From the NCBI RefSeq assembly GCF_000711695.1, contig NW_013546953.1, positions 34,618 through 98,617 of the forward strand: a stretch of 64,000 nt of DNA. Direction: 5' to 3'. The stretch is from Tilletiaria anomala UBC 951 (taxonomy: Eukaryota; Basidiomycota; Exobasidiomycetes; Georgefischeriales; Tilletiariaceae). Positions 1-64,000 of the stretch are shown here, one piece after another (position 1 is the first letter of the stretch; each line of letters begins with the position of its first letter). The position numbers and the translations under genes are program-made. The notes beneath the pieces are model-generated. The model ran no database searches. It saw only the letters and a program-made list of their open reading frames with translations, and was not told the origin of the DNA.

Positions 1-1754
1 TCTTTTGGTGGCTTACGCCTCGAGGGAGCAAGGATACTGCATGGTGGCTGTCTCCTTTGCCGACTCGTGAGAGTTGGCGCGGAGAACTAGTTGCGATGAG
101 AGAAGCAAACGAGCTCGAAAAGGTGGGCTGTCCCTAGCGCGAAGGGAAGAGGCAGAGGCTCGGAAAGGTGCTTGTTGCTTGGATGCGAGATGAATGTCGT
201 CCTCAATCTGTTCCTGGTCTCCCACCCTTCACCTCTCACTGTTGCTCGAACCTGCTCACGTAATATCCAAGCGAGAGCAAGGATATGGTTGGCGAGTCAA
301 CCGCTGAGCCCACTTTTCGAGAGGAGCCCTGGAATGGGCCTTTCATTTCTTGTGCGCATCAGAAGCCATAGGCTTGCGCCCTCCTCCCTCATCACTGATC
401 CTTTGCTTCGCAGCGGAAGGAAAAGGACAAGGGAATCGCCCAGCTAGAGCAGCTACATGCAATCACTGTCAGGAAGAAGCGCGTGACGTCCAGAAACGAT
501 TTGGAGCCGTGCAAGTGTAAGTCCCCTCTTTCATCCCTGGGGAAGAAAGAAGGGCGGAGAGGAAGGTTCTGCTCCTGCAGTAAGTCCATCTGACTCCAAG
601 CACAATGCACGAGGGCATCGTGCTCAGAACAGCAAAGTGTGAATCGAGAATGACTGGGACCAGGCAGTGATGTCTAGTAGGAAACAGCGCCACGCAACCC
701 ACTCTCAAGAAGAGAGTGAGAGGTGTAAAAGCCAGGGTAAAAGAGGAGTACGCGGACCTTCCCACTTGCTGCAGTACCCCATTCTCTAGAGAGAATGGGA
801 GCGAGGCGAGTAAAGACGACCTTTGGCTGGAGAGCCACTTGTCTCAAGCAAGTCGGCTCTGTATCCTGCTTGATGTACTCACGACAGAGGAGAGGAGAAC
901 GCTGCGCCCGGAAAGCTGGAGTGTTACTGCGTTGCTGCTATTGGTGACGAGCCAGCAGAGGCTAACTGATTGGGATCAAGCGCCTGCCCTTCCACGGACC
1001 TGATGCGCAGCCAGGCGACTGAAAAAAAAGAGATGACGAGCTGCCAGCTTCCCCCCCAGTCTGCTCGCCGGAGTGGAAGGACCAGATATGTACCAAGCAT
1101 TCAGCCCTTGGAGAGGGAGAAGGCTTCTTGTGCAGCGGTCATCCGGCAGAGCTCACTGAGCGTGAAGGTGAGGCGTATCTCTTATCGCTTCAAAGAAGGA
1201 AGGTGCTCATGCCAGTAGAGGCAACAATGGTGTGTATCAACGAAAGAACATCCAGAGTCGAGTCAGCTACAAGCTGCGGGCGGTTGACAAGCGATGAGGA
1301 AATGAAGAGAAAAATAGAAAGAACATTTGTTCCGAGTTCCATGTTCCGAGTTCCATAGCCTGCAAGCGGGACACACAGCACATCGTAGTCGGGTCGGCCT
1401 TTGGAAAATGGCAAGTACGTCACTTGCAGCATCGTGACATCGCACCACTATAATCATCACGTCGATTACGAAAGGAGGGCCATTTGATTCCTCGTTTCTT
1501 CGAAAGCAAGACTGCTCGCCAAAGGTGCAGCAACCAGGACCTATTCTGGCTTGAAAAGGAAGAGACCACGAAACATTTCGATCCATATTTGTCAAGGACG
1601 ACTTTGCGTGGGGATCGCCGTTGATCCTTTCATCCGAACTGCTGGGGCACAGGGTCTCCAATCCATCTCAACAACAGCGTTCTCTGAGCGCAACCGACTG
1701 TTACCACATTGCCACCGCATAAATACACATAAGCAGAGCTTCTCGCATCGCAGC
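1..1754. other. Left-edge region without a recognisable gene
   Basis: Only short, mutually overlapping open frames with no familiar motif are visible. The one structure noted is a perfect tandem duplication of a 14-nt unit at 1329-1356. The last few hundred bases are presumably the promoter and leader of the downstream dehydrogenase; an AT-rich ATAAATA stretch lies near 1718. Confidence 0.5.
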
Positions 1755-2912
1755 ATGGGAAAATTCAGCATCACCGACTTGCCCGACCTGAGCGGGAAGG
1801 TGGCAATCGTGACAGGGGGTACCAATGGTCTCGGTGAGATCAGCGTGCGCAACCTCGCGCTCAAGGGCGCCAAGGTCTACTTTACCGCACGCAGCGAGTC
1901 GAAGGCGCGCGCAACGATCGAACGGGCCCAGGCGAATTTCGATACCCTCAAAAGCAAGGCGAACAAGGAAGGTGTCACAGTCAAAGGCGAAGAGCTTGAC
2001 CTGCGCATTTTGCAATGCGACTTAACCGACATGTCGACAGTGCAGGCTGCAGCGCAAGATTTCCTCAGCAAAGAAGAGCGCCTCGACATTCTCATGAACA
2101 ATGCCGCCGTTTGCGCCCTCGACCACGAGCTGACTAAAGATGGCGTCGAGATTCAAAATGGGACCAACCTCATTTCTCATTACTTCCTCGTCATGCTGCT
2201 GCTGCCGATCATGATTAAGACATCCAAGCTGCCCGAGTACACGGCAGTCACGCCAGAAATGGGCGCGAGGAGGACGGTGCGCATCGTCAACATGTCATCG
2301 CTTGGGCATAAGATGATCGCTCCTCGACAAAACTGGCGAACACTAGCCGACGTCAATGATGGCTTTGAGGACCAGAAGTTCGGCGCTTTCAAGCGCTATG
2401 GCATGTCCAAGCTCGCGTGCATCGTCTTTACGCGCGAGCTCGCGCGACTTCTGCGAGACCAGGCACACGAAGACGGTGTCAGCGTAGTATGTGTCGATCC
2501 AGGGCAAAGTCGAACTGGGCTGCTCAACGGCCCGCTGCAGCAGTACGGCTTCCTGTTCAAGATCTACATCGCCTTCTCATCACCCACTTGGATCCCTGCC
2601 GAGCAGGCCGTCGAGACGCAGCTCTTTGCAGCTTGCTCGCCGCAGGTCGACCAGCGAGCGCTGAACGGAGCGTACATCCGCGGCAATGGCAAAGAGAGCC
2701 CTATGAGTGATGCTGCGGCTGACAAGGATGGGCACCTGGGCAAAGAGGTCATGCAGTTCTGCAAGAACTTTGTCAAGGAAAAGTTCGCACTGGATGTCGA
2801 TCATCAGCTTGGACTGTCCAACCCAGAGGCAGCGAAAGTGAAGCAGAACGATACCAAGGAGGCAGCAGCACCGACGCAGGAGACAGCACAGCCTGTCAGT
2901 CCGGCCGCCTGA
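1755..2912 (+). CDS. Short-chain dehydrogenase/reductase (retinol-dehydrogenase-like)
   Basis: Single-exon gene of 385 residues. The Rossmann dinucleotide motif TGGTNGLG is at residues 20-27, NNAA at 115-118, the catalytic serine in NMSS at about 181-182, and the YxxxK pair at Tyr215/Lys219. This is the full catalytic set of a classical SDR, so the protein should be an NAD(P)(H)-dependent oxidoreductase. The substrate cannot be read from sequence. The frame stays open upstream, but the ATG at 1755 places the Rossmann fold at the usual distance from the N terminus, so I chose it. The C-terminal tail of about 40 residues is rich in Ala, Lys and Gln and looks disordered. Its neighbour, glutamate-cysteine ligase, converges on it with about 217 bp between stops. 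Confidence 0.85.
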   Translation: MGKFSITDLPDLSGKVAIVTGGTNGLGEISVRNLALKGAKVYFTARSESKARATIERAQANFDTLKSKANKEGVTVKGEELDLRILQCDLTDMSTVQAAAQDFLSKEERLDILMNNAAVCALDHELTKDGVEIQNGTNLISHYFLVMLLLPIMIKTSKLPEYTAVTPEMGARRTVRIVNMSSLGHKMIAPRQNWRTLADVNDGFEDQKFGAFKRYGMSKLACIVFTRELARLLRDQAHEDGVSVVCVDPGQSRTGLLNGPLQQYGFLFKIYIAFSSPTWIPAEQAVETQLFAACSPQVDQRALNGAYIRGNGKESPMSDAAADKDGHLGKEVMQFCKNFVKEKFALDVDHQLGLSNPEAAKVKQNDTKEAAAPTQETAQPVSPAA

Positions 2913-3129
2913 GAACTTTTTTGACACCTATGGCAAGCGGCAGAGAACGGATCTTGTCCTGACACCAGCGCAGCGACCAACCATTTTACGTCTGGCGTTT
3001 ATCCCTGACGAGCGACTCATTTTCGCGATGTATTGTGACAAACGGCTTGGAAGCAAGAAACGTGAAAAATGCGATGATGATACCCACACCAATCACATCA
3101 TGTATTTTGCGTTGCGTCCTTGTGGAACG

Positions 3130-5567
3130 TCAAACCAAATCATCCGAGCCTGCTTTCCGGCGTGCGGCATAGAACTTTGGTAGGAAGCATGGTGCTTCCA
3201 CCTCTCCTTGCTCGATCTTGTCTAGTAGTCTGATCATCTGCAGGCAATGAAAAGCGTGACAAAGCATCAGTAAATGCTGTGCGCGCACAACATTGCCAGC
3301 TGAGGCGTGATGCCGAACACGCACATCATAGTTGATACCAGCAGAGACAACTGAGTCGCCCTTGTACTCTGGGTGACTGCGCACAAATTTGCGGATCCAC
3401 GTAGCAGTCGTCATCAGCGAGCCATTTGCGCGTGCACCAACGAGGTCAAGGTATAGGTTCATCTCGCAGCGGGTTTCGACATCGATGTTGAGCGAGTCGA
3501 GGTAGTTATAGATAAGGCCTAGCAGGCCGGGGAAGTGTTCACCCTGATCACCGGAGAGGACGAAAGCACAGAGGTGAACAGGCTGCCAAAAGAGGTAGGC
3601 CTTACAAATGGATTGAGCACGTACCTTGCCATTTATAAGCTCATCCATTGTAAATTCATCATACTCGTCCTCCACCGGTCCAAGCTCCGGACTCGGCGCC
3701 CGGCTTGATCTGCCCGACCTGTGTCCAGTCCCTGTCCCGGAAGCGCCTGCCGTCGCATGCGCGCTGTTGTGCCCATTGACGAGCACGCTCAGCCGCACGT
3801 TGTTTGCCTCGGCGGAGCCGTCAAACTCAAACATCCCGCGCTTCGGGCTCGCCGCGCCGGAAGCGCCGACAGACTGGGAGCGCGGTGAAGCGGCACCGGA
3901 GCTCGCGCGCGAACGCATGCCCCATCCTCCCGCAGGGTTGACGTTGCCGTGCCGTCGCCGTTGCCGGAAGACCTCTTTACGGAAGTAGAACTTTTGCGTG
4001 TGCACGGCGTCGCGAATGTGCGCGCGCTTCATGTTCTCGTCAACCTGCAGGCGAAGAAAAAGGTCGGTTCATCAGCGTGCCCCCATTCAGACCGAAGTTT
4101 GGCCGAACGCACCTTTGAAATCGGAATGTAGAAGTTGAGGCCAAAGCTGAGGATGGCGCGGGTGAGGAGAACAACAAAGATACTGAACGCAGCGTTCTCA
4201 AAGTCGGTGACCTGCACTTCCATGCTCCTGAATTCGACCCTCCATCCAATCTGGCCGCCAGGAGGAGGAGGCTTGAAGCGCATCGTCTGCCAGTTGGTGG
4301 ACTGAATGTTCTCGAAATGATCCATGCTCGTCTCATCATTAAGGTCAACCATCTCACTAAAGATGACGAGAGGGTCGCGGATGAAAAGATGAGCCAAGTG
4401 GTTGGCGAGGAGCTCGTCAATGCCTTCTCCTTGCTCCATCAACAAACGCTTGATGTCCTCGTCGATCGGTAGAGGGTTGTCATTGTACTCGGACCGATTG
4501 GCGGGGTCCTGCGACAGGTATGAATCCACGCTGTCATACCGACTCTTGGGCATGACCATCCGACTGTCTTTGAGCGGCGCCAGCCCCCGTTCTTCCTTTG
4601 TCCGATCGTCGACGGCAGAAGAAATGACGTCCCACCTGCAGTCGACATCAGCAAGATAACCTCTGTACGCTGGGCTTGCGGCCGTGAGCGCGAGCATGAG
4701 GGGGCCAACAGGAATGAGCTGGTCATAGACTGTACGCGCTTCTTGTACGCTGCATGCTTGGAAAGTGACTTGCAGGCAGCAGCAGCCCATGCCAAAGCCC
4801 ATGGCATCCATGTAAATGTGATCTGCTTTTGCTGCGCCTTCTTTCGCCTCCTTGTCACCTGGGAAGATATCGCGGTCCCATGGAATGGTCGGGTCGATGA
4901 ATGGCTTAGGTGTGTTAATGTCGTGGAAGATGGGCATGTTGATAGCCACTTTTTCCCCCCGTCGTTTTCGGATGTTAGCGGTGAGAGTGGGGAAGCGTAC
5001 ATGCGGATTGATCACCTCATCCGGCAAGAAGAGCGACTGGCTCGCTCGCCCATGTGGTTCATAGTGCGGTTCTGTGAACGGCACATCATTGGTGCCCAGC
5101 CGCGGGAAGCTTGTGATGGTGATTGGCAGCTCATTCGGCTTGAGATGCTTCCGAGCAATCTTTCGCCGCGCGCGCATGTTCTGTTCCACTTGTCGTAGCT
5201 CCTTGGGGGATGCACCGTACGGGCTGCCAGGCGTGCTTTCGAGCATGAATCTACCATATTCTGGGTGGAAGGTGGGAATGTCCAGAGCAGTACCTTCGCC
5301 TACTCCCTCCGCCGCCTCGCGGTGACTGTCGGAGAGCACTTGCAAGATCTCAGCCTGTCGTAGACTGAGCTTTGCATTGCGACCCTCGTCATCCAATGAA
5401 ACGACAATGTACTCGATCTCGTCGCCCCACAGCAGTTTGTCGCCATGTCGGTCTTTGATTGCGCGCCAGAGATTGAGGAATTGAAGAATACCATGGTGAC
5501 GAATGTGCCCTGCCAGCGGCTTTGCGTCCCTCCAGTTGAGAGGCGTGCCAAGTGAGAGCAGACCCAT
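3130..5567 (-). CDS. GSH1: Glutamate-cysteine ligase catalytic subunit (gamma-glutamylcysteine synthetase)
   Basis: Catalyses the first, rate-limiting step of glutathione synthesis: ATP-dependent joining of glutamate and cysteine in the cytosol. Two exons are visible, 5567-4113 and 4044-3130. They flank a 68-bp phase-0 intron with a GTGCGT donor and CTGCAG acceptor. The join restores the family stretch NFYIPISK|VDENM. The product is 789 residues. The start MGLLSLGTPL matches the conserved eukaryotic GCL N terminus; a further in-frame ATG 14 codons upstream is less typical. Family landmarks include the LLWGDEIEY segment near residue 45 and the AHIRDAV..KFYFRKE segment after the intron. Just after that point sits a Ser/Ala/Gly-rich insertion of about 100 residues, which explains why the protein is longer than the yeast enzyme. 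Confidence 0.95.
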
Positions 5568-6555
5568 GATGGTAGATTTTGAGCAGCCTTCCTTCTCCTC
5601 AGCTGACAAGCCTGGAAGACCTCTATTGCGCTATCAGGGGAGAGGAAACGGAGGTGCGCGGCACTTGAAATAGCAGACTCAACGCAGCCGATCGCTCCTC
5701 AGACTCAAGCTTCTACTGGGCTGGGCGAAGGTTTTCTGCTACAGAGCGTCGAAGCTGCCGAGTACTTAAGATGCGTCGTCTGACGTTGTCGCTACCTGCA
5801 AATTCGTCTCAGCGGGTTCCGTACCCCGCCACGAGGCACAAGGCGAACGACCTATCGCGCTCTACTGTAGCTGAGAAGCTGGTCTACCGGGTCGCTGCCA
5901 CCAAGCTGCTAGAGACGGATTGGCGATACATGAGAGCTGCCCCCAGGCCTTGGTCATCACACGTTTGCCCACTTGATAGCCCCCATCGATAAGCCGACCA
6001 ATAAGAAAAAAAACCTGGTGTGATCGGATATACCATTCATCATTCGCTCCCACCACCAAAAGGCGGAATAAGACTCTCGTCGGCAGACGCCCGGATGTTA
6101 GCGGCGAAAGCGTTTTGCTGGCTCTGGACTCATTCCTCGGTTCCTCTCATCTTTCGCCCTGTAGCTACCTCCCCTTGATCTTCCTTTTCGGACTTGAGAT
6201 ATCTCAAGCAAATGCTCACAACAATAGGCGCCTTTGGCGCACGTGTACCCTTTTGGGGCGTATGCAAGTCCGCTCATGTACAGCACCGCAAGTACGAGTG
6301 TACGAGTCTACGATATGAGCAATGGATCCTCGGTGTTCATGACTCTGACTCTTGCGGTCCCTCGTCTTCGGTGACTAGGGTCTCGGACTCCCATGCGTGC
6401 TTGCCGATACTTGAAGGCAAGAAACAGACGTAGCTGCACGCGCGAGGTTCCATGCTGTTTTCTAAGTACGTCGGAGGCTATGCGCCGTGATGCCAAGGTT
6501 GGGCAATCAGAGAGCACCCTCAAACATGGGCAAAAACCCAGCTTGGTGCACAATG
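5568..6555. other. Intergenic: promoter of GSH1 and 3' region of TFIIE alpha
   Basis: Only short shadow frames are seen. The part next to 5567 should contain the GSH1 promoter. No clear TATA or stress-response element is evident to me. Confidence 0.5.
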
Positions 6556-8229
6556 CTACACCTCTTCGAATTCCTCCTCTTCCTCGTCATTCGCTTGCTC
6601 ATTCGCCGGGGATGCTGACATTTGCGGTGGAGGTTGTTCTTTCTGATTCTGCTCGTCAGGCTTCGCTTTCTTTTGAGTATCTGGTCCCCCTTGCACGCCC
6701 TCTGATGGAGCAGGCCGCTTGAGCTGCTGTCCCACTGTAACGGCAGAAGCTTCTGCGAGGGGCGCGCCCGCGGGCTGCTGATCCACCTCAATAAATTCAT
6801 CTTCCTCATCTTCGTCCTCGTTATCGCTGCCGGCGCCGCTCCGGAGCGCAGCGTAGTATTCAGCCGTAGCATCGGCTGCATTCGCCTCCACCATTTGCGC
6901 AACTCTCCGTCCATCAGCATCACCACCGTCTTCATCGACACCAGCCTCTGCCGCCCTCCGCCTCTGCTCTTTGAGGCCGAGCGCTGTAGCCTCTCCGCTG
7001 ACGGTCGACTCGAGGTGCCATTCGGGCAAGGCGTTCTGCGCGCGCTTCTGGCGCGCCGCTTCTTCAGCCGCCTTGAGACGTGCAGCTTCGGAAGCAGGGT
7101 CCAGCACAGCGGATACGTCGACCGAGAGGCCTCCGCGGGTCATGCTGTTCGTCGCACCGCGCGAGATAGCTAGACCGTTCGAATCGGTCTGCGCAGCAGA
7201 ATTGGCGATATTGCTTGCAGATGATGAGTCAGCGGTACGCAAGGCGGCGACCTCGGTCGCCAACGCCCGGATCTCGTCATCGTTGATGTCGTACGCCTTC
7301 CACATAGTCGGCCCAACAGATGCGTGGATGACCAGCCAAGCTTCGACGTTCATCTCTGGAAGAGCTAGGCCTTCTAGCTTGCGAAGTCCGGCCATGATCC
7401 GTCCAAATTGTTGATTGAAACCTTGCATCTTATCCTCCTTACGCTTCGCGGTCTCTTTATCCTCGTCGAGCTCTAGCTCTGCAAAACAACCCGGTACATC
7501 GCAGCGCAAAGTATTTGTGCTGAAATCGAGTAGATGCGCAACGTCAAAGCTGTCATATGTCTTGTGACACTGCGGGCAAATGTAGCCTCGCTTGGTCAAT
7601 GCAGAGACCGAGGAGGTGAGAGAGTCGATGGATTTGTAGATTTGTAAGACACGCCACTTTACGACCGAAAAGAATGTCGGAAGGTCAAGATAGTAGTATG
7701 AGCGCTTGATCATGCGCTGCTTGAATTCTGGTGGCAGAGGCGGCTTGTTGGGATCTCGTTCTGGTTGTTCGTAGCGTGAGTGTCTTCAAAGCACACATTA
7801 TCAGAACCGTGTCATGATCTCAAGGCGCGTGGTCCGTCTCACATGGATATTAATCGGTCTTCAAGAAGCTTTTGACTTTGAGCTTTGAGGTCTTTTGTTC
7901 CAACGGCAAGACGCCGCGCAAGCATTACAGCGTCAATACTGCAAGTGAGTCTGGCGTCAGCAGCGAGGCCAGTGGTTGCGCGCAACACGCATCGCTGGCA
8001 CGCACACGTCGAATTTCGCAAGCTGATCCATAATCATCACAGCATGGTCCTCATAGAACATGCGCACGATGACTTGACATAGTCTCTTGAGTTCTTTCAG
8101 GTCTTCTTGTGATGCTGGTCGCAACGGTGTCCCGTCTGCGCTCAAACCGGACCCATGAGTTGTTCCAGGTGCCCCCGAGGTGGCTTTGGCAGCGGCACCG
8201 CCCTGATGCGGGCGCCTGCTTTGGAGCAT
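6556..8229 (-). CDS. TFA1: Transcription initiation factor IIE subunit alpha
   Basis: TFIIE alpha joins the RNA polymerase II pre-initiation complex, recruits TFIIH and helps promoter opening. I read three exons: 8229-8006, 7938-7843 and 7783-6556, with introns of 67 and 59 bp. The product is 515 residues. Joining the first two exons gives the winged-helix stretch LAKFDVIDAVMLARRLAV. The second join gives the ISIHSRYEQPERD segment. The zinc ribbon follows as CPQCHKTY and then CDVPGC in exon 3, which is the diagnostic TFIIE alpha feature. The C terminus is acidic (runs of Asp/Glu) with Pro/Gln-rich linkers, also typical. The start ATG at 8229 is the least certain point, because the frame stays open upstream to about 8454 and an additional 5' exon cannot be excluded. 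Confidence 0.92.
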
Positions 8230-9700
8230 TACGCTGAGCCAGACCTGGACCTTCCCAGCCAGGCGCTGTAGGGATCTTGGCAGTAGACAAAATACCCTAC
8301 AACTGCCTTCCACGCAGCCGGTTAACCAAGTGGTCTCGGATAGGCTCACTTGAAGTGGTGAGATCAGGCTCTTGTTTAGCATGACGCCTTTTGTAGAACG
8401 CGTGGGCACGCTTGCGGCTTGGTGAAGGAGTTTATTTGCACCGAATATGCGCACCTTTGCCGACTAGCAAAGGAGCCGCCAATTGTCGTCTGAACACCAT
8501 CTGCCAGACAGAATGATTCAAAGCCTTCACATGCCTTCCATCCTTAATTCCCGCCGTTTGTCCGGCAGGGAATCCCTGTATTTGAGGATTGAAGTGACGG
8601 GAAGATGGTCCTTCAATTCTACCTGTAAACCCGTGTATTTACTCGGACACCGAATGCTCGGCACCTCAAAGAATAGCGGATAAAAATGCGTACAGCTCGA
8701 AATCAAAGCAAATTACCGGAGCGTCGCTCATCGACGGCGCACGTGAGCACCTTCTCTTGCAACCCTGTCTGATGTCGACGCCAATGGTGAAAGTGTACCG
8801 GTAGCCTCGCATGATACACCTGAAATCGAATGCCAGCTGAACCGTCAAGCGTATTCGCAATCCCCTGCCGCAAATGATCAGGCTACGAAGCCTATGTGGA
8901 GCAATGGTCGATTTGAGGTGGCGTGGAAGGAAGGCGAGGCGTTGAGCCTGAACAATTGGAGCAGCGCATGACAATCTCTCGATATCTGTTGCACATGGGG
9001 AGAAAGTAACCAGCCCCGGGCCGGTCGGCTGCGACTAGAAGAGAGGCTGATCCATGATGTTTTTGGACGTGACTCGTGTCGATACCATTGTTCTGGCAAC
9101 GGTGGACCCTGTTTCAGCTCCGGGCGGATCGCTGTAGCCGACGATTGTCGTCGGTGTGCTGTTTGGAAAGGGCATCCTTTGGTGTTTCATCGGCTCTTAT
9201 CGTGATTCTGCTGCGACATGAAGTCGATTATGCACCAACACTACTCTTGACACTCTTGCTTCATATACCAGAATACACCAATGACGTATATGAGAAAGAT
9301 TCCTCTAGCGTTTTGGCTTGGCTCACCCTTACACTCCCTGTCATCCCCGGCGGGGTTGTGATGTTCACTAGTCCAATGGCAAGTGCACCTGCAGTTCATT
9401 CGAGCGCCGAGTATAGCTGACCGTACATATCTCAACCTCTGTGCACAGTATCGAAGTTTGGGCACCCAGTGGTCTTTGAATATCTTTGGCTGTATGTTTA
9501 TTGTAATTTCGTTCGTACCGTTCATCCTCTGCTTCGCCGACCATCGCATCCGGTCATGGAACCGAAATTCCCGCACCTAAGTTTGCTTATTTCTGCACAC
9601 GTTTTGCAATTCTCTCATGATAGAATCTCGAGTGTTGTAACAGCAAATGTGCTTGTTGCAGAAATTGCAGTAGATAACCTATTATACCAACGCTATGCTA
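8230..9700. other. Intergenic region of about 1.5 kb, nothing recognised
   Basis: Several short frames lie on both strands, none with a motif or plausible splice continuation. It holds the promoter of TFIIE alpha and the 3' flank of the helicase gene. Confidence 0.5.
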
Positions 9701-12207
9701 TTAAGGCTGCCGGCCGAAACGATGAGCCAGCTGCTCGAGTGCATGCTCGTAAGCCGGTCGCAGCTCTTGAAGGTCCGTGCCTTGCAGTTTTACCTTGCGC
9801 ACATTCTTGCTTCGGCCTCCGCGCTTGAGCATATCCTTAAAGTGTCGCGCCTGAGAGAGAAGTTGAAGCCGAGCGATTATTAGTATCTCTGTTCGATTGA
9901 TGTCACGCGCACTAGCTTTACGCTCACCTCTTGCTCCTCTACAAGGCTCCAAGCGTTGCCTTGCTTACCGGCACGGGCGGTTCGACCAACGCGATGGACA
10001 TATTTGCGCATGTCGACAGGCACGTCGTATGAGATGACGTGCTGCACGTCGGAAATATCGATACCACGAGAGATGAGATCTGAACAAATCATGACGTCGA
10101 TCTCCCCATTCCTGAAAGCTTGCAATACCCGCGCTCGCTCGCCGGCAGAGAGCTCGCTGCTGTAGTTGGCAGCTTTGATAACTCCTTCGGCACCGCGTTT
10201 CTCTTCGAAGAACTCTAACAGCTTAGCAAGTCGGTTGGCAGCTTCGACAGACTTGGCAAAGCAAAGTGCTTGACGGAGAGGCGCTTCCGAGCGGTGCAGA
10301 AGATGGAACAGTGCAAGCGGCTTGTCCTCTGTCGAGACGACGAGCATGTGCTCCTGCAGGGTCTCCGGAATGGCGTACTCGGTGTCGTCCTGCGCATCCT
10401 CCTTGGAAGATTTAACGCTGACATATATCGGGTTGCGCAGACGCAAAGACGCAACTTTGGCTGGATCGCGAGTCAGCGTGGCGGAGAACAGCAGTTTCTG
10501 CATGGACGGCTGTGCAATTGCGGCAGGATCGGGAGGAGAGCCAGACGATTCAGAATCAACCTGCAGCCACGCAGGGGCCAGCGCTCTGCGGAGGACCCTC
10601 TCTTTGACCGCATCAGAGCGGAGTATCTCTGCTTGGGAATGTCGCGTCGACCCTTTCAGGAGTTTGTCACCATCTTCCTTCCGGAGCTGTTTTGCCCGAG
10701 GATCAAGCATGGCCATTAAACGAGGGAGCCATTCGTTGAAGCTTTGACCTAGCAGTCGATCCGCCTCGTCTAGAACAAGGAAGCGCAAGTGCTGCAGGGT
10801 GAAGCCTGCAGTTGCGTCGGCATGGTCCATCAGACGGCCAGGTGTCGCGATGACGATGTCGACAAGACTCTCCCCGTCTCCATCGATGAGGTTACCCTGC
10901 TCTGCAGCAAAGGACTGCGTGCCTGTGACGCTCGCAATTTTGAGCCCGCTGCCCTTTGCTACGCTCTCGAGCGTCTCGCGAACTTGAGCGACGAGATCGC
11001 GGGTGGGAAGGAGGATCAATGCACGCACGCGAGGAAGAAGACGCGTACGCAAAACCTCGACGATCGGCACGCAGTAAGCCAAAGTCTTTCCCGAGCCGGT
11101 TGGAGCAGAGATACACACATCTCGAGGAGGTCGAAAGGGCGAGTAAAGACTGCGAGAATGTGGCGAGGACAGGATGATTGGTATGACAGACGCTTGGACA
11201 GCGAAAAATTTGTTGACACCGAGTCGTTCTAATCGATTTCGCATCTGGTGTCCAATCAGCTCGATGCCTCCTGATTCAGACATGACCGACTCGCCGGCTG
11301 CAAATCTCTCCAATGCATCTGACTTGGTTGTTCGCAGCTGACGTAGATCATCGGTCATAGTGGGATCAACAACAACGGGAGTCGCAAATCCCTGTGGTAG
11401 ACCTTGCACTCGCAGCAGAGCTGGATTCGAAAACGCAAGAGATCGCGGCTCGGGGAACCGTTGCAACGCCGCCGGAGGACCATTTTTTCCTTCACCCGTG
11501 CCCGATGCCTCTTCATGCCCATGTGAGGGCGTCGGTATCGGCTGTGTTGATAGAATTGGAGGATCAATGTCTGGAGTCGCTGCCCCTGGTAACTGTCGAT
11601 TGCTCTCTTCGTCCGTCTCTCCATGGTTCGCTTCGCTAGAGGACCCATCATCATATGTGCTCGACAAAGTTTCTTTCTCTCCTTCCGTATCATTGCTTTT
11701 CAAATCCTTTTCAGTTGCTTTTTGTGCTTTGACGGAGCGGTCCAGCGCCTCAAGTTGCCGGTCATCAACAAGCTCGTCGTCTTCTTGATCTTCCTTTGCC
11801 TTATCCATTTTCTTCTTCTTGCCCTCTCCAGGTTGTATGACATGCTTCTTTGCCTTTTGCTTCGCTTTTCGCCGCTCCTTTTTCTTGTTCAAGTACCGCT
11901 GCTTCGCTTTTGTTTTATCTTTCGCCTTGTGGTCACCTGTCGCCTTGCCTAACGCCGCTTTCAGTGCCGGGGCTGCGTGCAGACGAGAAGGATGGATATT
12001 CAAGTTTGCCGGCAGAGAAGAGATAGCTTCGCCTTCAGAGGTTGCAGCGCCGCCAGATGAAGCTGAAACATCGAGCTTGATCCGTTTCGCCGCTCGCTCC
12101 TCCTGTAACTTGCGCAAACGACTGGCGACCTGTGGGGCCGAGGCTCCGACAGCCTGATCGCCGGCGTTCGCCAACCCACTAGCGTCATATCGCTTGATGG
12201 AGAACAT
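9701..12207 (-). CDS. DBP6: DEAD-box ATP-dependent RNA helicase, Dbp6/DDX51-like
   Basis: Probable nucleolar helicase acting in 60S ribosomal subunit assembly. Exon 1 is 12207-9928 and exon 2 is 9850-9701. The 77-bp intron has donor GTGAGC, a CTAAT branch-like site and acceptor CTCTCAG. The product is 809 residues. Visible motifs are the Walker A box APTGSGKT near residue 370, DEAD near 479, SAT near 573 and the HRVGRTARAG motif VI near 742. The first 150 residues or so are very rich in Lys, Arg and Glu, typical of nucleolar helicases. The short second exon supplies a basic Lys/Arg-rich tail that the Dbp6 group carries after the helicase core. Assignment to Dbp6 rests on the MFSxxRYD-like start and the overall layout; another nucleolar DEAD-box member is possible but less likely. 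Confidence 0.88.
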
Positions 12208-12702
12208 TTGGAAATGGGTGCTGATGCCTGCCTCAGAAATGCACGAATACCAGCGTGCTGCTTCTGACGCTTCCGGCGTGCTGCGCCACAACAAGAGCAA
12301 AGAAAGAGAATCATATTGTCAATGCAAGCTCCCACGACGAGCACTATTGAAGAAAGCGTGGCTATCCAATACGGATTTTTTTGAAAACCAAAAATAGTCC
12401 AAGCATTTTCTACCATTATCTTGCACTGTCGACCTGCAACTTCTTCACCAATGAGCTGTTTCCGGTGAACTGGCGCGGGACCGGCTTAAGCCGCTCAAAC
12501 CTCCAGATTCAGCAAGGTAACTCCGAGAGTTTTACCATTTTCTTGGCAACATTTTCAAAGCACAGGCTCCCATTCAAATTTCACGGCCAGCCCGTTGGAA
12601 GCTGAGGCGATTCGAACACGTATTTCTTTCCTCGGTGTTAATGCTGCCCACGAGAAAGCTCAGTGCAATGCTGCGAAGGTGGACAGCAGACAGTACCTTG
12701 AA
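12208..12702. promoter_or_regulatory. Divergent promoter region, helicase / CMC1-like gene
   Basis: A 495-bp gap separates two divergently transcribed starts. No TATA box or clear operator is visible; the assignment rests on gene orientation only. Confidence 0.5.
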
Positions 12703-13150
12703 ATGTCGACCAAAGCCCTTTCAAATCGGGAGCAGGAGACTTTGCTTAAGCAGACCAAGGCGGACGCCCTCAAGAAATGCGATGAATTTGTGAAGGGTAA
12801 GACATTGCACATCGTGTTCGGCCATCGTGCTTATATATCGCTGAAATGATGTTCCTTCGCCTTTCATTCCGAAATTCCAGCATTTGCAGATTGCTCGAGG
12901 GGAAGAACGATCAGCGTCGCCTGGGCATGTAGAGGCGATCACAAGGCAATGCAAGGGTGTTTGAGGCAGTAGTAAGTGGCATTGTACGGTTCAGGCTGGA
13001 TTTCCCCCTTCGAAATCGAGTACAAATATCGCCCACGACTTTAGGAGCTGATCATTGTGTTGTGTGCGCTATAGTACATCCGAAGAGGCGATGGACAAGG
13101 TGCGGCGAGACTATCTCCAACACACACGGGGCCAGGGTGCGTCGCCATAA
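12703..13150 (+). CDS. CMC1: Twin CX9C mitochondrial protein, Cmc1-type (cytochrome c oxidase assembly)
   Basis: Small three-exon gene: 12703-12796, 12881-12971 and 13075-13150, giving 86 residues. Exon 2 ends in front of a GTAAGT donor. The third exon, entered at a TATAG acceptor, restores a Tyr codon and runs to TAA. The protein has two CX9C pairs: Cys26/Cys36 and Cys48/Cys58. This is the coiled-coil-helix-coiled-coil-helix pattern of proteins oxidised by the Mia40 relay in the mitochondrial intermembrane space. The N-terminal ALSNREQ segment and the helix after the second pair resemble Cmc1, which helps deliver copper for cytochrome c oxidase assembly. No mitochondrial presequence is needed or seen. 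Joins were chosen because they keep both cysteine pairs at exact spacing and leave no stops. Confidence 0.85.
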
Positions 13151-14097
13151 GTCTGCATCCCTTTCTGCATCATTCGGCTCCGGTACACGCGTCGCTGCCC
13201 AGGATATACTCAACAGCGTCATGTGTCTAGGGAAACCCACAGCCTTCTCACTAGCACTGTATCCTACCTCCCCTTAGATCGTGTGTATGCTCCATATATT
13301 GCCGGGACACCGTGGTAGTCATGAACATGAATGAATACGCGGAGGGGATAGTGCCGCTCCCTCATCGTTTGGCCTCGCTCATCACACTCGTGAAGCTCGG
13401 GGATTTGAGCAAAGTTCTCCCCTGATATTCAAGCTGAATCCTTGGAGCTTTGGGCTAAAACGCTTTGTCAAGAATTCAATTATTTGGTTGGAGATGGTCA
13501 TGAGCGCGTGTCCGGCTTCCGTGTTCCAAAATGTCGGAGTATTCTCTCCTTCATTCCCCTACCTGCGTTACTGCGCCACTTGCCACAAGCCGGAACCGTT
13601 TTAGACTGTCCTGTTTCCACGCCAGCTGTTTCTGCCCTATCGCTCAATCGACTTTGATGTGGTTTGGGAATCGCATGTTGGAGGGAAGGTGCATTCACTA
13701 CCCGCAGGGGCAGATGGCCGTCGCAGCAACACGTCAGAGGCACAGAGGGAAATGGTGACCCGACGGTGAGGCCATCTGATGACAACCCTCCGACTTGATC
13801 AAGAATGACCACGAGGAGCACAGAAGTGTGCTGAGTATGGGCTCGTCTTATTTATTTGGCGCCCTCCTTGTCCTTCTGCGCGCAGGCGCATTGGATATTC
13901 CATTCATTTCTCCCTTTCTGCACACTGCAGCCAGGAAACATTCGGTCAACATCAGCGGTGATCCATTGGACAGATATTTGGCCATCACCGAACCTATGAC
14001 GAGTCTATCATGATCGCCTCTCAGAACAGTTCGAAGAGGTGGATCTGATGTGTGAACTGCGTTCTAGTGCCCACAGGATTCGCTGTTGCTCAGGACA
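13151..14097. other. Intergenic, nothing recognised
   Basis: Only short, unconvincing frames are present between the CMC1-like gene and the broken Zn2Cys6 relic. Confidence 0.45.
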
Positions 14098-14520
14098 ATG
14101 GTGACGCCTTACAAACCGCAGGCAGCGCCCCTGCCGAAGTTGGACTTTGAAGAAATCCTCTTACCCCAATCGTCAGTCCAAACGCGCTGCTCCGTGTATG
14201 CGATGGCTGCCGTCGCAAGCAAGTAAGGTGCGACAAGGCAAAACGAATGTGCAACACGTGCGCATCGTCAGGGAATTGATGTACCTACAGCGACGTCCTT
14301 TGGCGACCTGGTCGCCGGCCAGTCCTTCAAGAGCATCTTCAGCGAGGAAATGGCAAGGAACGTTGGAAGGAATTTCGAGACAGCGTCCGGAGCCACATCC
14401 GATCCAACCACGCGCGGACGTCACGCTCAGAAGTGACATTCGCTACGCTGTTAAGCTTCAATATTCTGCTACAAGTATCTTGTTCGCAGCCAGCACCCCT
14501 TGTGCGAACCAGCACGGTCT
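14098..14520 (+). pseudogene. Decayed Zn2Cys6 transcription factor (N-terminal relic)
   Basis: Starting at the TGC at 14199 one frame reads a Gal4-type zinc cluster with ideal spacing C-X2-C-X6-C-X6-C-X2-C-X6-C (first Cys codon 14199, last 14280). However, a TGA at 14277-14279 sits just before the last cysteine. The plausible N-terminal part (ATG at 14098, Pro-rich, then FEEILL) and the basic NRQSKRAA stretch lie in two other frames, so at least two frameshifts separate them from the cluster. Downstream pieces that look coding, such as the frame with FGDLVAGQSFKSIF around 14290-14340, shift again. The lesions are too close together for introns. A regulator that has lost function fits best; sequencing errors are the alternative. 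Confidence 0.6.
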
Positions 14521-16916
14521 AGACTTTCTCAATCTGCCGATATCAAAGGTTTAAGAACCTATCGCCTATGGCGTGAAAGATCTAAAGCTCTGCAGCAGCC
14601 CAGCTCAGACCGGAGCCATCACATCGCCGCCTTTCATCGTGGCCACTTTTGCAATACTATGAAAGATGGTGACTATCCAATTCACTATCATTGTAGAACC
14701 TCCGCCTGCGAAGCTGCATGGTCCACCGCGCGCGGTTTTCCGTGGTGCCCGTATCCCTATAGCATGGTAGCCTAATGTGCGGGATTTAACCAAGGAGCAT
14801 GTCCTTCTGATTTCTCGTTACGGGTGAGCCTCGCTGTCCATGACGCAATGATACGAGGCTCGAGCGTTGTGTCTCCGCTCTTCTGCCTTTCGTCTCACCA
14901 GAGTGGAGGCGCATTTGAATGCATTTCTACCATCCAACCGATTGGAGTAGCTGCAGCCCCATCTGAGGTCGCAGGACTGGTGCGTGTCCGCCTCCTTCCG
15001 AAGTTCAGCAGTTCGACTGCAGAGGAAATGTGGCCTCGCAGCCATTCGAAGAGTGCGACTTCAAGAGAGATTGCGAGCAAGACACCCACGTCGTGCGCAG
15101 CCCGATTTCTGCGTTCGGCTCCGAGCGATTCGTCTTCAAGCCTTTTAAGAACACACTCGGACATTTTGACCCGATCGGATGTCTGGAAGACGTTAATATC
15201 GCCCACTATCGATGGGGAGAAGACAACCAAAAGCGACGGCATATATATGTCATCATGTCTGCTCTCATTAATGCGAGTCTCTTTTGCGGCGGGCGGATAG
15301 GAATCCGTCAACGGCCAAATCGACACGGCAGACCACATCGCCTGTGAAATGAAGAGCATGGGCATCGCCTTGGCGTTGATCAGCCCTGGAGACTTGCTTA
15401 AAGCTCATCAGCTCTCATCGCAATGGCGGTCGTCATTGATCCGCTTGAATGCTTTCGATTGTGGAATACATTGAAAGCCAGTTTCGCTGGATAACCTCAT
15501 CTATCGAGTCACGAAATACTCAAGCTTCCACGCAACCGTCCTGGCACCAATGACGGAGCTTTCTCAACGGTGGATGATTTATGTCGGGTCGCTTTGGTAA
15601 GCGGTGCAGCGACCTGCTGACCGGGCTTCCTGCTGGCTTTTGCTTTTCTTCGACCGCGTCCTCACTACGATCATCCTGTATTTCAGACTGTGGCAAGACA
15701 TTACCCTGCCATATCTTTTGGGAATGCGGGTCAAAGCGCTTTTTAGGATCTCTTCGTTCTCCTCGTTTGCCAATGTGTCAGCTAATGGTCCCACGCGCGG
15801 ACAGTACGGTCATAAAAGATACCAGGAGCCACCTTTGAGGAAGGTGGCGACTTCAGTGAATATGAAGAATATTGGAGGCTCCATGTCTAAGAAACCGTCC
15901 TTGATGGGCGAAAAGCCCATCGACAGCGCGCTCTTGAAACTGTTGCGTGATGCAGCAACAGTTAGAGTCGCTGGCTTCCCTGCAGCAGCAAGCAAACTCA
16001 ATGGCTGCCCAGGTATTGCCGTAGAGTGAGGAAAAGTTGATCCGAATCCAAAGGCGAGACACTTGCTCTCCTCATCGCTTATTCATGTTCAGGCTCCACG
16101 GTCACTGACGTAGATCGCATCTCAGATGGCTGGAAGAGTCGCAGGATAAACCCATTGACTTGAAGGCTCTCTGCGACACGGGTGTCGCTGGGTTTGGGAC
16201 TAGGGCGCAGCCTTAATCGCTTTTGGTTGATACATGGGTGATACATGGTTAATACAACGGAGGCTGATCATGGCTTGCGAGCAGCTACGCTAGCAACATT
16301 ATGAAGGTTGATCAAGCCTGTAGAAACCTTGGGCAGCCGACGGTTCAAGCCAGCATGAATCTATTTTTGGCGCTATACCGCGTTGATACCCATGTTTCCC
16401 TGGGCACAGGCCCTCTGGATCTTCTTGATAGACATGGTCGTTGCGCATGTGTTTGACCCCAATTCGAGACAAGCCAGTTCCTGAGGTCTAGCAGCTACTT
16501 CAATGAGACTTTCTGTGTGGCTTCAATGGTCCAGCTTGGGGCGGATCGAAATCCTAAAATGAGATGAGCCATGACCACAAACTGCTGGACGCGGGCTGCG
16601 TAAAAACGCCGACGCAAAAGGCACACCATGGTCTATGGACGCCTTTGGGACGCTGGTTCGCCGTCCAGCTTGAGCAATTGACCATAATCAGACGCACTGT
16701 GCATGGAGGCTTGGCTTTATTCCTCTTTCCGAGAAGCTAAGGGATTGACAGGCGGGCGAGGCACTAGTGAGGGTGTGTCAGTTTGGTCTGTGTTCGAGAG
16801 AGAAGACGATTGCGCAGTAGTCCTCTATCCTCCCTTGCTTGGGTCCACTATATGTGCTGTCGGAACTTCGCGAATTTCACATCTTTGCGACGCCCAGCCT
16901 GGCCCTTTCGCCAACC
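14521..16916. other. Degenerate region downstream of the zinc-cluster relic
   Basis: Short coding-like stretches in shifting frames occur on the plus strand. One example is about 15480-15600, ending in QRWMIYVGSLW and a stop, followed by 15604-16029. They may be remains of the fungal-specific transcription factor domain of the same relic, but I cannot align them to any family with confidence. The last few hundred bases are the promoter of the TFIIH gene. Confidence 0.35.
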
Positions 16917-18516
16917 ATGGTTTCGCAAGTGCTGAACGGAAGCACAGATGCAGAGGCAGGATCAACCTCTCGGCATAACCACATCGGCTCGTCGACCGGT
17001 TTGCGCGGCTCCTCGATCGCCACACGCAGCACGCCAGACTTTCTCGTCTTGGTGCTGGATTGCAACCTGTTCGGCTGGGCATCTGCAGCAAATGCGAGCA
17101 AACACAGTACTGCCACACAGCAGAATGGCAACGGCGAGCGTCATTCGAACCTGGATATCGGCAAAGGGGAAGGAGCAGCGGCGGAGCTGGAGAAGGTGCT
17201 GAAGGATGTGCTCATCTTTCTGAATGCGCACATGGCGCTGCAATACGACAATGGTGTTGCTGTATATGCTGCATCAGGAGCAAAAGCGTCAGTTCCGGCG
17301 GTTGTGATAATATCGATCGTTTTCTTTGCCGAAAGCTAATACATTTCATGCGGTGTACCTCCAGGAGACTTCTCTTCTCAAGCGCACCCCATTCGTCTTC
17401 GGCAGCTTCGACGGCGCTCGAAGATGAGGAAGGACCGGATGCGAATACATTCCAGGAGTTCAAGGCGCTTGACTCGCGAGTCTACTCCGGCATCAAAACA
17501 CTCATGCAAGAAACCGCCGAGGAGATGGAGGATGGCTTGCTGAGAGACAGAGGAACACGCATGGACGACGGCGATCGAAGGGATCGACGGCGGTCAGCTA
17601 TGAGCTCAACCGGTATCGTGGCAGCTTTATCACAAGCTCTCTGCCGTGCGTTGTGAATGCACTGCACTCCTCCCGTTTCTGCTCACCCAGGCTGATCACC
17701 CATAACTTGGTCGCTTCACGCGAGTAGACGTCCACCGTCTCTCTCTTTTCTCGTACGCCGTCTCGGCGCCAGGCGCGTCTGCGACGACGCTTTCCATGAA
17801 TTCCAATCCAGGTGGCAATGCTCGCTCAAGCGAGAGCACACTGAGCGCCTTTCGTAGCCGGATCCTGGTACTCTCAGTGACACCAGACGCGAGCACGCAG
17901 TATGTCTCGATGATGAACTGCATATTCGGAGCGCAAAAGGCGATGGTGTCGATCAATGTGTGCAAGCTACACGGAGGGGACTCTGTTTTCTTGCAGCAAG
18001 CGGCTTTCCTCACGCATGGGAGCTATCTCCGCGTAGAAAGCAGAAAGGGTATCCTGCAAGTGTTGATGGTGCGCACCGAATCCTGCAAACAGCTGCCATC
18101 GCGCCATATCTTCTTTCTGCTGACACATCCCTAAATTGCCACGCAATCGCCGCTTCTGCATTGACAGTCGACCTTCCTCGCAAGTACATCGGTCTCGAAG
18201 ATGATGAACCTGCCCAATGAGGACGAGGTAGATTTCCGTGCAGCCTGCTTTTGCCATCGCAAGATCGTCGATGTGGGCTACGTCTGCAGCGTGTGTCTGA
18301 GCAGTGCGTATGCGCTGCTCTGGAGTTTTTTTAGGGACTGAAGCATCGAGCTCGCACTTGCTGACAAGACGCTGCTCCCGGCTCTGTACAGTTTTCTGCG
18401 AGCCGCTGCCGGCATGCACGACATGCAAATCGCGCTTTCCTCGTCGGACGCTGGAGCGCTTCCGGTCCGAACACAAGCTGCTAGAGATTATTGGCGTTAC
18501 ACCCGATCGCTCTTGA
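16917..18516 (+). CDS. TFB4: TFIIH core subunit p34 (Tfb4/GTF2H3)
   Basis: Subunit of the TFIIH core, needed for transcription initiation and nucleotide excision repair. Five exons: 16917-17287, 17365-17645, 17725-18068, 18168-18303 and 18392-18516. Introns are 77, 79, 99 and 88 bp, and the product is 418 residues. The N-terminal von Willebrand A-like fold begins with FLVLVLDCNLFGWA. Later stretches match the family: ILVLSVTPD, MMNCIFGAQK, INVCKL and FLQQAA. The C terminus carries the zinc-binding cysteines as CFCHRK, CSVCLS, FCEPLPAC and CKSRF, restored only after exons 4 and 5 are joined. A Ser/Asp/Arg-rich insertion of about 60 residues in exon 2 is lineage-specific. The acceptor of exon 3 (CGCGAG) is the least canonical join, but it is the one that keeps frame. 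Confidence 0.92.
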
Positions 18517-18722
18517 AGTGATGCTCCGCGGGTATTTGTTCGTATTCATCCGTTCGTACATACTCGCTCGCGCGCACATGTAGCATAGTTCTCTGTTCAA
18601 AAGCTGCCACCCGCCTACACAACACTGGTTGGATTGCAATCGATTTTTTGCTGAACACTCAACAAAGTCACAGTTACAGCTACAGCCATTGTGGCGTCTG
18701 TTTCTTCGAGAAAGGGACCGTC

Positions 18723-19608
18723 TCATGCAAGCGCCTTGATAATGGCCTGGCCAACTCCCGCAGCACTGGCAGGGTTCTGGCCAGTGATGAGCACACGGCC
18801 CTCGGAGTCCTTGTCGACGAGCACCTTCTCCTGCCATGGCGATGACTTTTCAAACTTGGCGCCGCGCTCTATCATCCTGGTCTCGACAAGGTACGGGATC
18901 GCGTCAGTCATACCGGCCTGCTCCTCCTCCTCGTTGGTAAAGGCGACGGCTTGGCGGTCCTTCAGGATGTACGATCCGTCGCTCAGCTTGGTGTTGCAAA
19001 AGGCGACGGGAGCGTGGCAGACTGCCGAGACGGGGCGCTTGCTCTCGAAGAAGTTCTTAATGAGCTCGTTCGAGTGCGCGTCCTCTGGGAGATCAAAACA
19101 TGGGCCGTGGCCGCCTGCATAGAGTAGAAGCAGGACCGGCAGCAGCAGTAGCAGTAGCAGTAGCAGCGAGAAAGAGGGGGTATCAGATCTCCGTGGGCTC
19201 GCTTGCTCACTGCATGTGAGACGTACCAGGGTAGAAGATCGCATCGTATCCGGTGCCCTTTGTATCGACCTCGCTCAACTTCTTGGTGTTGTTGACAAAC
19301 TCTTGAGCTTCCGAGTCATTGAGGAACTGCTTGCACTCTGCGTCCTCCTTGAACATTTCCACGCTGGTCTGGTCGAGCGGGGCCTTGCCGCCCTTAGGCG
19401 AGGCAGCAGTTAGCGTGTAGCCGGCCTTCTTAAAGGCATAGTATGGGTGGGCGACTGCATTTTATTAGCAGGGAGAGGGGATGTCAGCACCTGTGCTACG
19501 CTGCGCGGGGTCCTCGCAGAATGCACGCTCGGGTAGGTACCAGCCGGTCGGCTTGCCGGTCAGCAGCTGATCGTGTGAGGTAAGGACGACGAGGATGCTT
19601 TTGGTCAT
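18723..19608 (-). CDS. DJ-1/PfpI family protein, Hsp31-like (probable glyoxalase III / chaperone)
   Basis: Three exons: 19608-19527, 19454-19227 and 19114-18723, giving 233 residues. The nucleophile elbow is SAVCHAP with Cys136 followed by His137. An upstream Glu27 in GWYLPE corresponds to the acidic residue paired with the cysteine in Hsp31-class enzymes. The YPGGHGPCFDLP segment is restored by the exon 2-3 join. Family members convert methylglyoxal to lactate without glutathione and act as stress chaperones; which role applies here is not shown. The second intron (112 bp) is filled with a CTG-type trinucleotide run. A good TATA box lies about 105 bp upstream of the ATG on the minus strand, consistent with an inducible gene. 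Confidence 0.9.
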
Positions 19609-20069
19609 TTTGGTTGCAAGAAAAAATGGGGAAGTTTGTAGATCAGAGCGAGCGCTCAAGAGATGCCGGCTGGGTTGCATGTCGGGAGCAACGTCTCTCG
19701 ACCTCCAATGTACCTTATATATACGTGTGGGAGCACCACAGTTTGTCAGCGAATGGAAGGCGATGGAGGAGAGGCTGGCTCGAGCGCATCTTCAAGCCAG
19801 CAGCACTGCAGCGCAAGGACATAGTGACACGCCCATCACCACAGCGTGCCGCATGGAGATGCAGAAGAGTCTGCTTTCATCAAGCCCCCGGGGCTACCAT
19901 TCTAGCAACAGGATGGGTTATAACAAAGACAAGAGCCGCTCGCTAAAGGATCCATACGTCGTACGAGGACAGGCCACCGTGTTCATCGTACACACAAGAG
20001 TGGCCCGATGCGTTACCGCGAGCGAAATCTCCTTTGATGCAGCTTCGAACCCTTGCCACAGCCTAGTCG
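19609..20069. promoter_or_regulatory. Divergent promoter, Hsp31-like / F-box gene
   Basis: Contains a minus-strand TATATATAAGG element at about 19713-19723, some 105 bp upstream of the Hsp31-like start. Nothing comparable is evident on the F-box side. Confidence 0.6.
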
Positions 20070-21680
20070 ATGGACCGCCGGCCGGCGCTAGTAGGTCTGA
20101 CTCGTCCACCAGTGGTCACTGCACTAACAGCATGCACGAGGAAGCTGCCTCCGGAGCTGATCTATCTCGTAGGGCAACAACTTTTTGACCTCTCCACACA
20201 TGCTTCTGCCCGTCCTGGCTGCAACTGCTGCTGCTGGTGCAGCGCCGATGACTCGCCCTTTCTCCCCGACGAGGCAAGCCAGGCAACGCTGACATCGACC
20301 TGGTACGCGTCGACAACACCGCGCGATGCTAAGCGCGCGCTTCTCAATCTCTCGTCGGTCGACTGGCAGCTTCGTGCGCTGCTAGCTCCTCTCGTTTGGC
20401 ACCAAGTTGTCCTGAAGCAGCCATCTGATACAATCTTTTTGCGCAACCTGGCTCAGCGCTATGCGGTGGCCCCCCACGCGCCGAACGCACAGGCGGCTGC
20501 ACCGCAACTGCCAAGGCCACTGACGCACGTCTCTTCGCTGTGCATCGCATTCTCGTCTGATCGATACCCCGGCGGCGTCGAGCAGTCGACGCTGCTAGAT
20601 CTCCTCTCACGCCACCAGCTCGGATCAAAGGGGCCACTGCGTTCTCTGCGTTGGTCCGCCGAAACGCTGCCGATCCCAAGCTTGTGGCTTCACCTTGCAC
20701 CGACGCTGCAGTGCTTTGACGTGGACTGCAAGACATTCTGGGGCGGCCACCCGAATCTTAGCAGGCTCACCAACCTAAGGGCACTCCGGCTGACCGGGTA
20801 CGACGCGCATCTTCTGCCCCCACATTTGCCGGCACTGCTGCTTGCGCTGACGTATGTGGTCGATGAGCAAGACCAGCAAGGGTTAGATGGGGACCACAAT
20901 GAATCTATGCGAAACAATCACGCTCGCGTAAGCGAGATCTTGACGCTTAAGCGTACCTTTCCAATGATGGCAGAGGAAGAAGCGGAGTATGCACTCTCTG
21001 TGCGGCGCGCCATCAGGGAGACCGGGGCGATGATGCTGAGCGGTGATGAAGACTACAGCGGCCCGCACATCGCCCCTCCGCCTGGTGGGCAGGACCTGGA
21101 GATACAGCAGACCTTCGATGCCGTTGATGCCGCTGCCGCTGCATTGCAACCACGAATCTCGGGTGGACATGAGCACGGCACAGGTGCAGAGGGGAGTGAA
21201 GCCGAACAAGACGAGGCCGATGGTATCGCCGTGTCCGCTTCGCGCCGCGCCTCACGCCTGCTGCACCTCTCCCTCTCCACCTCCAAGACGTCGCTGCTAC
21301 ACTCGACGACGCTGATCGAGGCGGGGGCATTCCGCTCGCTCGCCACGCTTGACATCTACCCCGTGACCCCGGAGCCGCCGCTGGACGCTGCGCTGCGCTC
21401 GGCGGGCGGGACGCTGCGCATCCTCAAGCTCGCGCTGGACATCAGCAGTGCATTCAGGCACTACGACCGGCTATGGGCGCGTCTCACGGGCGGCATGCGT
21501 GCGCTCGAGCAACTGCACCTCGACCCGCACCCGCAGCAGAACACCGCGCCGAGCTTTGGCGCGTTCGTGCAGAGCTGCGCCAAGCTCCAGAGCGTCGATG
21601 GAAGAGTAAGGTCCGACGCGGTGCTGCCGGATCTAGGCGCCTTCCAACCAGATTACAGGACCGGCACCATTTTCTGTTGA
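20070..21680 (+). CDS. F-box-like / leucine-rich protein of unknown target
   Basis: Single-exon gene of 536 residues. Near residue 25 the stretch KLPPELIYLVGQQL resembles an F-box start, which would link a target to an SCF ubiquitin ligase through Skp1. The following region has scattered leucine-rich segments (for example LSRLTNLRALRLTGYDAHLLP), as in fungal F-box proteins with degenerate LRRs. There is a Cys-rich cluster CNCCCWC near residue 50 that I cannot interpret. An acidic, low-complexity linker (Glu/Asp/Gly) spans roughly residues 360-400. No catalytic motif is visible, so the substrate is unknown. The F-box call itself is moderate; the gene call is firm because of length and codon pattern. 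Confidence 0.7.
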   Translation: MDRRPALVGLTRPPVVTALTACTRKLPPELIYLVGQQLFDLSTHASARPGCNCCCWCSADDSPFLPDEASQATLTSTWYASTTPRDAKRALLNLSSVDWQLRALLAPLVWHQVVLKQPSDTIFLRNLAQRYAVAPHAPNAQAAAPQLPRPLTHVSSLCIAFSSDRYPGGVEQSTLLDLLSRHQLGSKGPLRSLRWSAETLPIPSLWLHLAPTLQCFDVDCKTFWGGHPNLSRLTNLRALRLTGYDAHLLPPHLPALLLALTYVVDEQDQQGLDGDHNESMRNNHARVSEILTLKRTFPMMAEEEAEYALSVRRAIRETGAMMLSGDEDYSGPHIAPPPGGQDLEIQQTFDAVDAAAAALQPRISGGHEHGTGAEGSEAEQDEADGIAVSASRRASRLLHLSLSTSKTSLLHSTTLIEAGAFRSLATLDIYPVTPEPPLDAALRSAGGTLRILKLALDISSAFRHYDRLWARLTGGMRALEQLHLDPHPQQNTAPSFGAFVQSCAKLQSVDGRVRSDAVLPDLGAFQPDYRTGTIFC

Positions 21681-22558
21681 TATTCATCTTGTCACGCTGA
21701 CCACTGTTTTGGTTCATCAATGAATGAGCATCGTCATGCAAAGTCTATCGTGTGTGTGAAGTTCTGTCTCTCCTCGTGCATGCGGGCCCAACGCCAGCGC
21801 TCGCCTTCCCTTTATTGAGATGACGGACCTCAGGAGACCTTCCCTCTCCTCTCTCCCCTGCCCTAGTAACTCAGCCGCACGGCAAAGCTGACCTGTCCGT
21901 GCACAACGCTGACTATCGTTGGCCCTAACAAAGTAGCAGGGGCACAAGGGAGGATGTAAGCTGTTGAATAAATTTGAATGTAGGCAAGCCAACCAAAACA
22001 ACACGCTGCCGCGGTCGGGCGCTCCAGCGCGCGGGAGGGAGCACACAGTGTGGTAGCGACACTGGCCCAGTGCTTGGAGGGGGTCCGCCTCCCAATGCTG
22101 ATCGACACCTGTGGATCATCTTCCTGCTGTCGGGTCATTCAAAGGTAGCTACATCATCCATGTATTTTCATCATCGCACGTCGCGAACGTCTCGATAGCA
22201 GGCTGAAGTACACGGACGTCGAGCAAGGTCAGAGCCCGCTTGCGACCCGCCCGCCTTTCCGCCATCGTCAAGCTACTGTTGTCCGCCGCGTTCGAACTTT
22301 GAGCATCCCAGCGGTCAAGGCGAGAAGACTTGCTTTCTCTGCGCCACCCCCGTTTGACTCACGTCCACCTCGTTGCACTACGCTACGTTATATACGCTAG
22401 CATCCTTGGTCGTGCCAGACGGCCTCGCTGCAGCTTCGTCTCGATCCTTGCTTCTCTCGCTGTGTCAAACGCTGCAAGCAGCAGCGACGGCAACTCACTC
22501 TCCCGGACAAGATCATCACACGCCAACTCCCCCCTTCCTCTGGTAGCGGACACTCACA
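21681..22558. other. Intergenic: 3' flank of F-box gene and promoter of PP2A subunit
   Basis: No gene-like frame. The last 200 bp is pyrimidine-rich (TCTC/CTTC runs), a common leader feature in filamentous fungi, and leads to the ATG at 22559. Confidence 0.5.
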
Positions 22559-24595
22559 ATGGAGTCCGATGAGCAGCTCTACCCAATTGCCGTCCTGATC
22601 GACGAGCTAAAGTCCGACGATGTCAATCTGCGCCTCAACGCCATCCACCGTCTCTCCACCATCGCTCTGGCGCTGGGTCCCGAGCGCGCGAGGGACGAGC
22701 TGATTCCCTTTCTACAGGACAGCCTCGACGACGAGGATGAGGTGCTGATGGCGCTCGCAGAGGAGCTCAGCAGCCCCTTTGTAGACTACCTCGGCGGCCC
22801 GCCTTTTGCTCATCTCTTGCTCGGCCCGCTGGAGAATCTCGCCGCGGTTGAGGAGACCGTCGTCAGGGAAAAGGTGGGTGTATCACCAACGGAAGTGCCA
22901 GGCGTGGGGTGCTTCTGCCACCGCATCCTGAAGTTTGTGCGATGTGGCTGACACCATTGCCATTCGGCTGATCAGGCGACCGACTCGATCACGAAGATTG
23001 CAGAGGTCCTCTCGCAACCACAAGTGGAGGAGCACTATATCCCGCTCCTGCGCCGCCTGAGCGGAGGGGATTGGTTCACCTCGCGTACCTCTGCCACCGC
23101 GCTCTTCAGTGCCATCTATGAAAAGGCCCAACCTGCCACGCAGGATGATTTGCGAAAGATGTTCAGCCAGCTGTGCAATGATGACACGCCCATGGTCCGG
23201 AGAGCTGCCGCGAGGGATCTTGGCGTGAGTCAGTGAGAAGCGGCTAAGCACTGATATCCCAACTGACCTTTGCCTGTGTTTGCTTCTTCAATAGCCTTTC
23301 GCCAAGAAACTCTCCAAGGAGCTCGTAGTCTCAGACATCATCCCTCTTTACCGCAGACTATCTTCAGACGACCAGGACAGCGTCCGGTTGCTGACGGTGC
23401 AAGACCTGATCGCCATCGCAGAGGTACTGGAGAATGAGGAGACCAAGAACTACCTCCTTCCAAGCATTCGGAACGCGGTTATCGACAAGAGCTGGAGGGT
23501 GCGGTACATGGTGGCCGACCACTTTGTAAAGCTTGCCGCGGCTGTCGGCGAGGAGATCGTACGTGACGAGCTGGTCATGGCGTTCGTGCACCTGCTCAAG
23601 GACAACGAGGCGGAGGTGCGCACTGCGGGTGCGGGCCAGGTACCCGGCTTTGCCAACTTGATTGACCAGGACATTATCCTGGCGCGTCTCATGCCGTGCG
23701 TGCGTGACCTCGCGAGCGACTCGAGCCAGCACGTTCGTGCCGCGCTCGCCACCCAGATTTCAGGCCTGGCGCCCCTGCTGGGCAAGGAGCCGACGATCGA
23801 GCACCTTCTCCCGCTCTTCTTGCAGCTGCTCAAGGATGACTTCCCCGATGTAAGGCTTAACATCATCTCCAAGCTCGAGCAGGTCAATGAAGGTGCGTCG
23901 CAGGGTCATTCTCCGCTGTCATATCGTCCTGAAGTGTTTCCGTTGTTGATACGCCCTGGCTGATTTCGCTTGCCTACTCCTCACTCACAGTCATCGGCAT
24001 CGATCTCCTCTCGCAATCTCTGCTGCCAGCCATCGTCGAGCTGGCTGAGGACAAGCAGTGGCGCGTGCGGCAGGCGATCATCGAATACATCCCTTTACTC
24101 GGCAATCAGCTCGGCGTTCAATTCTTCGATGAACAGCTGAGCAACCTGTGCATGTCGTGGCTCGGCGACACAGTCTTCTCCATCCGCGAAGCAGCGACGG
24201 TCAACCTCAAGAAGCTCACCGACGTTTTTGGTGTCGAGTGGGCGCGGCAGACGATCATCCCCAAGGTGCTCCAGATGGGCTCGCACCCCAACTACCTCTA
24301 CCGCATGACCACCATCTTCGCCATCACAACCATGGCGCCCTCGCTGAACACGGGCGCCATCGCGGATAACGTGATCGATACCGTTGCGCAGATGGTCGAC
24401 GACCCCATCCCCAACATCCGCTTCAACGTCGCCAAAGCGTTCGAGGTGCTTGCCTCCGTCCTCAACCAGACAGCGCAGGGTAAGGAGCTCATCCAGCAGC
24501 GCATCGTGCCCGGATTGGAGAAGCTCAAGGACGATACCGATGCCGATGTCAGGTTCTTTGCGCAGAAAGCGCTTGATTCGCTGCGTAAGTCTTAA
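22559..24595 (+). CDS. TPD3: Protein phosphatase 2A scaffold subunit A (PR65/Tpd3)
   Basis: Scaffold that holds the catalytic and regulatory subunits of PP2A. Four exons: 22559-22873, 22976-23224, 23295-23892 and 23991-24595. Introns are 102, 70 and 98 bp, and the product is 588 residues, essentially the canonical PR65 length. The whole protein is HEAT repeats of about 39 residues; typical repeat segments are [36 protein letters not shown] and [14 protein letters not shown]. The N terminus [18 protein letters not shown] is the family start. All joins keep frame and restore repeats, for example [14 protein letters not shown]. Nothing unusual is seen. Confidence 0.96.
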
Positions 24596-24813
24596 AGCAC
24601 GCCTCTATTTCCGCAATTTGCGTGTCGGGCTGCTGATGCTTTTCGAAATTTCCCGTCCTACCGGCAGAAGGCCGATAAGTGTAACAGTAGATAGATGAAT
24701 GAAATACAGGCGCACCATGGAAACGATCATGCAGAGAAGGAAACAGATGCGTATGCTCTGTGAAGCGCGATTACCATACAAAGAGGAGGGGGGCTTGCGA
24801 TTAGATGACACCT

Positions 24814-27800
24814 CTAAGAAACTTGCAAATGCTCCCATCCGCGGGGTCCTCGCCAGCCCTTGTCCCCCGCCAAGAATCGATGCGTGCAGACCTGCGCGGC
24901 TGTTGGTCGGTCCTCTTTCTCGATGCAGAGACAGCGATGGATCAGATCGGCCGCGTCGATTAACTTGCCGCCACCGTCCGCCTGCCCGTCGTCCGACCCG
25001 TTTCGCGAGGGACTGCGCCGTGTCAGCCACTCGTCCGTGTCGCAGAGGTCAGCATCGGCGTTGGCGCTGGAGTCGCTGTTCTGCTGCTGCTGTTGCACCC
25101 AGTTGCCCATCATGCAGCGTTCTTCCAAAGCCAGGGCGGCACGCGAGCCGGACGCCAATCCGGCCACGGCCTCTTCGCCATTCCAGAAGGGGCATTCGCC
25201 GCACATTAGAACGTAAAGCACGACACCAAGAGCCCAGACGTCTTGCTCTTTACCCGAATACTTTTCGCCTTGCAAGATCTCGGCCGCGGCATAGTCGAGC
25301 GTCCCGCTGAACGTGTCGAACAGGCGTCCAGGCTTGATGTGTGCCGCACTGCCGAAGTCGATGATCTGCGCGTGCCCACGACCGTCGAGGATGACGTTCT
25401 CGTCTTTGATATCGCGGTGAACGATGTTGTGAGCGTGCAGGTATGCCAAGCCATCTGCCACCTGGCCGCAGATGCAGCGCACGTGACGGGCATCGAGTCC
25501 GTCCGGAGCGCCCTCCACAAAGTCGAACAAATCCTGTCCTTTGCCAAAGCAAGGCATGACGAGGTAGTAGAATTCGTGGTCTTCGAAAAATTCTAGCATC
25601 TGCGCAAGATTTGGATGCGCGGTGGCTGCCTCATTTGAAGCAGATTGCTGCCTCGCAGGCGTCCCCGGGAACAGTTTCTCAGGCGCCCATGCATCCAATT
25701 CTTTCGGCGCTTCGTAAGGCAATCGGCGCAGCTGATCCATGACGTGTATCTCGATCGGGATAGGCCCCAAGACGCGATGTCGTCTCCAGCAGTCGGCAAG
25801 AATTCGGCTCTTGATGATGTACTTGATAATGAACTCCTTTCCGTGCGGCTTTTCATCTGTGCCCTTCAGCTTGGCCTTCTTCACGAGCCCGTACGCGCCG
25901 CGCCCGATATCGCAGATGATGACAAAGTCCTGAATCGACCGCTGTTGGCCACTTGGGGGCGGCGGATAGCCGTACAAGGACCGTTGCTCAACACTCATGT
26001 CGAGGCGGCCAGCACGCGAAGGTGACAAGCGCATCGCTGGGTCTGCAACTTTGTTAAAGCGATCCGACGCGACATCGGTGAGAGATGGGTCAGCAACCTC
26101 GATGTTGAACTTGCGCGGTGACGATGACACGGACGTGATTGGCGTTGGACGTGACAGTTGCCCTTCAAGCTCTTTGCATGACATCACGCCCGGCACGAGA
26201 GAGACAGAAGTGCCCAACGGGGATTCATCTGTACGAGATCTTGCGCTGCTGCCAATGCGACTGCTGCTCAGGTGACGCTGCAGTTGCTCAAGAAGGCCGT
26301 GATCATCCTCGTCGGATCCGTCACTTTCCGAGGCGGCTCCGTCAAGGTCAAGCTCGGAAGGAGGACTTTGGACAAGCCTTCCCCCCGTTCTGGAGCTTCC
26401 CGTTGCAGTCCGACTGCGTGGCAGAGTTGGATTAACGCCTTGCTGAGCAAGAAACTGACTCCACTCCTGAGTGGTAGGTGTTCGAAGCATCGGCTTGTTG
26501 GCTGGAAGGCCGGACTGAGTGCCGCCCATCGATGGCCGACCTGACATCGTCAAAGCACTAAGCCGCTTGGTTTTGCGCGTAGCAGGTGTTGTGGGGCGGA
26601 CGAACGCTGCAGCTTCAGATTCCAGGGCATCGGCATTGTCTATCTCAGGGGTAGCCGCCACGGAACCCTCGTCCTGCTCCCTGCACGTCGCATCGGCTGC
26701 GGCACCGTCAGCTTCCTCGTCCTCCTGCACTGCCATTGAAGATGTCATGAGATCCCCAATCTCTGATAGAGAAGAGAGGGAAGTGAAGCCATTCCAGTCT
26801 GCAAATGCAGACCATGCTGCGCCAAAGACATTGCCAAGCGGCGAAGATGGTCCCGACGCCGGGCTCACATCTGCTACGCTGGTTGTCGCATTGCTGAGAG
26901 GAGCAGATGTCGAAGCTGTGCCAAGAAGAGACATGATCGGTCGAGCATTCAGTGCGGCAATCCATCCGGGCGATGCCAGAGCTGTGGAGCTCAAGAAGTT
27001 TCCAGGCGAGGGAGGGACACTGACACTGGTCGTAGCTCGTGTCCATTTCGCACTTGGACCCGAGCTCAACTCTGCGCCCGACATGGCAGTCGATTGTGAG
27101 CTGGTAGCCATCACTTTGGCTCTCGCTTCAAGCACACTGAAAGGGGCATTGTCAAAGTTGACCGGCTGCATCGCCTTCGCGCGCGCTGCAGCACGACCGC
27201 CACCCGCACCAGAGAAGGCAGTGAACAGGTCTGGCTGGCTCAGCATCTGCGACCGGGTACGCGACAGGAACACGCCGGTATGCCGTCGTTGGACGTGCTC
27301 ACCAACCCCTTCGGTAGTCCTCGCGGGAAGTCCTTGCGGCAGCGACGACGGCGAGGGCGACGGAAGCGGGAGCTGCTCGGCACTCAAACCAGTGAGCGAG
27401 TCTGCACTAGCAGTGTGCGAAGGCAAAGGGCCACTTTGTGCTGTGCTGTCAAAGAGTGGCTGACGCACGGTCGACGCCGCATCGTCAACCCTGGCAGATG
27501 GAGGCGACATGAGGAGCTTGACGGCCTCGCTGAGCCCCAAACCGTGACTGGCAGTCGGTGTCATGCTGGCATTGGTTGAGGGCGAGCGATGTAGGCTGTC
27601 CGAGTTGGGCGACAGAGATAGAGAATCCGGCGAGGGCGTCGATGCCGCTTCCGCTCCCGCTTGATGAGGCGATGCAGAGCACGCGGAGTCACGGAGCGAT
27701 CTCGCGTTGGGTGTCGAGAGCATACAAGTGTCAATTGAGGGGCGAGATAGCTTGGTCGATGGCGAAGCGAAGTCTGCTAATGCTGGCTGATTAGCAGCAT

Positions 27801-30390
27801 GCTCTATCACCTCTTGAGCTTCCTCGCCACCCCTCTGCTTGATGGGCGAGTCGCTAAGAGCGGGCGCGAGAGTGTCGCCACTAGCCGTATCGCTCACAGC
27901 ATTGCTGCTCCTGCTGCTCCGCTTCTCAGTGCTTCTCTCCCCTCTGACACTACTGTCCTCCACCAGGACGACCCCCGAGTTCGGGTGTCGGCTACTGGGT
28001 ACAGTGGGTGCAGCGACTGATGAGCCCGCACTTGCTGAGGTTGTGGCCGATTTGGGCTGCTGCTGCTGTGGAGAGATCGTGTGCAACAGGCTCTGGCTGA
28101 GCGCGCTGATGCCGATGCTGGAGATGCTGTCGCCCGAGAGGCGGCTGCCGGGCCGCGTGAGTGCGGTGGAAGCGGTGCCAGCGGAAGTAGCAGAGGCGGT
28201 CGACGAGTCAGAATGTGCCTGCGAAAGCAGCGACATGTGGCTGTTCACGCTGCCACCCGAGCTGCGGTGCGCCACGGCCGGACGCGAGGCATGTTGCGGC
28301 TGCTGCTGCTGCTTGTCCTTGCGTTCGTTCCCCTTTTGACCAGTGCCGCTGATGTCCTGTGCCTGTTGCTGCTGCAACTGCTTCTGCAAAGAACTGGCCC
28401 CCACCGAGGCAGGGACGTGCGAAGGCAACGCGGGGTCGTGCGCATCAGCTGCAGCCGAAGCTCTGCCTGCTTTTGAGAGCGAGGCTGATCCCGCAAAAGC
28501 GGCAAAGCTCGCGAGCGGGTCGACGTCGGCGAGGACGTCGATGCCGCCCTGGCGCACCCGCGGGCTGCCAATGCTCGCGATGCCAGCCGCGCGACCCCAG
28601 CTGCCTGCCCTCCCTAACGCACCCGCGCCCGAGCCAGAGGCGGAGGGGGACCCGGCTTCGCGCAGTGCGCTGATGCTGTCGCGCTGCTTCGGCCCATTGA
28701 CAATGCCACTGGATACCTGCGCGTTGGACGCGGAACGCTGGCGCGCTTGAGGCTGCGGCGCAGAGAATGACGTCCAGGACTGATGGGCCGAAGATCCATC
28801 CGCGCCGGCTCGCGCTTGCGAGCCAGAGGTGCGCCGAACGTCGAATTGCGCGAGTGGGTCGGTGTCTTTTTCCTCCTGCTCGTCGGTTTCTCTACGCGCC
28901 TGGGCGTCTACAGCCGTTCCCCTTTTTTCCTCGCTAGGCGTCGTGGGCGAGAGCAACGCGGGCGAGACGGCAAACCGGCCCGTGAAGCCAAACCTGCCGA
29001 GCAGGTCGAGCGATTGGTTCTGGGACCCGCCGCCTTCGTCAAGCCGGCGCATCGCTGCGCTGCGCCCATGCTCGTGCGCGTGATGCATGTGTCCATCCTC
29101 GCCGCCGCCCGACCCGCCCCAGCCCTCTTCGGGCGCAGGACTCGGCGGCCCGCTGCCCAAGTAGCACTCGTTCTTGTCCTCCTGGCCTCTCCCGTCGTCG
29201 TAGTTGTCGAGGAAGAGGCTCGAGCGCCGTCGCCCCCGCCGGCGGCTGCCCTCCTCGTCGGAAGACGTCGTGGCGGTGGAAAGCGTGCCCGTCATCATCG
29301 CGCGGCCGATGCGCGACTCGGCCAGCTCCTCCTGCTGCCGCGCCGCGAAGCGGTGCGGCAGCGGCGGCATCGGCGGTGACGGCGGCGAGCACAAGGAGGG
29401 GTGAGCGGTGGGGTCGGAAGGAGCGGTGGAGGGTCGCGAGGCGCGTGCATTGGCGTTGCTTGTCTTGCCGATTGCAAAGTCGGACAGGAGGAAGCGTGAA
29501 TGGCCCTCGGGCGTCAAGGGTGCATGCAGCTTAGTGTTGCCCTCTTCGTTGGGAGGCACAGCCAAGGGCAATGCGGAATGCGAGTGCAGTGCCGCTTGTG
29601 GGATGGCGACTCGCTTCTGCTCGAGATACCTCTCCTCCTGCTCCTTTCCACCATGTTCCCCATCAGCCAGCGGTGTCGCAGGCGCTTGATTCTGTACGAT
29701 GGTGTCCATGCTACCCTGATGCGGTGCGTGCGCGCTGCGCCAACCGGTGCCGAGCTCGGAAAAGCCAAAGGAGAAGCTGGCTTGTCTGTCCTGGCCACTT
29801 ATATCCCCTCTTGAGGGGCGATGCGGCGATGAAGCAGACCGGCAGGCAGAGGAGGAGGCCCGCGTAGAATCTGCATCGGGACGCAGGAGGTAGCTGTTGC
29901 TTCTGCTGCTGCTGCTGCTGCTGCTACTGCCCTTGATGTTCCCCTTGCTATTATCAACAAAGCTGCCGGTCGAGGAATGCTGCGAGAGCGCCGGTGACGT
30001 GGAGCCGGAGATGGGGAGGGACGATGGGGTCATCGAGAGTGATGAGCTAGCGCCATATCCGGAACCGGAGCCGAAGCCAGAGGCATGACTGTAGCCATAG
30101 CTACAGCCATGTCCGTAGCCATCTTCCGCCGTGCTGTGACTGCTGCTATTGTTACTACTGCCGTATTTGCTCGCATATACGCTGGAAGTCGGGGCCATGC
30201 CACGGCCTCCTTCCAAGGCGTCGCCACTGCCGCCCTGCAAGCCAGAGTGCGTTGGCGACATCCCGCTCGCGCTGCTGGTACTGCTACCAGCACCGCCGCT
30301 GCCACTGCCGTCCATAGTCCCCTGCCAGCAAGCGCGTGTTGTGGGTTCGGGCTCGAACGCGACCGAAGGCTGTATGCGTTCGAGCGGCAT
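24814..30390 (-). CDS. Large serine/threonine kinase, PAS-kinase (Psk1/2)-like
   Basis: Intronless reading frame of 1858 residues. The kinase domain occupies about residues 1481-1855. It has a glycine loop GRGAYGLV, the loop HRDIKDEN near 1657 and DFG near 1678. The stretch PIPIEIHVMDQL and the GTLDYAA activation segment resemble PAS kinases, which link nutrient state to glycogen and cell-wall metabolism. I do not recognise a PAS domain in the remaining 1480 residues. They are Ser/Gly/Ala-rich with poly-Ser and poly-Gln tracts and many Ser-Pro sites. The usual Ala-Pro-Glu motif reads Ala-Ala-Glu here. The ATG at 30390 is the first in frame. It overlaps many antisense frames caused by low complexity; these are shadows. 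Confidence 0.88.
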   Translation of the reverse strand: MPLERIQPSVAFEPEPTTRACWQGTMDGSGSGGAGSSTSSASGMSPTHSGLQGGSGDALEGGRGMAPTSSVYASKYGSSNNSSSHSTAEDGYGHGCSYGYSHASGFGSGSGYGASSSLSMTPSSLPISGSTSPALSQHSSTGSFVDNSKGNIKGSSSSSSSSRSNSYLLRPDADSTRASSSACRSASSPHRPSRGDISGQDRQASFSFGFSELGTGWRSAHAPHQGSMDTIVQNQAPATPLADGEHGGKEQEERYLEQKRVAIPQAALHSHSALPLAVPPNEEGNTKLHAPLTPEGHSRFLLSDFAIGKTSNANARASRPSTAPSDPTAHPSLCSPPSPPMPPLPHRFAARQQEELAESRIGRAMMTGTLSTATTSSDEEGSRRRGRRRSSLFLDNYDDGRGQEDKNECYLGSGPPSPAPEEGWGGSGGGEDGHMHHAHEHGRSAAMRRLDEGGGSQNQSLDLLGRFGFTGRFAVSPALLSPTTPSEEKRGTAVDAQARRETDEQEEKDTDPLAQFDVRRTSGSQARAGADGSSAHQSWTSFSAPQPQARQRSASNAQVSSGIVNGPKQRDSISALREAGSPSASGSGAGALGRAGSWGRAAGIASIGSPRVRQGGIDVLADVDPLASFAAFAGSASLSKAGRASAAADAHDPALPSHVPASVGASSLQKQLQQQQAQDISGTGQKGNERKDKQQQQPQHASRPAVAHRSSGGSVNSHMSLLSQAHSDSSTASATSAGTASTALTRPGSRLSGDSISSIGISALSQSLLHTISPQQQQPKSATTSASAGSSVAAPTVPSSRHPNSGVVLVEDSSVRGERSTEKRSSRSSNAVSDTASGDTLAPALSDSPIKQRGGEEAQEVIEHAANQPALADFASPSTKLSRPSIDTCMLSTPNARSLRDSACSASPHQAGAEAASTPSPDSLSLSPNSDSLHRSPSTNASMTPTASHGLGLSEAVKLLMSPPSARVDDAASTVRQPLFDSTAQSGPLPSHTASADSLTGLSAEQLPLPSPSPSSLPQGLPARTTEGVGEHVQRRHTGVFLSRTRSQMLSQPDLFTAFSGAGGGRAAARAKAMQPVNFDNAPFSVLEARAKVMATSSQSTAMSGAELSSGPSAKWTRATTSVSVPPSPGNFLSSTALASPGWIAALNARPIMSLLGTASTSAPLSNATTSVADVSPASGPSSPLGNVFGAAWSAFADWNGFTSLSSLSEIGDLMTSSMAVQEDEEADGAAADATCREQDEGSVAATPEIDNADALESEAAAFVRPTTPATRKTKRLSALTMSGRPSMGGTQSGLPANKPMLRTPTTQEWSQFLAQQGVNPTLPRSRTATGSSRTGGRLVQSPPSELDLDGAASESDGSDEDDHGLLEQLQRHLSSSRIGSSARSRTDESPLGTSVSLVPGVMSCKELEGQLSRPTPITSVSSSPRKFNIEVADPSLTDVASDRFNKVADPAMRLSPSRAGRLDMSVEQRSLYGYPPPPSGQQRSIQDFVIICDIGRGAYGLVKKAKLKGTDEKPHGKEFIIKYIIKSRILADCWRRHRVLGPIPIEIHVMDQLRRLPYEAPKELDAWAPEKLFPGTPARQQSASNEAATAHPNLAQMLEFFEDHEFYYLVMPCFGKGQDLFDFVEGAPDGLDARHVRCICGQVADGLAYLHAHNIVHRDIKDENVILDGRGHAQIIDFGSAAHIKPGRLFDTFSGTLDYAAAEILQGEKYSGKEQDVWALGVVLYVLMCGECPFWNGEEAVAGLASGSRAALALEERCMMGNWVQQQQQNSDSSANADADLCDTDEWLTRRSPSRNGSDDGQADGGGKLIDAADLIHRCLCIEKEDRPTAAQVCTHRFLAGDKGWRGPRGWEHLQVS

Positions 30391-32149
30391 CTTTGGTGTG
30401 CCTTGCCTGCGTTCGCCTGCGGGCGTGCTTGCAAAAAGGCGTGTATCACCAGATTACTTGGGCAAGAAGAGGTGCGACTAGCGAGCTGGGTCAGTCCAGG
30501 TCGAGCAAAAAGTGGGTGCGCCAAGATGAACGATTCGCTCCTTGTTTTCTTGGGGGTTATTCCCACTCACAGCAGAATCCTAGTTTATGTATTTTCTCTC
30601 GTCCTTTGTAGAAGTGCGGCAGCAAATGCTGAGCACGGAAGAACGTGCGGAAGTACTATGGAGGCCACAAGCGGAGCGAGCAAGGAGCCGGTTAGCATGC
30701 TTTGCTGGGTGCTTTCTGCCTCGCCTGGAGTGCGGAAAGGAGTCTTTCGACAGCGATACGTGCAGGGAAGTGTGCAGACGAGCTAGCACCACCCGACCAC
30801 CGAAGGAAGGAGAAGTGGAATAGACGCGTTTGGTCGGGGGGGGGTAACGAGAGCGTTGTGGTCTGGGTTGAGAGGCGCCGCTAAGTGAGAAGTAAGAGGT
30901 GGGCGCTCTCTACGGTACGATGCAAAGCAACGACCAAAGATCCCTTCCAGTGCCGCTGTGCGAGAACGGCTCGCCCCCAGGGTATGTCGTTGAAAGCAAC
31001 TCCAACTTGAATATCCATCGGAGCTGGTGCTGGTGGTTAACATTGTTATACGAGTGACAAAGGATCTGGCGCGAAAACGTGCAAGCCACTGGGCGTCGGG
31101 TGTGCTTGTGGTGGACTTGGCACGCATAACCCTACTTTAATTGCTCACCGCTTGAACTTTGGCCAAGCAGCGATTTACACAGCAAGATCGGATGACTTGC
31201 CTGCCACCAACCAAGGAGGATTGGTTCCAAAGATGCTTGGTCACTGATACCCTCTACGATTGCAACAAACAGATTGACTTGCATACGCTGCGAAGCGAAG
31301 CGAAACGAGGAACCGCAGCAGTCGTGTGGCATGCAGGGCTGTCCTGTAATAATAAGTTTGCGACGTCTGCGAGGCGGTAGTAGGACTACACCGCTGGAGG
31401 ACCGCATTCGCCCGAGTGGCTGCCTGGTAAACCGTCACTCGTCCCAACCGAGAAACGTCCAGTGGAGGTATTGAAAGGTATATTCCCTTTAGGACTTGGC
31501 ATATTTCCTGGCGGTGTTAACCGATCGCCTTTGCAGCCGCGCCCCTGCTTGTCTTACGCTTCCCCAGCGCAACCATCCACAACTAGGGTCGGTCCGCAGG
31601 AGAAGGCAGTGCTCATCACCTTTTTCCTTGGAGCGTGAACAAGTAGACGCATCTGCGGCGGGTTCTACGTCCGCCAAGGAGTTTAACCTCATTCCTTGCT
31701 TATCACTGCCCTCCTTGCACGTGTTGTATGAGCGGAGGATGAAAATGAGTACGAGCCGGTCACAAGGCCGGTGGACAACATTTTTCGACGCTCTAGTAGC
31801 CGCACTCAATAAGGGACCGGCTCCCAGCATTTCGGATTTTGACCGACGGAATCGGCGTCCCTGCAAAAAGGGCTCCAGGCTACACAGGTGCAGCCGTGCT
31901 CTTAATCCCCCTCCCGCACCACGTCGAGGTCACTAGTGGTGGGCGCCCAGTGGTGTTTGTCGGGAACAAAAGTGGGAGCACTACGGGCCTGCGGCGACGC
32001 TTGCACGTTGACCTCGCTGGGCCGTTCGGAGGAGTGAAGGCATACGGGCCGCCACTGTTAATGAAGCTAACGCCGATGCCGGCCTGCTCGGTAACGCACT
32101 GGCTCCAATCTTGAAATCTCCTCACCCACCTTTGCGATGATCTCACGCA
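30391..32149. other. Intergenic: kinase promoter and unassigned sequence
   Basis: Includes the promoter of the large kinase and a G-run near 30835. The part from about 31.1 kb on contains short open frames on both strands without recognisable motifs; given the adjacent reverse transcriptase fragment, some of it may be eroded transposon. Confidence 0.4.
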
Positions 32150-32345
32150 TCTGTCGCCTGTTGCATTGCATTATCACACACATCCAAAAATTGGGAGCAG
32201 AGAAGGCGAGTTGCCCTAGGTCGGTCATGCTGAAGGCACTTCCGAGCTATTGCTTCGCCGATATGTGTCGCTGCTCATGTGCGCCAACGATCACGAGGAG
32301 GTCCTCGGCGTAAACCGCGACGATGATCACAGCGCCTGCCGCCCT
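32150..32345 (-). mobile_element. Degenerate Ty1/copia reverse transcriptase fragment
   Basis: Read on the minus strand from about 32345 downward, one frame gives VIIVAVYAEDLLVIVGA. After an in-frame TAG near 32250 it gives LGSAFSMTDLGQL. Copia-type reverse transcriptases have a YVDD catalytic box followed 15-25 residues later by a FxMxDLG segment, and the spacing here agrees. The catalytic box reads YAED, so the enzyme would be dead. No LTR or integrase, and no other intact part, was found nearby, so this is an old remnant. Confidence 0.6.
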
Positions 32346-32747
32346 GCGGACATTAACGCATGGCTCCGATAGACATTAACAATAACCAAAGTGGTACAGT
32401 TAGAACTTGACCCTTGACCAGCCATTGCACCACTTCGTTTGCTGCCAATTCCTGGGATCTACGGACATGTACATAAGTATGCTCAGGGCACAACTACAGT
32501 TTCGAGGACCCCCTCTTCTCTTAGTAGGGCGGATAACCATGAACTGATATACGCAAATACCAAAATCAAAGCGTGCGCGCAGCGCGGAACACAGCATCCT
32601 CATCCTGCGGGTACTCTCTCGCATATCCTGTGCTGTGCGTTCTCAAGGTGCGGCGACGACGGACGACCGCACGCGCAAATACCGAGCAGCGGGTAGCATT
32701 GAGTAGCAGCTCTATGGTGCTCTGCATGCCTACATGTGCCGCTTGGT
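32346..32747. other. 3' flank of the biotin gene, nothing recognised
   Basis: About 400 bp without a supportable gene; possibly further remains of the retroelement. Confidence 0.4.
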
Positions 32748-35700
32748 TCATATGACGGCTTGTATCAAGCGCTGCTCTGCCTCGCGCAGCACATCGGCGC
32801 GCGTGTTCAGGCTGCACATGAGGTACACTACGTTGCCGAGCGGCCGCGCATGGATGCCCGCGAACAGCTGCTCCCCGGGCGCGCCAGCACCCGCTTTCGC
32901 CGCTGACGCAGACGCAGGCGGAGCCTTGCGCAGGGCTGAGACGACGTCGGCCGCAGCGTCGGACGTGTATCCGCGCGCGTCCGCGCTGCGCAGCTCGACG
33001 GCGAGGACGCATCCAAGCGCCATGGCGTTCTCGACACGCGCGGCGTGCGAGAGCTGCTGCACGGCGTCGGGGCACCAGAAGCTCCAGATGCGCGGCGGCG
33101 CTGCGGCCGTCGAGCGGTCCTGCGCGGGTGCGGGCGGTGGAGCGCGGCGGTGCCATGCGTGTTGCGCGGCGTCCCAGCTGCCACGGCGAACCATGTCGTC
33201 GAGCAGATCGATGGTCTCGTTGGCGACCTCGCAGCCGATCGGGTAAGCCGTGTAGCTATGCCCGTGCAGGAGCGCGTCGACCTTGCGCTCAGAGCGTGCG
33301 AACATGGCAAATATTGCCTCTGATGCGAGCGTGACGGACATGGGCAGCAGGCCACCAGTGAGAATCTTGGCGAGGCACGATATATCCGGGTGCACGCCGA
33401 GCAGCGCCGCAGGCGTGCTGAGGCCGAGGCGGTATAGGCCCGTGAATACCCTACAGTGGGAGGTGGCGGGGCATGCGTGCGTGCGCGGTGAGGAAACAAA
33501 TAGGAGGAACGCAGACAAACTCGAGACTCACTCGTCAAAGATGACTGGCAGGCCCGTCCAGTCGCTGAAGCCAGAAGCGTGTTTGGCGCGCGCAGGCACG
33601 CCTGCACCGGCGGCGCTCGCAAAGAGGTCCTCACTCTCCCTGACGACGTCGACGAGGCAGCGCTGGAAGAGCGGGTCGACAAAGACCATACCTCCGGCGC
33701 CCATGACGAGCGGCTCGAGCACAAGCGCGCCGAAGCGCCTGCGCTCGTTGTAGACGAGGTGCTGGAGCGTACTACGGATGCGTGTGCGGTACGTGTGCGT
33801 GAGCGGGTCGGACGCCAGGCGCGCGGGAACGTCGTAGATCTCCTGCAGGCTCGTGTACGTGTACGTTTGTGCGTTGCTGTGCTGCTGCGCGGGCGCCTCG
33901 GAGTGCTCGTGGACGCGAACGCGGGCGACGCCGTCGTTGAACTGCACGCTCGGCACGTCGAACCAAAAGCCGCGGGGGCGGTACCAGTCGACGGCGCTGC
34001 TGTAGGCGCTCGGCTGACACGCGTCCATCGCGCCGATCGTGTCGCCGTGGTAGCTCCCCTTGAGGCCGATGACCTCCCAGTCGCCCGAAGATGGTGGGGT
34101 GGAGGTGCGCGTATCAGGCGGCGCATAGCGCAGGCGCGTCGACGCAATGGCCATCTTGAGTGCGATCTCCATGCCGGTGCTTCCATCATCGCTAAAGTAG
34201 GCGCGGTCCGCCCAGCCACGCCCGGGCGCGGTCGTCATTGCCGCGGCGGAGGCCGGATCAGGCAATGCAGCAGGCGCCAGCTTGTGTTGATCGTCGAGCG
34301 CACCAGGCTGTGCACGGCGGCCAAGTAAGCGCTCCGCAAGGCGCACGGCGGGGGCGTGCGCGGCATTGGGAAAGATGACGTGGCCGTAGCGCGCGGCGGT
34401 GCGGGAAGCGGCGAGCGTCAGGCGCGGGTGCGCGTGGCCGACGCACTGCGTCCACCACGACGCGCTTCCATCGAGTGTTGGCTGCAGCAGGCGCTGCGCG
34501 GACGCAGGTGGAGGGGCGGCGAGCGTGTCGAAGCAGTCGGCGCTGGCCGAGTCGATGACAGTGACGTCGCGGTCAGACTTGGTGAGTGTATGCTGCGTAA
34601 AGGGCCACCAGACGCTCTGGCGTGTGCGCGAGGCGAGCGTGTGCAGCTCGGCGATACGCTGAGCATGGCGCATGCGCAGGTAGCTCACCACGCCCAGCAG
34701 GCCGCCAGGCGTCTCCTCGCTGCTGCTGTCACCTTCCAAGGCGGCAGACGAGCAGAGGGACGACGGACGGCCATGGACCAGGGAATGGTAGTAGGCGCGC
34801 ATTCGCGCGTCGTCCTCGGCCTGCGATCCGGCGCGTTCGGGCGGGGGGCCCCAGCGAGCGGCGGCAGCGTCGGCAGAGCCGCCGATGCCAAACACCCTGG
34901 TCTGCACGCCATCCCCGTATGCGCTGCTGCTGCTGTTTGTGCCGTGGAAGAGGTCGCGGAGGTAGCGCACGTTTCCCAGCTGGCCAGGCGCGGGGAAGAG
35001 GAGGATGGCCTGGACGTCGTAGCCGGCGAGCAGGAGGCTGTCGTACGCGGAGCGCGTCGTGCTGATTCCGCCGAGTGCGGCGCTGCCGATGAGGATCGTT
35101 GGCAGACGCAGCGGACGCAGCACAGCCGACAGCGATGTCCCCGCCGGCGAGGGTGAGTGGACGCCGCCGGCTGCCTCGACGTAGGCGACCGCGGGCACGG
35201 CATCTGTAGTAGCAGCGGCGGCCGTCGACGCGAGCCAGGCTGCTGCTGCAGCTGCAAGCTCGGCGTCGGTGGGTATGCTACTGCTGCTGGTTCCCGTTCC
35301 CGCATTGGCGGCGGCGGCGGCGGCGACGTGCGGGGAGAGCGGCAGAGGGAACGAGTGGAGCGTGGTGGTGTGCGTGCGCGGCGAGAAGCGGTGGATGTGC
35401 CTAGCCATCCACCGCGGGGGTTTGGTCGTTTTCAAACGCCGTGCGTTTACGTCAGCTTGCAACACACAAAAATATACACGCCTACGTAGCAGCACACACA
35501 CACCCTGCATCCCAGTCGCCGCGCGGCCCGGTCTGGACGGGCTTGAAATAGAATGTGCGCTCGCCGGGGAGAGCAGCAGCAGCTGGAGTAGCAGCAGGCT
35601 GGGAGAGCGGAAGCAGCTCACTGGCGATACAGAGTCCCGTCGCAAAGATCGTCTTGCCGACGTCCGTGTTGGCGCCAAAGATCTGTGCGAACGGGGGGCA

Positions 35701-35796
35701 GTGTGTCAGCCCAGCTCAACTCAGCAGTGGGAACTAAAAAAATAGGCGCGTGTGACGGACCTGGTGGACGCGCAGGTGCGTGTAGAGGTGCGCCAT
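32748..35796 (-). CDS. Bifunctional dethiobiotin synthetase / DAPA aminotransferase
   Basis: Fusion of two consecutive steps of biotin synthesis: the aminotransferase makes 7,8-diaminopelargonate and the synthetase closes the ureido ring. Exons: 35796-35761, 35682-35504, 35400-33532 and 33450-32748, giving 928 residues. The first 36-nt exon encodes MAHLYTHLRVHQ and joins to the P-loop GANTDVGKT. The synthetase half also has KPVQTG and PTILIGSAALGGIS. The aminotransferase half begins near VWWPFTQHT. It contains GSTGMEIALK, GSYHGDTIGAM and the PLP-lysine segment CLAKILTGG. The second intron's acceptor is uncertain: GCTAG before 35400 is used here, but a TTGCAAG site upstream is possible. Alanine-rich insertions make it longer than plant and Aspergillus counterparts. 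A minus-strand TATA-like run lies at 35927-35934. Confidence 0.92.
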
Positions 35797-36416
35797 CGCT
35801 GCGGCAAGTACGCACGCACGCTTCCTTGTCGCTGCGGCGCAATGGCTGCAGTGCAGATGGGAAAGGGGATGACAAAGCAAAGAGGTTAGAACCAAAAGCA
35901 ACGTGAAACGTCCAGTGTCCCGTGTCATATATATCTCATCTCTATTTCATCTGAGTTCCACTCCCCCCCCTCCCCAACACAGTCCAATGGATCCGCACCC
36001 TCGTTCCTGAATGGAATCGAGAAAGTTGCGCGAGACTCGGTGCAACTGGAACTGCCACCAGACCTCTATATGTAGATTGCGCCCCAGGCGACCCCTAGTC
36101 GACCCTTTCCCGGGGATTCTTTCTGGGAAAAAGGGTGGAATTAGAATTGAATGGTGGGTGGCATGCTGATCGACAGTTGCTGACTTGCTGAGCACAAGAG
36201 GCAATAGACGTGTCTGCCGTGGAGGGACCTCGGAAGCGCACCCCATGCACGCATACCACGCCATGCCGCCAGGCACAGGACAGCAGGTGGCGACGCTGGA
36301 CGAGCACGAGGTCGGTGCCACTGGCGGCAGCGGCGGGGGTGGCGCGCCTCAACGAGAGCATCGGCGCGTGGAACCAGGCGTTCCGTGGGTCTCGCGGCAC
36401 TGCACCGTTCTGTGCC
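35797..36416. promoter_or_regulatory. Divergent promoter, biotin gene / TPR-like gene
   Basis: About 620 bp between divergent starts. A TATATAT run at 35927-35934 sits about 130 bp upstream of the biotin gene start. A C-run near 35963 and short frames are otherwise all that is seen. Confidence 0.5.
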
Positions 36417-38654
36417 ATGCCTTTTGAGCATGCTGACCCGAGCCCCCGCCGCCTCTCTCTCCCACTTTCTGCAGACGCCGCTGTCGAGTCGGTCGAACGG
36501 GACACAATCTCCCGTTTGGACGCCGTACTGCTCGACGCACCTGCAGCGGCGCCAGGCGATGAGCCAGACTGCGGCACTGCCGCCACCGCCACCAGCTCGT
36601 TCCTCATCGAGCACACCCCCGCCTTCTTTGAACAGGTCGCCGGCGCCGCCGCATCCAACGAGCGCTACGCTGCGCTCGTCCAGTCCAACACCGTCGCAGG
36701 GACCTTTCGCCACGCGATGGAGGCAGATTGGGCCGGGCGCGACACACCGACGACGACGAGATGCATGCGGACTCTGCCCCAGGTGACCGTGTTTGCTTCG
36801 TGGCGCGGTGCAGACACAAGCCCGCCGCGGCATATATGGCACCGTCACACTCGTCCCCGATCCCTGTGGCCGTGTCCACACGCCGTTGCCGCCACCCATC
36901 AGCCTACATCACCGCCACCGACCACGACAACGACTACGACCCGCTCGCCGTCGCCGGCAGCAGCAGCGACGGCGGTGAGAGCATTCTCCCGCTCTGCCTC
37001 TCGCACCACGACCCGGGCACGTCGGAGCAGTGCCCAGTCAACGTTAGCGTCCACGTGCTGAGCTCGTACCTCTCCGAGGATCAGCTGCTTGCGCTCGTGT
37101 GCGCGATGCGCGCCAAGGCCGCCGCCAACGCGCGCTTCCGCGCCGGCAACCTTCGGAGCGCAGAGCATGTATACGTCGCAACCATACACGCCGTTCTGCC
37201 TGCAAGCTTCCTCGACGCGGCCGTCGACGCACAGCATCAAGATTCCCACGATGCCCGTGCAGCGCCGCCAACCGGTAGCGCCAGTGGCAGCATGTCGCTC
37301 ATGCTTCATTTTCAACGTCTTGTCCTCAAAGCGAATGGCGCGACGCCGATCGAGCCGAACGTCCTGCTCAACCGTGCAGCTGCGTAGCTCAAGCTGCAGA
37401 AGTACGTCCATTGCTCATCCCCCTCTGCCTCTTTCAAGTCGCGAGGGAGATGTGCTGACTCGCCTCGCCCAGCGATCGCTTCACATCTTTTGCACTAGAT
37501 TCAAGGAAGCAGAGGACTCGAACACGCTCGTGCTGATCGACGCGCTGGCCCTCGTACACAGATCAGCGGTGGACGCGAGCTAGCGAATGAAGAAACGGGA
37601 CCAGGAGAGTACAAATGCGGACGCGGGCGCGCACACATCCATGAAGCAAGATCGATGACCCGCTGGCGCCACTGCTGCTCATGCTGGACGCCCTTCGCTG
37701 CGCACGGCAGTCGTTCGCGCCCGTATGCTGCAGAGCACGAGCGATGGCACTCTCCTGCGCCCGCACCATCCGATCAAGCACGGCCATTCCTCGCAGGGGG
37801 ATGCGCCTGCCCCTGTGTTGGCGCAGCAACAGCAGCACAAACCCAAGACCGAGGGCGCAGACGGCGCCCTCGTCGGTCTGCGCTGGAAAGGACTCATCCC
37901 GCGCGGAAAGGTGCGATGCGCGGTGTTCGAGGTGCAGCTGGAGCGCGACCTCGGTGCCCTGCGTGCAGAGGAGCAGGCGCAGGCCGAGACCGACAGGAAG
38001 ACACAGGCGGAGGCGCAGGAGCAGGAGCTCGCAAAACTAAAGGAAGTGTCGTTTGCCTCTCTCTCGGGCCCGGAGTCAGATGTTCAGCTTGGGCAGCCCC
38101 AGTCCGTAGCGGCGCAGCTACCGGAGAACAGCTCCCTCTACGGTGACCACGGCCTTCAGCAAGACCAGGTTGATGCCAATGCGCCCGACAACCCCGCTGT
38201 CGGGTCCACAGCGATGAACGACCATGGCGCGCCAGACTGGGCGCACGCCGCTCCCGCTCATGCTCCGGAAGACCGTTCAGCTGAAGCTGTAGCATATGGT
38301 GATGATCCAAGCACAAGCAAAAAAGAGAAAAAGAAGAAGAAAAAGTCACCGGGAGAGACGCAGTTAATGGAGAGGAAGGACGCGGAGAAGTCAAGAAAGC
38401 AGAAGGGGGAAGCGGCCAAGGAGTCGCTCACTCCATTGCAAAGGCTACAGCGGTGCGAGAGGCTACTGAGGCATGCGAAGCAGGGTGAGTCACTTCCTCT
38501 CCTGGCCGTCTCACAGACAAGTCCAACTGACCAGCGTCGGGCGTTCATTTGCGCAGATTTCACCGACGCACTGGCGATCCACGCGAACGAGACGGCTCTC
38601 TTCGAGTTCGAATCATTGCGGGCAGTGGAGACACGAAGCTCTGAGCCTCTTTAG
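36417..38654 (+). CDS. TPR-like protein with in-frame stops (structure uncertain, possible pseudogene)
   Basis: The gene is clear but its exons are not. Segment one (about 36417-36782) is followed by a shifted frame up to 37384, entered perhaps through a CAG acceptor at 37030. That frame contains KAAANARFRAGNLRSAEH and VLLNRAAA, matching TPR helices. A TAG at 37385-37387 then interrupts the helix, and LKLQK continues in the same frame. A GTACGT donor at 37402 and a CACTAG acceptor before 37499 give the continuation FKEAED. From 37499 to 38654 one frame continues with only TAG at 37581 and TGA at 37656. These two could be spliced out by an intron from 37569 to 37733. The last 72-bp intron is 38485-38556. 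The C-terminal half is Gln/Glu/Lys-rich with a poly-Lys run. Either a decaying gene or one with unusual splicing. Confidence 0.5.
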
Positions 38655-39121
38655 CCGAGTGTGCATCTCCTGCTTGCATTCTTCACCCTGTTCCCCACGA
38701 GCCCGAGCCCTTCAACACTTGTTCTTGCGACCGTCCGGTTCCCTCCCTCATTCACTTAGCAGGAACACAACTGTCCTTGACCTCCCCAAATTCTCGCACA
38801 TCGCTCATACATGCGCAGGTACCAACACGCGTAGCTCCTTAATTCCGCAAGTACATTCATCTGTAGCATTTCAGCAAAGCAAAGCGCAACAATAGAAACG
38901 ATCAATCAGTTGCATGTACCCTCGCGAATGCAATAACACAGATGCCTTGGCTACTGCTCACCTACTCCCCCAGAGCCAGCAACGCTCCGCCGGGCCAGGA
39001 TCGCACCCTGTTTGATCGGTGTCACTTGCACCGCTCCTTCTCCCGGCTGCACGCTTCCACCAGCCCCGTTTTGCAGGGGTGAGTAGGGAGTTGTTCGCTG
39101 CTGTTGCGCTTGCGTTTGCTC
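38655..39121. other. Convergent 3' flanks, nothing recognised
   Basis: A 467-bp gap between the ends of the TPR-like and Ecm15-like genes. No gene-like frame. Confidence 0.5.
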
Positions 39122-39935
39122 TCATGTCTGCTGCTCAGCCGTGCTTTTGGTACCGGTGGCACCAATCGCCGAACCCGTGCCCGTCGAAGACTTAGCGAGG
39201 CGCCTCATTACGCTTTCCAGCTTCCTCTCGTTCTCGCTCATCTTGCCCCTGTCGGCGCTGCTTGCAACACTGGAAGTGGAAGCGAGGCTGCTGGCCTTGG
39301 TCCCGATACGGATATCAGTGGCGATTCGCGGCACGCCCTGCGCGTGCACCGCAGCGTGGCAGGCGTGGATGGCTTCGGACACCAGCGGCCAGGGGCCCTC
39401 AAGGTTTGTCCCATAGCCGCTGTCGAGATGAAAGAGAAAGCGGGTAGGAAAGGGTAAGCGAATGCCAAGCGAGATGAAGCAACCGGCCAGGCAAACAGCA
39501 GTAAATCAAGAAATGGTTCAGAGCCGGATGGTCGACTTTTATACTCACTGCATCTGTTATAAGATCAATACGCATGTGAAGCAACGCTCGAGCTGTCAGT
39601 CAGTCGCAGTATTTAGTCAAAGCAATATACAGCCCCGAACTGGACCCCTGTCACAGTGTATGTGGTGACAAGGCGGGGCACGCACCTTGAAAACCAACCC
39701 TTGAGCTTCGAAGCCTTCCAAGATGCGTGCGCACTCTGCGATGTGCTCTCCGACAGAAGAGCTTCCGGTACCCATGGGTATCACTGTTTCAGCAGGCATA
39801 GGACCACAGGCGCAAAAGTAGACATCCATGTCAGCTGGCCATTCGGGGGAACGGTCATGGAGCGACTGGGGACGTAACACATGGCCACTCACGGCAAAAG
39901 TCCGCCACGGCGAAGAGCGTGTCGACCGTGGTCAT
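39122..39935 (-). CDS. ECM15: UPF0045 / Ecm15-type (thiamine-binding-like) protein with a 5-nt micro-exon
   Basis: Four exons: 39935-39893, 39783-39686, 39553-39549 (only 5 nt, ATGCA) and 39419-39122, giving 147 residues. The first join gives ADFCLIPMGTG, the family N-terminal strand. The micro-exon supplies Met and two bases of His, so the product reads FKMHGYGTNLEG, which is the conserved UPF0045 core. Without it that motif cannot be formed from any nearby splice. The micro-exon is flanked by an AACAG acceptor and a GTGAGT donor. Family members (yeast Ecm15, bacterial MTH1187/YqgV) form small ferredoxin-like tetramers. Some bind thiamine, but the cellular role is unclear. The last 55 residues are a Ser/Ala/Lys-rich extension beyond the conserved domain. 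Confidence 0.85.
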
Positions 39936-40325
39936 CTTTAAGATTATTCCAAGGGGTGAAAGCTGAGAACTCCCGACAGCTCTTGCGCTTTAGAATATGA
40001 CGGTCCAGCGGGATCCGGATAGAGAGGATATGATAGAAGAGGATGTGAGTGATGCCATACTAGAAGGACTATGAAGATGACGTGTCAAGCTTCGCGTGTT
40101 GGCGTCATTGTGCAGCGACGCGCACACTCGGTGCAAATACATTCCCTTCACTTGTTCCCCCACCCCCCACCGTCCGCTTCTTTCATCCTCTCCTTTTCGC
40201 TGATGATGCACATGACCATCTTCCTGCTTCCTTGTGTCCACGCAGGCCCATCAAGAGAGCCTCGACAGCAGCTCAGACTGGAAGCGCAACCCGCTCCTCT
40301 TCTCCAGCAAGAAGAACAATACAAG
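39936..40325. promoter_or_regulatory. Divergent promoter, Ecm15-like / carrier gene
   Basis: 390 bp between divergent starts. The carrier frame stays open upstream to about 40071, so part of this may be coding or contain a 5' exon. A CCCCACCCCCCACC run lies near 40160. Confidence 0.45.
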
Positions 40326-41306
40326 ATGGCGGCGGTTACCGCTGTCGGCCTGCAGATCGCCACGGGCGTACTCATCACGTATCCGTGGGAGGTGATCGAG
40401 ACGACATACAAGGTCACTTACCAACCCAAGCGATCGGACCAGGCCGTCGCCGACGAAAAGACCTCGAATTTGGCTACAGTGTCGAAATACACAAACAGCT
40501 GGAATGTCGCGAGCCGCATTGTCCAAAAAGAAGGCTACCTCGGCTTGCTGCGCGGTCTGCTTCCCTCCTTCACTCTCACTGCGCTATACTCCTTCTCGCT
40601 GGACCTTTTGTCGCAAGCAGCCTTCCAGACCATACAGGTTAACACCCCGTTTCAGTTCCTCATCCTGCGCGAATCGACCACTGCGTTCACACGCGCCGCC
40701 TTCTCGCCTCTGACGACGCTCGTCACACGTTTCATTGCCCGGCCAGAGGCGCGCAGAGTCGTACCGGGGCCGCTGGCATTCCACCCGGGAGCGATTTACC
40801 GAGCCTGCACCTCCGATGCCGAGTCCGGTGCAGATGCTGGGAAGAGTGGCTCGCTCAAGGCACTGTACACATACAATCCACGTGTGATGCTCCTGGAAGC
40901 GTCTGCGTCCCTGACGGCCGGCCTGGCCAACTCGCTGCTCGTCCCGCCGCTAGTGCAGCTGCTGTACACATTCGGCTCGGGCTCGTTCCTACAGTTGAAC
41001 AGCGAGGGATGGCAGCAGGTCGGCATGCTGGCGTGCGTCGCTAGCACCGGCGTGCTCGCCCGGCTCGTCAACTTGGCACTTGACACGGTGTCGAAGCGTC
41101 TGCAGGTGCAGGCATCGCACGGGTCGGACGACGGGATCGTCTGCCTGCGCCCGATGCCCTACCGCGGTATTCGTAACGCGTTTGCGCGCATCGTCGAGGA
41201 GGAAGGTGCCACAAGCCTCTTCCGCGGTTGTGGACTGTATGCGCTCAGCTCGACTACGCTTGCGGGGCTCAGCGTGCTGGTCGCCGTCGCCGAGGGGCAA
41301 GTATAG
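40326..41306 (+). CDS. Mitochondrial-carrier-like membrane protein
   Basis: Frame of 326 residues from the ATG at 40326, which has a good context (ACAAGATGGCG). Carrier-like signatures recur: YPWEVIETTYKV near residue 20 and GYLGLLRGLLPSFTLTALY near 75 in the first half. A later repeat has LALDTVSKRLQVQ and ends with GATSLFRGCGLYALS. These resemble the PX(D/E)XX and loop segments of the SLC25 fold but are degenerate, as in outer-membrane or atypical carriers. Several hydrophobic segments suit membrane helices. The transported substrate cannot be named. The frame is open for 85 codons upstream of the chosen start, and an additional exon there is possible. Confidence 0.7.
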   Translation: MAAVTAVGLQIATGVLITYPWEVIETTYKVTYQPKRSDQAVADEKTSNLATVSKYTNSWNVASRIVQKEGYLGLLRGLLPSFTLTALYSFSLDLLSQAAFQTIQVNTPFQFLILRESTTAFTRAAFSPLTTLVTRFIARPEARRVVPGPLAFHPGAIYRACTSDAESGADAGKSGSLKALYTYNPRVMLLEASASLTAGLANSLLVPPLVQLLYTFGSGSFLQLNSEGWQQVGMLACVASTGVLARLVNLALDTVSKRLQVQASHGSDDGIVCLRPMPYRGIRNAFARIVEEEGATSLFRGCGLYALSSTTLAGLSVLVAVAEGQV

Positions 41307-41754
41307 GCAAATGAGAGCTGGCCACAAAAGACGGCAGACAAGTAGCCGCCACAAGCACTGTTCCCAGCTCATGTCATTACACAACATGTATCATACCTGC
41401 CAAATGCGTCGACACCGCTTTTAGTATCTTTTCCCTCCGAAGCATATGCTTCTTTCACTTGCAGCATTTGGACGCTCGCCTGCGCCAAGTCGATCGCCTG
41501 GTGGTATGTTCGAGCGGTAGGTATACACAGCGGCTAACACCTCCGAACTGATGAACATAGATGGCGCAAGGCGTAGTACAAGACGACGCTCAAGCTCAAA
41601 CCCGGCCGTCAGAACACAGGACTCGACGACAAAATTGTTCCAGAATCGCACACCACGACACAGTTCGTGCGCCACATCTTGCAGGCACGCTCAGCATGCG
41701 TTGCAAGCTAGGATCGCACACGATCTTCAATTGACTGCGATAGGAGGAGGGTTT
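41307..41754. other. Convergent 3' flanks
   Basis: A 448-bp gap between the carrier gene end and the last tiny exon of UBC4. No supportable gene. Confidence 0.5.
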
Positions 41755-43987
<2,233 letters not shown>

Positions 43988-45927
43988 ATGTCGCAGCCTG
44001 CACCCAGCACGACCGCATCGAACGCTGAGCTCCTCGCTGAGTCGGTCATTTTTCCGCACAGCGGTCACAGAAGCCACAACAGGCTGTTAAAGGCGCCGAT
44101 GGAGGAGCTGCTCGCGTCCGTCTTTCCTTCTCTCCTCGCTGACGGTGGTGCCCCCGCCCTCACTGCCACCACAGCCGAGAGCCGACATGGTGACATGAAG
44201 ATGACCAAGGTGCCGCCGCACATGCCCAACGAGCACCACCTCTCCCTCTACCGTGTCTGGGCAAAGGCAGGCTGGGGAGTAGTCATCACAGGAAATGTAG
44301 CCATTGACCCTACGCACCTTGGCACGCCATTCGACATTGCCCTGCCGCCTCTGCTCGCCGGCGCGACGCTTGCGATCCAGTCGCAGCGGCAGCACCAGCA
44401 GCAGCTCGACAGCAGCGGTCAGGGTGGTAGCAGGCGCGCGGCACGCAACGCCGTGTACAAGATCTACCCGCAAGCAGACGCAATCCTGCACGCTTTCAAA
44501 CGCTACGCTCGAGCCGTCAAAGGTCTGCCGGACTCGGACGCTGACCCCGAGGACGACGACCTTGGTAGCGCTAACGCCGACACCGATGCGAAGCGACCGC
44601 TTGCGATCTGCCAGCTGGTGCACGCAGGCCGCCAGTCGCTGCGCGGGGCCGGCCGCTCGCTGCTGCGCTCTCCTTGGGCGCCGAGCAGCGTCCCCATGCG
44701 GCCGTCGACTAAGGGCGCCTCGGCGGCGCTGTCGCTGCGCACGCCAGGCGCGCTGCTCGGCGCCGCGATCGACTACCTCATGTGGGACACGCCGCACGCG
44801 ATGACGCTCGACGACATTGCGCAGCTCAAGGCGCAGTTCCTTGCCGCTGCGCTGCTGTGCCAGGCCACCGGCTTCGACGGCATCGAGCTGCACGCAAGCC
44901 ACGGGTATATGCTCGCGGCGTTCCTGAGCCCCAAGTCGAACACCCGCACGGACCGGTACGGCGGCAGCGCAGAGGGTCGCGCGAGGCTGCTGCTCGACTT
45001 GGCGCAAGAGGTCAAGCAGGTTTGCGGCGAAGGCTTTGCCATCGGTATCAAGGTGCGCTATGGGTTCTGCGGCTCGCCTTTGGCATTCATCGAAATGGGA
45101 CTGACCGCATCTTCCCTCAAACGCCACTCTCTCCTCAGCTTAATTCGGCGGACTACGTGGCGGGTGGCTTGACAGAGGATGACGCCTTGCAGAATGTCCT
45201 CTGGCTCTCGCAAGCAGGCTGCGTAGACTTTATTGAAATCAGCGGCGGCAACTATGAGAACCCATCGTTCATATCCCCCGACGGCTTCAACCCGGAGCTG
45301 GAGAAACTACCCACAAGTCAGAAAGATGGAAAGAACAAGTCTGCTGCCGACAAGAGTGGCAATACTGACACCAAGCCGCGCCAGAGTGGTCAGACCAAGC
45401 AGCGCGAGGCGTTTTTCCAGTCCTTTGCGCAGCGAGCTCGCCGAGTGCTTGAAGAAAACCCTGCTTCGCCGCTTTCCGCGCCACCGCTCCTTTGCATCAC
45501 TGGCGGGTTGAAGACGCGCACAGGCATGGCGTACGCCATCCGTGCCGCGCGTGTCGACATGGTCGGCATCGGGCGCTACGCGTCCGTGCATCCGGACCTG
45601 CCACGTATCGTGACGGACGCATCCATCGCCGACGCCGACACTCTGTGCGCCGACCCGCAGGTGTACACCGTGCCCAACGTTCAGTACGCCGCACTCGTTC
45701 CGCTGCAGCTCGTTGGCGCCGGATGGAGTACGCTGTGGCACAGCGCGCAGCTCCACTTTCTCGCGAAGCAGGGTAGGGCGAACGTCCATGCTGGCGTAGC
45801 CGCTGTCCTGATGACTGTCTTGGCGCCGTCTTTCTCTGTCGCCAAGTCCTCTCTGCAGCTTATCGCTGTCATCCTCGTTGCCTACTTGGCTTCACGCTGG
45901 AGCAGTCTCCTGTCACGCCTCAATTAA
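43988..45927 (+). CDS. Old Yellow Enzyme-like NADH:flavin oxidoreductase with C-terminal hydrophobic tail
   Basis: Two exons, 43988-45052 and 45139-45927, with an 86-bp phase-0 intron; 617 residues. The FMN-binding TIM barrel is shown by GFDGIELHASHGYMLAAFLS followed by SNTRTDRYGGS. The phosphate-binding region is LLCITGGLKTRTGM with VDMVGIGR. Such enzymes reduce activated double bonds using NAD(P)H, or act on other substrates in secondary metabolism. The N terminus (HNRLLKAPMEE) aligns with the family start. Two hydrophilic insertions (about residues 130-145 and 420-460) and a C-terminal extension enlarge it. The extension ends in a hydrophobic stretch (LQLIAVILVAYLA) followed by RW and few residues, resembling a tail anchor, which ordinary members lack. 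Substrate unknown. Confidence 0.9.
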
Positions 45928-46083
45928 TAAGACTCATTGCGCCTAGAACGATCTCCCATACTTCCGAGTTATTTTGATACAACAAAAAGGCCCCTTGCAA
46001 CGGGACCATCATCAAAATTTCTGCTGATGTATCGCATCTTACACGATTACAACAAACTGGTATAGAAATGTAGAAACCGATGC

Positions 46084-48190
46084 TCAACGAAGCTTTGCGA
46101 ATGGATTGAGCGCAGTGCTTTGGTTGCGCTTCTCGATCATGCTCTTCCTAGGCGTGTTCAGGCCCCAGAATCTAAGCGTCTCGTCTCCGGCGCCCGTGAC
46201 GATCGTCTCGCCGTCGGGGCTCATGGCGAGATAGAGAACACGCATGGTGTGCCCGGTCAGCGTCGCGACCTGCTGCATGTTAGGATAGCGCCACACTTGA
46301 ATCTGATTCTGCACCTTGCCCGCTGAGTAGCCATGCGTGGAGACGAGCTCGTTCGACGTCTTGCTCCACATCAGATTGCAGATCTGGCTCCCTGTATCAA
46401 TCTCGGAGGTCATGGTGCCGTTGAGCGTATTCCAGAAGCGAATCGTCATGTCCGCCGTGCCTCCACCCGAGGCAAGCAAGCCCTGCTGATGCGGACTCCA
46501 TGCGATCGCCTTAACGGCTGCCTTGTGGTTGGTAAAGCGATATAGCGGACTCTCCATGAGACCCTCCCAGACGTACAGGCGATTGTCGTTGCCACCGCTC
46601 GCCAGTTGATTCGAATCGGAGTTCCATTTAAGCCCGCAAACTTCCTGTCGGTGCCCGCGCAGCTCTCGGATCGTATGCTCTGGGACACGTACGTCGCGAT
46701 GATAAATGATGCGATCACGGCTCCCGGAGGTGAGGATATGCTCATTCCAGGCTAACGACCCGACTCGAGCTGAGTGCCCTCCCATCGTCCTGATCAATTT
46801 GCATGTCTCCGCATCCCAAATTTGGACGTTCCCACTATTTGTCCCTACTGCGACGTGTGTCCCCTGAGAAGAGGGGAGTGGTCACAGCGTCAGCTAGAGA
46901 CCGGGGGGTCTATAAACAGCTTTAACACGCACCCTGCCAGTCCAGTTGAGCGAAGTGACCTTATCGCTCTTCCCCTTCAAGTCGCACAGCTTCGTAACCG
47001 CCGAGTCCTTTGCAGACCACAGATAGACGCATGCACCCAGCCCTACGCCCAGGACATTACCCACAGACCAGTCGACCAAGTTCAAGTAGAAATCGTCCTG
47101 CGTGGCAAAGAGCAAGATTCAGTCCATCGCTTTGTATACGGAATTGAAAGAGAACTCACGGCCAGCTCGGGTGCGTCCAGCACCTTGAATGGAACCTTGC
47201 TCAACGTCCGGGGTGTCCTCTTTGGGCTCTGCAGCAACTTCTGGCTCTCCGCTTTGACAGGGCTCGTACTGTATGCCTTGTGCAATGGCGAGTCGAGCGA
47301 CTCAATGTCTCCTGCTGTGGAACTCCCGCTGAATAGTATCGGCAGCCCAGCTGGGCTATCTGACGACCCAGCATATACCCTGCTCACACTGCCCTCAGCA
47401 CGGCGCCGATCCCGGGAGCTTGCGCTCGTTGGGCTTTGATAAGAGAAGAGATTTCGACGCGACGGCGTCCGGGGAGACTGATTCGGTCCGGACCCTGGGC
47501 TCGCTGCAGGAACCCCCGTCACTCCTCCGTTAAGAGCATAAGCCCGAGCTGCTGCCCCTGAAGCCAAATCACCGAACAGCTCCGTCCCGAGCACTGAAGA
47601 GAATGCCTGATTTGCTTCGGCTGCGATGAGAAGCGTGCTTTGCGGTGAATGCAGAGCCCTTAGTGAAGAACATGCAGCTTACTTACCCTTCTGTGTGTCC
47701 ATATCTGCGGGGATCTTCCTCTTTTGTCTCTTCGGCGTGATCGGCTCGTCATCCAGCATCTGGTAAGCATCATGCAGATCGTCACCGTTGCGGGTTGGAA
47801 TGAATCTGATGTTGCCGCGCAGTCCAGTCGTGAGCAATCACGCTCTTGTGACTCGCAATGTACCCTCACCCACCTGTCAATGTACGTCCTCCCTTTCCTG
47901 GGCGTAGTTGGCCTGCTGCCTCCCATGCTGCTGTCATAGCTGGTGGTGCTTCCCATATTGTAATCCGACTTACTTCTGCCGTTCAACCCCATTCCCTGTG
48001 CCATTTCCGCGATCCTCCCTGCCTCTGACGTGCTCGGCCCCGCCAGGGGATCCATGAGACTTGTCGAGGACGATGGCATACCTGCGCTGCCTGTTCGGTA
48101 GCCATGGAGAGACCCCGCAGTAGGAGAGGATGAACCGCTGCCGCCTGCCGACTGCGTGCGCAGCCTGCGTCCGAATTCGGATTGATACAT
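46084..48190 (-). CDS. CDH1: APC/C co-activator Cdh1 (fizzy-related, WD40)
   Basis: Activates the anaphase-promoting complex at mitotic exit and in G1 and recruits D-box/KEN substrates. Five exons: 48190-47874, 47805-47687, 47620-47160, 47097-46933 and 46863-46084. Introns are 62-69 bp, and the product is 613 residues. The C-box DRFIPTR (residues 105-111) is formed across the first intron. Next come EANQAFSSVLGTELFG and the DAPELADDFYLNLVDW entry to the WD40 propeller. The propeller includes RGTHVAVGTNSGNVQIWD, HKAAVKAIAWSPH and GAGDETLRFW. The C terminus ends in Leu-Arg, comparable to the Ile-Arg tail that binds the APC. The N-terminal start is the least secure point. Many Ser/Thr-Pro sites before and after the C-box fit CDK control. 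Confidence 0.93.
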
Positions 48191-48919
48191 GCCGACGGCT
48201 TCCGCGTGGGCGTGGTGCTCGGTAGTGGAATCTCGGGCGTGCAGCCGGCAAGGAAAGGCGCGATGGCACTTTGCTTATTAGAAGAATCCAACCGATTGTT
48301 TGTGGCCACTGGTGATGGAATTGGCGTCCTTTGTACCTCGTGATGAGGTGATATGGTTGGTACCTATGGAGGGTAGAAGCTCCGCCAACGGCGATTAGAC
48401 GCCGATGCAGCCCCTGGCGTTGTTGATGAGAGTTGTGACAGCCAAGACTCAAGTGGCAGCTGAGAGACTTTAGACCTTGTGAAGAGACAACAAGCTGTCG
48501 GACGACCAGTACTGGCTTGGACTTTATACACCAACGAAAGTCAACCAGAGGAGGTGGCATAGATCCCTGTGGTAAGATGCTGAGATGATCCGATAGGTCA
48601 GTGTTAGTAGAGAGAGAGACCTGTTCTCGCAGGCTTTGTTTGTCTGCTCTGATGGTAACAGCACTTGACGCGTCTCTCTCGAAAAGTTGCCGACAAGCCG
48701 ATGCGTATCTCCAACGAGACAGTCATCAAAGAAACACCTTTTGTTCTTCAATTCTCAAGTTAAGGTACAACGGATGCCCTTGGCGGTTTCGACCCTGTGT
48801 TTTGCACCTTTCTTTCATCCTTGAAAGATTCGAGAAGTCCTGTTCGGATCGGTTGCTTCTGAATTGAGAGATTTGGACGGACGCAACGAGTTCATCGCCC
48901 AAACAAGGATCCGCAAACA
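48191..48919. promoter_or_regulatory. Divergent promoter, CDH1 / HEI10-like gene
   Basis: 729 bp between divergent starts. On the minus strand a coding-like stretch runs from about 48310 to 48180 in a frame different from CDH1 exon 1 and may be a missed 5' exon. A GAGAGAGAGA run lies near 48607. Confidence 0.45.
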
Positions 48920-50818
48920 ATGGAAGACGTTTTGCACTGCAACCGGCTCGAGTGTCGCAAGAACTTGGGCTCAGAGGGTATTGACGCTTCAAAAAGCTAT
49001 CAAAGCAGCATATGATCGCCGTACTGACACTTCAAAGATCTGCTCTGCGCACTGAATGGTCTACATATAGGTCAAGCTGTGGTCACAACCTGCTCGCGTA
49101 AGGACGGCGCCGCACTGGACCTAGCTTGTATTTATCGGCCCTGACTGGCTTGCTTGCAGACATCTTTTGCCGTAAGACCAGGCGTGGCCATGTGCATTCT
49201 CCACAGCACGACGCACCATGCCCATTCCTGAACTATGGTAATCCCTGACCTTTGCGTCCCCTGCTGCTAAAGTCACCTGCGCCAACAAGTACTTCACCGA
49301 AACCAGATCCTGCCCGGCTTGTGAGGCCTCTCTCGATCAGCCCGACGATGTCGTCGTCTCTTTTCTCAACCCCAGCGCCGATTATAGGACGGTGCGCGGC
49401 TCAGACCTTTCTTAGAATCAGCGCGCCACTCTGAGACCCAAAACTGCCCGTATTGGTGCCATGTCATGACTGAAAAGCTGACTGTATGCGCCCAATTTGC
49501 AGTCCGTACTCGCAGGGTTGGCCCCAGGAATCGTCATGGAAATCGCTAGCCGTAGCTTGAGCTTCTGGCAGTATCAATGCAGCCAAGAAGTGCCTTTAGA
49601 CATTCTTCAATCGAGCCGCGCCACGGCCTGTTGACGCTTCTCCATGCTCCAACCCAATCTCTGTCCCTTCTCTCGTTTCCCCTGTCAATACCTTCTGACC
49701 GTTCTCAACAGGCGATGTTTCAACGCTTGGTCCTTAAGAATGCTCAAGAGAGGGCTACGACTCTTGAGGCCCAACTGCGCACGACGATCAGCGAAGGTGT
49801 GTGCAGTCAGACATCGCCAAAATCGGCTTCAGCCAGGTATTTGTGGGGGGAGGGGGTCTGAATGCAAGTTATCTCCTTCTTACAGCCAACAACCAACTCG
49901 CTGTGTTGCAGACGAAAGTCAATGGTACGTCCGTACCGGATGCGCCCATTATATACGCATGCTTGACTTAGAGCACGCCCCGCCTGGTGCTTCTCAGACC
50001 TGACACAGGAGGTCAAAGGGGAGAAGAGAGTGTCATACGAACTGAGGGAGAAGCTTCGCTCCGCGAGCAAAGACTATGAACGCTTGAAAGTATGTGGCTA
50101 ATCGGCAGACTTACTGTATGCTGGTGACCGAAGGCTCAACTTGTGCTCTTAGGCTCAGCTCGATCGTAACATGCGCCAGTCTCTCATTCCCGGCCGTACA
50201 CCGGGTGCTATGCTCTCTGAAGCAGCTGCTAATGTCATTCAGCAACCAAAACCCGTGCACGCAACCCCTGCTCGCTTCTATCCTTCTCAAACGCAAATGG
50301 CCCGCAATCGCACATCACCGGTCGCTCAAGGCGGAGGCGGAAGCACTGCCAATTCTGGAGCCGCTAATGGCTCGACGGTTGGAGGCCTTGCACATGCACC
50401 GGCGAGCATCTGGCAAGCGCAAGCTCAAGCTCAGACGTTCTCTGCCGACGGCATTCATTTTGCGGGACCGAACACGTTTACGAGAAGCAACAGTTGTCGC
50501 AGGAGCACCCCTCGCTCGGCATCTGGCGATCATCACGCAGGCGCAGGAGATGTTATCATGCACGGACGCTTCGACAATCGCAGGACTGCTGTTCCGGTCA
50601 AAGTGAGCTGTGGCGAGTTTCTGCGGAAGATGAGTGCCCTGATATAACATGCGACGTTTCTACAGCGCACGCCCTCGCGCACACCATCTCGCAACACTTC
50701 CCACTCCAACTCCGACGTGCTTCAAAGTTCGCGTGCAAGCAATGGTCCTCTGGTCACGCCCAAGACCACGAGGACAACCAAGCCGAGCCTAAATGAATTC
50801 TTCCATTTGGACCGTTGA
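48920..50818 (+). CDS. HEI10/CCNB1IP1-type RING protein (meiotic crossover factor)
   Basis: Ten exons: 48920-48977, 49071-49097, 49160-49171, 49273-49391, 49503-49589, 49712-49796, 49886-49924, 49998-50089, 50153-50602 and 50666-50818; 373 residues. The RING begins CNRLECR and continues VVTTCSHIFC, then CANKYF and SCPACE. Exon 3 is only 12 nt and finishes the HIFC core. The next stretch, PDDVVVSFLNPSADYRT then LAGLAPGIVMEIASRSLSFW, is diagnostic for HEI10/CCNB1IP1. A coiled coil of about 100 residues follows (exons 6-8), then a Ser/Thr/Pro/Arg-rich tail. Homologues are SUMO or ubiquitin ligases that mark crossover sites on the synaptonemal complex. All nine introns keep frame. It ends 41 bp from the stop of the converging metallopeptidase gene. 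Confidence 0.88.
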
Positions 50819-50859
50819 ACGTGTCATCAGTTCAACTTCAGCAGTGTAGCGGAATATTG

Positions 50860-53800
50860 CTAAGCAGAACACTCAGAGCCAGAGGTACCAGTGTAGCTAC
50901 CGCTGCCCTCTTCGCTGCCGTCGTCGCCAAGGTCTAGGTCCTGCGTCTCCATCTCGTAGCCAACCGCAGTGAGCGCATCTGCAATCTCCTGGGTCCGACT
51001 CGGGGTGCTCGCAATGGCGCAGATCGAAGTGTCCGGATCGAAAATTGGCAACACATACTTCTTGAGCGCCTCGCGCACTGCGGGCAATGTGACACTCTGT
51101 AAATGGGGAAAAGCCAAACATGATCAATATTTGAAATCATGCTAGAGGGCCATCAAACATTTACGCACGCCAGTCTCTTCAAGAAGCCGTTTGCCTCTGT
51201 TCTTGCCAGTACCCTTCATGACCGAATCGATGAAGCTTTCTGAAGCGGCCGCTCCGACGGTCCCTTCGCTATCAGCAACGCTGAAGTGCAAGCTCGACTT
51301 CGCGCTCTCGACTGTGGTCTCGTCAAGCTTCATCTCGCCGCTCGCCAAGGCCTGAATGACCTTGCGCGCCTCTAGAAAAGCTTTGGCAGAATCCGGCGAA
51401 CGATATAGCGAAAAGCTGATCAGCTGCGATTCGGGGTCGCTGCTGATGGATGCTCCGTAAGCCCTATTTGCAGATACGTAATATGTCAGTCAAAAGTCGG
51501 AACTCAGAGCCTTAACAGGTCACTCACAAGCCTGCGCCGCGGATGAACCGCCAGAGGTAGGATTCCATAGCATTGAGCACAGCAACCGCAACTACTACCG
51601 CCGCATTGTCCGGGTGTTGGTAGTCCTCAATACCGCGGGCGGTAAAGTAGGCGTAGGAGCTCTCGATCGTAGGAAGCGAGCAGACCAGACCCTGTGTGAC
51701 GAAAACACCAAAGATCCTGTTAGTGTTATAGGAGGGCACAACTTGGAAGGCAAGGCGCTCACCTTTTTAAAGGGCATCTTGCCGATAGGCGTCAGCACGT
51801 TTCGCGCCCACTGCACTGGAAGAGTGTCTTGTGGCTGCCAACCTGTGACGAAGTTCTTCCTGAAGCTGTCACGTGGAGCCTTGAGAGATAGGACGTCGCC
51901 CGCAACGGAGACGCGCATGTTCTCCGGGCGGAAGATCGTAGATCGTATCTGCTCAAACATGGCAACCACCTTATCTGGCTCGTCTGCCAGCAGCTGCGTG
52001 ACCTCCGGAAGCGAACGAGATTGCTCAATGACAGTGTTAGCCGCACTGGATGAGCGCGACACATCTCGCGTCAGCTGCCTCAGCAAGGCGGCCGAGATGC
52101 TACGGCCGTCACGTTTCTGCTCTGGCAGTGATTGAATGAGCTTCGCCGCTGCGACCCGCAGCCGCTCAACGGCAAATTCGCCGCCCCATACCAAGTCGCG
52201 GAGCCAGGCGATCGCATTTTCGTAGTTCTCCTTTGGAACCTTCAGGTCGATGCAGATGTTCTCCGAAAAGCCATAGCCGACGCCGAGCGACGCCTCGTAC
52301 TCGAGCGTGTCCTCGTCGAGTAACTTGATCACCTCCTCATACGAAAGCTTCTGCCCACTGCCGTCCTGTTTTGTGACGGGGAGGAGGAAGAGAGTCGAGA
52401 GGAAAAGAGTAATGTGTGGTCGCAGCTCCGCGGACAGGTTTGCGGTCGAAAAAATGAGGCTGACGGTCAAGAACGCTGAGGTCACGTCTATCTCGAAGGG
52501 ATAAAATGCGGGTCAACTGCGTCTCCTCCTGAGGTTTCTACCGAATACCCACGATCGAATTGCACAAAGAAGGGCAAAGAAGCACCGTCAGCATCGACAT
52601 GCGCCTGTACCTTTCTATCCAGTTCGGAAATATTTGCGCTTGGAGGCATTGGAGACTTGGCTGTCGGCAGGTTTCTCGCAGTTCCCACTGAAATCCACTG
52701 GATGCTGTCTACGCCTGGGATCTTGAAGCGGCTGAGCATGTCGGACGGAAATTCCTTATCGTTCTCCTTCTTCGCAAGTTCAAGCTTCTCTTCGAGTTTC
52801 TGGAGGCCAGCTTCGCCAAGCTCCTTCTTGCGCGACTCAACCAGTTCTTTCGTGTCTGCACGCAGCTTGTCCGCTAGTAGTGCCGATGGTCGGCCGATGA
52901 CAACCAGACGCGCGCCGTCGACGAAATACCGTGTGAGCACATCTACCCATTGCTCCGATGTCCACGTGTCTAAGATATCGAAACGTCGCATGTCGTCCAT
53001 GGCCTTGTCTAGGTCGGATCCGTCACGCTTCCCGTAGAGAAAGTCGGCCTGGCCGTAGACATCAAGCGAGATTAGTCGAGCCTGCAATGGCAAGACCGTG
53101 AAGAGGAACATGGCTTGAAGCACTCACAATGAGGACATCGGCAAAAGAGTCCGCAGGCTTGGTCTCCAGATGGCTAAGCAGCTTTAATCGATCTCGCTTG
53201 ATTACCGTCTTCATACGATCCATGTCGATCCCTTTCTCCGCAACCTTGTTAAGAAGCACAACCAGTTCTCCATCGAGCGTGTCTAAGCGCTCCATCGGCA
53301 CGCTGGAGAAGTACGCATAGAGCGTGGTGACGCCCGCCTTGTCTGCGCTGCCGAACGACACGTCCGTGCAGTAGGGGTCGTCGCGCTCGACAAAGGCATG
53401 CTGGACGGGTGATACAGCGTTCTCGGTCAGGTAGGTGCTCAACACACTGATTGCCTCGTTCTGGAGCCACTCGTCGATCGTGGGACCGAGCCAGGTGATC
53501 TCTACCTCGCCCATGCTCTCGTCCTTTTCGGGAAACTCGACGACAGCCGTGCGCCGGTCTCTGCGGTTGGGTCTTGCATCTGCTTGTACATTCTCTTCGC
53601 CTGCCGCTTTCCCTGGGATTGCCTCGATGGTGGGCGGTACGGCTGAAGAAGTCTCGAGAAAAGGGCGCTTCCAGCCGGGCGGTCCACGCACGCCAAAAGC
53701 GAGATGCTTACCCACGAGCTTCTGCTCGACGGGTGCAACGGCGTCGAGCAGCGCTTGGCGATCCAAGGGCCCACAGATGACGAGGGCAGCGTTATGAGGC

Positions 53801-54713
53801 GCATAATACGTCTGGTGGTACTGTCGGATCTCTTCGATGGACAGCACGCGCAGGGCTGACATGAGCCCGCCCGTCTCGCTCCGGTACGCCGAGCTGGGCG
53901 GGTAGAGCAGGCGCTGCGTCTTGAGCTCCATCAGGTCGCCGCTTGTGTTCTCACGGCCCTGCATCTCCGAGAAGACGACGCCTGCATCCTCGCCTTTGCC
54001 GTTGATGTGGTACACCTCGGTCACGAAGCCAGCGTCGGTCAGCGTGGGGAAAAAGACATGGTCGAGGTAGACGGGAAGCATGCGTAGGAACCCATCGGAG
54101 CCAGCCGTTGTCAACGTGTAGCCTGAGGTGCATGATTTGAGTTCAGCTGGTTGACTTGTGGACAGTTGGATACTCTTTCATCATGACTTACAAGTCTCAG
54201 TCCCTGATGTCCAAGCATTTGTCCCTTGCGCAAAAGCTCGATTCGCCAGGCTGTCGAGTACGCCTTTGTAGGGATATTGTTCACTACCGAGAAATACCAA
54301 GTGTTCAAGCGTGTGTGGGACCTTTGGAAAATAACACATGGTGTCAGTGTTGGAAGTTTGTACCGCTGAAAATCTCCCCGCCTTTACTCACACCACTGTC
54401 ATTAAAGATCTCGGACGCCACTGTGATATAGCTGTTGAGCAGTGGACCTATTTCACAAATGTGAAGTGAGACGGTTGGGATGAGCATTTTTTCCATTGCG
54501 CTGAAAGTAGTCGATCTCGAAAGATCCATTACACCTACTTTCAAAATTGGCCCAAATGACGGTTAAGCCGGTGACCCGCGAGACCCACTTCTCAACGCTC
54601 ATGTTTGGTGCATAGTCTAGCATCACTCTCCTGATGAGATCGAAGTTGCCTTGCGTCTCAGCGGCACTTGGCCCATCTTGAGCAGCATTCTGCTGCACTT
54701 GTGCTTGTGTCAT
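50860..54713 (-). CDS. M16C zinc metallopeptidase (Sdd3/Mug138-like)
   Basis: Nine exons: 54713-54539, 54447-54392, 54321-54192, 54122-53128, 53081-52553, 52487-51763, 51691-51528, 51463-51169 and 51096-50860; 1101 residues. The inverted zinc motif HxxEH reads HTLEH in exon 3, followed by LVFLGSEQYPYKGVLD and NAWT, the insulinase-family signature. Upstream NFDLIRRVMLDYAP and VTGLTVIW are typical of this clade. The second half is the usual inactive repeat. Homologues include yeast YOL098C and fission yeast mug138; substrates are unknown. The C terminus is acidic and Ser/Gly-rich. The chosen ATG at 54713 precedes the conserved start. An in-frame ATG at 54914 would add 67 residues and might encode a targeting sequence. 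Confidence 0.9.
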
Positions 54714-56777
54714 GCCCGCTTCTTCCGTGGCGAATGTACAGAGTTTCTGTGAACGCAAGCTGCGTATTCGCATGTGAGAAGGCGAAGAGAAGAATACCGA
54801 AGGCCGTTTACCAGCAACCGCAGCCTTGGTGTGCGTGTGACGGGTGACAAACGTGTACGAGGGTGGCTTCCTGCAGATGGTCAAACGAAGGGATGTCGAC
54901 AAGAAGGTCGGCATGTACCACGAGGGTCGTGCTTGGCTTAGGTTCGCTGGTTCACTGCGTCCGATGGTACTTCTCCGGTTTTAACACTTTTCAAGTGCGA
55001 AACCACCCAACAGCCTATCAGTGCCCAATCGTCTTGAGTCGTTCTATGATATACGTTTCCCCCGATTAGAATAACAGCATGGAGAAGCACGCCTTGGTTT
55101 GGCTACGCTCCCACACGGTCTGATGTGAGAAGAGATGGTGATGCTGACACCGATGACTGCGACGTGTGACTCCGATACATAGGGCAAGTCTGGATACTCT
55201 CAGAAATTTTAGGGTTCCCTTTAAAGTGCAGAGAGTTAAGCATTTTGCGGGAACCCTACCTCAAGCCTGGATCACATGATCCCGTGATCGTTCAGATTCC
55301 TGGAACAACATTGGGAAACCGACCTTGCATCAGTCCCCAATCCCGATCGTTGAGATCATTCATAGCCCATGTTGGGCCGCCGATGTACCCTAAACTCGCA
55401 CCTGGAATTCCCGGCTCGCCGCACGAAGCTTGCAATGTAAGGCGCGCCGCCGAAGAGTTGACAAGAGCAAGCTGCAAAGTCCTGAGATGTCCATTTCTCC
55501 AGGGTCCAGGGTCCAGGGTTCAAATGCAGAACACCACAACAAAAGAAGACAGTGCCAAAAGCGAGGGAGCAGATGAGGGAACAGGGCTATGTGAAGAAAC
55601 TGGGAATGACTGGGATCTCGCAGCCCTGGAGCCTCAAGCAACCTATTGGAGGCAGGATGATGAGTACCGAGTAGGGATGAGCAAGTGGCTTTGGGGGAGG
55701 GAAAGCTAGATCAGCCTGGCTCTGGGCATGAGGGCTGGGGGGGAAGACAGCAGGCAGCAAAGCAAGGTCTTTTTGGTCCCAGGTGGAATGCATGCGGCTT
55801 GTGCAGTGCCGCTTCATAGTCACTCCGACTGGGTGCGCATAGGCCATGCCCCACTCTTCCCGAAGGTCTGGGTCTCAGTCCAGACGCTAGGCTCGAGTGG
55901 GTAGGGAGGGCAATTAGACAGTGTGGCCCGGGCATACCCAACCATGCCGGCACTGCGCCACTTTGCATTATGCGTGATCTTTAACAGTCTGAAGCAGGGT
56001 GTCACCGTGGTCGCATGACGCCAGTCTCCTTTCGCCCCCCCTTTTGGGACTTCGGGAATCTGGGCATCAGACAGAGATAGTCGGCCTTAGTGCACTGGTG
56101 CCTGTGCAGCTTCCCATTGGTTGTTATGACAGGTTACACCTGCTCCAGAAATGTCTCACGTCTGGTTCGTTTTGGTTATGTCATCCGCTTTGCGACATCG
56201 AACGGGTTTCCTGCCGGTAATAGCATCGCAGCATCCATCTTCCAGCGGTAAGACAATCATGTGGCAGGGCGAGACGGGCAGCGCCTGGCGAGAGCGAACG
56301 AGCTACCGAGAGTCTGCGCAAGAGTTGATGCGTGAAGAGAAGCTGTCGGAGCGGTGCAAGCCTATTCGTTGCCTATCCCCCCAGCTGGCTGGCCATCCCG
56401 GAAACCGACTCATCTCCTAGCTCTTTTCAACATTGAACACTTCCTCCAGTAGGAGAAAGGGTTATGCTGCCATCTAATCTTTAGGCGCGTCATATCAATG
56501 CATTATCGTCGAGTACATGCAGAAGAACTCTTACCTTTGATCACGTCAGTGTCATTGGGTCTGGCTATCGACTGCACATCCTACGAGTGTCTGGTGGGCT
56601 CCGTCCGGCATCGGAACTCGCGGTTGACTCGACACAACTTTCCAGGCGATCAGCGCCTCCCCGCGGTAGGCTGTAGCACGACACGCAGAGTCGCTCGCTC
56701 CTATGGTCTGCAACGTCCCACCCCTCTTGGTCAGCCTTGACAGAGTCGGGCTTACGACAAGCGGAGTGCACGAAAAG
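54714..56777. other. Divergent intergenic region, about 2 kb
   Basis: Contains promoters of the metallopeptidase and of the Zn2Cys6 regulator. Short frames only. A small CCAGGGT tandem run lies near 55500-55517. Such long upstream regions are common for fungal regulators. Confidence 0.5.
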
Positions 56778-59700
56778 ATGGCGCCCAAGAACACGAGCTC
56801 GACCGATTACCCTGCGTTCCAGCTCGCCTCGACAGCCGAGGCGACCAAGTCACATTCAGACCACGCCTTACGTCTTCAGCGTCTCCTGCGGCCCAACCCC
56901 GACGTCAACCAGCCAGGCAAGCGACCCTGTGACCGATGCCGCTCGTTCAAGGTCAAATGCAGTCGCACTGTACCTTGTACACGCTGCACCAAGGCAAAGC
57001 AACCCTGCACGCATGACATCCCCGTCATGAAGGCGGGCCGCATCACGCTTCAAGAGATGGCCGCGTTCAGCCACATGGGCATCCCTTATGTCACATTCCG
57101 GCAGCGCCTCCGCGTCAACAGTGCTAAGGCGAAGGGTGTCGAGGGGGAGAGCGGTGGTGGGTCGCTGGCGAGCGCGCAGGCGGGCGCCTCCTTCAGCTCC
57201 GAAAGACATCGGGTTGGTCGCAGCAGTAGCGTCTCCAGTAGTTGCAGCGCAAGCAGTTCGCACACGTACGCTAGCAGAGGAGAAACAGCAGCAGGCCTTG
57301 TAGTAGCCGACGGTGACACCGAAGCAGGTCCTGGGACCAGCGCTGCAACAGCGCTGAGGCGAGCTGCACTGGTGGCTGCGGCATCCTCCTCCTATTCGGC
57401 TCTTTCGGACTGTAGCTTCGATTCCGAGATGTCCAGCACTTCATCCGTCCTCTCAGCAGCCAGCACGACGATTGCAAAGGCAGCCTGCATGGGGACACAG
57501 CCCAATACCGCAAACCCCGGTTTCACCCGCCTCCATTTTGCTGGCGCTAGCAGCCCGTCCAAGCACCCGAATGCTGCACTCGGTAGCGGTAGTCAGCACC
57601 CTTCCCACCATTTAGCACCTCATGCAGGCGACCACCAGGCATTGGCGGCGATACATGCCATCACACCCGGCCCTGTGCCCGGAGCAGGCGGGGATGACAA
57701 CTCACCCTCGACGGCCTCCGAGCCATTGATCGAGACGCCAAGTAAGAGCGTCCCCGATGATCCGCTCTCTTGGCTTGATGACTTGCACCTCGTTCCATCT
57801 TCTGGCCACAAGCACTTCTCGCACAGGTCACCACCGCAGCACGCCTCTGTGGCCGGGAACAGTTGGGCAGGACCTTCATCAGCAATCAAGGACAAACCCC
57901 TTCAAGCGCAGCACGCACACTCTTCCTCTCGCGATCCAGCGCTCGGTCCGAGCAGCGGCGTTGGTGGCGTCAGCAGCGCGGAAGCGCATGCGTACCCCTG
58001 GACACTCAATTACCGCGTGCCGGTCCTGGAGCGCAGCACGCAGGACGTCGCGCACCCGCTCGCACTGGCCGTCCCGCCGCTCTTCCGGCGCTACCCGTCG
58101 AAGGCGGATGGCTTGCGTGCGCTGCACCACATGCATGAGCAGCAGGGCAGCGCAGTCGGACATCTGGTCGATCCGGAGCCTTTGCGCCCGGCTATCACAC
58201 GCCGTTCGCTTTCAAATCCAAGCCTCTCGAGGTGGGAGATAGCGTGCTGAGGATGAACCCTCGCAAAACGCATGTTTTACTCTTGGATCATCTTGGGTGC
58301 GTAGCAGGCTTGGTGCCCTTGTAAGCTGGCTATATGCTGACTCTTTGCCTTGATGACGTTGCAATTCAGTCTCATCCAGGCCGTCTCGATCGCAGAGTGC
58401 AGCCTTGATTTCAGGACGTTGTTTAACCAGCGGTGGCATACGCTCGGGCCCGGTGGCATAGCCCTCAGTCCTCCCTGGGAGACCTTGAGTCGGGAGAACG
58501 AGACGAGCTACACCATCTGGCCCGAAGTCTCGCTGCAGACTATACTTGCTGCGATGCAGCAGGCACCGGTGTGGGAGGCGATGACGGCGGCAACGGCAGT
58601 GCATCAGCCCGGAGGCCGTATGGCCAAGCAAGACGGGCCATCAAGTGCAGTAAATGGCGGCGTGGGCAGCAAAAGCAATGAGCCGAAAAGGCGACGGAGC
58701 AGTGCTACTTCTGGCGTCTCCGCGAGCGATGTATACGCTCAGGCCAGACTAGAGTGGCACGTGGACTCTTGCAAACAAGCACAGCGCTTGCTCTCCAACC
58801 CCGCCGCTGCTCACCTAATCGAGATCGAGTATTGCGAGAAGAGTCAGTTCGCTTTTTTCCAGGGTTCGATCATTAACACGTACCTTCAAGACGCTGTCGC
58901 AGGCTACCAGCAGCAGACGATTGCTGAGAGAGAGATGCGTGACACACCCGCAGAGAACCCCGTTCCCCGCAGCGGTAAGCGGCCCACATTAAGCGCCAAC
59001 TCGGCCGGGCAGCTGCTGGCACGAGCAGAGACGCGCCATCGGCTGGCACTGCTACTTAGTCTGCTCGTTGCATGCGCACAGTACATCGGACCACTGGAGC
59101 TGCAAGTCGACTCGGTGTGTACGTCCCTCTCGACGTGGGAGTTTGCGTTTACGGCAATGAAGCTGGCCTGGCGCCTACTGCAACCCCGTTCGCCGGATGG
59201 GATCTACAGAGTGGAGGAAGTCAGCCTTGAGGTCCTCGTCGCGCTTACCCATCTCGTCGATGCGATCAGGACGCACCCACAGCATACGGACATGAGCCAT
59301 GTTGTAAAGCGTCTCATCGCACATCCTGCGACATATGATAAGATCATGTCCGACACCGAAGGCCATCCCCAGCGTCGAGAAACATGGAAGCGACTACTAG
59401 GGTGAGCATATGGGCCTGTTGCCGTGTGTATGTGTGCAAAACAAGAGTGTGGTAGCTAACATCTTATTTGCGCGCTATGGGCAGGTTTCACTTGCGTGAG
59501 GTCGTTGCTTACCGACTCTGGCAGCGAAGGCAATTGGGCCTGCGATTCGGCCCCATGCTGCGTCCACTGGGCAATTTGGTCACGCTCCCTGGTGAACTGG
59601 TGGACGAGAATTTAGGAGGGGGGCTTTTCCGGCAGCGCGCACGCTATGAGATCGCAGCGATTGAGCTCGACCTGCTCAACGAAGAGCTACTTGACTCGTC

Positions 59701-60359
59701 CTTGTTGGAGCCGTTGCCGGGTCCGGAGCATGTCGAGGCTCGAAGGAGGCTGGCGATGCGGAGAGAACACGATGGGCAGATGTTCTACGAGCGCTTACTG
59801 CTCTTGCAACAACAGACCTTATGTGTCGATGCCGACATTCCGCCCATGCCGCCTGGAGGCTACAGCACGGCGTACTTAGACCCGCTCTTTTATCAGCGGC
59901 ACTGCTCCGAGAAAGCACTTTCGGCGTTTGCGCTGACATTGGATCTGATCGTCGCTGCTTTGAAGGTGGGTTTTGCCCGCAGAATGGTGAAGAATGCAGC
60001 GAAGTACGAGCAAGCTGTGCTGACATTCGATGTTGCTTGGGCTCGTTGCACTTGTGCGTCACAGGAGATCGACGCCGAAGGCCTGAGTCAGACTTTGGAG
60101 GACCATCTCTGCGGCATGCCCCCCAGCATTGATCTGAAAATTTCCCGCACGGGCGAGTGAGTAAAAGGAGGCATCTCCCACCACAGAGCCGGTGTTAGTA
60201 TCTGACGGACACAGATGGCTGACCTTTGAACTTGCTGCCGTTGTCAGATGGCTCATGACGTCCGCCACCCATGTGGAGACGAACCGATATGGAGCCAACA
60301 GACGCCAGAACCGTAGGAAGGCCCCTAGTCCAGCCGCCATGGCCATGGTAACACATTGA
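56778..60359 (+). CDS. Zn2Cys6 fungal transcription factor
   Basis: Four exons: 56778-58231, 58370-59401, 59485-60156 and 60248-60359, giving 1089 residues. The DNA-binding cluster has cysteines at 51, 54, 61, 67, 70 and 77, spacing C-X2-C-X6-C-X5-C-X2-C-X6-C, as in Gal4-type regulators. A Ser/Ala/Gly-rich linker of several hundred residues follows. Exons 2 and 3 hold a mostly helical region (LIQAVSIAECSLDFRTLFNQ onward) that would be the effector or middle-homology region. Exon 3 can also be read to a TGA at 60158-60160, but a GTGAGT donor there and a TTGTCAG acceptor extend the frame 37 codons, so the last exon is likely. The target pathway is unknown. The nearest downstream gene is the secreted repeat protein 3.4 kb away. 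Confidence 0.88.
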
Positions 60360-61864
60360 GCCCAGTGCCACGCTTGCTTTTATTTAGCTCGTGTGCAAGT
60401 CGGCACCTTCCTCGTTTCCATCTCCTCTTGCGACAGGCTTTCCATTGCTTAATCTTTGTACTTGGTGCCGTTGCCTTGCACTCGTGTTGTATCAATCACA
60501 GTCAATCTGGAAAATTCGGCCCGAAAGCCTTGCGCCGCGCCTTTTTGAGTTCTGACTTCATCTTTGACCTAGTGCCGACAATATAAACTCACGTGCGTCG
60601 ATTCATCCGCCCAAGCTTGCCACACGTGCATGAGCGCTGGAGATCTAAGGCCTGAGAGAAGAACACATGACGAAGGCAAGCAGATTTTTGATGCTCGTGC
60701 CCCTGTTCCAACTGGAGTTAGGACTTCTTCGGGCTCCAAAAAAGCGTGTACCGTGCTGAAGCCTCAAATGCAGCGCTGGTACTCGGGATAGCTCGCGGCA
60801 AGTGAGCTTGTAAACCCAGTTTCTTGCAGAAGAGTGAGCTCGATAATGTGTGAATGTATCTAAAAGGGAGCAGGCAGTTAATCCCCATGTGCGGCACGGT
60901 CTAAAGTACCCATCATTCCGCACTCTCCACGAGATGACGCCCGCACAGCTAGGGGTATCTAGCGGCCAGGCAGGTCGATCTTGGCTCTGAGACCCCTCGC
61001 TTTTCGAGCAGAGGGGAAGAAACTCAAGCCAAAAATGCCACGAAGCCCATCATTGCCCAATGCCATTGATGATGGATGCCAAGTGGTCGACTCGCTACGA
61101 TGGAAAAGGGACATGTGATTCGACCATTCGACGATTCGAGGCTCTGCTCTGCTCTACGCGGCTGAACATGCCACCCCCCTCCCAAATCTTCGACCGAGGT
61201 ACGCAAAGCAGCAGGGCATCCCTTCAACGATTCGATAAGTGAGGCTAGGCGTGTACGTTGCACAGGTGCAAGTGTATTTCCAAGTGTCACGACGACGGAA
61301 AGCAGCGGTGGCCGCGGGGCTTGGCGTTTGGCCCAATCTCCGGGGGCAAGGATACGATTCATTTCGAAGGGTAAACTCGACACTTTGGTCTAGAAGAGAG
61401 TGAGAGCACTGTGAATGCGATCTCTGTGAGTCGGGTCTAGGCCTTATACAACAAGCAGTCTTGGCCCACATTGATCTTCTTCGCGTATGCAGACGCTTCA
61501 CCGCGTCTGCTACATGGAGCGAGGGCACACGAAGGTCCCTCTGCAGGAACAGCGAGGGTTCTAAGGAATTACCGAAATCTCTCTCTGCCCACGGAGGCTC
61601 CGAAACACCAGCGTGTCACGGAAATTTGTCGCCCCCTGGCAATCTCGGGACATGAGGCGTTTTTTGCCCAGTGCCAACGGCGCTAGCGATCCCAAAGCTG
61701 CCAAATGTTCATACTCTTGTCTCAGCTTAATCAAGAGCACCGACGCTGACCCCTGCAACAATCACGGCAAGGGGCTGGAAAGAAAGAAAGAAAGATAGTC
61801 AACACCAGCGCCACGAGCGCGGCTCACTTCCTCGGCGGCGGCGAGCGAGAGCCGAACATTTGAT
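60360..61864. other. Gene-poor region, left part
   Basis: About 1.5 kb with no credible frame on either strand after the Zn2Cys6 gene. Confidence 0.5.
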
Positions 61865-61971
61865 GCGGCCATATGATGGGAGCAGCGAGCAACGCCTGCG
61901 GCCATATGATGGGAGCAGCGAGCAACGCCTGCGGCCATATGATGGGAGCAGCGAGCAACGCCTGCGGCCAT
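61865..61971. repeat. 33-bp tandem repeat, three full copies
   Basis: Copies start at 61865, 61898 and 61931, with a partial fourth (8 nt) at 61964. The three full copies are identical by eye. Each contains CCATATGATGGGAGC. Because 33 is a multiple of three, frames on both strands read through as 11-residue repeats, for example MAAGVARCSHH on the minus strand, but no surrounding gene supports translation. Confidence 0.9.
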
Positions 61972-63740
61972 TGTTTGCATTCGGAATACGTAGCCACTGC
62001 TCATGCATCCGCGAGCTTTGGGGCAGCAGAGTCGCCCGGCCCACTGAAAGGCAGCCCGAGAGCCCAGCTGACCCGAAAGGACAGGCCGTACATTTCGACT
62101 GCGATCTTTTAACAGGTCCCTCACAAGCACTCCACCCACCCTCTCGCAAACTGACTCTGCGTGAGCACAGCGACCATACAGGAGGGATCTATAGCTGGAG
62201 CCGGGAGTGTGGCCCGCAACGAAAAGATCATTGGGAGAGGATTGGGCGCCTTGCTTGCTCGTCGTGCACGAATGATAGCTGTGGCGCTCTATGCAGCACT
62301 GAACATCGTCCGTAAGGCCAGCAGGGCGCACCTCGAATAGGGTGGCCGCCGAGCGAACGGATGGAGCACTTGCGGACTGTGGTCAGCTCCCAGCGCCTAG
62401 TGGCCAGTGTGTTTAAGTGCCACCCCTCCCACCCCGCCTTGAAGGTCGCCAAAGCACCGCATGCGCTTGGCGGGGAAAACAGGCTTCGAACATATTATTT
62501 TCAACACCATTCCGGCTATCCCGGTTATTTTGTTTCACCCAACCCAACTTGGGTTGAAAACTCTCTACATACTGCCTACTGTCTGCTCTCTTCACCTGTG
62601 AATTGTCAAATTTGTAATAACCCGCTGGCGGGGCAAATTCAGCTTTATTCGCCGAAGGGTTGGGTAAATCCAGCATCTGTCAAGCATTCGTTCCTCGAAT
62701 ACTGCGCGTGACGCCAAACGGAAATTTAACCGCGATCGCTGCTTTAGAGACAGGGAGCATGACAGGGCGGGCGCAATTTCGGTACAAGAGATCGAAACGC
62801 AATCGCTGCTTTGGACCCAGGGAACATGACACGGCAGGCGCAAAGTCAATGCAAGAAAATGCTTCAAAGGCATCTTGTATGACGCCAACACAGGAGTATC
62901 AGTGCGGCAGGCGACATACTGAAGGACAATATCAGCGTGCAAGACGCAAGACCGCCGCCTCCATCGGCATCAAGGCTATGCCATCGTTCACGTGGCTCAT
63001 CGGTGCAGGTCGGTGCTCTCGGAATAACTTCTGGGTGGAAACGAATAGTTTGTCCTCAACTTTCCCTTGGCGAAGTAAGTGACATTTGGCTAGCTATTGT
63101 GTCATCCAGACTCGCTGTCAAGAGATAATGGACCTGCGCCTCATCAATCACGACACATCGGACAACTCGCGACGATCGGTGTTTTGACAAATTTTGACCC
63201 ATGCCCACTTCGACTGCTCGTCGTCACCACGTCACAGATTCTCAGTCATTCGTTTCGCTGTCATTAGTCACTAGTCACCGTGACAGAAACCGCGCCGCTC
63301 TGTCATCAGTCAATGATTCAGAGTCCTGGTTCATTTTGCCATGGCTCGTGGAACAATACTGAAGCGAGCAACGCTTTGCTCTGATGCCACCGTTGGGCTT
63401 TACGCCTGTCTGACTGACGGCACGGTCCGTCCAAGAAACCATCCAACACGGTTTCCCTAAGTGCTGCAGCCATGCCCAAGTTTCATCTTTCTCGCTGCTT
63501 TCGCGACAGCCTTGCGCTGTAGCGTCAACGTGCCGAGATACAATTGCGGCATGCGCAGGGTGACCGTAGGGGTCGCACCTGACGCTTAACGAGCCGCAAG
63601 TTTCAGACTTCCGTAGCCGATTGATTGCAACAGGCCGTATAAAACAGGGCATGAGGATTACAAGCTGAATGGTGATGCAACCGCCTCCTCCCTAACCTCC
63701 TCTTTCTCGCGAATAACCCCTCTGACGACTTCCCTCCAAA
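61972..63740. other. Gene-poor region, right part, with promoter of the repeat protein
   Basis: No credible gene. An imperfect direct repeat of about 41 bp occurs at 62735-62775 and 62802-62842. A cluster of GTCA/TGAC motifs occupies 63220-63325. The final 100 bp carries a TATA box and a pyrimidine-rich leader for the secreted repeat gene. Confidence 0.5.
63638..63644 (+). promoter_or_regulatory. TATA box of the secreted repeat protein gene
   Basis: TATAAAA about 97 bp upstream of the ATG at 63741, followed by a C/T-rich stretch at about 63682-63712 that resembles the transcription start region of highly expressed fungal genes. Confidence 0.65.
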
Positions 63741-64000
63741 ATGCGTTTCACACTCTCCTTTGCGCTGGCTTCAGCCGGGCTCCTTTCCACCGCAGGCACT
63801 GCTCTCGCCGCACCGGTCACCCTAGCGTACGTCGGCGCGCCACCCGACCGTCGCTACGTTGGCGCTCCTCCTGACAGCGTTGGAGCAACCTACGTCGGCG
63901 CGCCGCCCGACCGTCGCTACGTTGGCGCTCCTCCTGACAGCGTTGGAGCAACCTACGTCGGCGCGCCACCCGACCGTCGCTACGTTGGCGCTCCTCCTGA
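63741..64000 (+). CDS. Secreted repetitive protein, candidate Kex2-processed peptide precursor (3' truncated by window end)
   Basis: The frame opens with a clear signal peptide (MRFTLSFALASAGLLSTAG..ALA, probable cleavage after Ala23), then APVTLA. From residue 30 it is built of a 21-residue unit encoded by 63 bp, starting at 63828, 63891 and 63954. Each unit consists of YVGAPPDRR plus YVGAPPDSVGAT, so the YVGAPPD core appears twice per unit. Differences between copies are synonymous. Arg-Arg after each first core is a Kex2-type dibasic site. Cleavage would release identical short peptides of 19-21 residues. This architecture matches fungal Kex2-processed repetitive proteins: pheromone-like peptides, repellents such as Rep1, and dikaritin RiPP precursors whose cores also start with Tyr. 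The end and total copy number lie outside the window. Confidence 0.8.
   Translation, partial: MRFTLSFALASAGLLSTAGTALAAPVTLAYVGAPPDRRYVGAPPDSVGATYVGAPPDRRYVGAPPDSVGATYVGAPPDRRYVGAPP

Follow-up and report, generated by a model that had tools for sequence, protein, structure and literature searches.

The window analysed here is a stretch of 64,000 nucleotides from Tilletiaria anomala UBC 951, alias CBS 436.72, the right edge of which is also the end of its contig (98,617 bp, here called C69), so that C69 cannot be extended further in this direction. An open reading frame on the plus strand, 63741..64000, runs into this edge. It starts at an ATG with an A at position -3, and its translation consists of MRFTLSFALASAGLLSTAGTALAAPVTLA followed by a tandem array. 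The features of the locus are the following.

63638..63644, plus strand: TATAAAA, a candidate TATA box, 97 bp upstream of the ATG
63741..64000, plus strand: 5' part of the precursor coding sequence, 86 complete codons, open at the contig end
63741..63809, plus strand: predicted signal peptide, residues 1 to 23 (MRFTLSFALASAGLLSTAGTALA), from hydropathy and a cleavage-site rule applied by eye
63810..63827, plus strand: APVTLA, a short spacer ahead of the first core
63828..63890, plus strand: repeat unit 1, YVGAPPD-RR-YVGAPPD-SVGAT (Tandem Repeats Finder)
63849..63854, plus strand: Arg-Arg, putative Kex2 site 1
63891..63953, plus strand: repeat unit 2, with a CCG variant at 63905 (Tandem Repeats Finder)
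63912..63917, plus strand: Arg-Arg, putative Kex2 site 2
63954..64000, plus strand: repeat unit 3, interrupted by the contig end
63975..63980, plus strand: Arg-Arg, putative Kex2 site 3

By eye, the start of the protein is signal-like, with an arginine at residue 2, a hydrophobic stretch and a cleavage-like site between ALA and AP. The TATAAAA motif was found twice in the window against 1.06 occurrences expected by chance, and is a weak signal by itself. A scan for prokaryotic promoters and terminators, a method that is not applicable to a fungus, gave no match.

The array (63828-64000) has a period of 63 bp with 2.7 copies and 98% matches according to Tandem Repeats Finder, and is still open where the window ends. 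Each 63-bp unit encodes YVGAPPDRRYVGAPPDSVGAT and contains exactly one Arg-Arg. An earlier note on this DNA had described a signal peptide followed by 21-residue repeats with one Tyr-initial core and one dibasic site each; the signal-like start, the repeats and the single Arg-Arg per unit were recovered, but the heptapeptide YVGAPPD occurs twice in each unit, with copy A preceding the Arg-Arg and copy B preceding SVGAT.

DNA and protein searches of the genome located the sequence in only two places, the open reading frame on C69 and the right end of a second contig, C172, on the minus strand. When reverse-complemented, C172 begins inside the array and reads VGATYVGAPPDRRYVGAPPDSVGATYVGAPPGHINQ followed by a stop codon, and over 60 bases (60/60) its start is identical to the end of the window. 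The extension to the right that the earlier note had called for was thus obtained from C172, which supplies the end of the array and the stop codon. The last core, YVGAPPG, is followed by HINQ and the stop, giving the C-terminus GHINQ, and at this end of C172 we found neither a domain after the repeats nor a hydrophobic or GPI-anchor-like C-terminal tail. When the 2 contigs were overlapped, the minimum protein was 103 residues long. Since the 5' end was found on C69 only and the 3' end on C172 only, the simplest reading would be a single gene split by its own repeat, in 2 contigs because the assembly broke inside the 63-bp array. A pair of paralogous genes was considered and set aside as less simple, because a single 5' end and a single 3' end were found in the assembly.

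In the three-unit array obtained by overlapping the contigs, no 80-mer and no 96-mer is repeated, while 64-mers do repeat. An assembler working with K=96, presumably the default of ALLPATHS-LG, should therefore pass through an array of this length, which argues that the true array is longer. The T. anomala genome was assembled with ALLPATHS-LG from Illumina reads, and its paper also reports that RNA was extracted and that gene models had transcript support (PMC4056295). The true copy number is probably above three.

The earlier note had also held that the copies differ at silent positions only, and this was borne out at every variable site. Within the window, the 63-bp copies differ at a single position, the silent CCA/CCG change at 63905. 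Between the A and B cores, 4 of 21 bases are different; all 4 changes are silent and fall on third codon positions, which has a probability of about 0.006 to 0.009 under random change. With the CCA/CCG site added, 5 of 5 variable sites are silent (P about 0.002 to 0.003). The test draws on few sites, and sites shared through gene conversion cannot count as independent, which is why we rate the evidence that the peptide sequence has been kept by selection as moderate. By the same pattern, the core appears to have been doubled before the latest homogenisation of the 63-bp unit.

As a background, we scanned the window and 14 loci of the same genome (130,893 bases, the loci partly overlapping), which gave 2,071 frames running from stop to stop over 40 codons or more, of which 132 were signal-like by a hydropathy rule with a cut-off of 1.6. 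The precursor scores 1.72, and the cut-off had been lowered from 1.8 after the precursor itself failed that value; the stricter scan is empty for this reason. Only 1 of the 132 signal-like frames, the precursor, contained at least 3 dibasic-delimited fragments with a 6-mer in common. Three such fragments were reached by three further frames, none of them with a signal-like start and all antisense: two frames of the precursor array and one of a 33-bp array at 61.9 kb.

In the genome, a kexin with Peptidase_S8 and P_proprotein domains was identified on contig C4 (its closest PDB entry is Kexin 2id4, at E 6.5e-131), S10 carboxypeptidase matches were obtained on 7 contigs, and a DPPIV-type protein is also encoded. 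In the route described for Kex2-processed repeat proteins (KEPs), loss of the signal peptide is accompanied by kexin cleavage after the dibasic sites and by trimming of the basic residues through Kex1 (PMC9769878). By this route, the precursor would enter the secretory pathway, kexin would cleave after each Arg-Arg, and a Kex1-type S10 carboxypeptidase would remove the arginines, so that several identical linear 19-mers, YVGAPPDSVGATYVGAPPD, would be secreted together with an N-terminal 13-mer, APVTLAYVGAPPD, and a C-terminal 23-mer, YVGAPPDSVGATYVGAPPGHINQ. The unmodified 19-mer has a computed monoisotopic mass of 1831.863, and it contains 4 prolines (21%), has a net charge of -2 and a GRAVY value of -0.04, and is neither hydrophobic nor evidently amphipathic. 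Its computed [M+H]+ is 1832.870 and its [M+2H]2+ 916.939; as doubly charged ions, its Arg-tailed 20-mer and 21-mer forms would lie at 994.989 and 1073.040, the N-terminal 13-mer at 635.838 and the C-terminal 23-mer at 1134.058.

The earlier suggestion of a secreted precursor of the Kex2 type therefore holds up, given the signal-like start, the array, the one Arg-Arg per unit and the kexin in the genome, and we regard the Kex2 repeat-precursor reading as well supported by these sequence features. Our preferred interpretation, with a probability of roughly 0.75, is that the locus encodes a stand-alone KEP, a single gene that would release a linear, acidic, proline-rich 19-mer. Under the definition of Umemura, a KEP has at least 3 tandem repeats of at least 8 residues between KR, KK, RK or RR sites (PMC7329392). 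The assembled DNA contains 2 complete RR-to-RR 19-mers plus one partial unit at each end, so that three repeats are reached only if the array is longer than assembled. The definition of Le Marquer asks for at least 4 fragments after in silico cutting at KR or RR (PMC6339444), and the 3 Arg-Arg sites of the minimum gene give 4 fragments. A Kex2 protease in the organism, which is also part of the KEP definition, is represented by the kexin on C4.

The survey by Umemura lists 7,878 KEPs in 1,345 of 1,461 strains, with a mean of 5.30 per basidiomycete strain (PMC7329392). Peptides of 9 to 24 amino acids are the most abundant class in Dikarya except in yeast-like Basidiomycota. Like the surveyed KEPs, the precursor has a predicted signal peptide, tandem repeats and dibasic sites, and its predicted product of 19 residues falls within this class. 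It differs in that no credible homologue was found for it, and would count among the 'stand-alone' KEPs, a category without any homologue to which 2,560 of the 7,878 were assigned in the same survey (PMC7329392).

The search for relatives carrying the core, which the earlier note had proposed, gave no credible match. A search with the minimum precursor against 5.8 billion proteins yielded 2,818 candidates, none of them at E <= 1. An eight-unit version of 208 amino acids, which admits longer relatives, gave one match among the 7,999 best word-sharing candidates, at E 6.6; this is a protein of 248 amino acids with other Pfam domains, which we take to be of the HAD type, and the match was judged to be noise. 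The protein collection covers T. anomala and its relatives, and the search finds only proteins of fitting length that share exact 5-residue words, so that a homologous gene that had been modelled differently could be missed. Within this scope, the precursor appears to have no credible homologue among the 5.8 billion proteins. A search of the PDB with the precursor gave no match at E <= 10, the best Pfam match had an E-value of 0.14 and fell under the cut-off, and no mention of the YVGAPPD string was found in the literature searched. The genus Tilletiaria was likewise missing from the main texts of both KEP surveys (PMC7329392, PMC6339444).

Pfam scans covered 59 frames, 17 of them on C172 and 42 in the window (24 of the 61 frames of at least 180 amino acids plus 18 shorter ones); in the region 48700-64000, they covered 30 of the 43 frames with a length of 100 amino acids or more, three of these being scanned from an internal start. 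The strand of the precursor also encodes a Zn2Cys6-domain protein (frame 56670-58247), whose gene lies 5.5 kb upstream, or 3.6 kb upstream if 58341-59402 and 59456-60157, which have no Pfam hit, are further exons. It is possible that this factor (56670-60157) is a regulator of the precursor. Farther to the left, the window contains matches to an M16 peptidase, a CDC20-type WD40 protein, an FMN oxidoreductase, a mitochondrial carrier and a ubiquitin-conjugating enzyme. The nearest Pfam match on the downstream side is a CCDC174-like gene on C172, 2.4 to 2.6 kb away, followed by a mitochondrial DNA polymerase, a lunapark-type zinc ribbon, a Myb protein and 2 GNATs. The 2 GNAT acetyltransferase frames are adjacent on the same strand (L009 1357-3681), perhaps as the result of a tandem duplication.

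No Pfam match was obtained in the scanned frames over about 3.6 kb upstream (60160-63741) and 2.4 kb downstream (L004 2535-4905) of the precursor. It was noted that such Pfam-free stretches are unusual for a compact genome of 18.4 Mb. The upstream stretch contains a perfect 33-bp tandem array with 3.3 copies (61864-61971), about 1.8 kb from the precursor, which is open in several frames and had no Pfam match in the 2 frames scanned, as well as a 67-bp unit present in 1.9 copies with 79% matches (62731-62856).

Among the alternatives, the protein could be an unprocessed, secreted structural or wall protein in which the Arg-Arg pairs are left uncut or have no meaning. Tandem arrays occur in wall proteins too, and cleavage is predicted here from the sequence. 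This alternative is nevertheless unlikely, in that each unit contains exactly one dibasic site, neither the 5' nor the 3' part has a Pfam domain above the cut-off, and the GHINQ C-terminus lacks a hydrophobic tail of the GPI-anchor type. A long non-repetitive domain downstream, which the earlier note had named as the mark of an ordinary cell-wall protein, was not found on C172, where the stop codon comes four residues after the final YVGAPPG.

A second alternative, also raised in the earlier note, is that the released peptides form surface-active, amyloid-like fibrils on the hyphae in the manner of Rep1. Rep1 of the smut fungus Ustilago maydis is built of repeats and processed by Kex2 (PMC4617103), a type to which the predicted precursor would also belong, and T. 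anomala makes hyphae (PMC4056295). However, the Rep1 peptides are described as amphipathic and 35 to 53 residues long (PMC4617103), whereas the predicted T. anomala peptide is shorter, with 19 residues, acidic, proline-rich and not evidently amphipathic. With its 4 prolines, its charge and its GRAVY value close to zero, we take it to be a poor former of beta-fibrils, and a soluble released peptide, acidic, proline-rich and not hydrophobic, fits these properties better. The repellent reading is weakened accordingly, and we consider it improbable.

The earlier note had placed the gene in a possible RiPP system. In a dikaritin-type system, the cores freed by Kex2 would go on to ring closure at tyrosine, giving a tyrosine ether, through UstY-type oxidases and a tyrosinase. 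The dikaritins include ustiloxin and phomopsin, for both of which a tyrosinase is expected, and asperipin-2a. The layout of the precursor is identical, a tyrosine opens each core, and a Zn2Cys6 regulator gene lies upstream on the same strand (56670-58247). Neither UstYa (DUF3328) nor tyrosinase was matched in any of the 59 frames, with one WD40 frame assessed by its best 25 of 39 families and with short exons that could escape such a scan. The oxidase or tyrosinase genes that the earlier note had thought possible beyond the right edge were not found among the 17 frames of C172, where the genes are instead those for the CCDC174-like, mitochondrial DNA polymerase, lunapark-like, Myb and GNAT proteins. 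Genome-wide searches also gave no match to UstYa or to tyrosinase, although both searches were silent in all 14 control genomes as well, which weakens the absence as evidence and leaves it short of proof. Furthermore, the predicted product differs from the dikaritins in being a 19-mer with two cores. In Basidiomycota, DUF3328 neighbours are reported for 103 of 1,680 KEP genes (PMC7329392), so that the lack of such a neighbour here would be the rule. The RiPP reading is not supported, and we consider it very unlikely.

That the frame arose by chance in a GC-rich minisatellite, or as an artefact of the assembly, is scarcely credible: the array is homogenised and located exactly at a contig end, its antisense frames are open as well and the 33-bp array nearby is a second perfect one, but the signal-like start and the prompt stop share one frame, 5 of 5 variable sites are silent in that frame, it is the sole such frame among the 132 signal-like ones, and C69 and C172 agree over 60 of 60 bases.

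For the KEP that we favour, the least certain part is the role of the peptide. Our guess, by analogy with linear KEP peptides, is that it may act as a released signal or in biotic interactions, rather than as a cyclised toxin or a wall-coating amyloid, because its properties suit soluble release and a role in mating is unlikely. The mating pheromones of basidiomycetes are of the prenylated a-type (PMC9769878), which is why we think a mating role unlikely. The precursor resembles ascomycete alpha-pheromones and the alpha-like KEPs of basidiomycetes in that its predicted products are linear Kex2 peptides of the 9 to 24 residue class. It differs from them in that the residues after each Arg-Arg are YV, the STE13 signature (XA or XP) being missing even though a DPPIV-type gene is present. 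Detection of KEP peptides that are linear and carry minimal modification has been reported for basidiomycetes. In Coprinopsis, six KEP genes were knocked out, and no apparent phenotype is described in axenic culture (PMC9769878).

T. anomala is a dimorphic, homothallic Exobasidiomycete, the sole known strain of which came from decayed wood; it is known only from culture, and environmental sequences suggest an association with plants (PMC4056295). The closest described protein in layout is Rsp1 of U. maydis, a protein of 260 amino acids with putative Kex2 motifs and eleven imperfect repeats, which are hydrophilic and 18 or 21 amino acids long (PMC4617103). Both proteins have short hydrophilic repeats, of 21 amino acids in T. 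anomala, that are parted by Kex2-type sites, whereas the repeats are near-identical in T. anomala and imperfect in Rsp1; the likeness is by description only, and we do not claim homology. U. maydis belongs to the Ustilaginomycotina, the same subphylum. The double knock-out of Hum3 and Rsp1 in U. maydis stops in planta, and the function of Rsp1 is given as unknown in the same source (PMC4617103).

A more speculative idea is that every peptide released by Kex2 is by design a bivalent ligand, with YVGAPPD present twice and joined by SVGAT. Since the 2 halves differ by four silent changes and by no amino acid change, both may be functional epitopes, which may bind to a receptor dimer or link two targets to each other, for instance by way of the two tyrosines. 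We hold this idea to be unlikely. If true, the design would be unlike the single-core KEP peptides usually described, and it could escape surveys of annotated proteins, its array breaking short-read assemblies.

The kind of gene is already known and does not by itself point to new chemistry. What is unusual is an unfamiliar core, with the same heptapeptide twice in each predicted peptide, kept through silent drift. The locus adds one clean and apparently unannotated KEP from an understudied relative of the smuts, and provides exact peptide masses as search targets. Both KEP surveys drew on catalogues of annotated proteins (PMC7329392, PMC6339444), from which a gene can drop out when a short-read assembly breaks off inside its array and leaves it at the end of a contig. 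The precursor thereby illustrates a practical blind spot, in that a KEP gene that has been cut in two at an assembly break can escape such surveys.
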